From positions 20,280 to 84,279 of the IMG/VR virus record IMGVR_UViG_3300020810_001175: a stretch of 64,000 nucleotides of DNA. One strand, 5' to 3'. This document shows, piece by piece, positions 1-64,000 of the stretch (position 1 is the stretch's first letter; every line of letters starts with the position of its first letter). The translations under genes were made by a program, and so were the position numbers. This stretch comes from a virus. Below the pieces are notes generated by a model that saw nothing but the letters and a program-made list of their open reading frames with translations, was not told the DNA's origin and searched no databases.

Positions 1-2
1 CT

Positions 3-785
3 CAAATTGCTCCGGGTGGATCTGTTAACTGGAACGGTGGTGCTTCAATCACAACTCAAACATCAGATACTCAAGCACTGATGACATCAACTTCTAATAA
101 CTGGTTCAATGTTGGAGGAAACAGAAATTACACTTACTTCTTAGAAGCAGATTGGGAAGGCAAAGGACACGTGGTAGGTATGTCAGTTACTTCAGGTCAA
201 TTCCCAGCAAACACAGTGGTCACACAGATTCAAGATAACGGATCTTACTACTTTGTAAGATTCTCAAATAGACACACAGGAATATCGGCAGGACAAGCAG
301 TTACTTTTTCTTATGGTGGTGATCTAACAGGAACAAACTACTTGTTCTTTGATCCTGCATCATGGGAAGCCGCAGGTGCTACAAGTGGTACAGAAGTAGA
401 CACTTCAGTTTCTACAGAATTTCCACCAGGCACAACTGTACAACAGGTGTATGCTAAAACTGTGTTTGGTTCAACAGAATATTACAGAGTTGAATTTAAC
501 CAAACGTTTAGTGGAACAATTTCGGCGGCAAGTTCGATTACATTCAAATTTGGTAATCCACCATATGCACAACCAGGTGAAACAATATTCTCATTCATTG
601 CCCAACCAGGTGAAAGAGCAACATTGGCTCTAGACAAAATCAAAGTGTTAACAAACACTACACTGGGCGGTAGAGGTACATTCCCGAACGGTCCGGACGT
701 ATTAGCAATCAACGTATTCAGAACTGCTGGTACAGGAGATGTTTCAGGTACGGTAACACTTCGTTGGTCAGAAGCACAAGCGTAA
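3..785 (+). CDS. Virion structural protein, 5' end outside window
   Basis: The frame is open to the first base of the window, so the true start lies upstream; the first internal ATG at 81 is unlikely to be the start because the upstream residues have the same character. The visible 260 residues are rich in Gly, Thr, Ser and aromatic residues, with no charged catalytic motifs, as in phage tail or fibre beta-proteins. Two similar modules follow each other (FPANTVVTQI...YYFVRFSN and FPPGTTVQQV...YYRVEFNQ), so it is built of repeats. The C-terminal part ends in a beta-rich segment (TGDVSGTVTLRWSEAQA). It converges on the cupin gene with a 4-base gap. A virion role is inferred from composition and location; the exact structural name is not recognised. 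Confidence 0.7.
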   Translation, partial: QIAPGGSVNWNGGASITTQTSDTQALMTSTSNNWFNVGGNRNYTYFLEADWEGKGHVVGMSVTSGQFPANTVVTQIQDNGSYYFVRFSNRHTGISAGQAVTFSYGGDLTGTNYLFFDPASWEAAGATSGTEVDTSVSTEFPPGTTVQQVYAKTVFGSTEYYRVEFNQTFSGTISAASSITFKFGNPPYAQPGETIFSFIAQPGERATLALDKIKVLTNTTLGGRGTFPNGPDVLAINVFRTAGTGDVSGTVTLRWSEAQA

Positions 786-789
786 AAAA

Positions 790-1170
790 CTATTCGTTAT
801 TTTGTATTTTTTGAGAATCACCAGGAATGATTCTGTAATTATCTTCAGGATCGTCAGCAGTGCTAACTTCAGTTATACTGCCTCTTTCACTTAACAATTG
901 AACTTGATGTGGCATCAAAGGAAGGTTCCTCCAAGTTTCACCTTCTTTTAATTCTTTTGTGAACAGTGTTGCTGTTTTTGTATCTATGTAACTGAGTAAA
1001 AATTTACCTTCGTTTACAAACCAAGTCTCGTCTTTGGTTTTATGAAAATGCATTGAAAATTTTGCACCTCTTTTTTCAAATACCATGATTTTACCACAGT
1101 ACTTGTCGTTGGACGCCCATATTAATTCGTAACCCCAACCTTTTTTAACTTGTCCTTCTTTATTAATCAT
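790..1170 (-). CDS. Cupin-fold protein (mannose-6-phosphate isomerase-like)
   Basis: A 126-residue single-domain cupin. The motif HFHKTKDETWFVNEG near residues 42-56 is the first cupin box with metal-binding His and Glu, and MPHQVQLL near 86-93 supplies the second-box His. The WGYELIW start resembles the C-terminal cupin domain of mannose-1-phosphate guanylyltransferase/mannose-6-phosphate isomerase enzymes. It is the last gene of the leftward operon and overlaps hldD by 8 bases, so it probably acts on a sugar or nucleotide sugar together with HldD/HldE. Isomerase, epimerase or binding function cannot be told apart from sequence alone. Confidence 0.75.
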   Translation of the reverse strand: MINKEGQVKKGWGYELIWASNDKYCGKIMVFEKRGAKFSMHFHKTKDETWFVNEGKFLLSYIDTKTATLFTKELKEGETWRNLPLMPHQVQLLSERGSITEVSTADDPEDNYRIIPGDSQKIQNNE

Positions 1171-1978
1171 TTAGATATTGCTCAACTGTTTTAAATTGTA
1201 TTGTAACATTTTTATTTAATTGTGTCAAATCTGCACAGGTGTAAGACTGATATTGCCCTTTGAGTTCTGCTGGCATTGGTATGGTTTCTATTTTGGCCCC
1301 ATATTTTTTGGCAACAGAATCGGCCACAGATTGAAAGGATGTTGGCACCCCTGTTCCCACATTGAATATTCCACTAACATCTTGTTGTAGCATTTGACTA
1401 TGTACTGTGCATACATCGTCTACACAAACAAAATCTCTTTTGTATTGATCACTATTTTCAAAAACTTTAATCACTCCTGTTTCTTTGGCTTGTTGAGTAA
1501 ATTTTGTTACGGGAGATGCTTGATTACCTTTGTGTTCTTCGTGAGCACCGTACACATTAAAATATCTAAAACCCTGTACCAATACTTTAAAATCTCCCAT
1601 TGCCTGCATAACAAATCTATCAAATAGATATTTGCTCCAAGCATACGGTGATTGTGGATATAATGGTCCAGATTCTTTAAAATGAGTTGTGTTGCCATAC
1701 ACACTGGCTGAACTGGCATATTGAAAATTAGTGCCCATAGTATCACACATTTGTAATAGTTTTAGACTGTATTCATAATTTTGATCCATGATCAATTCAA
1801 CATCTCTTTCTGTGGTTGAACTGATTGCTCCTAAATGAATAACCCAATCATATTGACTAGGATCAGGAAATCGATTAGGAACATATTCAAAACATTCTAC
1901 TTCATGTTGTTGATCCATTAAATGATTAACTAAATTTTGTCCAATAAATCCTGCTGAACCTGTTACACAAATTTTCAT
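1163..1978 (-). CDS. hldD: ADP-L-glycero-D-manno-heptose 6-epimerase
   Basis: Extended SDR epimerase that inverts C6 of ADP-D-glycero-D-manno-heptose to give ADP-L-glycero-D-manno-heptose, the donor for LPS core heptose. Seen: Rossmann motif GSAGFIG near the N terminus, catalytic YAWSK (Tyr and Lys four apart) and the block RYFNVYGAHEEHKGNQASP, which is diagnostic for HldD among SDR epimerases. It is about 270 residues, shorter than the roughly 310 of bacterial HldD, with loss mainly in the C-terminal part. Start chosen at 1978 because its ATG overlaps the upstream TGA (ATGA); an in-frame ATG two codons earlier (1984) is possible. Co-transcribed with hldE, so both enzymes of one pathway are present. 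Confidence 0.88.
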   Translation of the reverse strand: MKICVTGSAGFIGQNLVNHLMDQQHEVECFEYVPNRFPDPSQYDWVIHLGAISSTTERDVELIMDQNYEYSLKLLQMCDTMGTNFQYASSASVYGNTTHFKESGPLYPQSPYAWSKYLFDRFVMQAMGDFKVLVQGFRYFNVYGAHEEHKGNQASPVTKFTQQAKETGVIKVFENSDQYKRDFVCVDDVCTVHSQMLQQDVSGIFNVGTGVPTSFQSVADSVAKKYGAKIETIPMPAELKGQYQSYTCADLTQLNKNVTIQFKTVEQYLND

Positions 1979-2571
1979 ATCCAAGTTTCCACTATTTTTT
2001 TAAATTCTTCAGGCCAGATATCTTTAACTAACTTATTTGTATTGTCAGTCATAAAATTAATATTGATATTGATTCTTGATCTTTTATCTGTGCAAGTTGA
2101 TCCACTGTGTTTTTTATTGCTAGGAAATATAATCATAGAATTTGCTACACTATCTATTTTAGTTCCGTCTTCAAATTCTGTATATCCATTGTTTGTGTTA
2201 ACGTAATATATTGCTGTCCAACTTAAAGGCACTGTGGTATCTGTGTGAAATCCGTGCGATACTTGGCTGTCATTTCCTGGTATATTGTTTGCTTTTACTC
2301 TAATAAAACTGTAAGGTTGAAGTATCTCAAAAATAGGGAACAACATCTGCCAATTTTCATGTGAAGTTATCACCGTGGAATTCTGATGGAACCAATGCAC
2401 AAATTGTACTTGATATTTTGTATCAGTCATCATGTCTTTTGTGTCCACAACGTGGTCATTGTAAAACCAAGGAAATCTATCAGAAGTTAATTGTTGTTGT
2501 AAAATATCAAATGCTTTTTGATTCAAAACATTTGTACAAATCAATTTACTTTTTTCTATTTTAGTTTCCAT
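1975..2571 (-). CDS. 2-oxoglutarate/Fe(II)-dependent oxygenase-like protein
   Basis: A 198-residue protein with the double-stranded beta-helix iron site of 2OG oxygenases: HTD (His109, Asp111), a distal His155 in KKHSGS and a 2OG-binding Arg in DKRSRI about 11 residues later. The family hydroxylates small molecules, peptides or nucleic acid bases; the substrate cannot be read from sequence. It lies between hldE (11-base overlap) and hldD (4-base overlap), so a role in modifying a heptose-containing molecule is possible, but inferred only from context. Confidence 0.75.
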   Translation of the reverse strand: METKIEKSKLICTNVLNQKAFDILQQQLTSDRFPWFYNDHVVDTKDMMTDTKYQVQFVHWFHQNSTVITSHENWQMLFPIFEILQPYSFIRVKANNIPGNDSQVSHGFHTDTTVPLSWTAIYYVNTNNGYTEFEDGTKIDSVANSMIIFPSNKKHSGSTCTDKRSRINININFMTDNTNKLVKDIWPEEFKKIVETWI

Positions 2572-3811
2572 TTTTAAATTTTTCTAATATATTTGTAGTT
2601 GAAAAACCTTGTACAGTTGGAAATATTACAACTTCAGCCATATCATTACCCACTGTGGTTTCTATCGTGTAATCTCCACCTTTAACTATCACATTAGGTT
2701 GATGTATTTTAATTGCTTCTAAAGGAGTATCTTCATCGAACACAACCACTTTGTCTACCCATGGTAATTGTAGCAACTGTTGTTCTCTGATTAATGTGTT
2801 GTTTAAAGGTCTATCGTTTCCTTTTAATCTTTTTACACTGGCATCTGAATTAATACCCACAATCAATTTGTCTCCTTGCAGTTTGGCAAATTTTAAAAGT
2901 TCTAAATGTCCTTTGTGTAGTATATCAAACACACCGTTGGTCCAAACAATTCTATCTTCGATATCAGTTTTTTTAACCACAGTAACTCCTCTGTGTTGTA
3001 CGACTCTACTTGCACCTTTCAATGCTTTTTCACAAGCATCTATCATTGAACTGCCTTGTTCATGATAATAAACAATGATTGCTAATACTGTGTCACCAGC
3101 ACCACTGACATCTGCCAACTCAACAGCATCTCCTGTGATGTGTTTGTATATGTTCTCTCCCACAACATGAATACCATTAGCACCATCGGTAACAATTAAC
3201 CATTGCCAATTGTGATGTATTCTTTTTATGTCTGCTGTGTGTGGATCAAATTTACCAAACCAATTTTCGTATTCTTTCATGTTGGGTTTAATCAAATATG
3301 AGCCGTAATAAATGTTGGGATCTTGCTTGGGATCTACATAAATTCTTTTGACTTTGTCTTGAATACGTCTCACTAGATGTTCTTTAACAACACCTTTGTT
3401 GTAATCACTAATAATAACAATGTCATTGTTTTGTAAATTTTTAAGTAAAGTTTCTTGTGGTGTATCGCGTGTGTATTCTTCCTCTTTGTCCAGTCTTAAC
3501 AGGTGCTGTCCATCAGGTCCTATCATACGTGTTTTGGTAGTGGTTGCAGAACCATCCTGACATAGGTAGGTTTTAATGCTGTTTTCTAGTAAAATTTCCT
3601 GTATTTTATGTCCTGGGGCATCGTTGCCCACCGATCCATACAGATGCGTGTCTGCGCCAAGATTTGACAGGTTTAAAGCGAGGTTTCCAGCGCCTCCTAC
3701 GTTGTGATTACGTGTGTATTCTTTTAATACTAGTGCAGATGCTTCAGGAGACACTTTGGTACAATCTCCTTGCACCCATATGTCCAACATAACATCGCCA
3801 ATTATTTTCAT
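2561..3811 (-). CDS. hldE: Bifunctional heptose kinase / heptose-phosphate adenylyltransferase
   Basis: Two-domain enzyme of ADP-heptose synthesis. Residues about 1-270 are a PfkB/ribokinase-type kinase (VGGAGNLALNLSNLGA substrate region; DVSGAGDTVLA with the catalytic Asp) that would phosphorylate C1 of D-glycero-D-manno-heptose 7-phosphate. Residues about 285-416 are a cytidylyltransferase-fold domain (TNGVFDILHKGHLELL with the HxGH motif; GFSTTNIL near the C terminus) that adds AMP. At 416 residues it is somewhat shorter than bacterial HldE (about 475), mainly at the N terminus. The start overlaps the Nudix stop codon (ATGA). A phosphatase for the intermediate bisphosphate (GmhB) and an isomerase (GmhA) are not in this window, so host enzymes must supply those steps if the pathway works. 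Confidence 0.9.
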   Translation of the reverse strand: MKIIGDVMLDIWVQGDCTKVSPEASALVLKEYTRNHNVGGAGNLALNLSNLGADTHLYGSVGNDAPGHKIQEILLENSIKTYLCQDGSATTTKTRMIGPDGQHLLRLDKEEEYTRDTPQETLLKNLQNNDIVIISDYNKGVVKEHLVRRIQDKVKRIYVDPKQDPNIYYGSYLIKPNMKEYENWFGKFDPHTADIKRIHHNWQWLIVTDGANGIHVVGENIYKHITGDAVELADVSGAGDTVLAIIVYYHEQGSSMIDACEKALKGASRVVQHRGVTVVKKTDIEDRIVWTNGVFDILHKGHLELLKFAKLQGDKLIVGINSDASVKRLKGNDRPLNNTLIREQQLLQLPWVDKVVVFDEDTPLEAIKIHQPNVIVKGGDYTIETTVGNDMAEVVIFPTVQGFSTTNILEKFKNGN

Positions 3812-4242
3812 TTGATCAATCTTAACATTTTAAACACAGTGTCTAATTTAATCTGATTAGTCTTATTTTGAAAAGTTTTGCGTAAACCTTGATGTAACGG
3901 TTTGGGCCAATTGCCAAAACTTACCCAAGCATATCCATCGTGTTCTGTGTTTAAATGTGGAATAAATTCTTTTTCAACCACACAAAGATATGTGTGATAC
4001 AGAAAGTTTTCATCATTACTAATGAACGTTTCCATAGGTATGGTTTTTCTGATTGGTTGTTCTCCAATTTCTTCTTTGATTTCTCTTTGAAGTCCTTCCC
4101 ACAAATTTTGATCTGTGGTAGTGGTTCCGCCAACTAATCCCCAAACATTGTTCTGTTTGCTTTGGGCTCTGTGTAATAATAAAAAACGTTTTGTGTCTAG
4201 TGTATAGAAGAGTGCCCCGCACCCTACAATTTTATTGCTCAT
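3808..4242 (-). CDS. Nudix hydrolase
   Basis: A 144-residue single-domain Nudix protein. The Nudix box is seen as GG-x10-LWEGLQREIKEEIGE, with the REIKEEIG helix carrying the metal-binding glutamates. Family members hydrolyse nucleoside diphosphates linked to another moiety, including nucleotide sugars and dNTPs. The start was set at 4242 (MSNKIVGCGALFY), because the longer frame begins inside gp15 and its N terminus resembles no Nudix protein. It opens the sugar part of the leftward operon, 16 bases after gp15. A nucleotide-sugar or ADP-heptose substrate would suit the context, but is inferred. Confidence 0.85.
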   Translation of the reverse strand: MSNKIVGCGALFYTLDTKRFLLLHRAQSKQNNVWGLVGGTTTTDQNLWEGLQREIKEEIGEQPIRKTIPMETFISNDENFLYHTYLCVVEKEFIPHLNTEHDGYAWVSFGNWPKPLHQGLRKTFQNKTNQIKLDTVFKMLRLIK

Positions 4243-4258
4243 GTAATTAATTATGTGA

Positions 4259-5686
4259 CTATTGAATCTTCCAGGTGCCTTTTCGATACTCGCCTTCGAA
4301 TGATAATAACCATTCTGTACCATTCCATTTGTACTGCACACCGGTATTTAAATTGGTAATATATTTGATACTGAAATTACTTGCTGTTGCTGGATTGGCA
4401 CTGGCATCAAAAATAACCTGCCAATTTGTTCCATTCCATTCAATAATATCATTTTCGCCTGCCACTAAATCGATATTGCTGTCGCCTTTCCAAGCATCTG
4501 CTCCGTCGACGTTATCAGCACTTCCAATGCCTTTCAATAATAATAATCTTTTACCAGTTTGCTTAACACTTGATGGATCAAACTTTGTAGGATCCACTAT
4601 AAAATCAACTGATCCACTTGTTGTACCTGGGCCTACAATCACCGTGTCTGTGGGTAATGTATCTTCATCCCAGTCTATTAATAGTTGATAAGGATTGCTT
4701 TCGTTGATAGCAACTGTGCCCACTACTTGAGCATCTATACCTTCTCTGTTGAGATAAATTTTACTCAATCCATTTTTATAATTAGGTATTGTGTCGACAT
4801 TGCCATTCCATACTAAACCACCTATTACACCTTTGGTTACTATTTGTGCCACACTGCCTAACACATAGATGTCATAATTAATTCCTGTTGTGCCTAATAC
4901 AGCATCAGTGTCTTTTCTAACAGCATTACCTTTGTCATCTAATTTAATACTGTTTTCATAACCGTCTTGATATGCTTTTAATTCTGGCATTGTTTGACTT
5001 AGATCAATATTGCCAGATTGTTCATTGAATATACTTGTGATTATATGAGTAATAACTCCAAGTTTCTTAACCTTTGTAGGAGGTGAAATATATATTGGAG
5101 TTGTAAATCCTAATGTAGCAACATCAACTTCTGTTTCAGTACCTAGTGGAATAGTTCTAGAAGAAAAATTAATATTTGCTAATTCGACCACACTTAAACT
5201 CGTCCAATCCACATAGTTGTCTGTGGTTTGTATTTCTAATGATGGATTAAACAACATCATTATTTGTTCCATTATTTGTAATTTTTGTTCAGTATTTGAT
5301 GTCCAAATATCCACATTTAATGTCAGTGTGTATGGTGTAGGCATTAAACGTTCCACAGTAACATTTTTGCCTTGTGTATTTAGATATTCATTATTGTTAC
5401 TGTCGTATGCTCTTTCTCTGATATGAATTTTACTTACAAAACTAGCATCAGACAAACGAGTTCTATCCATTTCTAAATTCGTAACATATACTCCCATTCT
5501 TGGTACTGAAGGCAGTTTGTTTTCTGAATTGTCTCTTATGATGTGTCCAACCTGTCTAGAAATATCACCATACATAACAGGTATTGTTTTTAAATTACCA
5601 CTACCATCTTTGTATGAAAAATTACTCATCAGTCTAATAATTTGAGTAATATATCTTCTAATCTGTCCGTCGTAGAAAAACTGCAT
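4259..5686 (-). CDS. gp15: Tail sheath stabiliser / tail completion protein gp15
   Basis: Matches the marine T4-like gp15 family from its N terminus: MQFFYDGQIRRYITQIIRLM, followed by PVMYGDISRQVGHIIRDNSENK and PTPYTLTLNVDIWTSNTEQK. Gp15 caps the contractile tail and joins it to the neck. It is 475 residues, much longer than T4 gp15 (272). The extra C-terminal part, from about residue 300, contains two W/NG modules (EWNGTNWQVIF and YKWNGTEWLLSF) like those in the sheath insertion of this phage. The start codon overlaps the gp14 stop (TAATG), so the two are translationally coupled. Confidence 0.88.
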   Translation of the reverse strand: MQFFYDGQIRRYITQIIRLMSNFSYKDGSGNLKTIPVMYGDISRQVGHIIRDNSENKLPSVPRMGVYVTNLEMDRTRLSDASFVSKIHIRERAYDSNNNEYLNTQGKNVTVERLMPTPYTLTLNVDIWTSNTEQKLQIMEQIMMLFNPSLEIQTTDNYVDWTSLSVVELANINFSSRTIPLGTETEVDVATLGFTTPIYISPPTKVKKLGVITHIITSIFNEQSGNIDLSQTMPELKAYQDGYENSIKLDDKGNAVRKDTDAVLGTTGINYDIYVLGSVAQIVTKGVIGGLVWNGNVDTIPNYKNGLSKIYLNREGIDAQVVGTVAINESNPYQLLIDWDEDTLPTDTVIVGPGTTSGSVDFIVDPTKFDPSSVKQTGKRLLLLKGIGSADNVDGADAWKGDSNIDLVAGENDIIEWNGTNWQVIFDASANPATASNFSIKYITNLNTGVQYKWNGTEWLLSFEGEYRKGTWKIQ

Positions 5687-6843
5687 TAATTATCCGCCTT
5701 TGGTCTGAGTGCTTTGGATAAACTCTGTCTTTCTGTAACAGTTTCTCCAGCAATGGTTGATGTTTTAGTATTGTTTACAAATGTGCCTTTTAAATTACTT
5801 CTTGTGTCAGTGTTAGATAATGTCATACGCACATTATCTTCCATTTTAACCCAACGACCACCATCGTATCTAAATAATCTGTTTGGTAAAAAATCTGTTC
5901 TTAAAAAATAACTGCCTTTATCGGACTGTGCTGGAAATGATATGCCAAATCCAAACTGTTCACCATTAGGTGGAACACCATCTCCCAATAGATATCCATC
6001 ATAGCCTTCTTTAGTAGGAGTTTGATTTACTCTATCTGTAAGTGTGTTAGCAGTTGAAGTATCTAATGTTGAAATATCTGTGGTTACTAATTCAGGTTTA
6101 CCTTTATCATCAACTTGTAATGTATAGAAATGAGCAATGTCATATCCTGATTTAGGAGCATCTGCTTGTGCCTGAGCCACCACAGCATTATTAATTTGCA
6201 TTTCTGCTTCATATGTAGACAGTACATCTCTTAATGTCTGTCCATTACCTGCTCCTGCATCTTTATCTAATATTTCTTTAAATTCTTGTGAATCGTATAT
6301 TTGTTTTAGTTTTACTCTATATAAATGAGGATACCAAGTTTGTGAAAAACCTTCTGCCGCTCTGTTAACATCTTCTACAACATAAAATCTTTTCAATGCT
6401 ACATTGAAATCATTCAATGCATATTCATCTTTTAAATGTGGTAATTCAAAAACATCACCTGGCATCACTTTTCTGCCAAGAGTTTTCACACTGGTTGTGA
6501 TTGGTATAGTCATGAATAATGTATCATTCTGTAAAAATAATCCAAACTGACTCATATCGAAGTCAATATCTTGAACGTTATAGATGCCTCTTATACTATA
6601 AACATCTTGATCGTATTTTCTATCTCTATTCTCCAGGAATAACATATCTTGTATGTTAGTTTCTTTGACAGCATCATATCTAGGCTGTGCCGCAGTGGCA
6701 TCTGCTTCGTCTGGATTTTTAGGTCCTAGGTATTTGTGAACAAATACGTCGGTACCGCCCACAGTGAACATTTCGACCACTGTTTTGTCTAAAAATGTGT
6801 AATCGTTCCCTTTTTCTGGTTTATAAAGACTTAATCTTGGCAT
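5686..6843 (-). CDS. gp14: Neck protein gp14
   Basis: Recognised by the N-terminal block MPRLSLYKPEKGNDYTFLDK and MFTVGGTDVFVHKYLGPKNP, and by LFRYDGGRWVKMEDNVRM near the C terminus, all typical of gp14 of marine T4-like phages. The protein joins the filled head to the tail. Start 6843 was preferred over 6849 and over the long upstream extension, because the late motif at 6851-6858 (minus strand) leaves only 7 bases before this ATG and overlaps anything further upstream. First gene of the leftward late operon. In most relatives gp13-gp14-gp15 are collinear; here gp13 is on the opposite strand. Confidence 0.88.
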   Translation of the reverse strand: MPRLSLYKPEKGNDYTFLDKTVVEMFTVGGTDVFVHKYLGPKNPDEADATAAQPRYDAVKETNIQDMLFLENRDRKYDQDVYSIRGIYNVQDIDFDMSQFGLFLQNDTLFMTIPITTSVKTLGRKVMPGDVFELPHLKDEYALNDFNVALKRFYVVEDVNRAAEGFSQTWYPHLYRVKLKQIYDSQEFKEILDKDAGAGNGQTLRDVLSTYEAEMQINNAVVAQAQADAPKSGYDIAHFYTLQVDDKGKPELVTTDISTLDTSTANTLTDRVNQTPTKEGYDGYLLGDGVPPNGEQFGFGISFPAQSDKGSYFLRTDFLPNRLFRYDGGRWVKMEDNVRMTLSNTDTRSNLKGTFVNNTKTSTIAGETVTERQSLSKALRPKADN

Positions 6844-6850
6844 AGACATA

Positions 6851-6870
6851 TATTTATCGGACGATAAATA
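6851..6870. promoter_or_regulatory. Divergent T4-type late promoters in one palindrome
   Basis: TATTTATCG-GA-CGATAAATA is a perfect inverted repeat holding one GATAAATA late motif on each strand. The minus copy (6851-6858) serves gp14, the plus copy (6863-6870) serves gp13. T4 late promoters use the single element TATAAATA, read by the phage sigma factor gp55. The identity is supported by the same motif recurring before other virion genes in the window. Confidence 0.75.
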
Positions 6871-6887
6871 TGTATAAGGAAAACTGT

Positions 6888-7646
6888 ATGAGCGATTTGA
6901 CCACACAAAAGCAAGAGATATTTGATTACGTATACACCAGCCTAGGCGGTGGTATGGTCGATGTAGAACTGGATCCAGCACACTACGAAACAGCATTGCA
7001 AGACGCTTTGGATAGATTTAGACAGAGATCAGACAATTCAGTAGAAGAAAGTTATATGTTTTTGCCACTGATATTGGATCAAAATGACTATATCTTGCCA
7101 AATGAAGTTATAGAAGTAAGACAAATTTTTAGAAGATCAATTGGATCACGTTCTGGAGGTGGTCAAGGTGGTACAGTTTTTGAACCGTTCAATCTTGCGT
7201 ACACAAACACTTATCTATTAGCCAGTTCAAATATGGGTGGAGTTGCAACGTATAATATGTTTGCTCAACATCAGGAATTAGTAGGACGTATGTTTGGATC
7301 CTTCATTGAATTCAAATGGAATCCAACCACTCACAAATTAACAATTCTTCAAAGACCAAGAGCAGGCGAAGAAGTACTGTTAGAGTGCTATAATTACAGA
7401 CCAGATTCAGAACTACTTAAAGATTATTTGGCAAAAAAATGGTTAAAAGATTACACTTTGGCAAAATCTAAATTTATGTTAGGCGAAGCCAGAAGCAAAT
7501 TTAATACCATAGCAGGTCCACAAGGTGGTACTTCACTAAACGGTGACGCTCTTAAACAAGAAGCTCAAGCAGAAATGGAACGTTTAGAATTGGAAGTGAA
7601 AACACAAACTAGTGGTGGTGTTGGATATTCCTTCACAATTGGTTAA
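6888..7646 (+). CDS. gp13: Neck protein gp13
   Basis: A 252-residue protein matching marine T4-like gp13: IFDYVYTSLGGGMVDVEL, ALDRFRQRSDNSVEESY, QNDYILPNEVIEVRQIF and the C-terminal GGVGYSFTIG. With gp14 it forms the head-tail neck. Start set at 6888: AAGGA lies about 8 bases upstream, and the ATG at 6870 lies inside the late promoter itself and so would not be transcribed. Divergent from gp14. Confidence 0.88.
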   Translation: MSDLTTQKQEIFDYVYTSLGGGMVDVELDPAHYETALQDALDRFRQRSDNSVEESYMFLPLILDQNDYILPNEVIEVRQIFRRSIGSRSGGGQGGTVFEPFNLAYTNTYLLASSNMGGVATYNMFAQHQELVGRMFGSFIEFKWNPTTHKLTILQRPRAGEEVLLECYNYRPDSELLKDYLAKKWLKDYTLAKSKFMLGEARSKFNTIAGPQGGTSLNGDALKQEAQAEMERLELEVKTQTSGGVGYSFTIG

Positions 7647-7653
7647 TTCTTAG

Positions 7654-7682
7654 TTGACAATTCAATAAACATATAGTAATAT
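7654..7682 (+). promoter_or_regulatory. Possible sigma70-type promoter
   Basis: TTGACA (7654-7659), a 17-base spacer and TAATAT (7677-7682). The -10 box is weak, matching the consensus at four of six positions. The ATG of the downstream oxygenase gene is at 7689, exactly six bases after the -10 box, as in the stronger promoters at 37133 and 44648. Confidence 0.5.
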
Positions 7683-7688
7683 TACTGT

Positions 7689-8324
7689 ATGACTCATCAA
7701 ACAATACCTTTATTTTCTGTGCCTTTGCACAAAACCAATATAGGTGTTATGGATCCGATTGAAAAAACTTGGGTAAAGAATTTACATTTTCCTCCACAGA
7801 GTGTCGGTTTATACAATGCTGACGAAGAACCAAAAAATGCAGGAATGAAAGTTTTGGACCAACCACAAATTAAAAAACTTAAACATAAAATTTTAGAATC
7901 AGTAAACCACTTCACAAGAGAAATTCTAGATATTGAGCAAACATTTGAATTAACTACCAGTTGGATAAACAAATATGGAAAAGAAGATAGAAATCATCAA
8001 CATTCTCATCCAAACGCAATGATCAGCGGAGTATACTATATTGAAAGCGATGAAACGTCTGCTCCTATTATTTTTAATAAACCTTATTTTCATACTAATC
8101 TTTTTCATTCCACTTTTCAACCAACCTTTAAAAATACTAACAACAATCAATACAATCTAGATTACTATGGATTTAATCCTACTTCAGGTGATTTGTTTAT
8201 TTTTCCTTCTTGGTTAGAACACACTGTTCCTCCACAAGAATCTAGTAAAATTAGATGGAGTCTAGCATTCAATTGTTTTGTTAGAGGAAAACTAGGTGTA
8301 GGCACTAAACAATTAGAATTATGA
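7689..8324 (+). CDS. 2OG-Fe(II) oxygenase-like protein (TIGR02466-type)
   Basis: A 211-residue protein resembling the putative 2OG-Fe(II) oxygenase family common in marine phages. Visible features are HQHSHPNAMISGVYYIE near residues 103-119 (iron ligands among these His residues), GDLFIFPSWLEHTVPP near 167-182 with the distal His, and IRWSLAFN with the Arg that binds 2-oxoglutarate. Substrate unknown. Its start codon is predicted to sit at the transcription start of the promoter at 7654. It overlaps the dNMP kinase gene by 4 bases (ATGA), so the two are coupled. Confidence 0.75.
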   Translation: MTHQTIPLFSVPLHKTNIGVMDPIEKTWVKNLHFPPQSVGLYNADEEPKNAGMKVLDQPQIKKLKHKILESVNHFTREILDIEQTFELTTSWINKYGKEDRNHQHSHPNAMISGVYYIESDETSAPIIFNKPYFHTNLFHSTFQPTFKNTNNNQYNLDYYGFNPTSGDLFIFPSWLEHTVPPQESSKIRWSLAFNCFVRGKLGVGTKQLEL

Positions 8325-8947
8325 TTATAGGAATATGTGGCTTGATTGGATCAGGCAAAGATACCATTGCTGATTATCTTGTGAACGATCATAACTTTGT
8401 AAAGTTGTCGTTTGCTGACAAGTTAAAAGATTCTGTGGCAGAAATGTTTGATTGGGACAGAAACTTGTTGGATGGTAAAACAGACGAGAGCAGAGCCTGG
8501 AGAGAACAATTAGATCCTTTCTGGAGCAAAGAAATGGGTCGTGATATCACTCCTAGATTTGTGCTTCAAGTGTTTGGCACAGAGTGTATGCGTGATGGGT
8601 TTTATGATGGTGTATGGGTAAGTCTTGCCAAAAAGAAAATCATAGACAATCCTCAAATAAATTGGGTTATACCAGATGTACGTTTTGAAAATGAAGCAGA
8701 AATGATTAAAGATATTAAAGGTGAAGTTTGGTGGATAAAACGAGGACAACTTCCTATATGGTTTAGAATGTATCAAGACATAGGTCAAAAACCTAAAGAT
8801 GTACATCCATCAGAATGGGCATGGGCCAACACAAAATTTGATGCTGAATTGTCCAACAACAGTACTATTGCTCAACTTAAAAATCAGGTACAAGATCGCC
8901 TTGTTTCCAACGGATTCCTTCAAGGTGTAAAGATCTTTGGCAATTAG
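8321..8947 (+). CDS. gp1: Deoxynucleoside monophosphate kinase (T4 gp1-like)
   Basis: A P-loop kinase of 208 residues. GLIGSGKDT at residues 7-15 is the Walker A loop; FADKLKDSVAEMF and RAWREQLDPFWSKEMGRDITPR fit the T4 gp1/dNMP kinase family, and VIPDVRFENEAE carries acidic residues of the active site. It phosphorylates dNMPs to dNDPs for phage DNA synthesis in the cytoplasm. The last 71 bases overlap an HNH-type gene on the opposite strand. Confidence 0.85.
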   Translation: MIIGICGLIGSGKDTIADYLVNDHNFVKLSFADKLKDSVAEMFDWDRNLLDGKTDESRAWREQLDPFWSKEMGRDITPRFVLQVFGTECMRDGFYDGVWVSLAKKKIIDNPQINWVIPDVRFENEAEMIKDIKGEVWWIKRGQLPIWFRMYQDIGQKPKDVHPSEWAWANTKFDAELSNNSTIAQLKNQVQDRLVSNGFLQGVKIFGN

Positions 8948-9218
8948 CACACACTGTCTTTAAATTATTAAATTTACAATTATTAAGATCCCCGTCTATA
9001 TGAAACACGTTAAAGTGTGATTCGTAATCACTTTTGTGTCCGCATTTATCACATTTTTTATTAATTCTATATCCAGCAACGTGCCACTTGGGCATATATC
9101 CGCTAGGACCTCCATAACGCAAACACTGTTCACACTGTTTTCTATAATAGGTTTTATCACCTTTTTTATAGTTGACTGCTGACGGTCTTTGGTTACATTT
9201 GTTGCATAATGGTCTCAT
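8877..9218 (-). CDS. HNH-type zinc-binding protein (possible homing endonuclease)
   Basis: A 113-residue protein with two CxxC pairs (CNKCNQR and CEQCL near the N terminus; CDKCG further on) and an HNH-like core: FHIDGDLNNCKFNNLKTVC followed by CQRSLH. The His-Asp-Gly-Asp and Asn spacing fits HNH nucleases, which are common selfish insertions in T4-like genomes. It has no partner intron in view. The 3' end runs antisense into the dNMP kinase gene for 71 bases. Ribosome site is weak (AGGT). Nuclease activity is inferred from the motif only. Confidence 0.65.
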   Translation of the reverse strand: MRPLCNKCNQRPSAVNYKKGDKTYYRKQCEQCLRYGGPSGYMPKWHVAGYRINKKCDKCGHKSDYESHFNVFHIDGDLNNCKFNNLKTVCANCQRSLHLEGIRWKQGDLVPDF

Positions 9219-9289
9219 ATATGCTTATTTACCTGCCCTTTTCTGTCCCTTTTCTTCGACGTGTAATACAGTACGATTTGAGCATTTGT

Positions 9290-9297
9290 CATAAATA
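9290..9297 (+). promoter_or_regulatory. Late promoter of gp18
   Basis: CATAAATA followed by a leader of about 40 bases and a good ribosome site (AATAGGAG, 9328-9335) before gp18. This is one of the leadered late genes, in contrast to the leaderless-type ones further downstream. Confidence 0.65.
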
Positions 9298-9341
9298 CTA
9301 ACAATAATAAAGTTTTACCACTTTAATAGGAGATAAAGAAA

Positions 9342-12300
9342 ATGGCATTAGTTTCACCAGGAGTACAGGTTAGTGTAATAGACGAAAGTTTCTACACACC
9401 AGCAGAACCGGGCACAGTCCCAATGATATTTGTTGCTTCGGCACAAGATAAAACAAACAGTTCAGGAACAGGAACAGCACAAGGTACATTAGCCGCTAAC
9501 GCAGGCAAAGTATACTTGATGACTTCACAAAGAGAATTAGCAGAAACATTTGGCGATCCAGTTTTTAAAACTGACGCAAGTAATAATCCTATACACGGTG
9601 GTGAAACAAATGAATACGGATTACAAGCGGCTTATTCTTATTTAGGTGTAGCCAACAGAGCATATGTTGTAAGAGCAGATATTAACTTAGGACAATTAGA
9701 AGCAAGTGCAACAGCACCGGCGGCTAATCCAGAATCAGGTACATACTGGTTTGACACAGCAAACTCTAAATTTGGAATTTTTGAATGGAATGGTGCTTCT
9801 GCATCAACAACAGGCGGACAAACATTCACAAACAAAATACCTCACGTAATCACAGACACAGCATTTGTATCAGCAGGCATTCCTAAAAACTCTTTTGGAC
9901 AAGCAGGCGATTATGCTATCGTGGCTACTGACGATGCTAACACAATGTATTATAAAAAATACAACGGTGACTGGGTAGCAGTTGGAACAGCAGACTGGGT
10001 TGGATCAAATCCAACTGTTTCTGGTTCTACAGCAACAGCAGGTTACACAGGTGTTATTGGTTCAGGTACAAACTTTACAATCACTATTAATGCTGGTGTG
10101 ACAACAATCACAACAACAGGTACAACAGTAACGCAAGTTGCGGCAGATATTTCAGGAGCAGGTGTTTCAGGTTTATCAGCAAGAGCAGTTGGTGGTTTAT
10201 TAGCGATTTATTACAATGGTTCGGCAGATGCTGACATTCAAATTGCAAGTGGTACATTAGACACATCAATAGCATTAGGTATTGCTCCTGGTACTTACTA
10301 TGTTCCAGCATTATCAACTGGTCCACACACTTCAGTTCCAGCATTCAAATCAACAGATTCGAATCCAAGACCAACTGGTTCTGTTTGGGTTAAAACAACT
10401 ACTCCTAATTCAGGGGCTGTTTGGGCAGTTAAAAAATTCAACGGTACTACAAAATTATGGGAAACTATTTCCGCACCAATTTACGCAAGTAACGAAGAGG
10501 CTTTATACAATTTAGATAGAGCAGGCGGCGGATTAAATCTTGCTGTAGGCGATCTGTATATTGATTGGGAAAATTCTGCAACTGGTTTAGATCAAACTAT
10601 TCACAGAAGAGAATCAACAGGTTCAACAGCAATCACAAGTTCAGTGATAGCGGCACAAGTTTCAACTGGTGCTCAATCATTTACTATTGCTGAATCAATT
10701 GTTGGTCAAGCGGCTTTAAATTCAGCAATCACTGTTAGTGTAACTCCAACAGGAGCGGCAACTGACGCAGATTTAATTGCTGGTCAAATCAATGGCGCAG
10801 GCTTTACAAACATTAAAGCAAGTGTTGATGCAACTAACAGAGTAGTAATTGAACATACAAAAGGCGGAGACTTTGTGATAGTAGATACATCAGGTGTATT
10901 TGCTTCTATGGGATTCTCAGCATACAATTATGTGACAAAAGCAGGAACACCAAACTTATACACAGATGGTTCAAACTTTAGAGCAACTAACTGGAAAATT
11001 TTATCTTACACACCAAGTGACACAGCAGTAACAACAACTGCGGCAGACGGTCAATTATGGTATTCATCAATTGTTGATGAAGTTGATATAATGTATCACA
11101 ACGGTACAGACTGGAAAGGATACTCAGCAGTATCAAGTTCAGATCCAGCAGGTCCACAAGTTAAATCAACTGCTCCAACTACACAATCAGATGGAACAGC
11201 ACTTGTAGAAGGTGACTTATGGATTTCAACAGCAGACTTAGAAAACTATCCAACAATTTACAAATGGAATGCTTCTACTTTGAAATGGGTTGAAGTTGAC
11301 AAAACTGATCAAACAACAGAAAACGGAATATTGTTTGCTGATGCGAGATGGAGTACAGCAGGTGCTAATTCAACTGCGGCTACAATCGCTGAATTATTAG
11401 CAAGTGATTACTTAGACACAGATGCTCCAGATCCAGCATTATATCCAAAAGGTATGTTGTTATGGAACCTAAGACGTTCTGGATTTAATGTTAAGAAATT
11501 TGTGAGAAATCATGTTGATGTAACAGCAAGAAACACAAGAGGTTCAGACAAAGACTCTCTAATGTCAAGTTACTATCCACACAAATGGGTAACTGAATCA
11601 GCAAACCAAGTAGACGGTGCAGGTTCGTTTGGCAGAAAAGCACAAAGAAAAGTTATTATACAATCTTTACAAGCAATGGTTAACTCTAATCAAGAAATTA
11701 GAGATGACGAATCTAGATTGTTCAATTTAATGGCAACACCTGGTTATCCAGAATTGATTGGTGAAATGATTTCACTAAACAATGATAGAGGATTATCAGC
11801 ATTTATAGTTGGTGACTCACCAATGAGATTAACACCAGATGCAACAACTTTACAAGATTGGGCATCAAATGTTAAAAAAGCAGTTGAAGATAACGACAAT
11901 GGTTTAGTAAGCACAGACTCATACTTGGGTGTGTTTTATCCATCAGGTTTCACTTCAGACAACTTTGGTAACAATGTAGTTGTTCCAGCATCACACATGA
12001 TGTTAAGAACTATTGCGTTAAGTGATCAGGTTAGTTTCCCATGGTTTGCTCCAGCAGGAACTAGAAGAGGTGGAATTACAAACGCTTCAGCAACAGGTTA
12101 TATCAACAGCGAAGGTGAATTTGTTTCAACAGCATTAAATGAAGGTCAAAGAGACACATTGTACACAAACAATGTAAACCCAATCACTTTCATAACAGGT
12201 GCTGGTTTAGTGAACTACGGACAAAAAACTAGATTTGCTGGAAGTTCTGCACTAGACAGAATCAACGTTGCTAGATTAGTAATCTACTTAAGAAGTCAAT

Positions 12301-12572
12301 TGAACAAATTGGCAAGACCTTATGTGTTTGAACCAAATGATAAAATCACAAGAGATGAAATCAAGGCTCAAGCAGAAAGTTTATTACTAGAACTAGTGGG
12401 TAATAGAGCAATCTATGACTTCTTAGTTGTGTGTGATGAATCAAACAACACACCTACAAGAATAGACAGAAACGAGTTGTACTTGGATATTGCAATTGAA
12501 CCAGTCAAAGCAGTTGAGTTCATCTACGTACCATTAAGATTGAAAAACACTGGTGAAATAGCAGGATTATAA
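9342..12572 (+). CDS. gp18: Contractile tail sheath protein gp18, enlarged
   Basis: The N terminus (MALVSPGVQVSVIDESFYTP, then NRAYVVRADINLGQLEA) and the C-terminal half (KGMLLWNLRRSGFNVKKFV, FPWFAPAGTRRGGI, LNKLARPYVFEPNDKITRDE) match T4-like sheath proteins. It is 1076 residues against 659 in T4. The extra ~530 residues (about 130-660) are an insertion made of repeats: about six W/NG modules (YKKYNGDWVAV, MYHNGTDWKGYS, YKWNASTLKWVEV and others) and two copies of a beta domain (about residues 230-340 and 435-540). The insertion would face outwards on the sheath. Strong ribosome site, first gene of a gp18-gp19 late unit. Confidence 0.93.
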   Translation: MALVSPGVQVSVIDESFYTPAEPGTVPMIFVASAQDKTNSSGTGTAQGTLAANAGKVYLMTSQRELAETFGDPVFKTDASNNPIHGGETNEYGLQAAYSYLGVANRAYVVRADINLGQLEASATAPAANPESGTYWFDTANSKFGIFEWNGASASTTGGQTFTNKIPHVITDTAFVSAGIPKNSFGQAGDYAIVATDDANTMYYKKYNGDWVAVGTADWVGSNPTVSGSTATAGYTGVIGSGTNFTITINAGVTTITTTGTTVTQVAADISGAGVSGLSARAVGGLLAIYYNGSADADIQIASGTLDTSIALGIAPGTYYVPALSTGPHTSVPAFKSTDSNPRPTGSVWVKTTTPNSGAVWAVKKFNGTTKLWETISAPIYASNEEALYNLDRAGGGLNLAVGDLYIDWENSATGLDQTIHRRESTGSTAITSSVIAAQVSTGAQSFTIAESIVGQAALNSAITVSVTPTGAATDADLIAGQINGAGFTNIKASVDATNRVVIEHTKGGDFVIVDTSGVFASMGFSAYNYVTKAGTPNLYTDGSNFRATNWKILSYTPSDTAVTTTAADGQLWYSSIVDEVDIMYHNGTDWKGYSAVSSSDPAGPQVKSTAPTTQSDGTALVEGDLWISTADLENYPTIYKWNASTLKWVEVDKTDQTTENGILFADARWSTAGANSTAATIAELLASDYLDTDAPDPALYPKGMLLWNLRRSGFNVKKFVRNHVDVTARNTRGSDKDSLMSSYYPHKWVTESANQVDGAGSFGRKAQRKVIIQSLQAMVNSNQEIRDDESRLFNLMATPGYPELIGEMISLNNDRGLSAFIVGDSPMRLTPDATTLQDWASNVKKAVEDNDNGLVSTDSYLGVFYPSGFTSDNFGNNVVVPASHMMLRTIALSDQVSFPWFAPAGTRRGGITNASATGYINSEGEFVSTALNEGQRDTLYTNNVNPITFITGAGLVNYGQKTRFAGSSALDRINVARLVIYLRSQLNKLARPYVFEPNDKITRDEIKAQAESLLLELVGNRAIYDFLVVCDESNNTPTRIDRNELYLDIAIEPVKAVEFIYVPLRLKNTGEIAGL

Positions 12573-12575
12573 TAA

Positions 12576-12583
12576 GATAAATA
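12576..12583 (+). promoter_or_regulatory. Late promoter of gp19
   Basis: GATAAATA immediately after the gp18 stop, followed by TTATAGGAG and the gp19 start at 12599. This would allow tube protein synthesis independent of the sheath transcript. Confidence 0.65.
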
Positions 12584-12598
12584 TTATAGGAGAAACAA

Positions 12599-13225
12599 AT
12601 GAGTATATCTACACTATCAAAAATTACAGTACCTTTAGACAGTAACCAATCTGCTTCTAATCAAGGTCTGTTAATGCCAAAGTTACAGTATCGTTTTAGA
12701 GTAAGTCTTGAAAACTTTGGTGTATCTACACCAACTACTGAACTTACAAAACAAGTTGTAGATGTAACAAGACCCAATTTAACTTTCGAAACAACAACAA
12801 TTGATGTTTACAACTCAAAAGTATATCTAGCAGGTAAACACAGTTGGGAAACTGTAACACTTACATTAAGAGAAGATGTTTCTAACAATGTTCAAAAACT
12901 TGTTGGTGAACAATTACAAAAACAATTTGACTTCTTTGAAATGAGTGCGGCGGCTTCAGGTAGCGATTACAAATTCGTTACAAGAATAGAAATTACAGAC
13001 GGTGCGAATGGTGCCAACCAAGTTAATGTTTTAGAAACATTTGAACTATATGGTTGCTACATTGAAAACGCAAACTATAACCAATTAGCATATGGTACAA
13101 GTGACCCTGTAACAGTAACATTATCACTAAGATATGATAATGCTATACAAACACCTCAAGGTACTGGCGTAGGAACTGCTGTAGGCAGAACTGTAAACAC
13201 TTTAATTACAGGCGGCGGTGCGTAA
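12599..13225 (+). CDS. gp19: Tail tube protein gp19
   Basis: A 208-residue protein with the gp19 signature: LQYRFRVSLENFG, TRPNLTFETTTIDVYNSKVY, KHSWETVTLTLREDVSNN and NYNQLAYGTSDPVTVTLSLR. It forms the inner tube of the contractile tail, through which DNA passes. Ribosome site AGGAG is 5-10 bases upstream. Followed closely by a strong terminator, as expected for a highly expressed structural gene. Confidence 0.93.
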   Translation: MSISTLSKITVPLDSNQSASNQGLLMPKLQYRFRVSLENFGVSTPTTELTKQVVDVTRPNLTFETTTIDVYNSKVYLAGKHSWETVTLTLREDVSNNVQKLVGEQLQKQFDFFEMSAAASGSDYKFVTRIEITDGANGANQVNVLETFELYGCYIENANYNQLAYGTSDPVTVTLSLRYDNAIQTPQGTGVGTAVGRTVNTLITGGGA

Positions 13226-13250
13226 TTTTCGTAAGCATTTATAAAGCAAT

Positions 13251-13272
13251 AAGGGGCTTCGGCCCCTTTTTT
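13251..13272 (+). terminator. Rho-independent terminator after gp19
   Basis: A 7-bp stem AAGGGGC/GCCCCTT closed by a TTCG tetraloop and followed by a T run. This is the clearest intrinsic terminator in the window. Confidence 0.92.
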
Positions 13273-13300
13273 GTTTTTAAAACATCACATTTTTCCCGTA

Positions 13301-13308
13301 CATAAATA
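13301..13308 (+). promoter_or_regulatory. Late promoter, leaderless-type spacing
   Basis: CATAAATA with only six bases between the motif and the ATG at 13315. No ribosome site fits between them, so the transcript would begin at or next to the start codon. Confidence 0.7.
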
Positions 13309-13314
13309 CAGTAT

Positions 13315-14448
13315 ATGGCAAATTTACTCAAAGGGTTTTTAGATAATGTGTTCAAAGGTACCTTGAATCCAAAAGGTAATTTGGCAGATTTTGCTCACGC
13401 ATCAAGATTGTATGTTGATGACAGTTTTAGATTAGCACCCAAACAAAAGTTTTTATACCATGTTGTATTCAACATAAACCCACAAGCAAAAGTAACTGAT
13501 CCACCATTAAGCAATCATCAACGTGAATTGAATATGTTGGTAAAATCAGTGGACTTGCCACAATACACTGTGGACATGGTAACTGCACAACAGTACAATG
13601 TAAAAAGAAAAATACAAACAAAAATTTCATACGATCCAATCAACATCACATTTCATGATGACAATTATGGAGTAACAACTGCTCTTTGGGAAACATATTA
13701 TAGATATTATTACAATGACGGAAATTATGGATCAAAAGATACTCAAGGAAATCAATCTACAAACACAAACAGATCATACAGCAAAAGCGGTGGATTGACC
13801 AACAACAAGAACACACAAAACAGATTTGGTTTAGATAATGATGCTAACATTCCATTTTTTACCAGCATACAGATTTATCAAATGGCAAGAAAAACTTACA
13901 CTTGCTATACGCTGGTAAATCCAATTGTGCAAAGATGGCAACACGACACAATGAACAATCAAGAGTCTGCACCAGTACAGAATCAGATGACTGTGGAATA
14001 TGAAGCAGTGTTTTATTCAAGAGGCAGAGTTCAAGCCAACGGTGCTCCAGCAGGATTTGGTCAAGAGCATTACGATAAAACCCCATCACCTAATTCTTTA
14101 TCAGGTGGAGGATCCACAAGTTTATTAGGTACAGGAGGAATTCTTTCAGGTCTGTTTGGAGCCAACGACGGACCATATACATACATTGGTAGTCAATTAG
14201 GTGGAGGTAGAGGAGGAATCACATTGGGTTCAATAATACGAACTGCCAACAGATTAAAAAATGCTAAAAATTTATCAAAAGAAGGATTAAAACAAGAAGG
14301 TTTCAATATATTAACAGGAGCCATTGGAAGAATAGGAAACACAGCAGATCAAGCCTACGGTGTGCCTAACACATTTATAGGAAGAAGTGCTTCAAATATT
14401 GGTTCAGGTTTAAAAGCAGTAACAAAAGCATTAATAAGGAATAGATAA
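13315..14448 (+). CDS. gp19-family tail tube/baseplate structural protein
   Basis: A 377-residue structural protein. The first ~240 residues carry tube-type features (KFLYHVVFNINPQA, LVKSVDLPQYTVDMVTAQQY, YDPINITFHDDNYG, PIVQRWQHDTMN, QMTVEYEAVFYSRG) typical of a gp19-like fold; the remainder is Gly/Ser-rich and ends in a basic helix. Baseplate tube initiators (T4 gp54, gp48) are related in fold and similar in length, so a role at the baseplate end of the tube is likely but not proven. Preceded by a late promoter with no room for a ribosome site. Overlaps the next gene by one base. Confidence 0.6.
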   Translation: MANLLKGFLDNVFKGTLNPKGNLADFAHASRLYVDDSFRLAPKQKFLYHVVFNINPQAKVTDPPLSNHQRELNMLVKSVDLPQYTVDMVTAQQYNVKRKIQTKISYDPINITFHDDNYGVTTALWETYYRYYYNDGNYGSKDTQGNQSTNTNRSYSKSGGLTNNKNTQNRFGLDNDANIPFFTSIQIYQMARKTYTCYTLVNPIVQRWQHDTMNNQESAPVQNQMTVEYEAVFYSRGRVQANGAPAGFGQEHYDKTPSPNSLSGGGSTSLLGTGGILSGLFGANDGPYTYIGSQLGGGRGGITLGSIIRTANRLKNAKNLSKEGLKQEGFNILTGAIGRIGNTADQAYGVPNTFIGRSASNIGSGLKAVTKALIRNR

Positions 14449-14810
14449 TGTCAAATTTACCAAGTAACAACAACGATAGCAATCGACCAGTAAAAGAATT
14501 TTTCAATAATTATTTCAATGATACTCTTTCTTTTCCAAGCAATGATGTTGATGCTGTGGTTGGATTTTTTGAATCAAGAGGTTTCGATAGAACGGCAAGT
14601 ATTTCAACTGCCACGGTGATACTACAACAGGCTAAAATTGACGGAGTAAAAGTTTTTGAATTGTTAGATACACTTAAAGGTATGGATAAAGTTCAATTGA
14701 GTTATATTGTAACAGAAATTTTAAACCATAACAGATCAAACACATCTTCCCTTGGATACAAAGTAAAAACTGAAAACAGTTTATCTGAAAAAAGAAACAT
14801 AGTGGTATAA
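14448..14810 (+). CDS. Conserved T4-like phage protein, probable virion-related
   Basis: A 120-residue protein with no enzyme motif. The segment VQLSYIVTEILNHNRSNTSS followed by LGYKV resembles a conserved protein found at this position in marine T4-like phages. It sits between a tube-like gene and gp4 in one late operon, which suggests a structural or assembly role. Function unknown. Confidence 0.65.
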   Translation: MSNLPSNNNDSNRPVKEFFNNYFNDTLSFPSNDVDAVVGFFESRGFDRTASISTATVILQQAKIDGVKVFELLDTLKGMDKVQLSYIVTEILNHNRSNTSSLGYKVKTENSLSEKRNIVV

Positions 14811-14814
14811 TCCA

Positions 14815-15252
14815 ATGGCGAAGTTCGCTCAAGGTAGATTCCAAATGAAATTTCCAGACAAGTACATTGGAGGAAGAACTCCATTGTATCGTAGCAGTTG
14901 GGAATTTGCATTTATGAGATTTTGTGACGAAAGTCCTAGCATACAAAAATGGGCTAACGAATCGATAAAGATTCCGTATAAACATCCACTCACAGGCAAA
15001 TACACAATTTATGTTCCTGATTTTTTTATTGCATACACAGATAAAAATGGGAAGCCACACGCAGAAGTGATAGAAATAAAACCAGAAAATCAAACACTGG
15101 TAGAGAAAGTTGGAAAGAATAGATACAATCAAGCACAATTGATTATAAACAAAGCCAAATGGATGAGTGCTCAAATGTGGTGTAAGAACAAAGGGTTTAA
15201 GTTTAGAGTAATCAATGAAAAAGATATTTTTCACAATGGTAGAAAAGGTTAA
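14815..15252 (+). CDS. gp4: Head completion protein gp4 (nuclease fold)
   Basis: A 145-residue protein of the gp4 family needed to finish the DNA-filled head before tail joining. It has a PD-(D/E)XK nuclease-type core, as in TnsA-like proteins: Glu30 in RSSWEFAF, Asp69 in YVPDFFI, and Glu87/Lys89 in VIEIKP. MAKFAQGRFQ and KWMSAQMWCKNKGFKF also fit gp4. Overlaps the next gene by one base. Confidence 0.85.
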   Translation: MAKFAQGRFQMKFPDKYIGGRTPLYRSSWEFAFMRFCDESPSIQKWANESIKIPYKHPLTGKYTIYVPDFFIAYTDKNGKPHAEVIEIKPENQTLVEKVGKNRYNQAQLIINKAKWMSAQMWCKNKGFKFRVINEKDIFHNGRKG

Positions 15253-15788
15253 TGAGCGTTCGCAAAATAAAAGAATGGGCGTGGCCTTTTATTAAAAATT
15301 TTAGAACATACATAGATGTTGGTGCTCTTGATGGAGACACTTCTGTTCCATTTGTAAATGATTTTAAAAAAGTTATTGCGTTTGAGCCAAATCCTTTAAC
15401 ATTTAAAAAAATTCCAGAAACAATCGAAAAATATAATGTTGCATTAGGCAATACTAACGAAACACAAACATTGATAATTCCAGATAACAAACAAAACAAT
15501 CCTGGTTATGGAAGTTTTGTACGATATGGAAAAGGTTTAGGTAATCACAAAGTATCTGTTAAATGTTTAGATGATTATAATTTTGAAGATGTAGATTTTA
15601 TAAAAATAGATGTTGAATGGTATGAATTAAAAGTTTGCCAAGGTGCAGAACAAACCATAAAGAAATATATGCCAACCATAATGTTTGAAAACAAAAGAAA
15701 CGAAGCAGATAATTGTAAAGCCTACCTAGAATCACTTGGATACCAAACCAAAAAGTACAAGTCAGAGACCATAGCATACACTAAATAG
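15252..15788 (+). CDS. FkbM-type SAM methyltransferase
   Basis: A 178-residue class I methyltransferase. TYIDVGALDGDTSVPF is the SAM-binding motif I, AFEPNP is motif II with the acidic ribose ligand, and VDFIKIDVEWYELKVCQGAE is the FkbM motif (usually IDVEG-E). These enzymes O-methylate sugars, often on surface glycans. It is an accessory insertion within the head assembly block, between gp4 and gp16, and shares their transcript. It may serve the large glycan operon at 24.7-37 kb. Confidence 0.8.
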   Translation: MSVRKIKEWAWPFIKNFRTYIDVGALDGDTSVPFVNDFKKVIAFEPNPLTFKKIPETIEKYNVALGNTNETQTLIIPDNKQNNPGYGSFVRYGKGLGNHKVSVKCLDDYNFEDVDFIKIDVEWYELKVCQGAEQTIKKYMPTIMFENKRNEADNCKAYLESLGYQTKKYKSETIAYTK

Positions 15789-15799
15789 AAATATAAGTT

Positions 15800-16330
15800 A
15801 TGACCAAAAAATTAGAAGAACTACTCAATCTTCCAGAATCACAGGATATTGTGAAAGAAGAACAAGACAAAGCCAAAGTGGAAGAGAAAAAAGTAGAAAA
15901 GAAAAATAAAAGCATTGAACAACAGCAGTCTACAATGAGTAACATTGCCGAATTTGATAAAATTGCGGCGGCATTACCAAAAGTAGAAGGGTTAGGTGAA
16001 ATGGGAGATGCTGAACTAGACGATGTGGGACAAAGAGCAATCACAGCCTATGAAGACCTCATGGATTTAGGCATGAACGTTGAAAGCAGATATTCAGCAC
16101 GTATTTTTGAGGTAGCAGGACAAATGCTTAAAACCACATTAGATGCCAAAGTTGCCAAAATAGATAAGAAGTTAAAAATGGTGGATTTACAACTAAAAAA
16201 ACAAAAACAAGACATTAAAACAGGTGATTCCGACTCAAACGTGGTGCAAGGTGAAGGATATGTAATATCAGACCGTAACAGTTTATTGGAAAAACTAAAA
16301 AAGATGGATAAATACAACGATGACAAGTAG
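15800..16330 (+). CDS. gp16: Terminase small subunit gp16
   Basis: A 176-residue protein with KLEELLNLPESQDIV at the N terminus and the gp16 central block AYEDLMDLGMNVESRYSARI followed by FEVAGQMLKTTLDAKVAKID. Rich in charged heptads, consistent with the coiled-coil ring of small terminases. It recognises DNA and controls the packaging motor gp17, whose gene lies 1.6 kb downstream; in T4 the two are adjacent, so three conserved genes separate them here. Confidence 0.82.
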   Translation: MTKKLEELLNLPESQDIVKEEQDKAKVEEKKVEKKNKSIEQQQSTMSNIAEFDKIAAALPKVEGLGEMGDAELDDVGQRAITAYEDLMDLGMNVESRYSARIFEVAGQMLKTTLDAKVAKIDKKLKMVDLQLKKQKQDIKTGDSDSNVVQGEGYVISDRNSLLEKLKKMDKYNDDK

Positions 16331-16907
16331 ATTAAAACAGATATTAGCAGAAAGCACAAAATCATACCCATTTAAAATTGGAGTAGCAGGTGATTTACCT
16401 GAAGGTTTTGCTGACCATTTAGAATCAGCACTAGAGAAATTTGTGGTTGTAAAAATGAGCAACGGCAAGAAAACTCCAATACAAAAAAGACCATTAGATT
16501 TTCCTGCTCTTGAAAATGAAAGAGCAACATACTTCGAAACAGAATTACAATACCCAACAACAACACAAGTTCTACAACAGTACATCAAAAACTATTGTGG
16601 TATACCTGAAAGTCATGTAATTGTGAGAAACCCAAATGAACCACAAGAAGCATACCAAGAACCTAAAAGCGATGAACCATACGAAGCAATGTTAAATTCA
16701 GAATATGAAGAAAACAAAGATGCACAGAAGTCAGCAGGCTCTATGAGAGTTATGGAATTATTGAAAGAATTAGAGAAAGCACGTAAGGAAAGACACGCAC
16801 CAGATGCCGCAGGCGATATCAAAGCACCTAAGGATGGTGGTACAACTGAAAATGCTGAAGACTCAAAAGGTAAAGTTTCACCGATATCAGGAAAAGGAAA
16901 AAAATAA
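16320..16907 (+). CDS. Conserved phage protein of unknown function
   Basis: A 195-residue protein overlapping gp16 by 11 bases. The N-terminal half (YPFKIGVAGDLPEGFADHLE, QYPTTTQVLQQYIKNYCGIP) looks like a small globular alpha/beta domain; the C-terminal half is charged and low-complexity (coiled-coil like ELLKELEKARKERH, then Gly/Lys-rich). No family recognised. Its place between gp16 and gp17 suggests a head or packaging function. Confidence 0.7.
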   Translation: MTSRLKQILAESTKSYPFKIGVAGDLPEGFADHLESALEKFVVVKMSNGKKTPIQKRPLDFPALENERATYFETELQYPTTTQVLQQYIKNYCGIPESHVIVRNPNEPQEAYQEPKSDEPYEAMLNSEYEENKDAQKSAGSMRVMELLKELEKARKERHAPDAAGDIKAPKDGGTTENAEDSKGKVSPISGKGKK

Positions 16908-17461
16908 TGGACATTAGAGATTTTTTATACAAGATTGATGCTATTCAAAACAAAGAACAATTAAAAGAAGATGTTAAAAGAACACACATCAAAGAAGCAT
17001 CACAAGTTATGTTGTATGGTGACACACCAGAAGACATGGCGGCAATAGCACAAATTTTTAAAAGTGCAGGAGTTACGCCTCCGGCAATAGCAATTGGTCC
17101 TAAGCCAGAAGAAAGTGTAGAAGAAGAAATTCCAGGCAAAGCAAACACAACACCTGAACCAGAATACAAAGACACGCAATACATGACAAAAGATTTATCA
17201 GGTGGTGCAAACAAAATTAAAAAGTCTTACAGAAAAGAATATCCTGGAGACAATCCTATGGCAGTTGAAAAGACTGAAGAAGTTCAATCATCAATCAAAG
17301 AAGCATTGAAACAAGCCTACGAAGCAAAAAAGAAGGCACAATCACCATACGCAATTGGCATGGCAAAAGCAATGAAAATGAAAGGTGACACACCACCTTT
17401 AGAAAAAAGCACAATTAAAAAAGCACACGACATAGCCAAAGCAATCGCAAAAGACAAGTAA
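16907..17461 (+). CDS. Conserved phage protein of unknown function
   Basis: A 184-residue, Lys/Glu/Pro-rich protein, starting one base inside the previous stop. The N-terminal 60 residues could form a small helical domain (DTPEDMAAIAQIFKSAGV); the rest is charged and probably disordered, with a basic C terminus (KKAHDIAKAIAKDK). It could be an internal head or DNA-associated protein. No motif identifies it. Confidence 0.65.
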   Translation: MDIRDFLYKIDAIQNKEQLKEDVKRTHIKEASQVMLYGDTPEDMAAIAQIFKSAGVTPPAIAIGPKPEESVEEEIPGKANTTPEPEYKDTQYMTKDLSGGANKIKKSYRKEYPGDNPMAVEKTEEVQSSIKEALKQAYEAKKKAQSPYAIGMAKAMKMKGDTPPLEKSTIKKAHDIAKAIAKDK

Positions 17462-17488
17462 TAGCATTTAATCTTTTCATAAAAATCA

Positions 17489-17496
17489 GTTAAATA
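17489..17496 (+). promoter_or_regulatory. Weak late-type motif
   Basis: GTTAAATA, five bases before the ATG at 17502. It departs from ATAAATA at one core position, so it is less certain than neighbouring late promoters. Confidence 0.4.
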
Positions 17497-17501
17497 TTTT
17501 T

Positions 17502-17927
17502 ATGAGAGACAGTTACATCTGGGCTTTTTACAAAATAGTAAAAGAAGTTCAAACAAAAACTGGATACGAGTTACCACACAACGTGGAGTCTTACGTCACG
17601 ATACTTTTGGCAAATCACATAGATAAAACAAATTTCCTTCCAAAGAAAACATTTGCAGAAAGTTTTTTAAATCTTTGTTACACATCTTGGAGAGATTCAG
17701 TTGCGTTGGGCGATACTTGTTTATTCATGACAGGAGTTTTTCCAGAGTATCATACTTCTAAAGGATTTGATGTAGAGTATTTCAGCAATATAGGAAAATC
17801 ATCGTATGACCAAGCAACTGAAAAAAATCCAGAGTCGATATACGGCACACTGTCAAAAAACTTCAACTTTGTGCGTGATTTCATATCTATCACAGTCAAT
17901 AAGAAGGATTTGACCCCCATCTTGTAG
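17502..17927 (+). CDS. Conserved phage protein of unknown function
   Basis: A 141-residue protein, mainly helical by composition (MRDSYIWAFYKIVKEVQTKT, KTFAESFLNLCYTSWRDSVA). No catalytic motif. It lies directly before gp17 in the packaging block and is probably co-expressed with it late in infection. Confidence 0.65.
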   Translation: MRDSYIWAFYKIVKEVQTKTGYELPHNVESYVTILLANHIDKTNFLPKKTFAESFLNLCYTSWRDSVALGDTCLFMTGVFPEYHTSKGFDVEYFSNIGKSSYDQATEKNPESIYGTLSKNFNFVRDFISITVNKKDLTPIL

Positions 17928-17935
17928 CATAAGTA
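17928..17935 (+). promoter_or_regulatory. Late promoter of gp17, leaderless-type spacing
   Basis: CATAAGTA, six bases before the gp17 ATG. The intervening CAGTAT equals the spacer at 13309-13314, so this sequence is conserved between two unrelated genes. Confidence 0.6.
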
Positions 17936-17941
17936 CAGTAT

Positions 17942-19525
17942 ATGAGTAATAAAAGTTTAGATGGTGTTCTTACCAAAAAAGCACACCAACGAGAAAAATT
18001 CACAGAAGAACAAATAGCAGACTTGGCGGATTGTTCAGACGCTAAGAGTGGTTTTGAATATTTTGCCAAAAAGTTTTTCTATATACAGCACCCTGTAAAA
18101 GGTAAATGTGTATTCGAGCCATTTGAATATCAAAGAAAATTGTTACACAGTTATCACGATTACAGATTTAATATCAATATGTTGCCTAGACAGAGTGGCA
18201 AGACCACCACTGCGGCTTGTTATCTACTTTGGTATGCAATGTTTCATCCAGATCAAACTATTTTAATTGCGGCACACAAATACACAGGTGCTCAAGAAAT
18301 TATGCAACGTATAAGATATGGATACGAACTGTGTCCTGATTATGTCAGAGCAGGTGTAACCAACTACAACAAAGGATCGATGGAATTTGAAAATGGCTCA
18401 CGTATTGTATCAGCAACCACAACAGGTAACACTGGTAGAGGTATGTCTATTTCATTATTATACTGTGATGAGTTTGCGTTTGTTAATCCGGGCATAGCAC
18501 AAGAATTCTGGACTTCAATATCTCCAACACTGGCAACAGGAGGTAGAGCAATTATAACATCGACACCTAACTCAGACGAAGATGTGTTTGCTACCATATG
18601 GAGAGAAAGTCAAAATAAATTTGACGAACACGGCAACGAACAAGAATTGGGCATAAACGGATTTCATGGATACACAGCCAGTTGGGACGAACATCCTGAC
18701 AGAGATGAAGAATGGAAAAAACAAGAACTAGGGCGTATTGGCGAAGAAAGATTTAGACGTGAATATGGTTGTGAATTTTTAGTGTATGATGAAACACTGA
18801 TCAACAGTATTGTGTTAACCACATTAGAAGGTGCAGAACCAACATTGAACATGGGACAAACACGTTGGTATAAAAAATTAGATCCACACAGCACATACGT
18901 TGTTGCATTAGATCCTGCTATGGGTACCGGTGGAGACAATGCGGCAATTGAAGTTTTTGAATTGCCAAGTTACGAACAAGTTGCAGAATGGAAACACAAC
19001 ACAACTGCTATTCCTCAACAAGTAAGAATTTTAAGAGACATATGTAACTATATCAAAGAAGAAACAAAATCTACAGGTTCTAACATCTATTGGAGCGTGG
19101 AAAACAACACTATTGGTGAATCAGCATTGTTGGTTATAAATGATTTTGGAGAAGATTCAATACCAGGATTATTTGTATCAGAACCTATAAGAAAAGGACA
19201 TATTAGAAAGTTTAGAAAAGGATTTAACACCACACACAAAACAAAAATTAGTGCTTGTAGCAGACTAAAAAATATGATTGAAAAAAGCAAATTAAAGATA
19301 CACAGTAAACCTTTAATCAGCGAACTTAAATCTTTTATTGCTTCAGGATCATCATTCAAAGCAAAATCAGGTCAAACAGATGACTTGGTCAGTGCTACAC
19401 TATTGATAATGCGTATTATAAGTGTGTTAAAAGACTGGGATCCTAAAATATACACATCATTCAGTCAAGCAGACGAAGATACAGCAGATAAGGTAATGCC
19501 AATGCCTATCTTTGTAAGCCACTAG
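17942..19525 (+). CDS. gp17: Terminase large subunit gp17
   Basis: The DNA packaging motor, 527 residues. ATPase domain: LPRQSGKTT (Walker A, about residues 81-89), SLLYCDEFAF (Walker B with catalytic Glu, about 171-180) and IITSTPN (coupling motif, about 204-210). Nuclease domain: VVALDPAMGTGGDNAAIEVF near residue 320 with the RNase H-type Asp, and SGQTDDLVSATLL with further acidic ligands near the C terminus. It pumps DNA into the prohead through the portal and cuts concatemers. Expressed from its own late promoter. Confidence 0.95.
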   Translation: MSNKSLDGVLTKKAHQREKFTEEQIADLADCSDAKSGFEYFAKKFFYIQHPVKGKCVFEPFEYQRKLLHSYHDYRFNINMLPRQSGKTTTAACYLLWYAMFHPDQTILIAAHKYTGAQEIMQRIRYGYELCPDYVRAGVTNYNKGSMEFENGSRIVSATTTGNTGRGMSISLLYCDEFAFVNPGIAQEFWTSISPTLATGGRAIITSTPNSDEDVFATIWRESQNKFDEHGNEQELGINGFHGYTASWDEHPDRDEEWKKQELGRIGEERFRREYGCEFLVYDETLINSIVLTTLEGAEPTLNMGQTRWYKKLDPHSTYVVALDPAMGTGGDNAAIEVFELPSYEQVAEWKHNTTAIPQQVRILRDICNYIKEETKSTGSNIYWSVENNTIGESALLVINDFGEDSIPGLFVSEPIRKGHIRKFRKGFNTTHKTKISACSRLKNMIEKSKLKIHSKPLISELKSFIASGSSFKAKSGQTDDLVSATLLIMRIISVLKDWDPKIYTSFSQADEDTADKVMPMPIFVSH

Positions 19526-19527
19526 AC

Positions 19528-19535
19528 GATAAATA
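19528..19535 (+). promoter_or_regulatory. Late promoter, leaderless-type spacing
   Basis: GATAAATA, with six bases (TACTAT) before the ATG at 19542. No ribosome site fits. Confidence 0.7.
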
Positions 19536-19541
19536 TACTAT

Positions 19542-21794
19542 ATGAACCTTAATACCATAGCAAAAGACCTTTTTAACAAGATCAGAGGACAATTTCCTCA
19601 GGTAACATTGGGTGATTCTCAGGGAAAAATGACCACAGAACCTACCCAAGCAAGATTTTTTGACTTTGATTTTAAAGAAGGTGGAAACACTTTAGGAAAG
19701 GTAAGTATTAGCATAAGTGAAGAAGATGGCATGGTCGTTATGCACAGCAAAGACTTTGTTGAGCAAACAGATGAGCCATTAAAACGTGGATGGTTTAATT
19801 TTCTCAAAGAATTGAGAGGTTTTGCCAAAGCAAGAGTGCTTGGATTTGATACAAGAGATATCACAAAAAGCAATCTTGAAAAAAGAGACTATGACTTTTT
19901 AGGAAAAGGAAAAGAGGTAGAAAAAGTGAGCGAATCAAATTTATACGGCACAACAAAAACAAGTTTTCAAACTGTGGGCGAAGCAAGATTAGTAATCAAA
20001 CATTCAGCACCAGTAAATCCAACAGTAGCAGGTGGACGCACACACAGAATAGAATCTCTTTTCATAGAAAACAAAGCAGGCGAAAGATTCAAGTATCCAA
20101 TGAAACATTTGAATGGTGCAAGAGCAATGGCTCGACACGTATCAGAAGGTGGAAATCCATTTGATGATTTTGGAAAACACATCACAGAGATGAGTTCAGA
20201 GTTGAATCAGTTGAGAAAATTCAAAACATACATGAACAGATCCAATGTGATGGCTGAAGGTTTAAAAAAGTATCAGTCAGTTGTGGATGAAAGAATAGAA
20301 GAAATTAAATCAAACTGTTTACGTTTACAAAAACAAACTGCTTATAAAGAATCATTTGAAAGTTTTAGCAAATCAGAATTAGCAGAAGTTCCAGAAGATG
20401 TTAAAAAAAGTTGGATTGATGAATTAACAATCAAAACATTCAATGAAGAATTACAAGATGTATTTCCTTACATCTACAAATTGGTTACAGAAAGAACAGC
20501 AATAGAAGAACTAGGACCTAACTCATTTGAAGCACACGGATATCAAGGTGGCGTAGAGCCAAGAACGTTAAGATACGATCTTGCAGGAGACTTTGATCAA
20601 GACAGAGGTGTAAGTGAAAAAGATTCTGAAGATATAAAAAATCTTTTAGCAAAGGCTGGCATTAATGCTGATGTTCAACCAGACGAATCAAGACACCAAG
20701 GTGTTGTGATACACACAGATGCATCACCAGATGATGTAGAACAAGTGTTGGGTGGTATGATTGAAACCATCGATAATTTCCATGAATTTGAATCAGCAAT
20801 GGAATCAATTGTGAGAGAAGACAATGGATTGTTTTCACAAGATGCTGATGAACAAGCAGAAGCATTAGAAAAATTAAACACACTGATGGCAAAACATTTT
20901 CCAGCAGGTGTAAATGGTACCAACGGTATTGAAAGTTTACAAGGCATAATTGATGACGAAGAATTAAATGACGAAATTCAAAAAGCGGCAAGCGAAGATT
21001 CAGACATCTGCATACGTCCAATGATTATGGACTATGTGGCACAAAAAGATCCTACACTGGTTTCAAAAATTAGCACAGGCGACATGAAGCAAGAAGACGA
21101 AGCAATCACATTTGAAGACATCAAACCTTATGTTTCTATGTACAAAGGTGAAGATGGCAAAATGGTGTATGATGTGTTAGACAAAGATGGAGAATCAGTA
21201 GAAAAATTTGCTGATGCCAAAGGAGCAATGGCATATTTGAAACAAAATTTCAACAAATTAAAAAATAAAGAAGTTCAAACAGAAAACGAAACAGATTACG
21301 AAGGCTCGTTTGAATACGAATTACCAGGTGATGATGGTGAAATGGCTTATGGTACAATTCATTACAAAGCCATCAACGGTGTAGTTGATCCAAACTCTTT
21401 GAGAGGTGAATACGAATATGATGGTAATCACAAAGTAGATGATGACTATGCTAATGAAGTGATTAAACCAGGTGGCCCAGAACACGAAGAAGCATTAAAA
21501 GCCGCTCAAGAAGATTATGATTACGAAGCAAGTCGTATGAAATCTAAATTTGGTATAGAAGATCAAGAAGAAAAATCATTCAAAGACAAAGAACAAACTG
21601 TGGATGAATTTGTGAAAAGTTTCTTTGACTACACATCAAATCAATTTCCAAAAGGCGAAACAGCAGTGCTAACATCAGTAGAAAAGAAATTTGGTGACAA
21701 TGCTGTATCAACTGCACAGGAAACAATTCAGAAGTTAATGGCAAACAAAGATCCCGAAATTGCCAAAATCAAAAAATTAGCAGGCGTTCAATAA
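19542..21794 (+). CDS. Large conserved phage protein, probable virion component
   Basis: A 750-residue acidic protein with its own late promoter. It begins with a globular segment (IRGQFPQVTLGD, ARFFDFDFKEGG), then VNPTVAGGRTHRIESLFIEN, a long helical middle, an acidic region, and ends with FVKSFFDYTSNQFPKGETAV and KIKKLAGVQ. No enzyme signature found. Size and late expression suggest a capsid-associated or internal virion protein. Function unknown. Confidence 0.75.
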   Translation: MNLNTIAKDLFNKIRGQFPQVTLGDSQGKMTTEPTQARFFDFDFKEGGNTLGKVSISISEEDGMVVMHSKDFVEQTDEPLKRGWFNFLKELRGFAKARVLGFDTRDITKSNLEKRDYDFLGKGKEVEKVSESNLYGTTKTSFQTVGEARLVIKHSAPVNPTVAGGRTHRIESLFIENKAGERFKYPMKHLNGARAMARHVSEGGNPFDDFGKHITEMSSELNQLRKFKTYMNRSNVMAEGLKKYQSVVDERIEEIKSNCLRLQKQTAYKESFESFSKSELAEVPEDVKKSWIDELTIKTFNEELQDVFPYIYKLVTERTAIEELGPNSFEAHGYQGGVEPRTLRYDLAGDFDQDRGVSEKDSEDIKNLLAKAGINADVQPDESRHQGVVIHTDASPDDVEQVLGGMIETIDNFHEFESAMESIVREDNGLFSQDADEQAEALEKLNTLMAKHFPAGVNGTNGIESLQGIIDDEELNDEIQKAASEDSDICIRPMIMDYVAQKDPTLVSKISTGDMKQEDEAITFEDIKPYVSMYKGEDGKMVYDVLDKDGESVEKFADAKGAMAYLKQNFNKLKNKEVQTENETDYEGSFEYELPGDDGEMAYGTIHYKAINGVVDPNSLRGEYEYDGNHKVDDDYANEVIKPGGPEHEEALKAAQEDYDYEASRMKSKFGIEDQEEKSFKDKEQTVDEFVKSFFDYTSNQFPKGETAVLTSVEKKFGDNAVSTAQETIQKLMANKDPEIAKIKKLAGVQ

Positions 21795-21813
21795 ACAACT
21801 TTACCATTTCAGG

Positions 21814-21870
21814 TTGACTAAATAGTAATATTAGTATATATTTGACAATATGTTTGTCTTGTGCTATACT
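21814..21870 (+). promoter_or_regulatory. Two overlapping sigma70 promoters before gp32
   Basis: P1 is TTGACT (21814-21819), 17 bases, TATATT (21837-21842). P2 is TTGACA (21842-21847), 17 bases, TATACT (21865-21870). The last base of the P1 -10 box is the first base of the P2 -35 box, so the two probably exclude each other. P2 gives a leader of about 50 bases with AATAGGAGG before gp32. Confidence 0.8.
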
Positions 21871-21926
21871 AATTTTATAAAGGCACATAATATAATAACA
21901 ACAGGCAACAATAGGAGGCTTAAATT

Positions 21927-22898
21927 ATGGCAACACTAGCAGAAATACGTGCTAAACTGAAAGAACAAGAAGTTAAGACAGGTGGCACTACTTCAAGAAC
22001 AGGCGGAGACAACGCCATTTACCCATTTTGGAATCTAAAAGAAGGAGAGCAGGCAACTGTTCGATTCTTACCAGATGGCGATAAAGAAAACACTTTTTTC
22101 TGGAAAGAGAGATTGATGATCAAACTACCTTTCGCAGGACTTAAAGGTGAAACAGATTCAAGACCAGTACAAGTACAAGTTCCATGTATGGAAATGTATG
22201 GTGAGTCTTGTCCAATCTTATCTGAGGTAAGAGGATGGTTCAAAGATCCTAAATTAGAAGATTTAGGAAGAAAATATTGGAAGAAAAGAAGTTATATCTT
22301 CCAAGGTTTTGTAAAGGACGATCCACTTAACGAAGAATCAACTCCAGAGAATCCAATTAGAAGATTCATAATTGGTCCACAAATATTCCAAATTATCAAA
22401 GGAGCATTAATGGATCCAGATATGGAAGATCTTCCAACTGATTCAACAAGCGGTGTTGATTTTAGAATTATCAAAACATCCAAAGGTGGATATGCTGATT
22501 ATTCAACATCAACATGGTCTAGAAAATCAAGACCTTTAACAGAAGAAGAAAGCAAAGCGATTGAGTCAAATGGTTTATTCAATCTAAACGATTTCTTACC
22601 TAAAAAACCTTCAGAAGTTGAAGTTAAGGTAATGAAAGAAATGTTTGAAGCATCTGTTGACGGTGAAGCATATGACATGGACAAATTTGGTCAGTACTTT
22701 AGACCAGCGGGCGTGTCAGCAAAAACTGGTGATCCAGTAACTCCAAGAGCAGAAACACCTACTCCTGAAGTGAAAGCAGAACCAGTAGTTGAGGCAAAAA
22801 CTCAAGAAACACCAAAGCCAACTGCGGAAGAAAATAAATCTTCAAGCGGAAAAGCAGAGGATATCTTGGCAATGATAAGAGCAAGACAATCAAAATAG
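21927..22898 (+). CDS. gp32: Single-stranded DNA-binding protein gp32
   Basis: A 323-residue SSB of the T4 type: short N-terminal cooperativity region, OB-fold core with IYPFWNLKEGEQATVRFLPD and CMEMYGESCPILSEVRGW (zinc-binding Cys/His region modified), and a disordered tail rich in Glu, Pro and Ala that ends AEDILAMIRARQSK. It coats single-stranded DNA and organises replication and recombination proteins. First gene of the gp32-uvsX-uvsY block, driven by two sigma70 promoters and a strong AGGAGG ribosome site. Confidence 0.9.
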   Translation: MATLAEIRAKLKEQEVKTGGTTSRTGGDNAIYPFWNLKEGEQATVRFLPDGDKENTFFWKERLMIKLPFAGLKGETDSRPVQVQVPCMEMYGESCPILSEVRGWFKDPKLEDLGRKYWKKRSYIFQGFVKDDPLNEESTPENPIRRFIIGPQIFQIIKGALMDPDMEDLPTDSTSGVDFRIIKTSKGGYADYSTSTWSRKSRPLTEEESKAIESNGLFNLNDFLPKKPSEVEVKVMKEMFEASVDGEAYDMDKFGQYFRPAGVSAKTGDPVTPRAETPTPEVKAEPVVEAKTQETPKPTAEENKSSSGKAEDILAMIRARQSK

Positions 22899-22908
22899 TA
22901 AAGTACAT

Positions 22909-22930
22909 TGTGGGGAGGCAACTCCCCACA
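22909..22930 (+). promoter_or_regulatory. Stable hairpin between gp32 and uvsX
   Basis: A 9-bp perfect stem TGTGGGGAG/CTCCCCACA with a GCAA (GNRA) tetraloop and no T run. It is too stable to be accidental in this A+T-rich DNA. Likely an mRNA 3'-end stabiliser, processing site or attenuator that sets gp32 above uvsX. Confidence 0.75.
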
Positions 22931-22953
22931 CATACTAAAAGAAGGAATAAATT

Positions 22954-24021
22954 ATGGTAAAGGCATTTGATGTAAGTAAATTTAGAAAAAACTTAACAAA
23001 ATCCATCACTGGAATGAGTGCTGGATTTCATGATCCAACAGATTGGATTTCAACAGGTAACTTCGCACTTAACTATTTGGTAAGTGGCGATTTCAACAAA
23101 GGTATTCCACTAGGCAAAGTAACTGTATTTGCAGGAGAGTCTGGAGCAGGTAAATCATATATCTGTTCAGGAAACATTGTCAAAGCGGCACAGGATCAAG
23201 GTATATTTGTTGTACTAATTGATTCAGAAAACGCACTTGACGAAGCATGGTTACACGCATTAGGAGTTGATACAGATGAGAAAAAATTATTAAAACTGAA
23301 TATGTCAATGATTGATGATGTTGCTAAAACAGTATCAACATTTATGGCAGACTATAAAGAAATGCCTGAGGCTGACAGACCAAAAGTTTTATTTGTGATT
23401 GACTCATTGGGTATGTTACTAACGCCGACAGATGTTGATCAGTTTAATAAAGGTGATATGAAGGGTGACATGGGTAGAAAACCTAAGGCACTTACATCAC
23501 TTGTGAGAAACTGTGTTAATATGTTTGGTTCACACAATGTTGGACTTGTAGCAACCAATCACACATATGCATCACAGGATATGTTTGATCCTGATGATAA
23601 GATATCAGGTGGACAAGGATTTATCTATGCATCATCTATTGTAGTTGCAATGAAAAAATTGAAACTAAAAGAAGATGAAGACGGTAATAAAACAACAGAC
23701 GTCAAAGGTATTAGAGCAGGTTGTAAAGTAATGAAAACTCGTTATGCTAAACCTTTTGAAGGTGTGCAAGTTAAGATTCCATATGAAACAGGAATGAATC
23801 CATACAGTGGACTAGTTGATCTATTTGAAAAGAAAGGTATACTGTCCAAAGATGGAAACAGACTTAAATATGTGGATTCAAAAGGAACAGAAGTTAAAGA
23901 ATATCGTAAGGTTTGGGAAGCCGGCGGCGACTTATTAGACAACATTATGAAAGACTTTAACAGTATAGTTTCTACAGAAGAAGAAAAACAAACAACAGAA
24001 ACAGAAGCAGTTGAGGAGTAA
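22954..24021 (+). CDS. uvsX: RecA-like recombinase UvsX
   Basis: A 355-residue strand-exchange protein. GESGAGKSY at about residues 61-69 is Walker A, VLFVIDSLGML is Walker B, and LVATNHTYASQDMFDPDDKI with GGQGFIYASSIVV corresponds to the DNA-binding loop region. It forms filaments on single-stranded DNA with UvsY and gp32 and drives recombination-dependent replication. Ribosome site AGAAGGA about 9 bases upstream. Confidence 0.93.
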   Translation: MVKAFDVSKFRKNLTKSITGMSAGFHDPTDWISTGNFALNYLVSGDFNKGIPLGKVTVFAGESGAGKSYICSGNIVKAAQDQGIFVVLIDSENALDEAWLHALGVDTDEKKLLKLNMSMIDDVAKTVSTFMADYKEMPEADRPKVLFVIDSLGMLLTPTDVDQFNKGDMKGDMGRKPKALTSLVRNCVNMFGSHNVGLVATNHTYASQDMFDPDDKISGGQGFIYASSIVVAMKKLKLKEDEDGNKTTDVKGIRAGCKVMKTRYAKPFEGVQVKIPYETGMNPYSGLVDLFEKKGILSKDGNRLKYVDSKGTEVKEYRKVWEAGGDLLDNIMKDFNSIVSTEEEKQTTETEAVEE

Positions 24022-24022
24022 A

Positions 24023-24241
24023 ATGATTGAAGGAAGTCAGTTAGTTGAAATTTGGCAGTTTTTCAAAGAATACGTTGATAGAAAACAATCTATGGACGTT
24101 GTCGCAGAAAAATTTGTAGATTTAATGGCAGACTATGGCGTTGATGATGAAGAGTTTCAAAACGCACTAGGCGCCGATGACGATTTGGATCAAGCAATTC
24201 AATATTATTTGGATGCTGAATCCGAAGACGAGGATTATTAA
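24023..24241 (+). CDS. Small acidic conserved protein
   Basis: A 72-residue acidic protein (MIEGSQLVEIWQFFKEYVDR; C terminus EDEDY) between uvsX and uvsY. Start 24023 has GAGGAG upstream. Its stop shares a base with the uvsY start. Its position suggests a recombination accessory role, but no motif supports one. Confidence 0.75.
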   Translation: MIEGSQLVEIWQFFKEYVDRKQSMDVVAEKFVDLMADYGVDDEEFQNALGADDDLDQAIQYYLDAESEDEDY

Positions 24242-24699
24242 TGGCTGGATGGTATCAGAAAATTGCTAAAGATATTGGAGTAATTCCTGATGCCATCAAG
24301 CATTACGAAGATGAACTCGAACAGGCAAGATCAGAAATAAGAATACGAGGTAATATCGAGAAAGCATCAGCAGATATGCCTGGTATTGTTGAACAAAGAT
24401 TTAATCAGTTACAAGAAATAGAAGCAATTCTACAATACATGAACATAGAATTACGTAGATTGCGTTCGAAACATTTCAAAAAATATTTAGAAAACTATCA
24501 AAGAGCATTATCCAGCAGAGATGTTGAAAAGTACGTCGACGGTGAAGCAGATGTTGTTGATTATGAAAAAATAATTAATGAATTTGCACTGTTAAGGAAC
24601 AAATGGTTAGGTATTACAAAAGGACTTGATCAGAAACAATGGCAAATGACAAACATTGTTAAATTAAGAGTTGCTGGTATGGAAGACGCTTCTATATAA
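24241..24699 (+). CDS. uvsY: Recombination mediator UvsY
   Basis: A 152-residue mostly helical protein with the UvsY features YQRALSSRDVEKYVDGE and NEFALLRNKWLGITKGLD. It loads UvsX onto gp32-coated DNA. Gene order gp32-uvsX-(small)-uvsY forms one functional transcription unit. Confidence 0.85.
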   Translation: MAGWYQKIAKDIGVIPDAIKHYEDELEQARSEIRIRGNIEKASADMPGIVEQRFNQLQEIEAILQYMNIELRRLRSKHFKKYLENYQRALSSRDVEKYVDGEADVVDYEKIINEFALLRNKWLGITKGLDQKQWQMTNIVKLRVAGMEDASI

Positions 24700-24720
24700 C
24701 ACAATACCAAAAAATATATC

Positions 24721-24728
24721 AATAAATA
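24721..24728 (+). promoter_or_regulatory. Late promoter of the glycan operon
   Basis: AATAAATA, seven bases before the first glycosyltransferase ATG (24736). The spacer TTCAAAA holds no ribosome site. It puts the 12 kb sugar operon under late control. Confidence 0.6.
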
Positions 24729-24735
24729 TTCAAAA

Positions 24736-25473
24736 ATGACTTTGAATATTCCATCATACATTATCACAATGCAAGGCGAATCTGTGAGCGAAACATTATC
24801 ACAAGAATGTGCCAAATCTGCTGAACAGTTTGGTATAAACACAGTAATTTTTCCTGCAACTCATGGAAAAGATATCAATGTACAATGGCACAAACATAAT
24901 CTAAAAGATTTTAAGTTCAATCAACGCATTAAAAAAATAAATCCTGGAATGGTAGGTTGTTTGATATCTCATTTGTCCTTGTGGAAAAAATGTATAGAAA
25001 TACAACAACCAATTTTAATTTTTGAGCACGATGCTTTGATGATAAGGGAGATTCCTCACAGTATATTGGATAAATTTAAAGATGTTTGTAATTTAGATTG
25101 GCTCAGTCGACGCACAACAAATTATGACGAAGAAGTAAAGATTGACAGAGGTCCTGGTGTTAAACTTTATATGGAAAAACGACCACCGTATTCTGGATTG
25201 GAACTTTATAATAAAAGTCATATAAAAGGTGCTCACAGTTACATTGTAAAACCGCAAGGTGCACAAAAGTTAGTAGACTTTGTATGGTCAGCAGGAGCAT
25301 TGGCTCCAGATGTTATTATTAACAGTATAAGTTGTTTATTGACGTATTCTGAAACCAGTTATTGTAGAATTAATCCTCGTTTTTGGAATTCTTCAAGAAT
25401 GAAGGCAAAAAATAGTTTTTGTCGACCTAATAATAAAGACAAAATTGCAATGAAAGAAGGAAAAAATGTTTGA
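24736..25473 (+). CDS. Family 25-type glycosyltransferase
   Basis: A 245-residue protein with the GT25 (LPS beta-1,4-galactosyltransferase type) pattern: N-terminal IPSYIITMQ, MVGCLISHLSLWKKCIE, ILIFEHDA in place of the usual FEDD, and late AHSYIVKPQGAQKLVD. The donor sugar and acceptor cannot be told. First gene of the operon. Overlaps the next gene by 8 bases. Confidence 0.75.
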   Translation: MTLNIPSYIITMQGESVSETLSQECAKSAEQFGINTVIFPATHGKDINVQWHKHNLKDFKFNQRIKKINPGMVGCLISHLSLWKKCIEIQQPILIFEHDALMIREIPHSILDKFKDVCNLDWLSRRTTNYDEEVKIDRGPGVKLYMEKRPPYSGLELYNKSHIKGAHSYIVKPQGAQKLVDFVWSAGALAPDVIINSISCLLTYSETSYCRINPRFWNSSRMKAKNSFCRPNNKDKIAMKEGKNV

Positions 25474-26314
25474 TCAACAAAACATTGCTGGAGATTTTCC
25501 TAAAAATAAAGCCCACATCATTTATTACAGTTGTGATCCTACATATTGGGCTGAGCACGGACAATATCTTGCAAAAAGTACTCTAGCACTAAACAAAAAA
25601 AATCTGATTCATGTACACGTTCATATGATTTACGAACATAATCAATCACACACATTAAAAAATTTAATACAAGATGAAAACATAACGTATACATACGAAA
25701 TTCATTCAAAAGATTTTTATGATCAATTTCAACTAGCAAAAGAGCATCCATTGTTTAGCAGAGGACCAGAAATTTGTAATACAAAGTCAGATGATGAATT
25801 AAAAAGAAAAATATATCTTTCAAGTGCTAGATTTTTTTACTTTGACAAATTTTTTGATAGATACCAACACGTTTTACAATTAGATGCTGACGGAATTAAT
25901 AGAGAACGACTGCCTTTACTAGAATTTAAAACCATAACCACTTTTCCAGCCGCCATGCGTAAACCTAAAGATCCTAGTGTATACATTGCCAGTTGCGTTA
26001 CACCTGGAATTGGGGAGGCCGGAGAAACTTTTAAAAAAGAATTAAGCACTTCGATGATAGAAGCATTCAAAAAACCTATATATTGGTTTGTGGATCAACA
26101 CGTATTAAAAAAACTATTAGATGCAAGACAATTTGTCAGTATTCCTTACAAATGGAACAGTTGGGGACTGAAATCAGGTGGTGAACTTTTCAGTACAGCC
26201 AAAGGTACAAAAAAATATGGCTTTAGATATAAAAGTTTAAAATATGCTTGGTTCGATGATAACGACAAATTAAAATTTCATAAAAACAAAGCCAAAGAAC
26301 ATGGAAAAAAATAA
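25466..26314 (+). CDS. GT-A-type glycosyltransferase-like protein
   Basis: A 282-residue protein with KIYLSSARFFYFDKFF followed by HVLQLDADG, an acidic DxD-type metal and nucleotide-sugar site, as in GT8-like enzymes. The N terminus (AHIIYYSCDPTYWAEHGQYL) fits a Rossmann-like half. It has no close named relative that I recognise. Coupled to its neighbours on both sides. Confidence 0.65.
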   Translation: MFDQQNIAGDFPKNKAHIIYYSCDPTYWAEHGQYLAKSTLALNKKNLIHVHVHMIYEHNQSHTLKNLIQDENITYTYEIHSKDFYDQFQLAKEHPLFSRGPEICNTKSDDELKRKIYLSSARFFYFDKFFDRYQHVLQLDADGINRERLPLLEFKTITTFPAAMRKPKDPSVYIASCVTPGIGEAGETFKKELSTSMIEAFKKPIYWFVDQHVLKKLLDARQFVSIPYKWNSWGLKSGGELFSTAKGTKKYGFRYKSLKYAWFDDNDKLKFHKNKAKEHGKK

Positions 26315-26882
26315 AGGTTACATCATTTATTTGAAAAATCATAAAAATTCTGTTGAATGGGCTCAACAGGCACTGGCATCTGGCAGGGCATTAGATTGGA
26401 ATTTAGAATTGTACGAAGGAGTTGATGGCACTACAACATCAATTGAAAAAAATAATTTAAAATTATTCAAAAATAGTAAAAAAAGTTTTAAATTGATGCA
26501 GAGACCAGGCACACTGGGTTGTTTTCTTAGCCAGTACAGTTTATGGAAAAAATGTTATAAGGAAAATACATCTATCTGTATTTTTGAACACGATGTTGTG
26601 TTCAAAAAACCTTTTTCAATCGAGCAAGAATTTGAAGATGTGTTAAAATTCGAAGGGTTCATGCCAGCCAAACCAATGAGTGTGGGACAATGGTGGGAAG
26701 GTGCAAGAGCATACTGTTTGAAACCACAAGGAGCCAAAAAAATTTTAGATTTTGTTAAAAATCAAGGAGCCATGCCTGCCGATTGGTGTCTCAATTCGGG
26801 AATTTTAAATGTAGAATTTGATAAATCTAATAAAGTAACATTCGATCATAAAAAATTCAGTTTCACAAAGGACCTCAAATGA
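26301..26882 (+). CDS. Family 25-type glycosyltransferase, short
   Basis: A 193-residue paralogue of the gene at 24736: GYIIYLKNHKNSVEWAQQAL, TLGCFLSQYSLWKKCY, ICIFEHDVVF and AYCLKPQGAKKILDFV align with the same blocks. At 193 residues it is shorter than usual for the family. Overlaps its neighbours by 14 and 4 bases. Confidence 0.75.
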   Translation: MEKNKGYIIYLKNHKNSVEWAQQALASGRALDWNLELYEGVDGTTTSIEKNNLKLFKNSKKSFKLMQRPGTLGCFLSQYSLWKKCYKENTSICIFEHDVVFKKPFSIEQEFEDVLKFEGFMPAKPMSVGQWWEGARAYCLKPQGAKKILDFVKNQGAMPADWCLNSGILNVEFDKSNKVTFDHKKFSFTKDLK

Positions 26883-27658
26883 AAAAATTAATATTTCAAG
26901 TAAGTGTGGGTAAACCAAGTAAACTATACGAAACCTGTATTCAGAGTGTGGCTGATTATTGTAAAAAATTTTCCATAGATCACATTGTATTAACTGAACC
27001 TAAACTAAAAATAAGACCCGATCCTACAAGAACAGGTAGAAGTCTTCAAGCAGTTGAAAGATTAGGCTATATGCCTATTTACGAAAAAGAAAATGCATTT
27101 GAGTACCTTGATAGATATGATCAAGTGGCAATAGTAGACAGCGACATTTATATTAAATCATCTGCTCCTGATATATTTTTAGATTTACCACAACAATACG
27201 ACTTTGGTGGTGTATTGGAAAGAGAGATGCCGTTGAATCACAAATATCAAAATAAGATTAGAAAATATTCACAAAGTGCTTTTAGCAATTTAAAAGATGT
27301 TGATTGGAAATGGAATACACTAGGTGCTGAATTTTACAATATGGGACTAATGGTGATGAATAAATCATTTGCCAAATATCTAAATGGACAAACTCCCCGT
27401 GAATTCATTCTAAGACCTGAATTTAAGGATTTTGTAGATGGCGTAGGCTTTTACAAATGGAGCACAGATCAGATGTTGTTGAATTGGTTTGTAAAAAAAC
27501 AAAATATTAAATGTAAAAACATGGACTGGCGTTGGAATTCATTATACACAGCAGTTGAGAAACATAAACAGACAGAAAGTTACTTTGTTCACTTCTTTTT
27601 GAGAGATCATTTACCAGAACGTGGTGAAAACATAAAAGAATTATTAAAAAAAATATGA
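26879..27658 (+). CDS. GT-A-type glycosyltransferase-like protein
   Basis: A 259-residue protein. VAIVDSDIYIK carries the DxD motif, and AEFYNMGLMVMNKSF resembles the acceptor-side NxGxM segment of GT8-like enzymes. FYKWSTDQMLLNWFV and a C-terminal HFFLRDHLP (metal-binding His) also fit this fold. Start overlaps the previous stop (ATGA). Confidence 0.7.
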   Translation: MKKLIFQVSVGKPSKLYETCIQSVADYCKKFSIDHIVLTEPKLKIRPDPTRTGRSLQAVERLGYMPIYEKENAFEYLDRYDQVAIVDSDIYIKSSAPDIFLDLPQQYDFGGVLEREMPLNHKYQNKIRKYSQSAFSNLKDVDWKWNTLGAEFYNMGLMVMNKSFAKYLNGQTPREFILRPEFKDFVDGVGFYKWSTDQMLLNWFVKKQNIKCKNMDWRWNSLYTAVEKHKQTESYFVHFFLRDHLPERGENIKELLKKI

Positions 27659-28443
27659 TACATCTAGCAATACGTTCGATGAGTATTAAAAAACGTAATA
27701 GAAGATACACGACTCCTGGTCTAGGCGACAGAATTCATACACTTATGATAGGATACTTGTTTTCTCAAGCAAAAAAAGATCAGGTTACGTTACATCTTAC
27801 AAGTGATAAAGGCATTGAAAGAAAATTAAAAAGTTACAATGAATTGTTAAAATTATTTCCAAAAGACACGGTACACTTACAAATTCACGATGTGTCCGGT
27901 CTACCGGAAATAAAGTGGATACAATATTTACAAGCGAAAAACATCGATGCCAAGCCTTATTTTTATAAAGATTATCAACATTTAAACAAATTAGATACAA
28001 CAGAAGAAATTGATATTTCAAAATATTTTAGAAATTTTACACCCTTAAAGTTCTCACAAAAAAGTTTATTTTCATTACCGACAGAAAAATTCATTGTTAC
28101 ACAATTTGATAGTACTGATAAACAAAGAGGTATAAAAAAGCAAATCGTTGATAAAATTCTTAAGAATTATGAAGATTTGCGTTATAAAAAAATAGTGATA
28201 GGAGGAGATGCTACAGAAGATTTGTTAAAGTCTACACATCCAGACAATATTATTAACACAGCATACGCAATATCAAAAGCAGAATATTATGTTGGTGTAG
28301 ACTCTGCTATGATGCACATGGCATCAATGTATTTGCCAGCAGAAAAAATGCATCTGTATCATACAGGTGCAGTAGAAAAAAGTCATCATCTTTTACGAAA
28401 TATTGATAATGGTGCAGTGTTAAATAACTATGGATTGAAATAA
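27655..28443 (+). CDS. GT-B glycosyltransferase-like protein, heptosyltransferase (GT9) type
   Basis: A 262-residue protein whose C-terminal segment AYAISKAEYYVGVDSAMMHM followed by ASMY resembles the vigvDSGlmHlA nucleotide-sugar site of LPS heptosyltransferases (GT9). GLGDRIHTLMIGYLF near the N terminus matches the GxGD acceptor loop of the same family. This would be a user of the ADP-heptose made by the HldE/HldD enzymes at 1.2-3.8 kb. Short for the family (usually above 300). The family call is moderate; the heptose donor is inferred. Confidence 0.55.
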   Translation: MIHLAIRSMSIKKRNRRYTTPGLGDRIHTLMIGYLFSQAKKDQVTLHLTSDKGIERKLKSYNELLKLFPKDTVHLQIHDVSGLPEIKWIQYLQAKNIDAKPYFYKDYQHLNKLDTTEEIDISKYFRNFTPLKFSQKSLFSLPTEKFIVTQFDSTDKQRGIKKQIVDKILKNYEDLRYKKIVIGGDATEDLLKSTHPDNIINTAYAISKAEYYVGVDSAMMHMASMYLPAEKMHLYHTGAVEKSHHLLRNIDNGAVLNNYGLK

Positions 28444-29138
28444 TGAAATCATTTATAATACACGTAACATCAAATAAAAAGTCAGTTGAATATGCAAATA
28501 TATGCTCAGAAAGTTGCAAAGGAAAATTCGATGCAGAACTTTTTGAAGGTGTGACACCAGAAACTTTACCTACATACGAAGAAAAATATCCATTCACACA
28601 TATGGTGGACAGCAGAGCAAAAGACTTCAATGATCAGAACAAACTGTTATACAGAGTTAAAAAATCGTGTTTTATGAATCATGTAAGATTGTGGAATAAA
28701 TGTATAGAATTAAATGAAACCATTGCAGTAATTGAACAAGATTCGTTTTGCGTAAGACCTTGGCAACCAGTTAATTTTGACGATGTATTAATACTTAATT
28801 TTGAATCTGCATGGAATCAAAGAATCTTTAAAGGCTTCTGGAAAGAAGGACACAAAAAACCAAAAATTAAGCCAGGCGTGTTTGATTATGAATTCAATCA
28901 AATGATGCACTATCATAGAAAAAATTACTATCATAACAGTTATCGAATACCAGGCACCGCCGCATATGCTGTCACAGTGCAAGGTGCTAAGAAACTTTTA
29001 GACAGTTTAAACAAGAATGGTTGGGAACAATCTGATTATTTTGTAAATAACAAGAACGTAAGATTACAGGCATTTGGCCCTGAATTCTTTACATTTAAAA
29101 TGCCAAATTTAAACATGAGTCACGGTAAACATTTATGA
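28443..29138 (+). CDS. Family 25-like glycosyltransferase, divergent
   Basis: A 231-residue protein with SCFMNHVRLWNKCIELNE and AVIEQDSFCVRPW, matching the GT25 pattern (SH-x2-LW and ED); AAYAVTVQGAKKLLDSL matches the late block. The usual acidic pair is changed to EQD, so activity is less certain. One-base overlap with the gene before. Confidence 0.65.
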   Translation: MKSFIIHVTSNKKSVEYANICSESCKGKFDAELFEGVTPETLPTYEEKYPFTHMVDSRAKDFNDQNKLLYRVKKSCFMNHVRLWNKCIELNETIAVIEQDSFCVRPWQPVNFDDVLILNFESAWNQRIFKGFWKEGHKKPKIKPGVFDYEFNQMMHYHRKNYYHNSYRIPGTAAYAVTVQGAKKLLDSLNKNGWEQSDYFVNNKNVRLQAFGPEFFTFKMPNLNMSHGKHL

Positions 29139-29710
29139 TGGTAGGTGAAAATAAATTTTCTGTAAAAACTTTACAAAGAATTCCTGAAAATTCAATAGGC
29201 GCAGAACTGGGAGTTTGGAAGGGAGATTCATCGAAATTATTTCTTAAGAAAGTAAAATTATTACATCTTGTAGATAGTTGGTCAGTGAGTCCTTACAATA
29301 ATAGCACCGAGCATGGAACATATGAAGCATATATTGAACGTTATAAAAAAATTGTAGGTAGTAAAGATCCAAACGATTTTCAAAAGTATTATGACAAAAT
29401 ATATGAAGGTGTTGTGGATCGTTTTAAAGGACAACCTGTAAACATACACAGATGCACCACAACAGAATTTTTTGAAAGAAATAAAGATCTACAATTAGAC
29501 TGGGTGTATGTAGATGCCGCTCATAGTTATGAAGGATGCTTAAAAGACTTGTATGGCAGTTTAAATATAATAAAAAAGGGTGGATTTATATTTGGAGATG
29601 ACTACACAAACAAGCCTGGAGTGAACAAAGCGGTAAAACAATTTGTGAAAGAAACAGGATTGAAGTTTGATAATTTTTATAATAATCAATTCCAAATAGA
29701 TGTAATCTAA
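29135..29710 (+). CDS. Class I SAM methyltransferase
   Basis: A 191-residue methyltransferase: SIGAELGVWKGDSSKLFL (motif I), LLHLVDSW (motif II), LDWVYVDAAHSYEGCLKDL (the D-x3-H-Y segment of Methyltransf_24-type enzymes) and GGFIFGDDY. It could methylate a sugar made in the operon. ATGA overlap with the previous gene. Confidence 0.75.
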   Translation: MMVGENKFSVKTLQRIPENSIGAELGVWKGDSSKLFLKKVKLLHLVDSWSVSPYNNSTEHGTYEAYIERYKKIVGSKDPNDFQKYYDKIYEGVVDRFKGQPVNIHRCTTTEFFERNKDLQLDWVYVDAAHSYEGCLKDLYGSLNIIKKGGFIFGDDYTNKPGVNKAVKQFVKETGLKFDNFYNNQFQIDVI

Positions 29711-29716
29711 AATGTT

Positions 29717-30694
29717 ATGGCAAACAAATATGATTATTTTAATGTTGAAAAAGCAAAAATCAATCTAAAAAATAGAAAAGAAGAAATATACAATCATTAT
29801 AATATTAGATATAACACTCCTGAAAAGATATTCATTGAATGTACTAATTTATGTAATGCAAGATGTACTTTTTGTTTTTATAAAAATAAAGCAGATGCCG
29901 GTTTTCCTAAAAAAATTATGTCGATTGATAATTTCAAAAATATAATCGAACAATACACATCTATAGGAGGCAAACATCTTGGATTAACTCCTACCCTTGC
30001 TGATCCTTTAACTGATCCGTTATTTGCTGAAAGATTACAATATCTCGATACTACTAAAATTGAAACCTTAGATTTTTATACAAATTTGATAAGTTTTGGT
30101 CCAAAAGTTCAAGAAGCAGTTCGAAATTATAAAAGTAGTTTAACAATTAAAATTTCATTCACAGGATTTAATAAGCCAATGTATGATAAATTTATGGGCG
30201 TGGATAAATTTGACACAGTGATAGAAAATATCGATAAATTAGCGAACATAGTACGTGGTAAAAAGAATGTACGTTATGACGTTATAATGAGATCATATGT
30301 CAACGATCAAAAAGAAAAAAAAGATTTAGAACATAAATTTAAAAAATCAAAAATTCCATTTACTATAATGAATGATGGCTTTGATACCTGGGGAGGATTA
30401 TTAGAAGAACAATTAAAAGCAGACAAAGATATAAAAATTAGAGAACGTTTACCTAGAGTAGGTCCTTGTAGAGTAAGTTATATAAAGCCAGGTATTACGG
30501 TAGACGGTGATTTTAAAATATGTGATTGTAGAGATGTGTTCGATAAGTTAGTTGTGGGTAATGTCTTTAAACAAACTATTAAAGAAATTTGGCAAGGACA
30601 AACTATTAAAGATTTGCGTAAAAAATTTTTTACTCCTGAATCATTACCTGAAGTTTGTCAAAATTGTGAAATATACGATAGCATATACAAATAA
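29717..30694 (+). CDS. Radical SAM enzyme with SPASM-like C terminus
   Basis: A 325-residue protein. ECTNLCNARCTFC holds the CxxxCxxC triad (Cys46, Cys50, Cys53) that binds the 4Fe-4S cluster cleaving SAM. The C-terminal region has further Cys groups (GPCRVS, KICDCRD, CQNC), like the extra clusters of SPASM or twitch domains. Such enzymes modify peptides or sugars by radical chemistry. In this operon a sugar substrate is plausible; a peptide modification cannot be excluded. Confidence 0.82.
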   Translation: MANKYDYFNVEKAKINLKNRKEEIYNHYNIRYNTPEKIFIECTNLCNARCTFCFYKNKADAGFPKKIMSIDNFKNIIEQYTSIGGKHLGLTPTLADPLTDPLFAERLQYLDTTKIETLDFYTNLISFGPKVQEAVRNYKSSLTIKISFTGFNKPMYDKFMGVDKFDTVIENIDKLANIVRGKKNVRYDVIMRSYVNDQKEKKDLEHKFKKSKIPFTIMNDGFDTWGGLLEEQLKADKDIKIRERLPRVGPCRVSYIKPGITVDGDFKICDCRDVFDKLVVGNVFKQTIKEIWQGQTIKDLRKKFFTPESLPEVCQNCEIYDSIYK

Positions 30695-30695
30695 A

Positions 30696-31301
30696 ATGAA
30701 AATTTATCAATACAAAGACTATAACGAATATAAAAAAGCACAGGTAGATGCAAACGTAAAAAAACTTAAAAATGTATGGGTTCAAGAATCTACTATACAT
30801 CAAATAAAAAATTTTAAGACAGATGCTACACAAATATTATGTCACGGTGTACGTAATGGTAAAGAATTAGAATTTTTTCAAAAGTATTATCCATCGTCTC
30901 AGATTATAGGAACAGAAATATCGCACACAGCAAAACAATTTAAAAATGTTGTAGAGTGGGATTTTCATAATGAGAAAGAAGAATGGAAAAATAAATTTGA
31001 TATAGTTTACTCTAATAGTTGGGATCATAGTTACGATCCAACAAAAAGTTTATCTGCATGGAAAGATCAATTAACAAATAATGGACATATATTTTTAGAA
31101 CACGCTTACGAACCTAATCATAATAAAGCGAAAATTACAGATCCATTAGAAATTTATCATGAAGAAATAATAAAATTGTCTATAGAATTAGGACTAATTT
31201 ATGTAGATACTTTAACAGTACACGCAACCGAAGTGCGATACAAATCAAAAAAAACTGTAGATAGATATAAATCAAGAGTTTATATTTTTGGAAAAAAATG
31301 A
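30696..31301 (+). CDS. Class I SAM methyltransferase-like protein
   Basis: A 201-residue protein. Start 30696 was chosen because upstream codons lie inside the radical SAM gene. ILCHGVRNGKELEFFQKYYP (motif I variant), IIGTEIS (motif II) and KFDIVYSNSWDHSYDPTKSL (motif IV) fit methyltransferases of nucleoside or sugar type; GHIFLEHAYEP is the later strand. ATGA overlap with the next gene. Confidence 0.65.
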   Translation: MKIYQYKDYNEYKKAQVDANVKKLKNVWVQESTIHQIKNFKTDATQILCHGVRNGKELEFFQKYYPSSQIIGTEISHTAKQFKNVVEWDFHNEKEEWKNKFDIVYSNSWDHSYDPTKSLSAWKDQLTNNGHIFLEHAYEPNHNKAKITDPLEIYHEEIIKLSIELGLIYVDTLTVHATEVRYKSKKTVDRYKSRVYIFGKK

Positions 31302-31963
31302 AAGCATTCATAATAACATTGATGAAAGACGTTTGGAGTTTGTCATATGCTGAACGTTGTTTACAAAGTATACAAGAAACAGAAAGCGATTTGGAAGCCA
31401 CGCTGTTCGAGGCTACTACTCCAGAAACAATTTTTCCAGTTGCTTGGACTTGGCCTACAGGCAAAAAAATAACTTGTCCTAAAACAAATTTGTTACTAAA
31501 ACCATATAAAACTTACGATAATAATAAAAGAATAGCCGCGGCACAAAGTCATTTTAGACTATGGCAAATGTGTGTGTCAATGAATGAACCTATTATGATA
31601 TTGGAACATGATGCACTCTTTACACGTAAATTTACAGAACCAAAACTATTTGACAATGTGGGAGCATACAGCATTAACGATCCCAGAGGATCCACATTTA
31701 AAGCAGAGGACTATCATAATGGTTTACAAGAAGGCTTTAACAATGTTCCGTGGGTAGCATCTAAAAACATACCACAAGGATTACCAGGACACTCTGCATA
31801 TGTAATAACACCTTGGGCGGCTAAAGATATAATTGAAAAACAAGACAGCATTGGTTGGTGGCCCAACGATGCAATTATGTGCAGTCAATTGTGTGGATGG
31901 TTGTTTGTGTACAAGCCATATTTTACCAAAACACAAGGCATCAAATCTACCACATCATTGTAA
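31298..31963 (+). CDS. Family 25-like glycosyltransferase
   Basis: A 221-residue member of the GT25-like group: AAAQSHFRLWQMCVSMNE, IMILEHDALFTRKF and HSAYVITPWAAKDIIE align with the blocks of the genes at 24736, 26301 and 28443. Likely adds a hexose to a surface glycan. Confidence 0.7.
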   Translation: MKAFIITLMKDVWSLSYAERCLQSIQETESDLEATLFEATTPETIFPVAWTWPTGKKITCPKTNLLLKPYKTYDNNKRIAAAQSHFRLWQMCVSMNEPIMILEHDALFTRKFTEPKLFDNVGAYSINDPRGSTFKAEDYHNGLQEGFNNVPWVASKNIPQGLPGHSAYVITPWAAKDIIEKQDSIGWWPNDAIMCSQLCGWLFVYKPYFTKTQGIKSTTSL

Positions 31964-31971
31964 ATACCTCC

Positions 31972-31979
31972 AATAAATA
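31972..31979 (+). promoter_or_regulatory. Internal late promoter in the glycan operon
   Basis: AATAAATA, 16 bases before the epimerase ATG; the leader has AAAAGGA as ribosome site. It divides the operon into two late transcripts. Confidence 0.6.
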
Positions 31980-31995
31980 TTTCAAAAGGATTCCA

Positions 31996-32718
31996 ATGAA
32001 AATTTTAGTTACAGGACACAATGGCTTTATCGGCACACAATTAGTAAAAAGATTACAACAAGACAATCACGAAATAGTTGGCATAGACAAAAAATCTGAT
32101 ACAGATATTAACTCAAGCGACTTGCCTAAAGTGGATTTAGTCATACATCTAGCAGGTATAGGCGGTGTGAGAGAATCTATGAAAGATCCAAAAAAATATT
32201 GGGACAACAATGTAGAAGGTACAAAAAGAATTTTAGCACACTATCAAAACACAAGAGTACTATTTGCCAGTTCAAGTTCACAATATGATCCATGGAGAAA
32301 TCCTTATGCGGCATCTAAACACGTAATAGAATACATACCGCACCCCAACTGCGTGGCAATGAGATTTCACACAGTGTATTCAGACAAAGCCAGATCAGGA
32401 ATGTTTTTTGACAAATTGCAACAAGGTACATTGGAATATGTAACAGAACATACAAGAGATTTTGTACACGTAGAAGATGTTTGCGAAGCAGTAATGTGTT
32501 TAATGAAATCAGATTTTAAAGGTCCTATTGATATTGGAACAGGAGAAAGTGTGCGTATTGTAGACATAGCACCCAACTTACCTATCAAAGAAGGTATGCC
32601 TGGCGAACGTCCGCACACACTTGCAGACCCAACAAAAATGAAAGAATTAGGTTGGGAACCAAAATGGAGTGTGAAAAAATTCTTAGACTCTCAAGGATTT
32701 GAACACAATATAAAATGA
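31996..32718 (+). CDS. NAD-dependent sugar epimerase/dehydratase (SDR)
   Basis: A 240-residue SDR: MKILVTGHNGFIGTQLVK (GxxGxxG), VIHLAGIGGV and YAASKHVIEY (catalytic YxxxK), then FVHVEDVCEAVMCLM and PIDIGTGESVRI typical of nucleotide-sugar epimerases. It is shorter than UDP-sugar epimerases (about 330), so the C-terminal substrate domain is reduced. Substrate not identifiable. Overlaps the cupin gene by 4 bases. Confidence 0.82.
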   Translation: MKILVTGHNGFIGTQLVKRLQQDNHEIVGIDKKSDTDINSSDLPKVDLVIHLAGIGGVRESMKDPKKYWDNNVEGTKRILAHYQNTRVLFASSSSQYDPWRNPYAASKHVIEYIPHPNCVAMRFHTVYSDKARSGMFFDKLQQGTLEYVTEHTRDFVHVEDVCEAVMCLMKSDFKGPIDIGTGESVRIVDIAPNLPIKEGMPGERPHTLADPTKMKELGWEPKWSVKKFLDSQGFEHNIK

Positions 32719-33065
32719 AGTCAGGAAAGATTTGGGGCAAAACAGAATTAATCCATGCTAATGGTGTATTGGAATTTCATCGCATAGAATTTAAAGCAGG
32801 GTACAAGTGTTCAGAACACAAACACAAATATAAGTGGAATGGATTCTTTGTTGAGTCGGGCAAGATGATTGTACGTGTTTGGCAAGATGCTGATCAACAA
32901 GGACTAGTTGACGAAACAATTTTAAATGCTGGAGATTACACCACAGTTAAACCGGGCAAGTTTCATCAGTTCGAAGGAGTCGAAGACGGTGTTGCTTTTG
33001 AATTATACTGGGCAGAATTCAATCATGACGATATAGAGCGTAGAACTATTGGAACTAAATCATGA
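32715..33065 (+). CDS. Cupin-fold protein
   Basis: A 116-residue cupin: CSEHKHKYKWNGFFVESGKM is the first box with two His, one Lys and a Glu/Gly; GKFHQFEG is the second. Similar in type to the cupin at 790 but not close in sequence. Between an epimerase and a glycosyltransferase, so a nucleotide-sugar isomerase or binding role is likely. Confidence 0.75.
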   Translation: MKSGKIWGKTELIHANGVLEFHRIEFKAGYKCSEHKHKYKWNGFFVESGKMIVRVWQDADQQGLVDETILNAGDYTTVKPGKFHQFEGVEDGVAFELYWAEFNHDDIERRTIGTKS

Positions 33066-33742
33066 AAATATATGTAGGGTACGACACAAGAGAAGACATT
33101 GCCTATCAAGTGTGCGAACATTCGATATATACTCATTCTAAAGAAGCGGAAGTGATGCCTCTCAATCAAGAACAACTACGCAAAGACAAATGGTATTGGA
33201 GAGAGTTAGATAAATTGGCTTCTACAGAATTTACATTCACAAGATTTTTAATACCAGCATTAGAAAATTATAAAGGTTGGGCATTGTTCTGCGATTCAGA
33301 CATTGTTTTTATGAAAGATATTAAAGAATTGTTTGATTGTGTAGACAACAAATATGCTGTGATGTGTGTTCAACACGATTACACACCAAAGCCTGGAATT
33401 AAAATGGATGGTCAAAAACAAACGTTATATCCAAGAAAAAATTGGAGTTCGATGGTGTTGTGGAACTGTGGACACCCTTCAAATGAAAAAGTCACAGTTG
33501 ATTTAGTAAACAATCCTAATTATGACGGAGCATACTTTCACAGATTTAGTTGGCTCAAAGACGAAGAAATTGGTTCGCTCAGTCATGAATGGAATTGGCT
33601 TGTGGGATGGTACAAATCTCCACAAGATGGTGAGCCCAAAGCCTTGCACTATACTGAAGGCGGCCCGTGGTTTAAAAACTATAGACACTGCGAATATGGA
33701 GATGTTTGGAAAAAATATCTAGCAGAAATGATGAACAAATGA
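33062..33742 (+). CDS. GT8-like glycosyltransferase
   Basis: A 226-residue GT-A enzyme: MKIYVGYDTREDIAYQVCEH at the N terminus, FTFTRFLIPAL, WALFCDSDIVFMKDI with DxD (metal/nucleotide sugar site), NWSSMVLWNCGHPSN, EWNWLVGWY and ALHYTEGGPWFKN. This is the most complete GT-A domain in the operon. Common in marine T4-like phages and bacteria. Confidence 0.8.
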   Translation: MKIYVGYDTREDIAYQVCEHSIYTHSKEAEVMPLNQEQLRKDKWYWRELDKLASTEFTFTRFLIPALENYKGWALFCDSDIVFMKDIKELFDCVDNKYAVMCVQHDYTPKPGIKMDGQKQTLYPRKNWSSMVLWNCGHPSNEKVTVDLVNNPNYDGAYFHRFSWLKDEEIGSLSHEWNWLVGWYKSPQDGEPKALHYTEGGPWFKNYRHCEYGDVWKKYLAEMMNK

Positions 33743-33743
33743 T

Positions 33744-34541
33744 ATGCACTATGCTTTTGACAAACAAGATGAAATACTACAACACTGGGTTAGAGGCCTA
33801 GGCTGTCATCATCTTCCTTACGAAGCAATCAAAAAACTACCGATAGAAAACACAGTAAGTTTTAGAAGTTTAGCCAAAAGAAAAATTATAAACGATTGTA
33901 AAAAATCTGGTCGAACATTTTATTATATAGACACAGGTTATGTGGGAAATTTAATCAAAAAGAAATTGTATCACAGAGTAGTAAAGAATGACGTACAACA
34001 TAGCATAGTTTTTAATGTGCCTGATGATCGTTGGCAAAAAATTAAAAGAACTAGTCCAGAATTAGAATTTGTTGACTGGAGAAAGAATCACAAAGGAAAA
34101 ATATTACTGGTTACTCCGAGCGAAAAGCCTTGTAAATTTTATAATATTGACAGAAATCAATGGGTGGAGAATACTGTTGCAGAATTAAAAAAATATACAG
34201 ATAGAGAAATTATTATTAGAGATAAAGGCAAACGCCATGAAAGAGTTGGTGCTGGCAGTGTTCCTTGGTATCTTATTAAAGAAAAAATTTATGCCACAGT
34301 GACCTATCAATCAATTGCGGCGATAGAAAGTGTTTGTGTAGGAGTACCTGCTTTTACCATGCAGAAGACAGCGGCTGATTCTGTAACTTCACAAGATTTA
34401 AGTAAAATTGAATCACCATTTTATCCATCTAAACATCAGGTTGAAAAATGGCAACACTGGTTGGCTTATTGTCAATACCACATTAAAGAATTAGGCACAG
34501 GTGAAGCAGTAAGAATTATGGAGGCACACGGACTATTATGA
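33744..34541 (+). CDS. GT-B-like glycan protein, paralogue 1
   Basis: A 265-residue protein of a family with four members in this window. The C-terminal half has ILLVTPSEKPCKFY, NTVAELKKYTDREIIIRDKG and YQSIAAIESVCVGVPAFTMQ, a pattern like the nucleotide-sugar half of GT-B enzymes (including capsule Kdo-transferase types). The N-terminal half is divergent, with YIDTGYVGN. Donor and acceptor unknown. Confidence 0.55.
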   Translation: MHYAFDKQDEILQHWVRGLGCHHLPYEAIKKLPIENTVSFRSLAKRKIINDCKKSGRTFYYIDTGYVGNLIKKKLYHRVVKNDVQHSIVFNVPDDRWQKIKRTSPELEFVDWRKNHKGKILLVTPSEKPCKFYNIDRNQWVENTVAELKKYTDREIIIRDKGKRHERVGAGSVPWYLIKEKIYATVTYQSIAAIESVCVGVPAFTMQKTAADSVTSQDLSKIESPFYPSKHQVEKWQHWLAYCQYHIKELGTGEAVRIMEAHGLL

Positions 34542-35485
34542 TAAGTGTTGTTGGATATATGAAAGTTATTCCTCCTGGAAATAAAAAATTACAAAAGCCT
34601 TTGATTATTAAAAATTTTATTGAAGGTGTTAATAGATGTGGAGATAGAGGGATAATCAGTAATGGTTGGACAATAGTTCCTAGCGATATAGCAGTGTTAC
34701 AAGGATTTGTACACCAACAACCACAAAAGCATAGACATCTCATGTTGCGTAAAAGTGTGTACGAAGAGCAACAAAAAAGAAACAAACGCACAATGATTGT
34801 TGACAGTAGTTTGTTTTTGTATGCTGATCCAACACAATCTAAAAATTATCTACGTTATGGTTATGATGGAATATTTCCTAATACAGCAGAATATTGTTAT
34901 GATAACCCAGACCCATTGCGTTGGGAATTAATCAAAAAAGATTTAGGTATAGATTTAAAACCATGGAGATTGGGTGGTGGCAAATACATTTTAGTTTGCT
35001 GTCAAAGAGACGGTGGTTGGAGTATGGGTGGTTTAAAAGTAAACGTATGGCTACAACACACAATACAAGAAATAAGAAAATTTACTAAAAAAGAAATTAG
35101 AATAAGATTTCATCCCGGTGATAAAATGTCTGTTCAATGGAAATCGCTTGTGCGTCAATGGATTAACTCTGGACAACCACAATATACCAATATTGTTATA
35201 AGTGGGGCCAAGGACTTGCGTGATGAATTTGTTCACGCTCAAGCAGTTGTAGGTCATAACTCTAGTCCTACTGTGGCATCAGTAATAGAAGGAATACCAA
35301 CACTGGTAACAGATCCAGATAGAGCTCAGATTAAAGGAGTCAATTTAGAAAAGTGGGAAGACCTTGAAAATCCAAAAGAATTTGATAGAGAACTTTGGAT
35401 TAGACGAATAGCACAAATACACTGGACATTGGATGAAGTAAAATCGGGCTTGGCTTGGCAACACCTAAAAAAATATGTAAAATGA
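34538..35485 (+). CDS. GT-B-like glycan protein, paralogue 2
   Basis: A 315-residue paralogue of the gene at 33744: YILVCCQRDGGWSM, TIQEIRKFTKKEIRIRFHPG, AVVGHNSSPTVASVIEGIPT and LVTDP correspond to the same blocks, with a fuller IRFHPG. The N terminus (GDRGIISNGWTIVPSDIAVL) suits a donor-binding Rossmann half. Overlaps the next gene by 4 bases. Confidence 0.6.
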   Translation: MISVVGYMKVIPPGNKKLQKPLIIKNFIEGVNRCGDRGIISNGWTIVPSDIAVLQGFVHQQPQKHRHLMLRKSVYEEQQKRNKRTMIVDSSLFLYADPTQSKNYLRYGYDGIFPNTAEYCYDNPDPLRWELIKKDLGIDLKPWRLGGGKYILVCCQRDGGWSMGGLKVNVWLQHTIQEIRKFTKKEIRIRFHPGDKMSVQWKSLVRQWINSGQPQYTNIVISGAKDLRDEFVHAQAVVGHNSSPTVASVIEGIPTLVTDPDRAQIKGVNLEKWEDLENPKEFDRELWIRRIAQIHWTLDEVKSGLAWQHLKKYVK

Positions 35486-36318
35486 TTAAAGTATTAACAA
35501 CATTTCATAAACCTGGATTAGATTTATATGGGCAAAGATTCTTAGATAGTTTTGCTCGTAATGTGGATAAACAAATTAAATTACTGGTGTATGCAGAAAA
35601 TTGTTCACCAGTAAATCCGGATTCATCTCAAATTGAAATTATTGATGCAAAAGAATTAATCAAACTTAATCAATTTAAAGCACGTTGGGGGAATGTACCT
35701 AAAGCAAATGGTAAATGTCCTTTTCCGGAAAAACGTCCAAGAGATCATCACAAAGAATTTAAATGGGACGCTGTAAGATTTGCCAACAAAGTATATGCTG
35801 TGTTTGATGCTGTAAATCGAACAGAAGATGGATGGACTGTATGGATGGATGGAGATACCTATGTACACTCTGCTATTTCATATGATCAATTTCAAAATTT
35901 ATTACCCAATGATAAATGGATAACATTTGTAGGCAGAGGTAAAGGATCACAGACTTGGCCTGAATGTGGATTTTACGGATTGAATATTAAAAATGAAACC
36001 TGCAAAAAGTTTTTAAAAGAATTTGAACGTATGTACGAAGACGCAGACAACGGTATATTCAAATTGATTGAATGGCACGACAGTTATGTCTTTGGAGATG
36101 TACTGAATAAACTCACACCTATCGATAAAAATTATTTGGATTATGCTGAAAGTATTTTTAATCAAACAGCAAAAACAGGTGGAGGTGGACATCCGCTGAT
36201 TAATTCAGTTTTAGGAAAATGGTTTGATCATATGAAAGGTGCTAGAAAAAATCAAGGCAAAAGTCAAAAGAAAGATTTGATCTCAAATAGATCAGAGACA
36301 TATTGGAATGAAGTTTAG
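35482..36318 (+). CDS. GT-A-type glycosyltransferase-like protein
   Basis: A 278-residue protein. TVWMDGDTYVHSAI has the DxD motif, FKWDAVRFANKVYAVFDA resembles the DxxR-K segment before the catalytic strand, and CGFYGLNI is an acceptor loop. Start 35482 makes the usual ATGA overlap with the previous gene; the longer frame begins inside it. A His-rich late segment (GGGGHPLINSVLGKWFDHM) may bind metal. Confidence 0.7.
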   Translation: MIKVLTTFHKPGLDLYGQRFLDSFARNVDKQIKLLVYAENCSPVNPDSSQIEIIDAKELIKLNQFKARWGNVPKANGKCPFPEKRPRDHHKEFKWDAVRFANKVYAVFDAVNRTEDGWTVWMDGDTYVHSAISYDQFQNLLPNDKWITFVGRGKGSQTWPECGFYGLNIKNETCKKFLKEFERMYEDADNGIFKLIEWHDSYVFGDVLNKLTPIDKNYLDYAESIFNQTAKTGGGGHPLINSVLGKWFDHMKGARKNQGKSQKKDLISNRSETYWNEV

Positions 36319-37144
36319 TTTGTTTACAGATTACGGTTCTTTAAACAGTCCTCCTGTGTGGGACGCTGTGAAATTAGGACTGTTGAAGTTGGGACACACT
36401 GTAGACGAAAACAATATAGACACAGATATTCCTGTGATATGGTCATTATTGTGGCATGGCAGGATGATAAAAAATAAAATTGTTTGGGACAAATTTAGAT
36501 CACAAAATAAAAAAGTTTTAGTTATAGAAGTGGGCGGTATCAAAAGAAATTCAACTTGGAAAGTTGGTATCAACGGCATTAATAGACTGGCAGACTTTGG
36601 TCCTAAAAATAATGATGACACAAGAGTTGCACAATTAGGATTAGACATAAGACCTTGGCGCACTCAAGGAGAACATATATTGTTGTGCTTACAACACGAC
36701 AAAAGTGAACAGTGGAAAAATATGCCACCATTAGAACAATATGTATTAGAAACTGTTCAACGTTTACGACAGCACACTGATCGAAAAATAATTGTACGAT
36801 CGCATCCTAGATGCATATTACCAGCTCAACTGAGATTGGATAATGTTGTTTATGAAATTCCAAAACAGATTGATAACACATATGATGATTTTGATTTAAA
36901 TTTTTCTAATGCTTGGGCCGTTGTAAGTTGGAGCAGTAATCCAGGCATACACGCTGTACTGAATGGAATCCCTGCATTTGTAGGAGAACAAAGTCTAGCA
37001 TATGACGTTGCCAATCACGATTTCAGCACCATTAACAGCCCAAAGACCCCTGATAGACAGCAATGGCTGAATGATTATGTTCATACTGAGTGGACTACAG
37101 AAGAAATAGCACAAGGTATACCTTTTTCTAGATTGACTTTTTAA
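36308..37144 (+). CDS. GT-B-like glycan protein, paralogue 3
   Basis: A 278-residue paralogue of 33744 and 34538: HILLCLQHDKSEQW, TVQRLRQHTDRKIIVRSHPR, AVVSWSSNPGIHAVLNGIPA and the NHDFSTINSP close. Last gene of the glycan operon; its 3' end holds the -35 box of the next promoter. Confidence 0.6.
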   Translation: MKFSLFTDYGSLNSPPVWDAVKLGLLKLGHTVDENNIDTDIPVIWSLLWHGRMIKNKIVWDKFRSQNKKVLVIEVGGIKRNSTWKVGINGINRLADFGPKNNDDTRVAQLGLDIRPWRTQGEHILLCLQHDKSEQWKNMPPLEQYVLETVQRLRQHTDRKIIVRSHPRCILPAQLRLDNVVYEIPKQIDNTYDDFDLNFSNAWAVVSWSSNPGIHAVLNGIPAFVGEQSLAYDVANHDFSTINSPKTPDRQQWLNDYVHTEWTTEEIAQGIPFSRLTF

Positions 37145-37161
37145 CCAAAATCCGTTATACT
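37133..37161 (+). promoter_or_regulatory. Sigma70 promoter with start codon at +1
   Basis: TTGACT (37133-37138), 17 bases, TATACT (37156-37161). The next ATG is at 37168, six bases after the -10 box, so the transcript should begin at the start codon. No ribosome site is possible downstream of the -10 box. Confidence 0.75.
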
Positions 37162-37167
37162 TGTGAA

Positions 37168-38451
37168 ATGCGTTCAATCACAATAGAAGAGTGTCTAGAA
37201 TTAATGGCAGGACTATCTGCCAAAGCAATCAATCCTGCGTTCATTGTACTGGATCGTGACAAAAAAATTATTTTCGATATTGCTAAAAAAGTTTATAAAG
37301 GTTCCGCATTAACTGATAGGCAACTAGAAGCAGTCAAAAAAATACTAATCACCAGATATAAATCACAATTCAAAATGCGAGGCATTGACCTGGAGAACAG
37401 TGTTAACACATTAAGGCAACCGTTAAGACATTTGGATAGAAGCGAATATATCAGATTGGAAGATGGATCTGCTTATGTAGAACCATATTGGTCCGGATTT
37501 ATTCCTACCAAAGTTATTGTAATAAGATTTCCGTTCAATATGACTTATACAAAAACAATCAACGAAGTTAGACGTTTACTAGGTCCTACTATTAGCAGAT
37601 ACTATGCTCAAAGATTAAAAGACAAATATATTTTACCTTACACAGAAAAAGTAACGCACAAACTTCTATCAAAATTTAAGAACAAAATCAAAGACATAGA
37701 TCCGATTCTAATCGATGTTTACAATGAATGTGAAAAAATATCAAAAAATCCAGAAAAGTTTGTGCCGGGTATATATGATTATGAGATTAAACACAGTGCC
37801 GATATAATAACTCAACACTATGTCGAATTTTTTGGAGAACCTGTTAAAGAAAATTTATGTTTGTACTATGATAGAAAAGAAAAAATGGGACTTCATTATT
37901 TTGATAACAAAGAACTAGACAGTTCCAAAAGTAATTTATCATCATTATCAAAAAAGATATTAGAACGACAGTGGCCTAGAATCAATTTAGACATAGACAA
38001 GTGGCATCTTCAACAAGTAATCGATACCATAATAGAACTGAGAAGATTTCCTTTATTGGTTGTTTTACCCAGTAATACCGATGAAGACACTCTAAATCAT
38101 CTTCATAAGACACACAAACTTTTTACAAACATTATACCTAGCGATGAAATATCTGTACTGTCAAGGTGCAAAAGCAATTCTGTTTTTGGTAAAGAATTTA
38201 ATGATTACATTAAGGACAAACAATTAAATAATTCACTTGCTAAAACAACAAAAATAGTGTATATTACAAATAAGAAGATACCAAAGCCTTTATTGACTTC
38301 TACTTGGGAACCTGAAGCAGTATTGATATGTGACAACACTAGAAATTATTCTAAGGTTGACAAATATGTGAGTAATATCGATTTACAATTACAAGTCAAC
38401 GGACAAGACAGTTTTTGGAATCAACTACACTTTGGAAGCGAAACACTATGA
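37168..38451 (+). CDS. Conserved phage protein upstream of UvsW
   Basis: A 427-residue protein without a recognised domain. MRSITIEECLELMAGLSAKA starts it, EYIRLEDGSAYVEPYWSGFI lies near 105, and the C-terminal part has LLVVLPSNTDEDTLNHLHKT and PEAVLICDN, with a possible Rossmann-like fold. First gene of the UvsW operon and predicted leaderless. Its constant neighbour UvsW suggests a DNA transaction, but this is context only. Confidence 0.7.
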   Translation: MRSITIEECLELMAGLSAKAINPAFIVLDRDKKIIFDIAKKVYKGSALTDRQLEAVKKILITRYKSQFKMRGIDLENSVNTLRQPLRHLDRSEYIRLEDGSAYVEPYWSGFIPTKVIVIRFPFNMTYTKTINEVRRLLGPTISRYYAQRLKDKYILPYTEKVTHKLLSKFKNKIKDIDPILIDVYNECEKISKNPEKFVPGIYDYEIKHSADIITQHYVEFFGEPVKENLCLYYDRKEKMGLHYFDNKELDSSKSNLSSLSKKILERQWPRINLDIDKWHLQQVIDTIIELRRFPLLVVLPSNTDEDTLNHLHKTHKLFTNIIPSDEISVLSRCKSNSVFGKEFNDYIKDKQLNNSLAKTTKIVYITNKKIPKPLLTSTWEPEAVLICDNTRNYSKVDKYVSNIDLQLQVNGQDSFWNQLHFGSETL

Positions 38452-39905
38452 GATGTAAAATTATTATAAGCGACGAAGTCAATGTAAAAATTGAAGGACT
38501 GCCTGTTGAAGTGCGAAGAAAAATAGCAAACAAATTTAAATTTCAAGTGCCTTATGCTAGATATCTTCCTCAATATAAACTAGGACGTTGGGACGGTACA
38601 GTTGGTTTCTTTGGTCTAGGTGGTAATGGTTATGTCAATCATCTGGACAAGATCATTCAATATCTCAATGAAGCAGGTGTAGAAATCGAAGAAGTCGTAG
38701 ACAAAAGAGAAAAATTTGATCTAACTTTTAGTAAAGTAGACAAAAACTTTTTCGGAAATAAAACGTGGCCCAAAGGACATCAATGCGAAGGACAAAAAAT
38801 CGAATTACGTGACTACCAAGTGGACGTGATTAATAATTTTATCAAGGAGCCACAAAGTTTACAAGAAGTTGCCACAGGTGCTGGTAAAACAATTATCACT
38901 GCGGCATTGAGTAGCATATGTGAAAAGTTTGGAAGAACATTGGTTATTGTGCCTAACAAAGGATTAGTTACACAAACAGAAGAAGATTACATCAACGTAG
39001 GATTAGATGTTGGAGTTTATTTTGGAGATAGAAAAGAATTAAATCGAACACACACTATTTGTACATGGCAAAGTCTTAATGTATTAGATAAAAAATCTAA
39101 AGCAGGAGAATCTGTTTTTAGTTTAGCAGAGTTTTTAGACGGAGTAAAAACTGTTATAATAGATGAAGTGCACCAAGCAAAAGCAGAAGTTTTAAAAAAA
39201 TTACTCACACATCATTTAAAAAATTCCCCTGTTCGTTGGGGTCTAACTGGAACTGTGCCCAAAGAACAATTTGAATTTCAAAGCATCTTAGCCAGCATTG
39301 GTCCAGTTGTTAATCAAATATCAGCAAAAGAATTACAAGACAAAGGAGTGCTATCTAAATGTCATGTAAATGTTGTACAATTGGTAGATACCAACGTGTA
39401 TAAAAATTATCAAGAAGAATTAAAGTTTTTAGTTACAGACGAAAAAAGAATTGAGTATTTAGGTAAACTTGTAAACAAAATAAAATCAAGCGGTAACACA
39501 TTGGTATTAATTGATAGACTTACAGCAGGTAAAAAATTATTAGAAATCATAGATGACAGTGTGTTTATTCAAGGAGAAACCAAATTAGCAGATCGTAAAG
39601 AACAGTATGACGAAATATCTAGCAGTACTAATAAAGTAATTATTGCCACGTACGGTGTAGCCAGTGTGGGAATTAATATTCCTAGAATATTCAATCTTGT
39701 ATTGATTGAGCCAGGCAAATCATTTGTAAGAGTAATTCAATCAATCGGCAGAGGAATACGTAAAGCCAAAGACAAAGACTTTGTACAGATATGGGATTTA
39801 ACTTCAAGTTGTAAATTTGCTAAAAGACATTTAACACACAGAAAAAAATTTTACAAAGAAGCAAATTATCCTTTTACAATAGAGAAAGTGGATTGGACAA
39901 AATGA
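38448..39905 (+). CDS. uvsW: DNA helicase UvsW
   Basis: A 485-residue superfamily 2 helicase: N-terminal region (YKLGRWDGTVGFFG), LRDYQVDVI (Q motif), ATGAGKT (Walker A, about residues 142-148), VIIDEVHQAK (motif II, DEVH), WGLTGTVPK (motif III), VIIATYGVASVGINIPR (motif V) and QSIGRGIRK (motif VI). It drives branch migration and unwinds R-loops, moving T4 replication to the recombination mode. Start 38448 gives the ATGA overlap. Confidence 0.93.
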   Translation: MRCKIIISDEVNVKIEGLPVEVRRKIANKFKFQVPYARYLPQYKLGRWDGTVGFFGLGGNGYVNHLDKIIQYLNEAGVEIEEVVDKREKFDLTFSKVDKNFFGNKTWPKGHQCEGQKIELRDYQVDVINNFIKEPQSLQEVATGAGKTIITAALSSICEKFGRTLVIVPNKGLVTQTEEDYINVGLDVGVYFGDRKELNRTHTICTWQSLNVLDKKSKAGESVFSLAEFLDGVKTVIIDEVHQAKAEVLKKLLTHHLKNSPVRWGLTGTVPKEQFEFQSILASIGPVVNQISAKELQDKGVLSKCHVNVVQLVDTNVYKNYQEELKFLVTDEKRIEYLGKLVNKIKSSGNTLVLIDRLTAGKKLLEIIDDSVFIQGETKLADRKEQYDEISSSTNKVIIATYGVASVGINIPRIFNLVLIEPGKSFVRVIQSIGRGIRKAKDKDFVQIWDLTSSCKFAKRHLTHRKKFYKEANYPFTIEKVDWTK

Positions 39906-40720
39906 AAATAGCAGGTGCACAAATACCAGTAAGTAGAAACGTTCAAGACAACTACAACGAAATTTTAAAAGCCTGCGAATGGGCAGTAGAAAATAAAGTT
40001 GATTATCTGTTTACACCAGAAGCATCATTGAGTGGTTATGATGCTCCTAGTTTTAATATCAATACTTGTAAAGAAACAGAACAGGCAATGGAAAAACTAG
40101 TAAGTTTTGCATCTTCAAAGAACCTTGGTTTAATTATTGGAACGCTATGGTTGGACGATAAAGAAACAATCAATGGTCCATTTTTTGGAAAAAAAACAAA
40201 TCAATTGCGTTTCTATAATAAAAAAGGAGAGCACATTGGATCAACATTCAAAACAAAACTGGTATCATTTGATCAAGATTGTGAAAAGCGGAATGAATTT
40301 CCCGTTGTAGAACTTGTCACAGAACACGAAACAATCAAAGTTGGTGCGTTAATATGTAATGATCTGGTGGGTAATTATTATTCAGGCGGAGACAATCTAG
40401 CCAAAAAGTTGAAAGAAAAAAACGTCGATCTAATAATACACTCAAGCAATACTCAAAAAGATCAAGGACCTCAGGTTAAAAAAATACATGATGAATTTCA
40501 TGATGCTTGTACAAAATTTATAGCATATGCTACCAACACACCCATCATCAGTGTAGATAATCCTTGGCACATACACGGATATGAAACTGATGTAGGAACG
40601 TCTTTTACATCAGGAATTTATCTTCCAATCGATACTGTATTACAACTACCCAAAACAGGCACACACTATTTTTACTACAATACGTCTAACACAAAATATT
40701 CTTATCAGGAAGGAAATTAA
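39902..40720 (+). CDS. Nitrilase-superfamily carbon-nitrogen hydrolase
   Basis: A 272-residue protein with the Glu-Lys-Cys triad: Glu40 in FTPEASLSGYD, Lys119 in FKTKLVS and Cys152 in LICNDLVG. The family cleaves non-peptide C-N bonds (amides, nitriles, carbamoyl groups), in metabolism of amines and amidines, or as the glutaminase part of NAD synthetase. The usual aromatic after Cys-x is replaced by Asp (CND). Translated with UvsW (ATGA overlap). Substrate unknown. Confidence 0.8.
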   Translation: MKIAGAQIPVSRNVQDNYNEILKACEWAVENKVDYLFTPEASLSGYDAPSFNINTCKETEQAMEKLVSFASSKNLGLIIGTLWLDDKETINGPFFGKKTNQLRFYNKKGEHIGSTFKTKLVSFDQDCEKRNEFPVVELVTEHETIKVGALICNDLVGNYYSGGDNLAKKLKEKNVDLIIHSSNTQKDQGPQVKKIHDEFHDACTKFIAYATNTPIISVDNPWHIHGYETDVGTSFTSGIYLPIDTVLQLPKTGTHYFYYNTSNTKYSYQEGN

Positions 40721-40722
40721 TA

Positions 40723-41229
40723 ATGAAAATATTAACAGTAGACAATATACCATACGACCTTAACAAGATGCCACAAACTGTGTCAGATGACATGGCATTT
40801 TCAGTTTTGGACAACAGTAATCCTAAAGAACCAGACTTCTTTTTCTTACCACTGATTTATATTGAATCATTCAGTGCTCCAGCCATTGTGTTGGAAATTG
40901 GTGGAAAAGAACTTACTATGCCTTTAGATTGGAGCATAGCAGTTGGAGACAAAGAAGACAGCAACACTGTAGAAGTTGTACCTTTAACCAGTATAGCAGA
41001 CCGAGGTTTCAGTGCTTTTATATTCAATCCTTTGAAAGGATTCAAAGCAGACTTTTTTGAAGTGAATGTGATAAACTTTTACAATGATGTTAAATGGTAT
41101 TTTCCAAAAATTAAAAATAATCAGTTATTAACAACACCTCTAACTGATAACGAAAATCCAAACTGTGCATTCTTTGTAAAAGATATTTCTCGTCAATGTG
41201 AAAGTATTGAGTACACAATGTTGTTATAA
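40723..41229 (+). CDS. Conserved T4-like phage protein
   Basis: A 168-residue protein resembling a conserved marine T4-like family: FFFLPLIYIESFSAPAIVLE, LTMPLDWSIAVGD, PLTSIADRGFSAFIFNPL and VKWYFPKIK. No motif. Shares a base with the next start codon. Function unknown. Confidence 0.7.
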   Translation: MKILTVDNIPYDLNKMPQTVSDDMAFSVLDNSNPKEPDFFFLPLIYIESFSAPAIVLEIGGKELTMPLDWSIAVGDKEDSNTVEVVPLTSIADRGFSAFIFNPLKGFKADFFEVNVINFYNDVKWYFPKIKNNQLLTTPLTDNENPNCAFFVKDISRQCESIEYTMLL

Positions 41230-41498
41230 TGCCTAAAGCAGTCAAAAAAAGAAAACGTATTAAACAAGAAGAAATGATTTTTACTTCTCCTGATGGAGGT
41301 AAAACTGTGTATGGTCAACCATTAAATGGTAAAGGACCAAAAATATTAGTTGAAGAAACTAAAGATCCTGATTGGTATTTGTCCGAATTAGAAATTAGCG
41401 AAGTGGTAGATTACGCAAACGAAGGAAATAAAACTTTACAAATTCAGTTAAAGAAGTTAAAATTACTTTATAATTTAATAAAAGAAGATAGATGGTAA
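41229..41498 (+). CDS. Small conserved phage protein
   Basis: An 89-residue protein with a basic N terminus (MPKAVKKRKRIKQEE), TSPDGGKTVYGQPL and a helical C terminus (LQIQLKKLKLLYNLIKEDRW). Size and position recall small transcription accessory factors of T4-like phages, such as gp33, but I see no specific match. Confidence 0.65.
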   Translation: MPKAVKKRKRIKQEEMIFTSPDGGKTVYGQPLNGKGPKILVEETKDPDWYLSELEISEVVDYANEGNKTLQIQLKKLKLLYNLIKEDRW

Positions 41499-41968
41499 CC
41501 AAAACTAACAAACTACCTTTGAAAGATATATTGGCGGCTATTGATATGAATGCCAAAAGCGTTTGGGACGAACTTTCAGATGACGATAGAAAACAAGTTT
41601 CTTTTTATTTGTTGAATAGATATGCTAGTGCTATCAAAGGAACCAAAGAACAAAAAGAATTACAAATTTTAAAAACCAACCAATATTACAATAAAAACTT
41701 TTTTACATTGAGCAAACATAAAAAACTATTGTGGTTTCTGTTGTGTATGACTGCTAGTGACAAAAAGAACATCAGATATCATGAATGGATTGGTTATAAG
41801 TTTAAAGAATCTAACAATAACAAAGCATTTAAGTTTTTAGAAAAACTTTATCCTAATAAAAAAATTGACGAATTAAGATTATTAGCAAATATTAACACCA
41901 CTAAAGAACTTAAAGAATTAGCAGAAGATTTAGGAATGAGTAAAGAGCAAATCAAAAAATTATTATGA
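41492..41968 (+). CDS. Conserved phage protein, possible replication accessory
   Basis: A 158-residue helical protein: LPLKDILAAIDMNAKSVWDE, VSFYLLNRYASAIKG, FFTLSKHKKLLWFLLCMTAS and KLYPNKKIDELRLLANINTT. The pattern is like a marine T4-like protein sometimes labelled clamp loader subunit gp62, but gp44 is not nearby, so I do not assign that name. Overlaps neighbours by 7 and 4 bases. Confidence 0.65.
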   Translation: MVTKTNKLPLKDILAAIDMNAKSVWDELSDDDRKQVSFYLLNRYASAIKGTKEQKELQILKTNQYYNKNFFTLSKHKKLLWFLLCMTASDKKNIRYHEWIGYKFKESNNNKAFKFLEKLYPNKKIDELRLLANINTTKELKELAEDLGMSKEQIKKLL

Positions 41969-42648
41969 TAGAAAAGTTATACCCTTGCAAATATTGTAAT
42001 GCTAAATTCGCCAAAGAAAAGACATTATCAGTACATATGTGTGAGCAAAAAAGAAGATATCTACAGAAAGATGAACGTAGAGTACAATTAGGATTTCAAA
42101 CTTTTGTAAGATTCTATGAACTGTGTCAAAAAGTTACAACACCTAAAACTTATGAAGAGTTTTGTAAATCTCCATACTATACAGCATTTGTAAAATTTGG
42201 AAGTTTTATCAGTAATGTTAAACCATTGTATCCAAACAAGTACATAGATTACGTTGTAACATCTGGAGTTAAACTTGATCACTGGTGTAGAGAAGAACTG
42301 TATCAAAAATATGCTATTGATTTGATTTTAAGAGAACGAGTTGAAACAGCCATGGAAAGATCAATCAAAACAATGATGGATTGGGGTGATGAAAAACAAG
42401 CACCATGGAGTGATTATTTTAGATATGCTAGTTTGAATAGAGCAGTTGTAGATATAAAAGATGGTAAAATTTCTCCTTGGCTTATATTGAATTGTAAAAC
42501 TGGAAAAGAAATGATGAAAAGATTTAACGATGAACAATTACAAATGGTATATGCTATAATGGATCCCAGTCATTGGACATTAAGATTTAAAAGACTACCC
42601 GCAGATATTGAAATGGTTAAAGAAGTAATCAAGGAGGCAAATTTATAA
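41965..42648 (+). CDS. C2H2-type zinc finger phage protein
   Basis: A 227-residue protein that begins with a zinc finger: CKYCNAKFAKEKTLSVHMC (C-x2-C and H, C). The remainder is a conserved phage domain with CREELYQKYAIDLILRERVE, MMDWGDEKQAPWSDYFR and MVYAIMDPSHWTLRFKRLP. DNA or RNA binding is likely, and its position next to a DnaE-like fragment and UvsW suggests replication. Function unproven. Confidence 0.75.
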   Translation: MIEKLYPCKYCNAKFAKEKTLSVHMCEQKRRYLQKDERRVQLGFQTFVRFYELCQKVTTPKTYEEFCKSPYYTAFVKFGSFISNVKPLYPNKYIDYVVTSGVKLDHWCREELYQKYAIDLILRERVETAMERSIKTMMDWGDEKQAPWSDYFRYASLNRAVVDIKDGKISPWLILNCKTGKEMMKRFNDEQLQMVYAIMDPSHWTLRFKRLPADIEMVKEVIKEANL

Positions 42649-43214
42649 TGTTCGATATTGATATAGACTTTGCTGATAGAAATGTGTTGTTAGAAAAACT
42701 TAAACACAGAATAGCAAAATTAGACACAGAAAAAAAACATAACACAGGTGTTTACTTCACAGAAATTCCACACGACCCAGCAACAAATATGGCAACAATA
42801 GATTACGAAACTGCTGAAGAAAGAAACTATTTTAAAATAGATTGTCTCAACGTAAGCATATACAAAGATGTAAAGGATGAGGATCATTTGAATCAATTGA
42901 TGAATAAGGAACCTGTATGGGAATTGTTAGAAGCAAAAGAATTCAGCGATCAGGTATTTCATTTGAACGGTCATAATGAAATATTGAAAAGATTAAAACC
43001 GAAAAATATAGAACAACTGGCGGCTGTATTAGCAATCATCAGACCAAGCAAAAGATATCTACTAAACAAAGATTGGGATTCTATTATGAAGGAAGTATGG
43101 GTCAAGCCCACTGATGGATATTATTTTAAAAAATCACACGCAACGTCATATGCTGTGGCAGTTGTGATACACATGAATTTAATCTGCGAACAATTACAAA
43201 ACAATGACAAGTAA
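42648..43214 (+). CDS. DnaE-like fragment protein (bacterial Pol III alpha segment)
   Basis: A 188-residue protein. The second half (LKPKNIEQLAAVLAIIRPSK, then YFKKSHATSYAVAVVIHMN) resembles bacterial DNA polymerase III alpha: the region 'slmevfAlRPgp' and the C-terminal 'FnKSHaaaYalvsYqtayLK'. No palm catalytic aspartates are present, so it cannot polymerise. It could bind the host polymerase's clamp, tau or DNA, or act as a decoy. I recall similar proteins in marine T4-like phages; function unknown. Confidence 0.7.
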   Translation: MFDIDIDFADRNVLLEKLKHRIAKLDTEKKHNTGVYFTEIPHDPATNMATIDYETAEERNYFKIDCLNVSIYKDVKDEDHLNQLMNKEPVWELLEAKEFSDQVFHLNGHNEILKRLKPKNIEQLAAVLAIIRPSKRYLLNKDWDSIMKEVWVKPTDGYYFKKSHATSYAVAVVIHMNLICEQLQNNDK

Positions 43215-43458
43215 AATAAGAAGAAGTTTAGTTAAAACATTAACCTGGAGAATAGTTGCTACTACCGATACATTTATAATTGCTTGGTTGATAACAGGAG
43301 AATGGACATGGGCCAGTGCTATTGCTGGAGTCGAAGTTTTAACAAAAATGTTTTTGTATTATGGTCATGAGAGAGTGTGGAATAAAATTGCTTGGGCTAA
43401 AGAATACAAAGAACCACACACTACTATATTCCCTTATAAAGAAGATAAACGTTGGTAA
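43204..43458 (+). CDS. DUF2061-type small membrane protein
   Basis: An 84-residue protein with LVKTLTWRIVATTDTFIIAW and GEWTWASAIAGVEVLTKMFL, two hydrophobic segments, and LYYGHERVWNKI, the signature of DUF2061 membrane proteins. Inner membrane, function unknown. Overlaps the previous gene by 11 bases. Its stop directly abuts the stop of the gene on the other strand. Confidence 0.85.
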   Translation: MTSKIRRSLVKTLTWRIVATTDTFIIAWLITGEWTWASAIAGVEVLTKMFLYYGHERVWNKIAWAKEYKEPHTTIFPYKEDKRW

Positions 43459-43824
43459 TTATTTAGGTTTTCTAACCAGTTGAACCGACTTCCTTTTGCT
43501 ACGCTTCATAGCAAGATTGCCGAGACTGGTGACTGGACCAATCTTCACTTTCACATCTTTTGTATTCATCATCATTAAAACACTACGGAATTTTTGTAAT
43601 TCTTTACGTAAAAAGATGCCAATTGGTACCATTCTATTGGATTCCCACCACCATGTTTTACATAATTCCATGAAAGTTTCTCTCGAATTGGTGTGAATTT
43701 CTTCATATATGTACATGGACGTAATGGAGTTATCTTGATTATTGATTACCCCTACATACTCTTGTCCGCCATATTCGACGACTGATATAAACGGAAAGTT
43801 CTTTTCTATGTCGTCTAACAGCAT
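43459..43824 (-). CDS. Conserved T4-like phage protein
   Basis: A 121-residue protein matching a conserved marine T4-like family: MLLDDIEKNFPFISVVEYGG, TWWWESNRMVPIGIFL, MMNTKDVKVKIGP and KRSKRKSVQLVRK. No enzyme motif; basic C terminus. Divergent from the structural gene at 43862 and convergent with the DUF2061 gene. Confidence 0.78.
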   Translation of the reverse strand: MLLDDIEKNFPFISVVEYGGQEYVGVINNQDNSITSMYIYEEIHTNSRETFMELCKTWWWESNRMVPIGIFLRKELQKFRSVLMMMNTKDVKVKIGPVTSLGNLAMKRSKRKSVQLVRKPK

Positions 43825-43833
43825 TTTATTTCA

Positions 43834-43841
43834 AATAAATA
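43834..43841 (+). promoter_or_regulatory. Late-type motif before a structural gene
   Basis: AATAAATA, 20 bases before the ATG at 43862. It leaves a short leader with no obvious ribosome site (ATTAAAGA). Confidence 0.5.
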
Positions 43842-43861
43842 CATTTAAATTATTAAAGATT

Positions 43862-44647
43862 ATGCAACTTGTGCCAAAATATTTATTAAATAACAGTGTG
43901 AGCCTGACGGCAAATCTGGCTGGACAAATAACGGAGTATAGAGCAGTGTATCAAAGAAATATCAACGTCGCTAGAGGTATAGACAATACTATTCAATTCA
44001 ATGTGCTGAATGCTGATCAGAAACCAGTATCTATTCTGAACACATACACACCTAAGTTTCAACTGTATGACGAAAATAATCGCTTGATTGTTGAAAGAGA
44101 TGGCACTATAATTGAAACAGGAACTCCAAGCAAGGTTGGACATTTTACTATAACCATAGCAGAAAGCGACTTGCTAAACATCAAATCTCAATATTTACAC
44201 TACACTGTGTATCTTCAAAATGATTCCACTAACGCAAAAACTATTCTACACAGTGGAACTAATTTTGAAAACAAAGGCACAATTTTTGTGAGTTCGGAAG
44301 AATTTCCTGGACCACTTGACTCGTATTCAGTGACTACATTTACTGAAACTAATCCTGCATCAGGCATTTTTATTTCAGAAACAGTTACGGCTCAACCTGC
44401 TATAAATGGAAACTCAGCACTACATACTGTAACATATTATTTGAATCAAGCAGTTGGCACTATTGTTGTTCAAGGTACTTTAGATAACCAACCAAACTCC
44501 AATACATTTTGGTCTGACATAAACACGTTCACAGCCGCAAGTTTAGACACAATCAAATATATTAATTTCAATGGAGTGTTCAATCACTTAAGATTCAAAC
44601 ACACATTAAGTTCTGGTAGCATTACCAAAATATTAGTTCGAAACTAA
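43862..44647 (+). CDS. T4-like virion structural protein
   Basis: A 261-residue beta-rich protein: MQLVPKYLLNNSVSLTANLA, AVYQRNINVARGIDNTIQFN, VLNADQKPVSI and the C-terminal INFNGVFNHLRFKHTL followed by SSGSITKILVRN. It resembles a conserved virion protein of marine T4-like phages; the last ~100 residues look like a beta-sandwich. Start 43862 chosen because the late motif lies between it and the longer start. Its presence amid replication genes and its own promoter suggest independent late expression. Confidence 0.72.
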   Translation: MQLVPKYLLNNSVSLTANLAGQITEYRAVYQRNINVARGIDNTIQFNVLNADQKPVSILNTYTPKFQLYDENNRLIVERDGTIIETGTPSKVGHFTITIAESDLLNIKSQYLHYTVYLQNDSTNAKTILHSGTNFENKGTIFVSSEEFPGPLDSYSVTTFTETNPASGIFISETVTAQPAINGNSALHTVTYYLNQAVGTIVVQGTLDNQPNSNTFWSDINTFTAASLDTIKYINFNGVFNHLRFKHTLSSGSITKILVRN

Positions 44648-44676
44648 TTGACTTTTCCAAAAAATTAACTTATAAT
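44648..44676 (+). promoter_or_regulatory. Sigma70 promoter of the primase gene, start codon at +1
   Basis: TTGACT (44648-44653), 17 bases, TATAAT (44671-44676, perfect). The ATG at 44683 lies six bases later, exactly where transcription should start. Confidence 0.82.
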
Positions 44677-44682
44677 AAGAGC

Positions 44683-45687
44683 ATGAATATTGTGCTTGAT
44701 ACTTTACAAACTTATCTTCCAGCAAAACGAAAACAAACACCAAGTGGATGGGTGGCTTTCAATGCTCCTTGTTGTGAGCATAACGGTACTACACCAGACA
44801 CTAGACAAAGGGGCGGACTGATTGCTAATGCCAGTGACGGTGTAAGTTTTCATTGTTTCAACTGTGGATTCAAAACCAGTTGGCGTATTGGTAGAAATTT
44901 GTCTTACAAAATGAAAAAGTTTATGCGTTGGCTTAATATGCCCGACGACATCATAACAAAATTAGCACTGCAGGTTTTACAACAAAAAACAGATACATCT
45001 GGATTTAAAGCAATAACACAACTTCCGAAATTTGAAATAAAAGAATTACCAGCAAAAGCCAAGCCCATATATGATTGGGCAGATTACAAAGCACTAGAAC
45101 CAAGTGGAGTAGATAAAGATTTATTTTCAGTGATAGAATACATTGCAGAGAGAAAACTAACACTAGATGATTATGATTTTTACTGGAGTCCTGAACCTGG
45201 TTTCAAAGACAGATTAATTATACCTTTCACATATCAATCTAAGATTGTAGGATACACAGCAAGAAAAGTTGTAGAAAGCAAAGTAAAATATCTATCCGAA
45301 CAACAACCTGGTTATGTGTTCAACACAGATGCTCAGGATGATGATAGAAAATACATTGTGGCTGTGGAAGGTCCAATTGATGCTATTGCTATTGATGGTG
45401 TAGCACTGCTAGGCAGTGAAGTAAAAGAGCAACAATCAACACTGATAAACAGTCTGGGCAAACACGTCATAGTTGTTCCAGACAGAGATGAAGCAGGTCA
45501 AAAGTTAGTTTGGGACAGTCTTGAAACAGGTTGGAGTGTGAGTATGCCTGACTGGAGTCACGAAATAAAAGACGTTAATGATGCTGTGCGTAAATATGGT
45601 AGATTGCATACTTTGTACACAATTATAAAAAACGCAGAAGATTCACAACTTAAAATAAAACTGAGGATGAAAAAATGGTTTACTTAA
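44683..45687 (+). CDS. gp61: DNA primase gp61
   Basis: A 334-residue primase: zinc-binding N terminus (PCCEHNG with Cys30, Cys31, His33; FHCFNCGF with Cys58, Cys61) and a TOPRIM core (YIVAVEGPIDAIAI with the catalytic Glu; HVIVVPDRDEAGQKL with the DxD). It makes RNA primers for lagging-strand synthesis with helicase gp41. Predicted to be translated from a leaderless mRNA. Confidence 0.9.
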   Translation: MNIVLDTLQTYLPAKRKQTPSGWVAFNAPCCEHNGTTPDTRQRGGLIANASDGVSFHCFNCGFKTSWRIGRNLSYKMKKFMRWLNMPDDIITKLALQVLQQKTDTSGFKAITQLPKFEIKELPAKAKPIYDWADYKALEPSGVDKDLFSVIEYIAERKLTLDDYDFYWSPEPGFKDRLIIPFTYQSKIVGYTARKVVESKVKYLSEQQPGYVFNTDAQDDDRKYIVAVEGPIDAIAIDGVALLGSEVKEQQSTLINSLGKHVIVVPDRDEAGQKLVWDSLETGWSVSMPDWSHEIKDVNDAVRKYGRLHTLYTIIKNAEDSQLKIKLRMKKWFT

Positions 45688-45797
45688 AAAAAGCGATATC
45701 ATTTTTGTTTTCTCCTATCACGAAACTTGTGTCATACATCAAGTACAAAAAGAAGATAAGAGAATTACAAAAAAGAGATCCATTCATTTACAAATAG
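45675..45797 (+). CDS. Small conserved phage peptide (40 aa)
   Basis: A 40-residue protein, MVYLKKAISFLFSPITKLV then a basic helix, ending KKIRELQKRDPFIYK. The ending KRDPFIYK is one I recognise from small proteins of marine T4-like phages. GAGGA lies 5-10 bases upstream. Overlaps the primase gene end by 13 bases in another frame. The hydrophobic N-terminal half could associate with membrane. Confidence 0.75.
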   Translation: MVYLKKAISFLFSPITKLVSYIKYKKKIRELQKRDPFIYK

Positions 45798-45804
45798 GAA
45801 ATAG

Positions 45805-46803
45805 ATGATAGTTTGGGGAATAACAGGAAATAATCACGATGCCAGTCTGGCTGTGATGGAATATCATGTAAAAGGTTTAACAGACAGATATGGATTGTAT
45901 GTTCATTGGGCTGGTAAGAGTTCAGACTTCAGTGGCATACCTGGTGATCCTAACCTGTGTCCAGAAATGTTAGCACACGTGAGATCAAATCCTAGATGGG
46001 CTCACCCGGCAAAAATAATTTGGTATGAAAAACCTTTTAAGAAGAGTATGCGTCAACTGTTGGCAGGACAAGGATTAAAATTTAAAGAAAATGACGTGAA
46101 GAAATTTTTACAGCGTCAAGGTATCCATGTTCCTGTTGAATATATAGATCATCATATGAGCCATGCGGCATATGGTTATTACACATCTCCATACAACAAC
46201 GCGGCAGTTGTTGTGCTAGATTCAATTGGTGAGTTTGAAACATACACAATTTGGCACGGACAAGGAGATCAATTAGAAAAGAAATACACACAAAGATACC
46301 CACACAGTATTGGTTTATTTTATTCAGCCATGACTCAACGATGTGGATTCAAAGCCAATGCAGAAGAGTACAAACTGGAACAATTGGCACAAAAAGGCAA
46401 CTGGCGAAAATATCATAGAATCATGATGGAAGAAATTATCAAAACCAGAATGCCTTTCAAGACAAGAGTTAATCTACACCGAGGATGTAATTGGTGGAGA
46501 CCAGAATTAAATTCGGAACAGGATACAGCAGATTTGGCGGCAACCACACAACACATTTTTGAACAAGTGTTGATGTGTGCCAGTTCGTGGATTCAAATGA
46601 ATATTCCTACTAATAACATTGTTTTGGTAGGAGGTTGTGCATTGAACAAGACTGCTAGAATCAAACTGGCATCGGTTTGGGATGACATATGGGTTCCAAA
46701 AAATCCTGGCGATCCTGGTTCATGCATAGGTGCTGTGTGTGCCAAATACAACAAGCACATTGACAATTCAGACAAAATGTGGTATAATAAGGACAATGGT
46801 TAA
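45805..46803 (+). CDS. NodU-type carbamoyltransferase, N-terminal domain only
   Basis: A 332-residue protein related to carbamoyltransferases (NodU/TobZ/CmcH): WGITGNNHDASLAVME, YIDHHMSHAAYGYYTSPY (metal-binding HHxxHA), AAVVVLDSIGEFET (ATP/carbamoyl site) and IVLVGGCALNKTARIKL. Full family members are about 550-600 residues with a C-terminal YrdC-like domain; here only the first domain remains, as in other marine phages. It would carbamoylate an OH on a sugar or cyclitol. Ends inside the promoter of the helicase gene. Confidence 0.82.
   Translation: MIVWGITGNNHDASLAVMEYHVKGLTDRYGLYVHWAGKSSDFSGIPGDPNLCPEMLAHVRSNPRWAHPAKIIWYEKPFKKSMRQLLAGQGLKFKENDVKKFLQRQGIHVPVEYIDHHMSHAAYGYYTSPYNNAAVVVLDSIGEFETYTIWHGQGDQLEKKYTQRYPHSIGLFYSAMTQRCGFKANAEEYKLEQLAQKGNWRKYHRIMMEEIIKTRMPFKTRVNLHRGCNWWRPELNSEQDTADLAATTQHIFEQVLMCASSWIQMNIPTNNIVLVGGCALNKTARIKLASVWDDIWVPKNPGDPGSCIGAVCAKYNKHIDNSDKMWYNKDNG
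46760..46788 (+). promoter_or_regulatory. Sigma70 promoter of helicase gp41
   Basis: TTGACA (46760-46765), 17 bases, TATAAT (46783-46788), both perfect. The gp41 ATG (46796) follows after seven bases. It lies wholly within the 3' end of the carbamoyltransferase gene. Confidence 0.85.
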
Positions 46804-48241
46804 ACAGAACAAAGACTATGGATATGAGATACAAAAACTGTATCTCGAAATGATGCTGAGTGACGCAGAAACATTTGTGCGTTGCCAATCTATATTTGAT
46901 TATTCTTTATTTGATAGAAAGTTACAAGACACAGCAGACTTTGTGAACAAGTATGTGTCACAATACAATTCATTGCCAACATATGACATTGTGAACAAGA
47001 GTTGTAATGTTGATTTGAAGCCAACAGAAAATCTAACTGAAGAACATTTTACTTGGTTGCTTGATGATTTTGAAACATTTGTTAGACACAAAAGTTTAGA
47101 AAGAGCAATTTTAAAATCAGCAGATATGTTGGAAAAAGGTGAATATGGTCCAGTTGAAGAATTGGTCAAGAAGGCAGTACAGATTGGATTACACAAAGAT
47201 ATAGGTACAGATTATTTCGATGATCCAAAAGCAAGACTTATGGGACTAAAAAATTCTAATGGACAGGTCAGCACAGGCTGGGCAACACTAGATAAGAAAT
47301 TATTTGGTGGATTTAACAAAGGTGAATTGAATATATTTGCAGGTGGTTCTGGAGCAGGTAAATCGTTGTTCTTGGCAAACTTAGGTTGCAATTGGGTATT
47401 GAATGGATTGAATGTGGCGTATATTACTTTTGAATTGAGTGAAGCACTAGTGAGTATGAGATTGGATTCAATGTTAACTGATATTCCAGCAAGAGAAATT
47501 TTTAAAGATTTAGATGGTGTTGAAATGAAAGTTAAACTGTTAGGCAAAAAAGCAGGTAGATTTCAAATCAAATACATGGCAAGTGGTAAAAATGCAAACG
47601 ACTTAAGAAGTTACATCAAAGAATATGAAATTAAAACAGGTAAAAAATTAGATGTAATACTGGTAGACTATTTGGATCTTATGATGCCAATCAGTAGAAA
47701 AGTTTCTCCAAGTGATTTATTTGTGAAGGACAAATTTGTTTCAGAAGAATTAAGAAATTTATCAATGGAATTGAATGTAATCTTTGTTACAGCATCGCAG
47801 TTGAATAGAGGAGCAGTAGAAGAAATTGAGTTTGATCATTCGCATATATCTGGAGGTTTAAGTAAAATACAAACTGCTGACAACGTGTTTGGTATATTCA
47901 CATCAAGAGCAATGAGAGAAAGAGGCAGATATCAAATACAGTTAATGAAAACAAGATCATCCAGTGGTGTTGGTCAAAAGATTGATTTAGAATTTGATGT
48001 GGACAGTTTAAGAATAAGAGATCTAGCAGAAGACTCAGACAGTCAAGATTATAAAGGGTCAAGCACAATTTATAATTCATTAAAAAAGACATCTACAGTT
48101 AATGATAGTGCAGAAAAAAACACAACTGAACTTAAATTACCTGATCCTACCAAAGGTGATACAGTAAGTAGAATTGATTCAGGTAATACTGATCAAACAA
48201 AATTAAGGGACTTCTTAAAGAACCTTGATGGCGATGAATAA
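46796..48241 (+). CDS. gp41: Replicative DNA helicase gp41 (DnaB-like)
   Basis: A 481-residue hexameric helicase: N-terminal helical domain, then GGSGAGKS (Walker A, about residues 183-190), DVILVDYLDLMMP (Walker B) and TASQLNRGAVEEIEFDHSHI (motif H3/H4), with MKTRSSSGVGQKI near the end. It unwinds the fork 5' to 3' and recruits the primase. Start 46796 is preferred over 46730 because the latter lies upstream of a perfect sigma70 promoter. Confidence 0.92.
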   Translation: MVKQNKDYGYEIQKLYLEMMLSDAETFVRCQSIFDYSLFDRKLQDTADFVNKYVSQYNSLPTYDIVNKSCNVDLKPTENLTEEHFTWLLDDFETFVRHKSLERAILKSADMLEKGEYGPVEELVKKAVQIGLHKDIGTDYFDDPKARLMGLKNSNGQVSTGWATLDKKLFGGFNKGELNIFAGGSGAGKSLFLANLGCNWVLNGLNVAYITFELSEALVSMRLDSMLTDIPAREIFKDLDGVEMKVKLLGKKAGRFQIKYMASGKNANDLRSYIKEYEIKTGKKLDVILVDYLDLMMPISRKVSPSDLFVKDKFVSEELRNLSMELNVIFVTASQLNRGAVEEIEFDHSHISGGLSKIQTADNVFGIFTSRAMRERGRYQIQLMKTRSSSGVGQKIDLEFDVDSLRIRDLAEDSDSQDYKGSSTIYNSLKKTSTVNDSAEKNTTELKLPDPTKGDTVSRIDSGNTDQTKLRDFLKNLDGDE

Positions 48242-49067
48242 ACAATACAAAAGAATAGTAATTCCAAAAGGTTTAGATTTAGGAACCAGCAGGCGTACTT
48301 GTCATCAGTTGGCAAATACTATAAGTGCTAGAACAGGATTGAATATTTTCACCGATGTGGAATCAATTGTCCAAGGGGACTTGGTAGTATTAGGTGGAGT
48401 TGGTGGACACGATGGATTTAAAAAATACCATGAAACATTTCAAGAGCAAAATATAGATTATCTCAACGTTGAAAAAGGTTACTGCAATTGGTGGAAACCT
48501 GTTTATTGGAGAGTGACATTCAACGAAAATCAAATCACAGACATCAAAGGTGAATGGACTAACGAACGTTTTGTAAAATTCAATATGAAAATTAAACCTT
48601 GGCAAATGGGAGATCAAGTGTACATTGTGGCGCCTAGCCAAAATGGTTTAGATGTGTATGGTATAAAACAAACTGTGGATCAATGGATAGAATCAACAAC
48701 AGAAGAAATCAAAAAACACACAAATAGACCAATCAAAGTGAGGAAAAAACTGCCTAAGAAAGCAAGAGGTTCAAGAGGATTCTGTGATTCATTAGAAAAT
48801 ATACACTGTGTGGTCAGTTTGCACACTATGGCAATGACTGAAGCATTGAGAGAAGGCTGTCCAATTATATCATTAGTGCCTGGTTGTTTAAAAGATTACA
48901 GTGTGGATTCAATTTCAAAAATTAATAATCTATATTATCCTGATAATAGACAGTATCTATTCAATTGTTTAACTAATTTACAATTTAATTCTGGTGAATT
49001 AATCACAGGTGTTGCTTGGGACACTATCAGCAAATACTACGGAATCAATATTACTAAAATTAATTAA
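48234..49067 (+). CDS. GT-B-like glycan protein, paralogue 4
   Basis: A 277-residue paralogue of the genes at 33744, 34538 and 36308: VYIVAPSQNGLDVYGIKQTV, STTEEIKKHTNRPIKVRKKL, CVVSLHTMAMTEALREGCPI and SVDSISKINNLYYP. It is the only member outside the glycan operon. Start 48234 overlaps the gp41 stop; ATG 48228 is also possible. Confidence 0.6.
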   Translation: MNKQYKRIVIPKGLDLGTSRRTCHQLANTISARTGLNIFTDVESIVQGDLVVLGGVGGHDGFKKYHETFQEQNIDYLNVEKGYCNWWKPVYWRVTFNENQITDIKGEWTNERFVKFNMKIKPWQMGDQVYIVAPSQNGLDVYGIKQTVDQWIESTTEEIKKHTNRPIKVRKKLPKKARGSRGFCDSLENIHCVVSLHTMAMTEALREGCPIISLVPGCLKDYSVDSISKINNLYYPDNRQYLFNCLTNLQFNSGELITGVAWDTISKYYGINITKIN

Positions 49068-49091
49068 GTCTATAAAACTGATACATACAGT

Positions 49092-49730
49092 ATGGGACTA
49101 AAATTATACATACTACAAGATATAGAAGAAGATATTTTAAAAGTTCACAACAGTTGTAAAGATTTGAAAATGCTGGAACTTGGTGATCAAATAATTCGTC
49201 CTAAATTAAATCCAGCAAAAGAATATTGGCAAACTAGAGGATTCATACACACTTCTGTTGATGTAAATGGTAAGCACGGATCAATTGTAAAAGATCTTTC
49301 TGTATTTGATCAATTTGTGGATTGGAAAGAGCAATACGATGTTGTGTACAACATGGGTACATCAGAACACGTTGAACCGTTTGATGCACAGTACACTTGT
49401 TTTAAAATAGCAGATCATTGCTGTAAAACAAATGGTATAATGATACACGGAGTTCCAGAAGTAAACAAAAGAGATAAAGAAAAAATATTCGCAAAACACT
49501 GTCACTATTATTATAGCGAAAAGTTTTTTGAAACACTAATAAAAGAAAGCAATTACAAATTCATCAATAAAAGATACACAACAGGAGGTTGTGTTTACTA
49601 TGCATTTCAAAAGACAGAGCAAAGTAAATTTATGATCAACAAAGATTTATTCTTGTCTAACATAGCAATAAGAAACCAACATATCGATTTTTCAAAAGAT
49701 AGCAACTACATCCATCAAAAGAAAGCCTAG
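49092..49730 (+). CDS. Class I SAM methyltransferase-like protein
   Basis: A 212-residue protein: LKMLELGDQIIRP (motif I variant), FIHTSVDVNGKHGSI (motif II), YDVVYNMGTSEHVEPFDAQY (motif IV and following) typical of small-molecule methyltransferases; the usual glycine cluster is reduced. An ATACATA motif four bases upstream of the start (49081-49087) looks like a degenerate late promoter. Confidence 0.65.
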   Translation: MGLKLYILQDIEEDILKVHNSCKDLKMLELGDQIIRPKLNPAKEYWQTRGFIHTSVDVNGKHGSIVKDLSVFDQFVDWKEQYDVVYNMGTSEHVEPFDAQYTCFKIADHCCKTNGIMIHGVPEVNKRDKEKIFAKHCHYYYSEKFFETLIKESNYKFINKRYTTGGCVYYAFQKTEQSKFMINKDLFLSNIAIRNQHIDFSKDSNYIHQKKA

Positions 49731-49746
49731 AGGCGGACAGCAAAAA

Positions 49747-49800
49747 TTCCGCGAAGCGGTAACGCAGAAATTTCAAATCCGCGAAGCGGTAAGCACAGCG
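49747..49800. repeat. Tandem imperfect ~30-bp repeats with hairpins
   Basis: Two copies of TCCGCGAAGCGGTAA (from 49748 and 49778), each a CCGC-GAA-GCGG hairpin, are followed by a degenerate third (GCGATTTCGGTAAGC). They fill the 86-base gap between two convergent genes. The hairpins may serve as a bidirectional terminator, or the array could be remains of a coding repeat (KFREAV...QIREAV in one frame). Confidence 0.7.
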
Positions 49801-49816
49801 ATTTCGGTAAGCAATT

Positions 49817-50884
49817 TTAATCTATGATCTGTCTTTTGACGCCTCGTCTTTTGACATCAAGTGTGCTACAATGTATTCCACCGTCCCAAAACAAATAGTG
49901 TCTCTGTGGCACAACGTGACAGTCTATGTGTAAGGACTTCAGTTTTGCAAACAGTTTGGGTATGTGTCGTGCAAACACAATGTTGTTTCTGTCTATCACC
50001 AACACATTGAGATCAAAGCACACTTCTTGATTGTAACCTCTCCAATTCTCCAAGTACTTGTTGACCCAAGCAATGTCCATTCTATTTTTGGCTTCTGCAT
50101 AATCCTGCACAAATCTATCCATTTTCAATTCAGGCAAACAGTCACTCACATCAATCAACTGTTTGTTGCGTAAGCAGTCTGGTACCCAATCCATGCCTGC
50201 GTGTATCACAGTGTCATCATCTATCATGATAAAGCCGTGGTCAATGTGTCCAAAGCCGTTAAAACGTGTGCCTGTGTTGGGAATAAATCTGTACTCCGGC
50301 AACTCTCTGCGGCACCATTCCAATCCTGTTGCTGAGCCAGGACCTTCTGGATTCACAATGAAGGCATCTCCTGCTCGAAACATGGTGGCTGTGTGCCACA
50401 ACACTCTGTCCATTAATTTGTCCTTGTAGGTTCTATCATTCACAAACCAATCATCTTCAGTGTTTAAATTCTGTAACACGGGCGGGGGTTGGCTGATCCA
50501 ACGATAGCCTTCACGAAACATCTTTTCAAATATGGGATAATAACTCACAGCATCAAAGTATCTGTCGGTGTAACTGGTGTATGTCTGTATGATTGTGCGA
50601 CCCATCACCATCAGTGCATCTCTGGGCACTATGGGAGCAATGGGAAATTCCACATCAAAATCAGGCATATGTATGGGATCATAGTACTCATGCACAGTGG
50701 GACGCATCACTTCAACGCCACCTTTCTTTAAAAAGTCTGCTAGATTGTCCAGATCTCGTTTGGTTTCTTCCAGGATACGATTGAACTTGCTGGGATCCTT
50801 ATGATGCAACACGTGAACCTGTCCGGGATCGTATGTGTCTCCCACTATGATTGATTCCAACGGATCGTATTCTGTGTATATCAT
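49817..50884 (-). CDS. Amidinotransferase (GATM/StrB family)
   Basis: A 355-residue protein of the arginine:glycine / arginine:inosamine amidinotransferase family. Catalytic residues: Asp173 (RAGDAF), His213 and Asp215 (FGHIDHG), and nucleophile Cys339 (GGIHCSTLD). The family moves the amidino group from arginine to a primary amine, giving a guanidino product and ornithine. It is last in a leftward operon, overlapping the oxygenase gene by 4 bases. Length is normal for the family (StrB about 350). DNA here is visibly richer in G+C than the phage's core. The acceptor is unknown. Confidence 0.85.
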   Translation of the reverse strand: MIYTEYDPLESIIVGDTYDPGQVHVLHHKDPSKFNRILEETKRDLDNLADFLKKGGVEVMRPTVHEYYDPIHMPDFDVEFPIAPIVPRDALMVMGRTIIQTYTSYTDRYFDAVSYYPIFEKMFREGYRWISQPPPVLQNLNTEDDWFVNDRTYKDKLMDRVLWHTATMFRAGDAFIVNPEGPGSATGLEWCRRELPEYRFIPNTGTRFNGFGHIDHGFIMIDDDTVIHAGMDWVPDCLRNKQLIDVSDCLPELKMDRFVQDYAEAKNRMDIAWVNKYLENWRGYNQEVCFDLNVLVIDRNNIVFARHIPKLFAKLKSLHIDCHVVPQRHYLFWDGGIHCSTLDVKRRGVKRQIID

Positions 50885-51432
50885 ATGTTCAAATATTTCA
50901 CGTGCATAAAAGCCTGTAGACTGCGTCGTTTCACATCTGGCGTCACAATTTTTGTCACAGCATGATACAGATCTTCGTTGTTGATTATGATTCTATTGCC
51001 GATGGGTTCCACATATTCGCCTCTGTCTGCATCATCCTTGCGGAACAAAAACAATCCGCCATCCTTAAAGTCCCACGTTTCATTTAAGAAAAATGTCACT
51101 CCCATAAAATCTATTTCTTCTTTTTCCCAATCAAGAAATCTGTCCTTGTGCCATGTGCTCACATAAGGATATTTCATTTCATGATATCGCAGTGTTTGAT
51201 CGTGTCCTGTGAGCAATTCCTCTGTGAAGTAACCTTTTTCCACCAACAAGCCAAAAAAGAAATCTTTTATTTCTTTGTTGAGATAGAACAGATTACAATC
51301 GTCTGTTTCGTGATGATCCACTTCATCATCGTATCTTTCAAAACGTCCATTGTGCTGTGTGATATCTGCATCAATCATCTGATTGATTTGAACCAATTGC
51401 TCTGATGTCAAAAAATTATCTTTTATGATCAT
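50881..51432 (-). CDS. 2OG-Fe(II) oxygenase
   Basis: A 183-residue hydroxylase: HKD (His95, Asp97) in STWHKDRFLDW, distal His157 in LYHAVTKI, and Arg170 (RRSLQAF) for 2-oxoglutarate. It is located between an aminotransferase and an amidinotransferase, with 4-base overlaps on both sides, so it probably hydroxylates the same small molecule. Substrate unknown. Confidence 0.82.
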   Translation of the reverse strand: MIIKDNFLTSEQLVQINQMIDADITQHNGRFERYDDEVDHHETDDCNLFYLNKEIKDFFFGLLVEKGYFTEELLTGHDQTLRYHEMKYPYVSTWHKDRFLDWEKEEIDFMGVTFFLNETWDFKDGGLFLFRKDDADRGEYVEPIGNRIIINNEDLYHAVTKIVTPDVKRRSLQAFMHVKYLNI

Positions 51433-52523
51433 TGTAACTGTCCTTTCAACACATCAAAATATTCTTCTGTGGCATTGATGGGTATGATAAAAAATTTATG
51501 ATCATCGCCTTTGATCAAATCAAATAGTGTACCAAACTGTCCCACTATGGTATAGCCTGCTTGTTCAAACGTTGCTTTTGCTGTTGCCACAATGTTGTGA
51601 TGTTGTGTCATCAATTGTTCCTGATGCAGTATATCAATATATTTAATACAACTCAATATGCCAGGCAGACTGTAATTGTATGTGAACCCGTGTTCCCAAT
51701 CAAAATCATCTGGCAACACATCATCAATCTTTGAGTTGTACATGGTGATGCTGAGCGGAAAAAATCCACCTGTGATTGCTTTGCCCATGGTGAATATGTC
51801 TGGCTGAATGGGAGTTTGTTGCCACCCAACAAATGTGCCTGTCTTTCCGCCGCCAATAAAAATGTCGTCCACAATCACAACCACACCCTGCTCCTGCAAC
51901 TGTTTTATCTTGTTCCAGAATTCTTTTGAGTTGGGTCTCAATTGTTCACCATATGAACACGTTTCCACCATCACACACATCACTTGATTCCACTCTGTTT
52001 GATTGATATCAAAATCTCTTTTCAGTCGGATCACTTGGTCATAAGGTTTTAAAGTGTAGAAAGGATCGGTAAACAGACTGTCTCCCATGTTGTAGTTTAA
52101 AAATGTAGAGCCGTGATAACTGTTTTCAAAACACACAATTTTTGTGCGTTGTGTTTGTCCTAGCAGTTTTTGATAAGCACTGGCAAGTTTGACCGCACCT
52201 TCGTTGGCATCTGATCCACTGAGAGCAAATATACTTTTGTAGCCTGTCATGTGAAACAGAGTGTCGGACAATTGATAACTGGGTTCATTGAGATACAGTT
52301 CTTCATTCTGCACAATGCTTTCTGCTATTTCTGGTTTCACTCGAATATTGTCATACACATAATCCAATATGTCATGTCGGTCAAACCCCAATGTGAAACA
52401 ACCATAGTGCAACAATGGATCTATTATCTTCTTACTGTTGTCCATGTAACCGTACTGCCAATGAGGTTTGGCAACTGTGGTCAATCTTTGTACACCTGGT
52501 ATGAGTCCTTTAATTGATTTCAT
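51429..52523 (-). CDS. Class III (PLP-dependent) aminotransferase
   Basis: A 364-residue enzyme of the ornithine/acetylornithine/GSA class: GSDANEGAVKLA (about 103-114), SYHGST (136-140), VIVDDIFIGGGKTG with the PLP-binding Asp (219-220), and the PLP lysine Lys248 in FTMGKAITGG. It makes an amine from an aldehyde or ketone, or the reverse. Together with the amidinotransferase it could make and then guanidinylate an amine, like the StsC-StrB pair of streptidine synthesis. Shorter than the family (about 420), mainly at the C terminus. Confidence 0.88.
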   Translation of the reverse strand: MKSIKGLIPGVQRLTTVAKPHWQYGYMDNSKKIIDPLLHYGCFTLGFDRHDILDYVYDNIRVKPEIAESIVQNEELYLNEPSYQLSDTLFHMTGYKSIFALSGSDANEGAVKLASAYQKLLGQTQRTKIVCFENSYHGSTFLNYNMGDSLFTDPFYTLKPYDQVIRLKRDFDINQTEWNQVMCVMVETCSYGEQLRPNSKEFWNKIKQLQEQGVVVIVDDIFIGGGKTGTFVGWQQTPIQPDIFTMGKAITGGFFPLSITMYNSKIDDVLPDDFDWEHGFTYNYSLPGILSCIKYIDILHQEQLMTQHHNIVATAKATFEQAGYTIVGQFGTLFDLIKGDDHKFFIIPINATEEYFDVLKGQLQ

Positions 52524-52531
52524 AATCTTAA

Positions 52532-53068
52532 TTATTGTATTTCAAACTCCAATTGATCGTATGTGATGTCATTGGAATCTTCAAATTGTTTTTTGGATTC
52601 TAAACTTACTGTGATCGGCAAACTCATATCCACAAAATTTTGAACAGATATCTTTTTAGTTTCGCCTTTGTGAAATGTTTTATCAAGAGTGTGTGTTTGA
52701 TCATTAATCTTTAGCGTTACACAGTATTGATCAGTTAATTTTTCACTGCCTTGTACAAAATTTTTTCTATTAAAATTTGTGGTGCATATAGAACTGTTGC
52801 TATCAAACACAAAGTCCACTTCGGATTTTTCTTTGATTTCTCCAAAAGAAATATCATAAATTAAACTCACTGAGTTCACACTGTCTGAATCGAATAATAT
52901 TTGATCACTCAATGTTAAAGGTAAATTTTCTTCAGCATCATTAATATTTTCAAACACAACAGCATCGTTAATCATCACAGTAAGATTGTTTTTGTATTGA
53001 TGCTTTTCTAAACTGAAATAATTTTTGCCTTTTTCTTTTGGACAACGCAGTGTGAAAATTTTATTCAT
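52532..53068 (-). CDS. Unknown protein in the amidinotransferase operon
   Basis: A 178-residue protein, Asp/Ser/Asn-rich and beta-like (NLTVMINDAVVF, SLIYDISFGEI, YCVTLKINDQTHTL). No recognised motif. Overlaps the gene before by 8 bases and is 8 bases from the aminotransferase gene. It has the look of a carbohydrate-binding or virion beta protein. Confidence 0.65.
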   Translation of the reverse strand: MNKIFTLRCPKEKGKNYFSLEKHQYKNNLTVMINDAVVFENINDAEENLPLTLSDQILFDSDSVNSVSLIYDISFGEIKEKSEVDFVFDSNSSICTTNFNRKNFVQGSEKLTDQYCVTLKINDQTHTLDKTFHKGETKKISVQNFVDMSLPITVSLESKKQFEDSNDITYDQLEFEIQ

Positions 53069-53687
53069 GTTCTATGCTGTCCTTAAACTTTAACAATGCT
53101 TCTTCAAAACTTAGATGTTCGCCTGGCAATTTCAACAGAGTTAGTGATAAAGTCCATCTGTGTTGTGTGGGATCTGGATTGTGCGTGTTGTGTAGTTGTC
53201 CAACATTTAATATGCTTGGCTTATTGATCACTGCCTGATGAACCAGTTCTATATTGTTTTCATCTGCACTGTAACATTTGTAACAATCAATGTCTGGTTC
53301 TATACCAGCCTCTTGAAAACTTTTGTTTACTTCGGTTTCATCGTGATTTATTTCTATATAGTTGCAACCAGATTTTAACTTCCACCATCTTGTGGTACTA
53401 GTTTCAGGACCCCATGTAAAATTAAGTTTACAAGCATCTCGTTGTCCAGGAGGTATCACTGTATCGTTATGAATAGGTATCGCGCCTCCATTGGGTTTGG
53501 TATAAAATCCTTCAATCACATTTGATATTTTTAAATTGTGTTGAGCCAACCATTTGAACAATTCGTCGGGCAGTTCATCCGGATTAACATACATCAAAAA
53601 ATTATCTGTTAAACCTTCAGCAAAACATTTTGGTTTATTGATAATAAATGGTAATTTGATGTATCTGTGATATATGTTGAAATTCAT
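53061..53687 (-). CDS. 2OG oxygenase-like phage protein
   Basis: A 208-residue protein. IPIHNDTVIPPGQRDACKLN (His-x-Asp) and LHNTHNPDPTQHRWTLSLTL (distal His and Arg) fit a divergent 2OG-oxygenase fold found often in marine phages. Start 53687 (MNFNIYHRYIKLP) is chosen because a perfect late promoter lies just upstream of it. First gene of the leftward operon. Confidence 0.65.
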   Translation of the reverse strand: MNFNIYHRYIKLPFIINKPKCFAEGLTDNFLMYVNPDELPDELFKWLAQHNLKISNVIEGFYTKPNGGAIPIHNDTVIPPGQRDACKLNFTWGPETSTTRWWKLKSGCNYIEINHDETEVNKSFQEAGIEPDIDCYKCYSADENNIELVHQAVINKPSILNVGQLHNTHNPDPTQHRWTLSLTLLKLPGEHLSFEEALLKFKDSIEHE

Positions 53688-53694
53688 TGTAAAA

Positions 53695-53702
53695 TATTTA
53701 TA
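53695..53702 (-). promoter_or_regulatory. Consensus T4 late promoter
   Basis: A perfect TATAAATA on the minus strand, seven bases before the ATG at 53687. It is the only exact match to the T4 consensus I noted, and drives the aminotransferase/amidinotransferase operon. Confidence 0.8.
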
Positions 53703-53900
53703 GACTGCGAAAACAACAGGTTGTAGGTATGGTTTTGATGCTGATAACCGCACATACATCAACACTGTGACTGGCCCGTGTATTGACGTCTATGACGCTT
53801 TAAAACACTGTTTTATGGTACTGTAGATGCCTATATGTTAGTGCAACAGCACCAGTCAAAATACTGCTGTTATCAACCAGGTCAAGATAAGTAATTTCAA
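53703..53900. other. Intergenic region with an inverted repeat
   Basis: A 198-base gap between divergent genes. It contains AACAGCA (53845-53851) and TGCTGTT (53865-53871), an inverted repeat with a 13-base loop. Also a weak minus-strand sigma70-like pair (TTGACT, TATAGG). No ribosome site for the downstream oxygenase gene is obvious. Confidence 0.5.
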
Positions 53901-54584
53901 ATGTCCAACGAAATTCAAAACAAAACAATCAATCTCCGTCAGTGGGAAGAAGGCAATGAGCCTCCTTTCAATCCTGAAATGGAAGTAGAGATCAGAGACT
54001 TTGTTGGTGTGTTTAAAAAAGCATACACAAAAGAATGGTGTGATCAAGCAATTAAATATTTCGATGAAATGACTAAGATGGGTTTTGGTAGATCCATACA
54101 AGAAATTTCAGGAGCACCTAGACATCTTAAAGACACACAAAATTTTAACACCACAAGATTGTATTCGCAAGGAGATAATCTTTTGAGTATAGTAGGAGTG
54201 CCTGGAGTACAGAATAAATTTTTAGATACATTTTGGGCGTGTTACAACGGAATATACAGACATCAATTTTCATCTTTGCAAACAGAAGGTGCACCACAAA
54301 TGGTGTATGAAATGAAGATTCAAAGAACAGCACCTGGTGAAGGATATCACGTGTGGCATTGGGAACAGAGCAGTAGATCAGACACCACAAGGTTTATGGT
54401 GATACAGGTATTTCTTAATGACGTGGAAGATGGTGGTGAAACAGAATTTTTATATTATCCTAGAAGACTCAAAGCAGAAGCAGGAACATTATTAATTTTT
54501 CCTGGAAATTATACTCACACACATAGAGGCAACCAGCCTTTATCTGGACCTAAGTACACAATTAATACCTGGCTAGAATTTTAA
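53901..54584 (+). CDS. 2OG-Fe(II) oxygenase, prolyl 4-hydroxylase type
   Basis: A 227-residue enzyme. The iron site reads HWE (His153, Glu155) in place of the common HxD; GGETEFLYYPRRLKAEAGTL and LIFPGNYTHTHRG supply the distal His, and PLSGPKYTINTWLEF gives the Lys that binds 2-oxoglutarate, as in prolyl 4-hydroxylases. Substrate unknown, but this subfamily acts on peptides. Confidence 0.8.
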   Translation: MSNEIQNKTINLRQWEEGNEPPFNPEMEVEIRDFVGVFKKAYTKEWCDQAIKYFDEMTKMGFGRSIQEISGAPRHLKDTQNFNTTRLYSQGDNLLSIVGVPGVQNKFLDTFWACYNGIYRHQFSSLQTEGAPQMVYEMKIQRTAPGEGYHVWHWEQSSRSDTTRFMVIQVFLNDVEDGGETEFLYYPRRLKAEAGTLLIFPGNYTHTHRGNQPLSGPKYTINTWLEF

Positions 54585-54612
54585 GGCTGGTTACTGGTTT
54601 AATTTAAATCAA

Positions 54613-54732
54613 TTAATTTTCAAAACTTTTTACGGCTTTTTCAACAAATTTTTCTAACCTGTTGTATATCCTAATAAAAAAATTTTTAATTGAAGACGTC
54701 ACGAATGTGACTATTTGTTTGACTTTTTTCAT
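54613..54732 (-). CDS. Small basic protein (39 aa)
   Basis: MKKVKQIVTFVTSSIKNFF and an amphipathic, lysine-rich remainder ending KAVKSFEN. AGGGAGAA lies about 5-10 bases upstream of the ATG, a strong ribosome site for this phage. Last gene of the leftward hemC operon, 98 bases downstream of hemC. Possible membrane-associated helix. Function unknown. Confidence 0.6.
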   Translation of the reverse strand: MKKVKQIVTFVTSSIKNFFIRIYNRLEKFVEKAVKSFEN

Positions 54733-54829
54733 TGCCTATTCTCCCTTATTTGAGTTGTTATGTTTGCCTTATTCGCAAGTTATTTACATCAGTATCGATA
54801 AAATTTATCTGCTACTATTGTTTTTATAA

Positions 54830-55690
54830 TTAAGATATAAATGCATGGACAACTTTTTGTGCTAACATTTTCCAGTTAGCAAGTTCTCCAATTTCTTGAA
54901 TATGGTGTGCTTTGGTTCCGTCATGATAAGAACAACGTATCTGCATCATTCCTTTTTCAGGTCTAGCATCTGCGGTAACGCCTATTGCTGTTTGACAATC
55001 TCCATTAACTAATTCTAAAACATATCGTTCTGCCATTAATTCAATCGTGGGCCATTCTAATATTTGAGGATTCCATATGTCTTTCATTTTGATGTCATCG
55101 CTTCTTATCTGCACAACAACTTTTCCTTGTCCTGCGGCAGGCAACAATTCTGTTTCGGGCATCACAGTGTGTTGTACTTGTACGTTTAATCTATCTAACG
55201 CACACTTTGCCATAATGATTCCATCAACTTCTTGTTTAGCAATTAAATCTATTCTTGTTTGAATATTTCCTCTTATAGGCACAAACCGCAAATCAGGTCT
55301 TTGGTCTGATAACATTTTTGCTCTACGTGGAGCACTTGTTCCTATTCTGTATCCGCTTGGAATAGAATCAAAATTTTCGAAAGGTCCAATCAACACATCA
55401 CGTCTGTCACCTTGCTCCCAGACACATCCTAATAGTTCTGTGCCGTCTGCTATTTCCGTTCCAACGTCTTTGGCACTGTGTATCGCACAATCTATTTCAC
55501 CTGAAAGTAACTTGTCTTCTATGGCAGAACAAAAAATATGTTTGCCACCCATTTCATGAATAGGAGTTGTTTGATCTATATCGCCTTGACTTTTTATTTG
55601 AATTAGTTCATAAGGTTGAACCAAACCTGACGCGGCTCCGTCTGCTTGTCTAATGGCGAGAGGTGATCCTCTAGTTCCTATCTTTAACAT
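54830..55690 (-). CDS. hemC: Porphobilinogen deaminase (hydroxymethylbilane synthase)
   Basis: A 286-residue HemC. It joins four porphobilinogens into hydroxymethylbilane, the linear tetrapyrrole precursor of haem, sirohaem and chlorophyll. Visible: IGTRGSPLA at the N terminus (usually TRxSPLAL), HSAKDVG (catalytic Asp75; the usual Pro is Gly), GTSAPRRAKML with two Arg, RGNIQTR, LPAAGQG and NGDCQTAIG with the dipyrromethane cofactor Cys232. All key residues are kept, so it is probably active. Shorter than the bacterial enzyme (about 310). Stands as an auxiliary metabolic gene among small phage genes, and no other haem gene is nearby. Confidence 0.92.
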   Translation of the reverse strand: MLKIGTRGSPLAIRQADGAASGLVQPYELIQIKSQGDIDQTTPIHEMGGKHIFCSAIEDKLLSGEIDCAIHSAKDVGTEIADGTELLGCVWEQGDRRDVLIGPFENFDSIPSGYRIGTSAPRRAKMLSDQRPDLRFVPIRGNIQTRIDLIAKQEVDGIIMAKCALDRLNVQVQHTVMPETELLPAAGQGKVVVQIRSDDIKMKDIWNPQILEWPTIELMAERYVLELVNGDCQTAIGVTADARPEKGMMQIRCSYHDGTKAHHIQEIGELANWKMLAQKVVHAFIS

Positions 55691-55695
55691 TGAAC

Positions 55696-55884
55696 TTATG
55701 CTCTATTCCAAGAAATAGGAGTGCCGTTTTCATCAAGAACAAGATCACCTGTGTCTTTGTACTGAGCCACCATGATGCCTTTTCCTCTACCTTTGCTGAT
55801 CCATTTGCAAGGTTTGATTTCTCTTTCGTTATAATATCTTATGGCATGATGTGTTATTATTCCACGAGCCTTTACTCCAGCCAT
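55696..55884 (-). CDS. Small conserved phage protein
   Basis: A 62-residue protein: MAGVKARGIITHHAIRYYNE, KGIMVAQYKDTGDLVL, and PISWNRA at the end. AAGGAAAA precedes it. I have seen similar short proteins in marine T4-like phages. It lies between a small basic protein and hemC in a tight operon. Function unknown. Confidence 0.7.
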   Translation of the reverse strand: MAGVKARGIITHHAIRYYNEREIKPCKWISKGRGKGIMVAQYKDTGDLVLDENGTPISWNRA

Positions 55885-55885
55885 T

Positions 55886-56032
55886 TTATTTTCCTTGTCC
55901 TACTTTAAACTTTAAACTGCGTTTTTTGTGTTTGTTCATTGAACTCATTTTGCACTTACTTTTCTTTCCTGCTTGACTGGTTTTTTTTGGAACCGAAACG
56001 TGTTCAACAAATCCTTTTGCTAATTTTGCCAT
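55886..56032 (-). CDS. Small basic protein (48 aa)
   Basis: MAKLAKGFVEHVSVPKKTSQ, then a Lys/Arg-rich tail ending KFKVGQGK, reminiscent of small nucleic-acid-binding proteins. Its stop lies one base before the next start and its ATG follows the previous stop (TAG) by one base, so all three genes are translated as a unit. Weak ribosome site. Confidence 0.7.
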   Translation of the reverse strand: MAKLAKGFVEHVSVPKKTSQAGKKSKCKMSSMNKHKKRSLKFKVGQGK

Positions 56033-56033
56033 A

Positions 56034-56252
56034 CTATCTACCTAACTTTTTGCTTCTACCCAAAGGTAATGATTGGACTTTGAAAAATTCTTCACCTTTT
56101 TTGGTTGTCCATTCAATCTCAACTTCTTTGGCTTTGCTGGATGATTGATAACTCTTGACTGCTCGTTTGAAGCCGTTGGCTTCGATCTCTTTGACCTGTT
56201 CACCTTCAGGAGCAGTTCTGTCCGTGAATATAAATTTTCTTTCTTTTGCCAT
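56034..56252 (-). CDS. Small conserved phage protein
   Basis: A 72-residue protein (MAKERKFIFTDRTAPEGEQV; SLPLGRSKKLGR at the end). AAGGAG lies 6-10 bases upstream. First gene of the leftward operon that ends with hemC. No function recognised. Confidence 0.7.
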   Translation of the reverse strand: MAKERKFIFTDRTAPEGEQVKEIEANGFKRAVKSYQSSSKAKEVEIEWTTKKGEEFFKVQSLPLGRSKKLGR

Positions 56253-56274
56253 AAAGACTCCTTATTTTTTGTTG

Positions 56275-56282
56275 TATTTATT
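56275..56282 (-). promoter_or_regulatory. Late-type promoter of the hemC operon
   Basis: AATAAATA on the minus strand, 22 bases upstream of the ATG at 56252. The leader contains AAGGAG. It places hemC and its small neighbours under late control. Confidence 0.55.
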
Positions 56283-56305
56283 AAATGGTAGTATTATTTT
56301 GGTCC

Positions 56306-56334
56306 TTGACATTCGGCCCCGTGTGTGCTATAAT
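56306..56334 (+). promoter_or_regulatory. Sigma70 promoter with leader
   Basis: TTGACA (56306-56311), 17 bases, TATAAT (56329-56334), both perfect. Unlike others in the window, the start codon is 23 bases from the -10 box, with AAGGAG in the leader. Confidence 0.85.
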
Positions 56335-56356
56335 CAAGCAACTTAAGGAGAACATT

Positions 56357-56602
56357 ATGTATTATAGAATAAAATTTATATTAAAAGATTTGTTTTTGAC
56401 CCCTTTTAAGATGTTTTGGAAACAGATCACAATATCAGTCATACTGTCCATAATTTTTACATTGTTGGTCAAACCAGATATATCAGTATTTTTAACTATG
56501 GTTGGTATTTGTTTTTTAGCATCATTAATGATCACAATGGCTAATGACAATTATAACCGTCAAAAAGAAAAAATCTTAGACGCTCTTAAAGAGAAAAAAT
56601 AA
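56357..56602 (+). CDS. Small membrane protein
   Basis: An 81-residue protein with two hydrophobic segments (ITISVILSIIFTLLV; VFLTMVGICFLASLMI) and a basic C terminus. Start 56357 has AAGGAG upstream; the upstream ATG lies before the promoter. Inner-membrane location likely. Function unknown; it could be an early phage factor acting at the cell envelope. Confidence 0.75.
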   Translation: MYYRIKFILKDLFLTPFKMFWKQITISVILSIIFTLLVKPDISVFLTMVGICFLASLMITMANDNYNRQKEKILDALKEKK

Positions 56603-56949
56603 TGAGTGAAAAAACGAAACAAATATTAGAAAATTTAAGAACCATTGTTCAGAAAGAACCGGTGGAGGATCCAACCACACAAGGAGCAATTGCCAGCAAC
56701 ATGGGTGGCGATAGAATATACGGAAGTATCAATAACACTATTCATTTAATTAATGCTGACGGATCTAGATACAAAGGCAAAATAGACAAACGAAGAATCA
56801 CAGTAAAAGGTATAGACGGTGCTAATTTTTTCAGTCATGTGTACGAAACAGCAGATGGTAGATGGTTTGATAGAACTGGATTACCTTGTGCTAAACCGAC
56901 CACTCTAGTTAAACAATCTGAAAACGAGATTGTTGAAACTGATAATTAA
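56602..56949 (+). CDS. Unknown phage protein
   Basis: A 115-residue protein, overlapping the previous stop. TIVQKEPVEDPTTQG and GRWFDRTGLPCAKPTTL are visible. No family recognised. Part of an early rightward operon of small genes (56.4-57.4 kb). Confidence 0.65.
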   Translation: MSEKTKQILENLRTIVQKEPVEDPTTQGAIASNMGGDRIYGSINNTIHLINADGSRYKGKIDKRRITVKGIDGANFFSHVYETADGRWFDRTGLPCAKPTTLVKQSENEIVETDN

Positions 56950-56953
56950 TTTC

Positions 56954-57214
56954 ATGATTACTTTAGAACAGTACAATGATATGCCCGAGTACTGGGACTA
57001 TCAACGCAAGATAGAATTCAACAAAGAAAAATGTCGCAAGGCTTGTGAGAACATACAAGAAAATTTTGGAGAGTTGTCCAGCGAAGCAGACGTAGATGAT
57101 ATGTTTGAAATGATGTGGCACCAGATTGAAGCAGAAGATTATGAAGATCCACCTTTGGATTGGGTACCAAAAAATCCTGCACTGAGATTAGAACACGAAA
57201 CATACAATAAATAA
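56954..57214 (+). CDS. Unknown acidic phage protein
   Basis: An 86-residue acidic protein: MITLEQYNDMPEYWDYQRKI, SSEADVDDMFEMMWHQIEAE. Start at 56954 fits the gap of four bases after the previous stop. No motif found. Confidence 0.65.
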   Translation: MITLEQYNDMPEYWDYQRKIEFNKEKCRKACENIQENFGELSSEADVDDMFEMMWHQIEAEDYEDPPLDWVPKNPALRLEHETYNK

Positions 57215-57218
57215 TTGC

Positions 57219-57386
57219 ATGACACACACACTAAAATACGGAACCAACGAGCCTGTTTATAATGCAGGTAACTTTCAAGAATATCATTATGAGCTGGAAC
57301 ATATGGAATGCGAGTGGAAAATAATTTACGGCACATTTAATTTGGTAACAGCATTCACATATCCTTGGATTCAAATACGCTATTGA
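57219..57386 (+). CDS. Small unknown protein (55 aa)
   Basis: MTHTLKYGTNEPVYNAGNFQ ... TAFTYPWIQIRY. Its stop codon (TGA, 57384-57386) lies inside the -35 box of the promoter at 57383. No clear ribosome site. Kept because it fits the 4-5 base gaps of its neighbours and fills an otherwise empty space. Confidence 0.5.
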   Translation: MTHTLKYGTNEPVYNAGNFQEYHYELEHMECEWKIIYGTFNLVTAFTYPWIQIRY

Positions 57387-57411
57387 CAAACAGTCAAAAA
57401 CGTGTTAAATT
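57383..57411 (+). promoter_or_regulatory. Promoter of the riboswitch transcript
   Basis: TTGACA (57383-57388), 17 bases, TAAATT (57406-57411; TTAAAT is one base earlier). The predicted transcript starts near 57418 and holds the riboswitch. Confidence 0.6.
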
Positions 57412-57454
57412 AATCACTATGTATTAAATGCATACCTGCTATGCTAAATACATA

Positions 57455-57500
57455 TACGTTCAGGCATCAGCCCGGAAGTAGGTTATACCGAAGGAACGCA
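57455..57500 (+). ncRNA. Glutamine-riboswitch-like RNA (glnA / Downstream-peptide type)
   Basis: The sequence reads CGTTCA, then CGGAAGTAGG, then CCGAAGGAACGCACC, which are the conserved parts of the glnA and Downstream-peptide RNAs, glutamine-binding riboswitches of cyanobacteria and marine metagenomes. Pairings are P1 CGTTC (57457-57461) with GAACG (57494-57498), P2 GGC (57463-57465) with GCC (57470-57472), and P3 GGT with ACC (57481-57483, 57487-57489). It lies 25 bases before an AAGGAGG ribosome site, so it could control translation of the small protein that follows. Confidence 0.85.
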
Positions 57501-57524
57501 CCTAACTTTAACAAGGAGGGTGAT

Positions 57525-57719
57525 ATGAATAGATTCAGTCATCTACTTAAAAAATACACAGAAAATAGTGTGCTAGCCAAAAAGGCAATGACGCTGTTTA
57601 GTGCTAGAAAAGAAGTAGATATCAATGCCAATGGCACACAAGGATACGTGGTAAAACACGGTCCTAATGCAGGCAAGGCATTGGCACACAGAGCAGTCAA
57701 ATCTACAAATAATTGGTAA
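57525..57719 (+). CDS. Small protein under the glutamine-riboswitch-like RNA
   Basis: A 64-residue basic protein, MNRFSHLLKKYTENSVLAKK to HRAVKSTNNW. Start 57525 has AAGGAGGG at 57513-57520, the best ribosome site in the window. Short ORFs of this size follow the Downstream-peptide RNAs in other marine genomes. It could act on nitrogen metabolism of the host, but no domain is recognised. Its stop abuts that of a gene on the other strand. Confidence 0.75.
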   Translation: MNRFSHLLKKYTENSVLAKKAMTLFSARKEVDINANGTQGYVVKHGPNAGKALAHRAVKSTNNW

Positions 57720-57983
57720 TTATTTTTTAGTAAACAAAAAAGACCTGCTGGCGGAACTGTATCTAAAATTCAAGTTTCGCCAGTGCGGTTCACTCCAAAT
57801 TGTTTTTTCCCAATGTCTACAAGCCTGATGTGTCCAGCGTTCTAAAGCCACTTTGATTTGATATCTATTGTGAGGCTGTTTGAGTGCTTCATCCATGAAT
57901 CGCACCAACTCCACATCTGAAAAGACGTCTTCTCCTTCTAGGGTGTGTCGGATGGTTTTTTTAGTGTGTCGAGTGGATCGCAT
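57720..57983 (-). CDS. Unknown basic protein
   Basis: An 87-residue protein: MRSTRHTKKTIRHTLEGEDV, LVRFMDEALKQPHN and a C-terminal Trp/His/Arg-rich segment (ERWTHQACRHWEKTIWSEPH). Tail-to-tail with the riboswitch gene. Late motif on the minus strand 10 bases before its ATG. Basic charge suggests nucleic acid contact, but nothing more can be said. Confidence 0.6.
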   Translation of the reverse strand: MRSTRHTKKTIRHTLEGEDVFSDVELVRFMDEALKQPHNRYQIKVALERWTHQACRHWEKTIWSEPHWRNLNFRYSSASRSFLFTKK

Positions 57984-57993
57984 ACTAAAAGTA

Positions 57994-58014
57994 TATTTAT
58001 TCAGCCGATAAATA
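57994..58014. promoter_or_regulatory. Divergent late promoters
   Basis: ATATTTAT-TCAGCCG-ATAAATAT: an inverted repeat carrying AATAAATA on the minus strand (57994-58001) and GATAAATA on the plus strand (58007-58014). The plus copy is five bases from the ATG at 58020, the minus copy ten from 57983. Same design as 6851-6870. Confidence 0.7.
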
Positions 58015-58019
58015 TTGTT

Positions 58020-59327
58020 ATGCGTTACAGAGAATTCAAAAAAACAATAACAGAGGCCACTATTGCCTCATCTACACCTTCCAGTATACCTACATACATT
58101 GCAAATTTAAATCAGTTATTATCAACTAATCAACCCATTCTAGCAGGTAAACAGGGAGAAATTAATTTTGTTCCTGATCCGAATCAAAAAGTCAACAGTA
58201 TCGCAGATGTGATTAAGGGTAAGATTGACAATAAACCTGCTGAAATACAAGTGAGCAAAGTTTTCAAAAGTGCCGATGTAAAAGGCAAAGCGGGGAGATC
58301 ATTCAATTTAGGTAATGCAACCGAAGGAATGTTTGCCACTGCTATCTATACAAGATTGATCACAGACAAAGATATTTCAATACAGGGTTTAAAATCTAGT
58401 TTGGCTAAATTACCGCCACACAATAAAAACGGTGTAACTGTTGGGCCTGCTTCAGTAAAAGATAGAAAAGGTATTGTAGATAAAATTCAATTGTTTATTA
58501 AATTAGATGTCAGCAGTTATGAAGGTATTAAGGATCCTCAATCTTTACAAAATTTAATTCCTCATCTACAATCAATTGTAAATTATGTAAACAATGAAGA
58601 AATAAAAACACTGACCGCAGAATTTAAAAATAATGGCACAGTTGATTCTGTAAAAGTAATATCCGATGGAGTTACAGATGCTAAAAGTTCTAAAGTAGAT
58701 GTTGAAGTAGTTTATCTCAACGACAAAGGTGAAAGAAAAGTTGTTAGATATGAAAGATCAGTTAAAACCGGAGGAGTAAAACAGTTTGGTCAAGTCACAG
58801 CCGGAGGAGCCAAGCCTGAAGATGATACAGGCAAAGGTATAACACGAACAGAACGATATGATTTACAAGAACAGTTTTGGGACGATTTTGAAATTGATAT
58901 TTCCGCTTCGCAGGATGACTTTGAAGATTGGCCAGATTTTGTTGAAGCATATGATTTTACATACGCTGAAGCGGCTAAACAATTAAATGCTAAACTACAA
59001 GGTGATAAAAAAGAAAAACAAACTGTAAAAAATATTTTTGACGTGATTAAGAAACATGGGTTCGGAGATAGACCTAATGCTAAAACTGTAGACTTTGGAC
59101 CGAAAGGTTACAAAATTTTAGATTATAAAAAACTAGATGACTTCATTGAGAAAACAGATTTATCAGCAAAATTTATAAAAGAACAAAAGAGACCAGGAGT
59201 CGTAATACAAGATCAAAACGGAAAAGATTTTGTGATAATAAGATTGTACAAAGGTGAAACCAAAATGACCAACATGATAGAACGTGGTCCGGCAATGGAA
59301 CAAATAGTAAAAGTAAAAGAAGGTTAA
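58020..59327 (+). CDS. Unknown late protein
   Basis: A 435-residue protein beginning MRYREFKKTITEAT. The region NATEGMFATAIYTRLI and later VDVEVVYLNDKGERKVVRYE might form a nuclease-like or beta-sheet domain, and the last 100 residues (VIKKHGFGDRP, VVIQDQNGKDFVIIRLYKGE) another. No catalytic motif proven. Late promoter with leaderless spacing; a virion or DNA-end function is possible. Confidence 0.65.
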   Translation: MRYREFKKTITEATIASSTPSSIPTYIANLNQLLSTNQPILAGKQGEINFVPDPNQKVNSIADVIKGKIDNKPAEIQVSKVFKSADVKGKAGRSFNLGNATEGMFATAIYTRLITDKDISIQGLKSSLAKLPPHNKNGVTVGPASVKDRKGIVDKIQLFIKLDVSSYEGIKDPQSLQNLIPHLQSIVNYVNNEEIKTLTAEFKNNGTVDSVKVISDGVTDAKSSKVDVEVVYLNDKGERKVVRYERSVKTGGVKQFGQVTAGGAKPEDDTGKGITRTERYDLQEQFWDDFEIDISASQDDFEDWPDFVEAYDFTYAEAAKQLNAKLQGDKKEKQTVKNIFDVIKKHGFGDRPNAKTVDFGPKGYKILDYKKLDDFIEKTDLSAKFIKEQKRPGVVIQDQNGKDFVIIRLYKGETKMTNMIERGPAMEQIVKVKEG

Positions 59328-59328
59328 T

Positions 59329-59688
59329 ATGAATCCAGTAGAATTGATAAAAAAGATATTACAGGCACTTGATCAACAAGAGCAAGAAAAAGATCTGCCC
59401 AATGCCAACAGAATGAAACAAATAGATGATGTGAATCAAAAGACCATCACACAGTATTCCAACTCTCCAGATGAAAGATATTCCACCGTGGACAAGGTCA
59501 CAACCAAAGCAGGAGGCGGTGCCAACTATCCAAAACATCCAGCAGACATCAGAGGTGAACATCCATCACAGTACCCTGAAACACGCAAAACTTTTAGAGA
59601 CTACTACGCTGATGTGGTGTCACAAAGACAAACATCACATGATGCAATGATAGATCAAATGAACACCATGAACAAGGAGACCGAATAA
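59329..59688 (+). CDS. Unknown late protein
   Basis: A 119-residue hydrophilic protein (NPVELIKKILQALDQQEQEK; DKVTTKAGGGANYPKHPADI; TRKTFRDYYADVV). One base from the preceding stop, overlapping the following start. Possibly an assembly or internal virion factor. Confidence 0.6.
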   Translation: MNPVELIKKILQALDQQEQEKDLPNANRMKQIDDVNQKTITQYSNSPDERYSTVDKVTTKAGGGANYPKHPADIRGEHPSQYPETRKTFRDYYADVVSQRQTSHDAMIDQMNTMNKETE

Positions 59689-60869
59689 TGGCAACTGTAA
59701 AATATAGAGGATTGAGTGGTACCAGAGTGGAATTGACTGTGAACACCACAGACACTCTAACCACAATAACCAATGCGGCAATTGCCGATGAAGGTTTGAA
59801 TGCCAACTACTATGCTGACTTCTTTTTGTTGAGAGACAACTCAGTATTGTTATCAAACAGCGGCGCACAAACTTATGCTCAATTGAATTTGACTGCTGAT
59901 GATGAATTGGTGGCTGTGTTGGATGACGATCCTGCCACGTACACCAAACAGGAACGTCAGGTTAGAAAATTAGAAATTGCCAGCATACAGCGTGAAGATG
60001 ATGGTTATGCCAATCATGTTTATGATTTGACCTCACTGCCAGATACCTACAACGGCAATGTACCAGGAGCAGATGACAATCCCAACACAGGCGGATTGTT
60101 GCCAAAACGTCCTTGGATAGAAGTGGGTGCTATTGCGGCGCCGACATCAATTGCAGAAGCAGTTGATGGTGGCTCACTGCCGGACCTACAGGTTTGGTAT
60201 GATGGCAGTGATCCTACAACTATTCAAAATGCTGGAGTTGATGAAGAAGATATAGAACAATGGAATGACAAATCTAATTTTGCTCACAACGCTAATCCTG
60301 TTGGAGGAGCATCTGCGAAACCGTTGTATGAAGCCAGCGATTTAAAAAATAACAATGAGTATGTTAAGTTCGACGGCAACGACATTCTCAGTGTTAATCC
60401 TTTTACACAACTCGACGAAGCAACTGGATGGAGTATGTTTATTGTTGCCAATGCTACAGACATCAGTGCCAACGGTGGATTGTGTGCTACAAACACAGGC
60501 GACTTGAAGATAAGAATTGACGCAGATGGTAGCACCAGTTTTAGAAGCACAAGCAACAACTATGCCTACTTTGGAACAGGCACTATTACAGATAACACTT
60601 GGCATATATGGAGTTTGATATATGATGGCACCGCATCAGGAAACGCAAGGCTGATTGGTAGGTTGGACAAGACCAGTGCTACACTTTACACAGGCACCCA
60701 ACCAGCACAATTAAGCACAGGAAGTGATATAATGTATCTTGGTAGCACCAACGAAGCAGGCTACGACCTAACAGGCTATATAGGTGAAGTTATTATGTTT
60801 AACAGAACACTTACAGCAACAGAATACGGCAACGTAGAAAACTATCTAAGCAACAAGTGGGGCTTGTAA
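59688..60869 (+). CDS. LamG/concanavalin-like virion adhesin
   Basis: A 393-residue protein. From about residue 165 it is a LamG-type jelly roll: LQVWYDGSDPTTIQN, YVKFDGNDILSVN, WSMFIVANATD, TWHIWSLIYDGTASGN and YIGEVIMFNRTLTATEYGNV with NYLSNKWGL at the end. The N-terminal ~160 residues are a separate beta domain. Such domains bind glycans, so it may be a tail fibre or capsid decoration that touches the host surface. Confidence 0.8.
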   Translation: MATVKYRGLSGTRVELTVNTTDTLTTITNAAIADEGLNANYYADFFLLRDNSVLLSNSGAQTYAQLNLTADDELVAVLDDDPATYTKQERQVRKLEIASIQREDDGYANHVYDLTSLPDTYNGNVPGADDNPNTGGLLPKRPWIEVGAIAAPTSIAEAVDGGSLPDLQVWYDGSDPTTIQNAGVDEEDIEQWNDKSNFAHNANPVGGASAKPLYEASDLKNNNEYVKFDGNDILSVNPFTQLDEATGWSMFIVANATDISANGGLCATNTGDLKIRIDADGSTSFRSTSNNYAYFGTGTITDNTWHIWSLIYDGTASGNARLIGRLDKTSATLYTGTQPAQLSTGSDIMYLGSTNEAGYDLTGYIGEVIMFNRTLTATEYGNVENYLSNKWGL

Positions 60870-60872
60870 TAA

Positions 60873-61631
60873 ATGGCTAACCGTAAGCACTACAATCTAA
60901 AACAAATGGTAGTCGCAGGCTACTCAGATGATCACACATTTAATCACAAGTTTGGTGCTGTTCCAAGTTTAAGCATCAACACCATGGGTACAATCTGGGA
61001 CATACCTGACACACTTTATCCTTGGACAGCATTGGACACTCCAGCGATAGTAAATGTGGAACGCAACGATGCTGATGACACAGGATTGATTGTTACCATA
61101 CAAGGATTGGACAGTGATTGGAACTTTCAAGAAGAACAAATCACAATCACAGGCGCGGATCAAGTGGGCACCAAACTGTGGCGTAGAGTCAACAGAGCAT
61201 TTGTTACTTCAGGCACAGCCGTAGTGAATGTGGGCGACATTGACATTGAAGCAGGAGCCGCCGGTGGAACCACAGTTGCTCGTATCACAGCCGACCTTGG
61301 ACAGACACTGATGGCTGTTTATACCATACCAGCAGGATACATTGGATACTTGTATCAAGGAACCATGACCGTACAGGCTAACGCAGATGCTACAGGCTTT
61401 ATGTTTATTCGCAGAAACACAGTAGGCACAACTTTCCGTGTTGGACATACTTTTGAAGTTGGTGGCGGATCACAATATGATTACGAGTTTGCCTTTCCAC
61501 CACCAATACCAGAGAAAAGCGATATTGATGTGAGAGCCGCAGTTAGAAGTAACAATGCTAGGGTCACAGCCGCTTTTGATATCTTGCTTGTTGAGAACGA
61601 TCCCGAAGCACCTATTACTGACCTACTATAA
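60873..61631 (+). CDS. Virion structural protein
   Basis: A 252-residue beta protein: NINTMGTIWDIPDTLYPW-like segment (SINTMGTIWDIPDTLYPWTA), TGLIVTIQGLDSDWNFQEEQ and TVQANADATGFMFIRRNTVG. It resembles structural proteins of marine podo- and myophages. Late region with LamG neighbour; probably a capsid or tail surface protein. Confidence 0.72.
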   Translation: MANRKHYNLKQMVVAGYSDDHTFNHKFGAVPSLSINTMGTIWDIPDTLYPWTALDTPAIVNVERNDADDTGLIVTIQGLDSDWNFQEEQITITGADQVGTKLWRRVNRAFVTSGTAVVNVGDIDIEAGAAGGTTVARITADLGQTLMAVYTIPAGYIGYLYQGTMTVQANADATGFMFIRRNTVGTTFRVGHTFEVGGGSQYDYEFAFPPPIPEKSDIDVRAAVRSNNARVTAAFDILLVENDPEAPITDLL

Positions 61632-61652
61632 AAGATTAACCCCTGCCTAATC

Positions 61653-62396
61653 ATGTTGACTCCGATTGAGATAAAATTTTCAGCACAGAGCATCCTCAAC
61701 ACCCTGAAACACTGTCAATTGGAACAGGATCAGTTTGATGACATGAACAAACTGGACATCATGGAACCCACAGGCAATTTCTTCTATGATCCTTGGCAGT
61801 TGAAAGAATCTTTTCGCACACCAGAGTTGATTGCACTGTTTGATCAGTTGCCACCAGTGGGGCAGACCAAGATAGTGAGCATACCACCCGGCACAGCCTA
61901 TCAGGCTCATGCTGACATTGAAGACAGATATCACATCACTCTGCAAGGCAAACACAGTTACCTTATAGACCTAGAACACAATGAGATGCATTCAACAGAT
62001 GTGAATGATCAGTGCTATCTCATGGACACCACCTGTGTACACACAGCGGCAAACTTTGGAGATTGTGACAGAATACAGTTGGTGATCAGACTGCTGTTGA
62101 ATCGCAACAGATTGAACACACCTGTGAGAATCAGCATTCAACCCAAACTGTTGGACCAACCTCACAATCAAAGACTGTGGATGGATCAACACATCCTCAC
62201 ATGGTTGAACCTGGCCAACAAACGTGGCATCATGGCTCATTACAATCCCATGGGAGAAGACACACATTGGTGTTTTGATCTGGAGCAGGAGTGCGTGACA
62301 GAATTTGAACAGAGGGTGCGTGAATTGCCTTTTGAATGTGTAGTGGCTTGCGACAGTGTTGCACAACTGCCGCAAACCTCAACTCGAGTTGCCTAA
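61653..62396 (+). CDS. Aspartyl/asparaginyl hydroxylase-like protein
   Basis: A 247-residue protein. AHADIEDRYHITLQGKHSYL (His86, Asp88), VHTAANFGDCDRIQLVIRL (His130 and Arg140) is the 2OG-oxygenase core of the Asp/Asn hydroxylase (cupin-type) family. G+C-rich codons differ from the central replication genes. It acts on a peptide or a small amino acid derivative. Confidence 0.78.
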   Translation: MLTPIEIKFSAQSILNTLKHCQLEQDQFDDMNKLDIMEPTGNFFYDPWQLKESFRTPELIALFDQLPPVGQTKIVSIPPGTAYQAHADIEDRYHITLQGKHSYLIDLEHNEMHSTDVNDQCYLMDTTCVHTAANFGDCDRIQLVIRLLLNRNRLNTPVRISIQPKLLDQPHNQRLWMDQHILTWLNLANKRGIMAHYNPMGEDTHWCFDLEQECVTEFEQRVRELPFECVVACDSVAQLPQTSTRVA

Positions 62397-62403
62397 GGAA
62401 GGC

Positions 62404-62433
62404 ATTGACCGTGTCTGAAGTGGTCAATACTAT
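62404..62433 (+). promoter_or_regulatory. Inverted repeat and possible promoter
   Basis: ATTGACC (62404-62410) and GGTCAAT (62422-62428) form a palindrome with an 11-base loop. TTGACC-17-TACTAT (62405-62433) could also be a weak promoter, so the repeat would overlap its boxes like an operator. Confidence 0.5.
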
Positions 62434-62461
62434 CCTTATTGTAGCAGATATTTTGGCAAAT

Positions 62462-62498
62462 GTCAAGCCTTGACTTTGTGCATCAAATAAGGTATAAC
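62462..62498 (+). promoter_or_regulatory. Sigma70 promoter with a palindromic site over the -35 box
   Basis: TTGACT (62470-62475), 17 bases, TATAAC (62493-62498). The ATG at 62506 is seven bases on. GTCAAG-C-CTTGAC (62462-62474), a perfect palindrome, covers most of the -35 box and is a candidate repressor site. Confidence 0.7.
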
Positions 62499-62505
62499 TA
62501 ATACT

Positions 62506-62682
62506 ATGCAAAAAATATACGAAGAAATAGTGAAAGACTTGTTGGCATACAGAGGAGCCATTCATCCGTTTGTGGCAAAGAACACCAAAAAAGGTGACTC
62601 TTGGCATGAACCATCAATGCAACATCTACAAAAACTGTTGAACAAGTATCACGATTTGGCAAAAAAAGCCACCCAAGACTAG
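62506..62682 (+). CDS. Small unknown protein (58 aa), predicted leaderless
   Basis: MQKIYEEIVKDLLAYRGAIH to KKATQD. Helical, charged, with a His-rich middle (SWHEPSMQHLQKLLNKYHDL). No ribosome site lies between the promoter and the ATG. Function unknown. Confidence 0.72.
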   Translation: MQKIYEEIVKDLLAYRGAIHPFVAKNTKKGDSWHEPSMQHLQKLLNKYHDLAKKATQD

Positions 62683-62825
62683 TACACACACCAAAAAAAA
62701 TTTAATCAAAAAAAATTTAATTGGGTACTTAACACCACCATGGGCCTACTTTTGAGCTGGTCCATTTGGTGTGTTAGGTTGGTTTGGTGTGAACAACACC
62801 TGTGGATAAGTTAAATACACACAGT
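62683..62825. other. Origin-like intergenic region
   Basis: This gap contains two exact 15-bp tandem repeats of CAAAAAAAATTTAAT (62692-62706, 62707-62721), three copies of the 9-mer TTTGGTGTG (direct at 62765-62773 and 62783-62791, inverted at 62687-62695), and TGTGGATAA (62801-62809), an exact complement of the DnaA box TTATCCACA. The set resembles an iteron-type origin, but could also be promoter-related. Confidence 0.5.
62811..62817 (+). promoter_or_regulatory. Weak late motif
   Basis: TTAAATA, eight bases before the ATG at 62826. The intervening CACACAGT resembles the CAGTAT spacers of other late genes. Confidence 0.5.
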
Positions 62826-63449
62826 ATGATGAATCCCAACGATATACCAGGCTGGATCAATCAAAGACATCAGGAAAGACTGATGGAAACACTGATCAAC
62901 CACAAACCTCAACGCATACTGGAGATCGGTTGTGGCTATGGCAGAAGCACAGTGACCATACTGAATCATATGCCTGATACTGCTGTGTTGCACACTGTGG
63001 ACACATATCGACATCTGGATCCACGCAAGTTTGCCAAAAAACATTTCAAAGGCTACAAACGCAGAGGCTGGGCAATGCCACCCGTACTGACCGAAAACAT
63101 TCATTTGATGCAACAGTTGGGACAGAGAGGCTTTTGGGAACACATCACAGCACAGCACCCACGCCGACAGTCAGTCACAGCACACGAAATGACCAGTGTG
63201 CAGTACATTCAGCAGTATCAGGATCGAGCATACGACATGGTGTATTTGGATGGTGATCACTCATATGCGGCTGTGAAAGCAGAGATCACACACTATGAAC
63301 AGACACCCATACTGTGCGGAGATGACTATGGACCAGCACATCCAGGAGTGATACAGGCAGTGGATGAACTGCGACTGAAGTATCCTGATAGAGCATGGCA
63401 ACCATCAGAACAGCACGTCAAGAGTGGTTATTGGGTGGTGCGAATCTAA
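62826..63449 (+). CDS. Class I SAM methyltransferase
   Basis: A 207-residue methyltransferase: ILEIGCGYGRSTVTILNH (motif I), LHTVDTYRHLD (motif II), YDMVYLDGDHSYAAVKAEI (Methyltransf_24-type D-x-DH-Y) and LCGDDYGPAHPGV. Start 62826 was preferred to the upstream GTG (62802), since the late motif lies between them. Higher G+C than the core genes. Converges on the last gene of the window with a 6-base gap. Confidence 0.8.
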   Translation: MMNPNDIPGWINQRHQERLMETLINHKPQRILEIGCGYGRSTVTILNHMPDTAVLHTVDTYRHLDPRKFAKKHFKGYKRRGWAMPPVLTENIHLMQQLGQRGFWEHITAQHPRRQSVTAHEMTSVQYIQQYQDRAYDMVYLDGDHSYAAVKAEITHYEQTPILCGDDYGPAHPGVIQAVDELRLKYPDRAWQPSEQHVKSGYWVVRI

Positions 63450-63455
63450 CTGCAA

Positions 63456-64000
63456 TCAAGCAAAGTACACACGATGTAGATGATCAGCAAAGCGACTGTG
63501 ATGTTGCACTGAAGGGTGCATATCATTTTCTGCTGGCGGTATTGTGGGATCCAGGATCACTTCACAACTGTGATAATCCACTGGCACTGTGTACCAGTCC
63601 TTGGGATTGGGTATGCGATAGGGTGCTTTCAATGAACTGTCCAACTGATTGCGAGCTGATTCCAACTGTGTGTGCAAGGGTTCAGTCTCCACAGATAGAT
63701 GTATCACACGAGCACCTGTGCCACGCAGAAACCCATCAGTGATCTGTTGTAGCACCATGCTGTTGTAGTAACGGTTGTACACACCCATGGGATTTAGATA
63801 GGTGTCTTTGGTGCTCTTTTCTATGTACTGCTGTATGTAAGACTCTGTGCTGTCTGATGTGTTGTCTGAATGACTCAATCCAAAAAACTTGTTGAATCCC
63901 AATATCACTGTTTTCCAACCAAATGAGGGATCAACCACATTGCAGAAAGGCACAGTGGTACGAGCGGGCCATTGCAGTGATAATCTGCTCATGTAGGTCC
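63456..64000 (-). CDS. Probable SGNH-type hydrolase, start outside window
   Basis: The frame stays open past the last base, so the gene continues beyond the window; an internal ATG is at 63992. The visible 180 residues include VILGFNKFFGLSHSDNTSDS, YNRYYNSMVLQQI and the C-terminal NDMHPSVQHHSRFADHLHRV, which looks like the Asp-x-x-His-Pro catalytic end of SGNH/GDSL esterases. The N-terminal GDS block is not visible. Could be a glycan deacetylase or esterase in the virion, but this is inferred from one motif. Confidence 0.5.
   Translation of the reverse strand, partial: TYMSRLSLQWPARTTVPFCNVVDPSFGWKTVILGFNKFFGLSHSDNTSDSTESYIQQYIEKSTKDTYLNPMGVYNRYYNSMVLQQITDGFLRGTGARVIHLSVETEPLHTQLESARNQLDSSLKAPYRIPNPKDWYTVPVDYHSCEVILDPTIPPAENDMHPSVQHHSRFADHLHRVYFA

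What the first reader, a model, noticed from the sequence alone, without database searches (positions are those of the whole stretch)
57455..57719. Glutamine-riboswitch-like RNA controlling a 64-residue phage protein
The conserved strings CGTTCA, CGGAAGTAGG and CCGAAGGAACGC, with P1-P3 pairings, match the glnA/Downstream-peptide class. It lies 25 bases before the best ribosome site in the window and a small ORF, exactly the arrangement described for Downstream-peptide RNAs. A phage that senses glutamine would tune a factor to the host's nitrogen state. The protein itself is unnamed.
Basis: partly seen in the sequence, partly recalled or inferred. Interest (0 to 1): 0.75.

Follow-up and report, generated by a model that had tools for sequence, protein, structure and literature searches.

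The report
Phage glutamine riboswitch on host-like gene
A marine virus controls a 64-residue protein with an RNA switch of the type that senses the amino acid glutamine, and relatives of that protein in the ocean's commonest bacteria (SAR11) are led either by the same switch or by a second, unclassified RNA, which suggests an RNA-based nitrogen sensor in both.

Summary
Window 57455-57502 matches RF01739 (type-1 glutamine riboswitch; 49.7 bits, gathering 35, E 6.7e-8). It is not the Downstream-peptide type. A hairpin directly 3' of P1 (57499-57522, -8.7 kcal/mol) sequesters the ribosome site of a 64-aa ORF (57525-57719). Its arms covary across about 90 viral leaders, and a T4-like late-promoter box sits 6 nt before P1. 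No terminator was found, so control is probably translational, and ON with glutamine by analogy with characterised relatives. Ligand binding was not tested.

The virus is a fragment of a jumbo myovirus, not a cyanophage. The ORF (family A) is also a SAR11 chromosomal gene, found in 68 of 99 genomes. In two SAR11 genomes it follows a full glutamine riboswitch. In many others it follows an Rfam-unlisted leader with two tandem pseudoknots (8 of 18 pairs change on both sides). That leader precedes only family A or unrelated family B, and phage family B genes also follow glutamine aptamers. This makes it a candidate new glutamine or nitrogen sensor in bacteria reported to lack PII control. In phage Melnitz the published "tmRNA riboswitch" precedes an unannotated 32-aa ORF. 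What families A and B do is unknown.

The parts
57383..57411 (+). sigma-70-like promoter candidate TTGACA-17-TAAATT
   Evidence: 10 of 12 matches; not above the number expected by chance in the region
57430..57444 (+). palindrome GCATACCTGCTATGC, recurrent upstream of family-A aptamers in phages and upstream of the R1 leader in some SAR11 genomes
   Evidence: role unknown
57444..57450 (+). T4-like late-promoter box CTAAATA, 6 nt before P1
   Evidence: box [AC]TAAATA 4-13 nt before the aptamer in 80 of 131 viral leaders vs 1.5 in shuffles; 31 of 32 family-A leaders
57455..57502 (+). glutamine riboswitch aptamer, type 1 (RF01739): P1 57457-57461 with 57494-57498, P2, P3, conserved core
   Evidence: cmscan 49.7 bits, E 6.7e-8
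57499..57522 (+). expression platform: hairpin CACCU/GGGUG plus CUU/AGG enclosing the Shine-Dalgarno sequence
   Evidence: -8.7 kcal/mol, z -3.85; arms covary across viral leaders
57513..57519 (+). Shine-Dalgarno AAGGAGG
   Evidence: sequence
57525..57719 (+). 64-aa ORF, family A (phrog_32989): basic N-terminal helix then ...GTxGYxxKxGxxxGKxxxH... motif
   Evidence: PHROG E 5.9e-11; 47 IMG/VR loci; 33 loci in cellular genomes, nearly all SAR11; AF2 helix 5-27

Best explanation
This is a translational glutamine riboswitch. Late in infection RNA synthesis probably starts just before P1 (late box at 57444-57450; inferred). The leader folds into the three-stem glutamine aptamer, followed with no linker by a hairpin that hides the ribosome site of the 64-residue ORF (supported by folding and covariation). 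Glutamine binding changes the balance of that hairpin and so sets translation. The direction is most likely ON with high glutamine, by analogy with the characterised type-1 and type-2 switches (inferred). The protein is a phage relative of a small basic SAR11 protein (shown by sequence) that most likely adjusts nitrogen or translation physiology when glutamine is plentiful (inferred). Phage and host have exchanged the gene together with its RNA control at least once (supported by the tree).
For: RF01739 49.7 bits. Ribosome-site hairpin z -3.85 in the window; mean z -3.3 over 90 distinct viral platforms; own arms pair >=5 bp in 76% against 37% when arms of different type are swapped. Late box in 80/131 leaders vs 1.5 shuffled. 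No terminator-like site between aptamer and ORF. Family A with aptamer in 25 of the 41 IMG/VR relatives whose upstream DNA is held. SAR11 genomes G016 and G044 carry RF01739 at 60.2 bits just before a chromosomal family-A gene with the same platform. SAR11 phage Mosig has RF01739 16 nt before a family-B gene and Melnitz before a 32-aa ORF. Types 1 and 2 activate expression with glutamine in cyanobacteria (PMC6316151).
Against: Ligand binding and gene response are untested. Nearest-neighbour folding predicts P1 and the ribosome-site hairpin together, so how binding opens (or closes) the hairpin is not explained by secondary structure alone. Sixteen of 41 family-A relatives and the pelagiphage podovirus copies show no aptamer, so the protein does not need it. 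Family A is not homologous to known glutamine-synthetase inactivating factors as far as could be tested.
Confidence: 0.8

Rival explanations
1. Same aptamer, opposite sign: glutamine binding stabilises P1, the adjoining ribosome-site hairpin stacks on it, and translation is switched OFF by glutamine.
For: P1 and the ribosome-site hairpin abut with no linker and coexist in the minimum-energy fold. In the window the aptamer core can pair with the 5' arm (-8.2 kcal/mol), which would free the ribosome site without ligand.
Against: The alternative pairing is not conserved (-3.9 vs -3.7 kcal/mol for shuffled platforms). Both characterised glutamine riboswitch types activate (PMC6316151).
Confidence: 0.22
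2. The leader is a conserved 5' structure for mRNA stability or start-site definition, and ligand sensing is lost or irrelevant in the phage.
For: Aptamer starts right at the expected late transcript start; relatives without an aptamer exist.
Against: The ligand-core strings stay fixed while P2 and P3 vary freely in sequence and length, including tandem aptamers, as expected for ligand binding and not for a simple 5' cap.
Confidence: 0.08
3. The 64-aa protein (and other phage peptides behind these aptamers) is a phage glutamine-synthetase inactivating factor of the IF7/IF17 kind.
For: In cyanobacteria the riboswitch mainly controls DUF4278/IF17 proteins (PMC6316151); some phage ORFs behind the aptamer are YRG (DUF4278-like) peptides, some fused to other peptides (L080, L121).
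Against: Profile comparison of family A with the YRG families and with an IF7 sequence recalled from memory shows nothing (prob. about 1% or less); no Pfam match for family A; no PDB or fold match.
Confidence: 0.15
4. The switch acts by transcription attenuation, not translation.
For: Some riboswitches do so.
Against: No terminator-like site in 57150-58050; the covarying hairpin holds the SD itself.
Confidence: 0.03

Closest known systems
Glutamine riboswitch type 1 (glnA motif, RF01739)
   Same: Aptamer sequence, three-stem fold, position before a start codon; full-length match above gathering.
   Different: Classical members control gifB/DUF4278, glnA, PII or amt genes in cyanobacteria and marine metagenomes (PMC2864571, PMC6316151). 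Here the controlled gene is a small SAR11-type protein in a jumbo phage unrelated to cyanophages.
Downstream-peptide motif (type 2, RF01704)
   Same: Short unnamed ORF just behind the RNA.
   Different: RF01704 does not match even at E<=1. The short-ORF arrangement is therefore not diagnostic of type 2.
Glutamine riboswitches of phages Melnitz and Mosig (PMC9004378)
   Same: Same aptamer (52.8 and 50.0 bits), same kind of platform in Melnitz, short ORF behind it in both.
   Different: The paper reads Melnitz's switch as controlling tmRNA. The tmRNA lies upstream of the aptamer, and downstream is an unannotated 32-aa ORF (family C). Mosig's controls a family-B gene.
SAR11 double-pseudoknot leader R1/R2 (found here; not in Rfam)
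   Same: Precedes the same two unrelated gene families, A and B.
   Different: Unrelated fold: two tandem H-type pseudoknots. Ligand unknown.

Membership tests
Glutamine riboswitch type 1 (RF01739) | covariance-model score above the curated cut-off, whole model | tested here: met
   49.7 vs 35 bits, model 1-53
Glutamine riboswitch type 1 (RF01739) | three stems around invariant CGUUC / GGAAGUA / GAAGGAACG core | tested here: met
   alignment; same core in at least 120 viral stretches
Glutamine riboswitch type 1 (RF01739) | selective L-glutamine binding and glutamine-dependent expression | not testable with these tools
   needs in-line probing, ITC and reporters
Glutamine riboswitch type 1 (RF01739) | association with nitrogen-assimilation genes | tested here: inconclusive
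   controlled gene is family A of unknown function
Downstream-peptide (RF01704) | match to the RF01704 model | tested here: not met
   no match at E<=1
Translational expression platform | SD held in an alternative or adjoining helix with covarying arms | tested here: met
T4-like late promoter | box close to TATAAATA a few nt before the transcript start | tested here: met
   box enriched at fixed distance; actual start and timing not tested
Glutamine-synthetase inactivating factor / DUF4278 | sequence homology to IF7/IF17 or DUF4278 | tested here: not met
   (IF7 sequence from memory)
Any Rfam family, for the SAR11 leader R1 | match above gathering or at E<=5 | tested here: not met
   nothing above gathering; only chance-level matches to unrelated families

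The most novel reading that the evidence does not exclude
The SAR11 leader found on the way (two tandem H-type pseudoknots, models R1/R2) is a new glutamine-sensing riboswitch class. SAR11, reported to answer nitrogen limitation without PII, would then read nitrogen status through RNA onto small proteins A and B, and its phages carry the same proteins under the known glutamine riboswitch.
Probability: 0.42. Interest if true: 0.92.

Novelty: new variant of a known kind. Interest (0 to 1): 0.76.

Why it matters
Glutamine riboswitches have been described as restricted to cyanobacteria (PMC6316151) plus a few phages. Here the class reaches a jumbo phage lineage and two SAR11 chromosomes, on small unnamed proteins. 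Because the same two unrelated protein families sit behind either the glutamine riboswitch or a second unclassified RNA, the work names a concrete candidate for how SAR11 could sense nitrogen without PII, an open question since Smith et al. 2013. It also gives two protein families whose function can be tested directly, and it corrects the reading of a published phage riboswitch (Melnitz).

Tried and rejected
RF01704 membership: no match. Transcription termination: no terminator. Conserved apo pairing of the aptamer core with the platform: strong in the window but not conserved. Shared N-terminal domain among riboswitch peptide families A, B, C, D, E, G: no profile support. PDB sequence and fold matches for family A: none; the AF2 model is confident only for helix 5-27. 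'Decayed' aptamer in L004/L005: wrong; Rfam finds the aptamer as a 140-nt match in both (43.4 and 38.7 bits). Autoregulation by the encoded protein as the explanation of R1: unlikely, since R1 precedes two unrelated proteins. Five weak R2 matches (31.8 bits): the three read (L295-L297) share one sequence and look like chance matches within coding sequence.

Full report
Observation. The window holds one RNA-family match above gathering, RF01739 at 57455-57502 (+), 49.7 bits, E 6.7e-8, full length; RF01704 does not match at E<=1. The leader reads late box CTAAATA (57444-57450), P1 CGUUC (57457-57461) with GAACG (57494-57498), then CACCUAACUUUAACAAGGAGGGUG (57499-57522) and ATG at 57525; the ORF runs to 57719, 64 aa. 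The record is an 84,279-base virus contig with a single copy.

What virus. Terminase, tail sheath and UvsX are nearest to jumbo myoviruses: Sinorhizobium phage Phosso, Agrobacterium phage Atu_ph07, Pseudomonas phage PA5oct. It is not a cyanophage by these markers; the host is unknown.

Expression platform. The 24 nt after P1 fold alone at -8.7 kcal/mol, z -3.85, with the SD inside. Over 90 distinct viral platforms the mean z is -3.3. The leader's own arms give >=5 bp in 76% of cases against 37% after swapping arms between different types. Arm pairs seen include CACCU/GGGUG, CACUU/GAGUG, CAUCU/AGAUG, CACUC/GAGUG and CGCCU/AGGUG. No terminator is present. Control of translation is therefore the best reading. 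The sign (ON with glutamine) rests on characterised relatives (PMC6316151), not on this sequence.

Timing. A late-promoter-like box [AC]TAAATA lies 4-13 nt before the aptamer in 80 of 131 viral leaders (1.5 expected) and in 31 of 32 family-A leaders. Late expression is inferred.

Viral survey. A pattern scan returned at least 120 stretches (capped). The ORFs behind the aptamers fall into several small families: A (64 aa, the window's, the largest), C (about 33 aa), E (32 aa), B (50 aa), D, G (49 aa, often behind tandem aptamers) and YRG/DUF4278-like peptides. No homology was found between A, B, C, D, E and G by profile comparison. In isolated phages, Mosig's aptamer lies 16 nt before a family-B gene, and Melnitz's lies after the tmRNA and before an unannotated 32-aa family-C ORF, MTLYQQWCYLKAQKEYRRRQKILMYFRIRLKG. 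The published reading that Melnitz's switch controls tmRNA (PMC9004378) is thus doubtful.

The protein. Family A is phrog_32989, function unknown. Invariant residues include R3, R28, G37, T38, G40, G46 and H55. AF2 gives a confident N-terminal helix only; no PDB or fold match. A search of cellular genomes gave 33 loci, all but one titled Pelagibacter, Pelagibacteraceae or Pelagibacterales, and 68 of 99 genomes of that family carry one. In many the gene follows infB-rbfA-pnp.

Host control. In two SAR11 genomes (G016; G044 on a 1.28-Mb contig) the chromosomal family-A gene is preceded by a full glutamine riboswitch (60.2 bits) with the same platform, among TctA, MFS and DctP transporter genes. 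Its protein groups with phage L113 (support 97/92; few columns), so riboswitch and gene appear to have moved together between phage and host; the direction is not settled.

A second RNA. Most SAR11 family-A leaders first read carry an element without an Rfam match: hairpin CCAU..AUGG whose loop pairs with a short tail after an A-rich linker, repeated as a second hairpin-loop-tail. On 15 sequences 97.8% of cells pair and 8 of 18 pairs change on both sides, against 0-1 when the partners are slid (first set of nine). Model R2 finds it in 47 of 297 SAR11-order genomes, once each; five of these matches are weak and likely chance. Every stronger hit that was read precedes family A or family B. SAR11 family B is homologous to phage family B (profile probability 97.1%, E 6.7e-11), which in phages follows glutamine aptamers. 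Two unrelated families shared by two unrelated RNAs is a classic sign of a common signal, and argues against autoregulation. That the signal is glutamine is inference.

Limits. IF7 was compared from memory. The title of Smith et al. 2013 (PII-independent nitrogen response in SAR11) was seen only in reference lists. No binding or expression data exist for this RNA.

Noticed in passing
L193 5921-5999 region, L180 5920-6000 region and about 40 further SAR11 loci (L207-L221, L268-L292): Unlisted leader RNA with two tandem H-type pseudoknots, one copy per genome, always before family A or family B; covariation on 8 of 18 pairs.
   Followed up: yes
L228, L229 (G016:C13, G044:C1): Full glutamine riboswitch before a chromosomal family-A gene in two SAR11 genomes, outside cyanobacteria.
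   Followed up: yes
L173 1499-1668 (phage Melnitz MZ577097 near 46400-46567): Unannotated 32-aa ORF right behind the glutamine aptamer; the tmRNA lies upstream, so the published link riboswitch-tmRNA is doubtful.
   Followed up: yes
L299 807-1032 (phage Mosig MT647606): Glutamine aptamer 16 nt before a family-B gene annotated only as hypothetical.
   Followed up: yes
L061, L065, L121, L122, L135, L145, L152, L159, L162: Tandem glutamine aptamers in viral leaders, mostly before 33-49 aa ORFs.
   Followed up: partly
L230-L241: Variant of the SAR11 double-pseudoknot leader with an extra hairpin inserted before the last A-rich linker.
   Followed up: partly
L242-L246: A third leader type before SAR11 family A: hairpin GCAUAACUGAUAUGC whose loop can pair with a downstream UCAGU.
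   Followed up: no
window 57430-57444; L264-L266: Palindrome GCATAnCTGnTATGC lies upstream of phage family-A aptamers and upstream of R1 in some SAR11 genomes; possible regulator site.
   Followed up: no
L004 and L005 2837-2976: Glutamine aptamer matched over 140 nt, i.e. with a large insertion, above gathering.
   Followed up: partly
L006, L008, L011, L012, L022, L025, L035: Family-A phage relatives without aptamer; instead a small hairpin TTAGGTTCACCTAA just before the SD.
   Followed up: partly
window 49817-55690 (-) and 2561-3811 (-): Metabolic genes in the jumbo phage: porphobilinogen deaminase, class-III aminotransferase, PfkB-cytidylyltransferase fusion.
   Followed up: no
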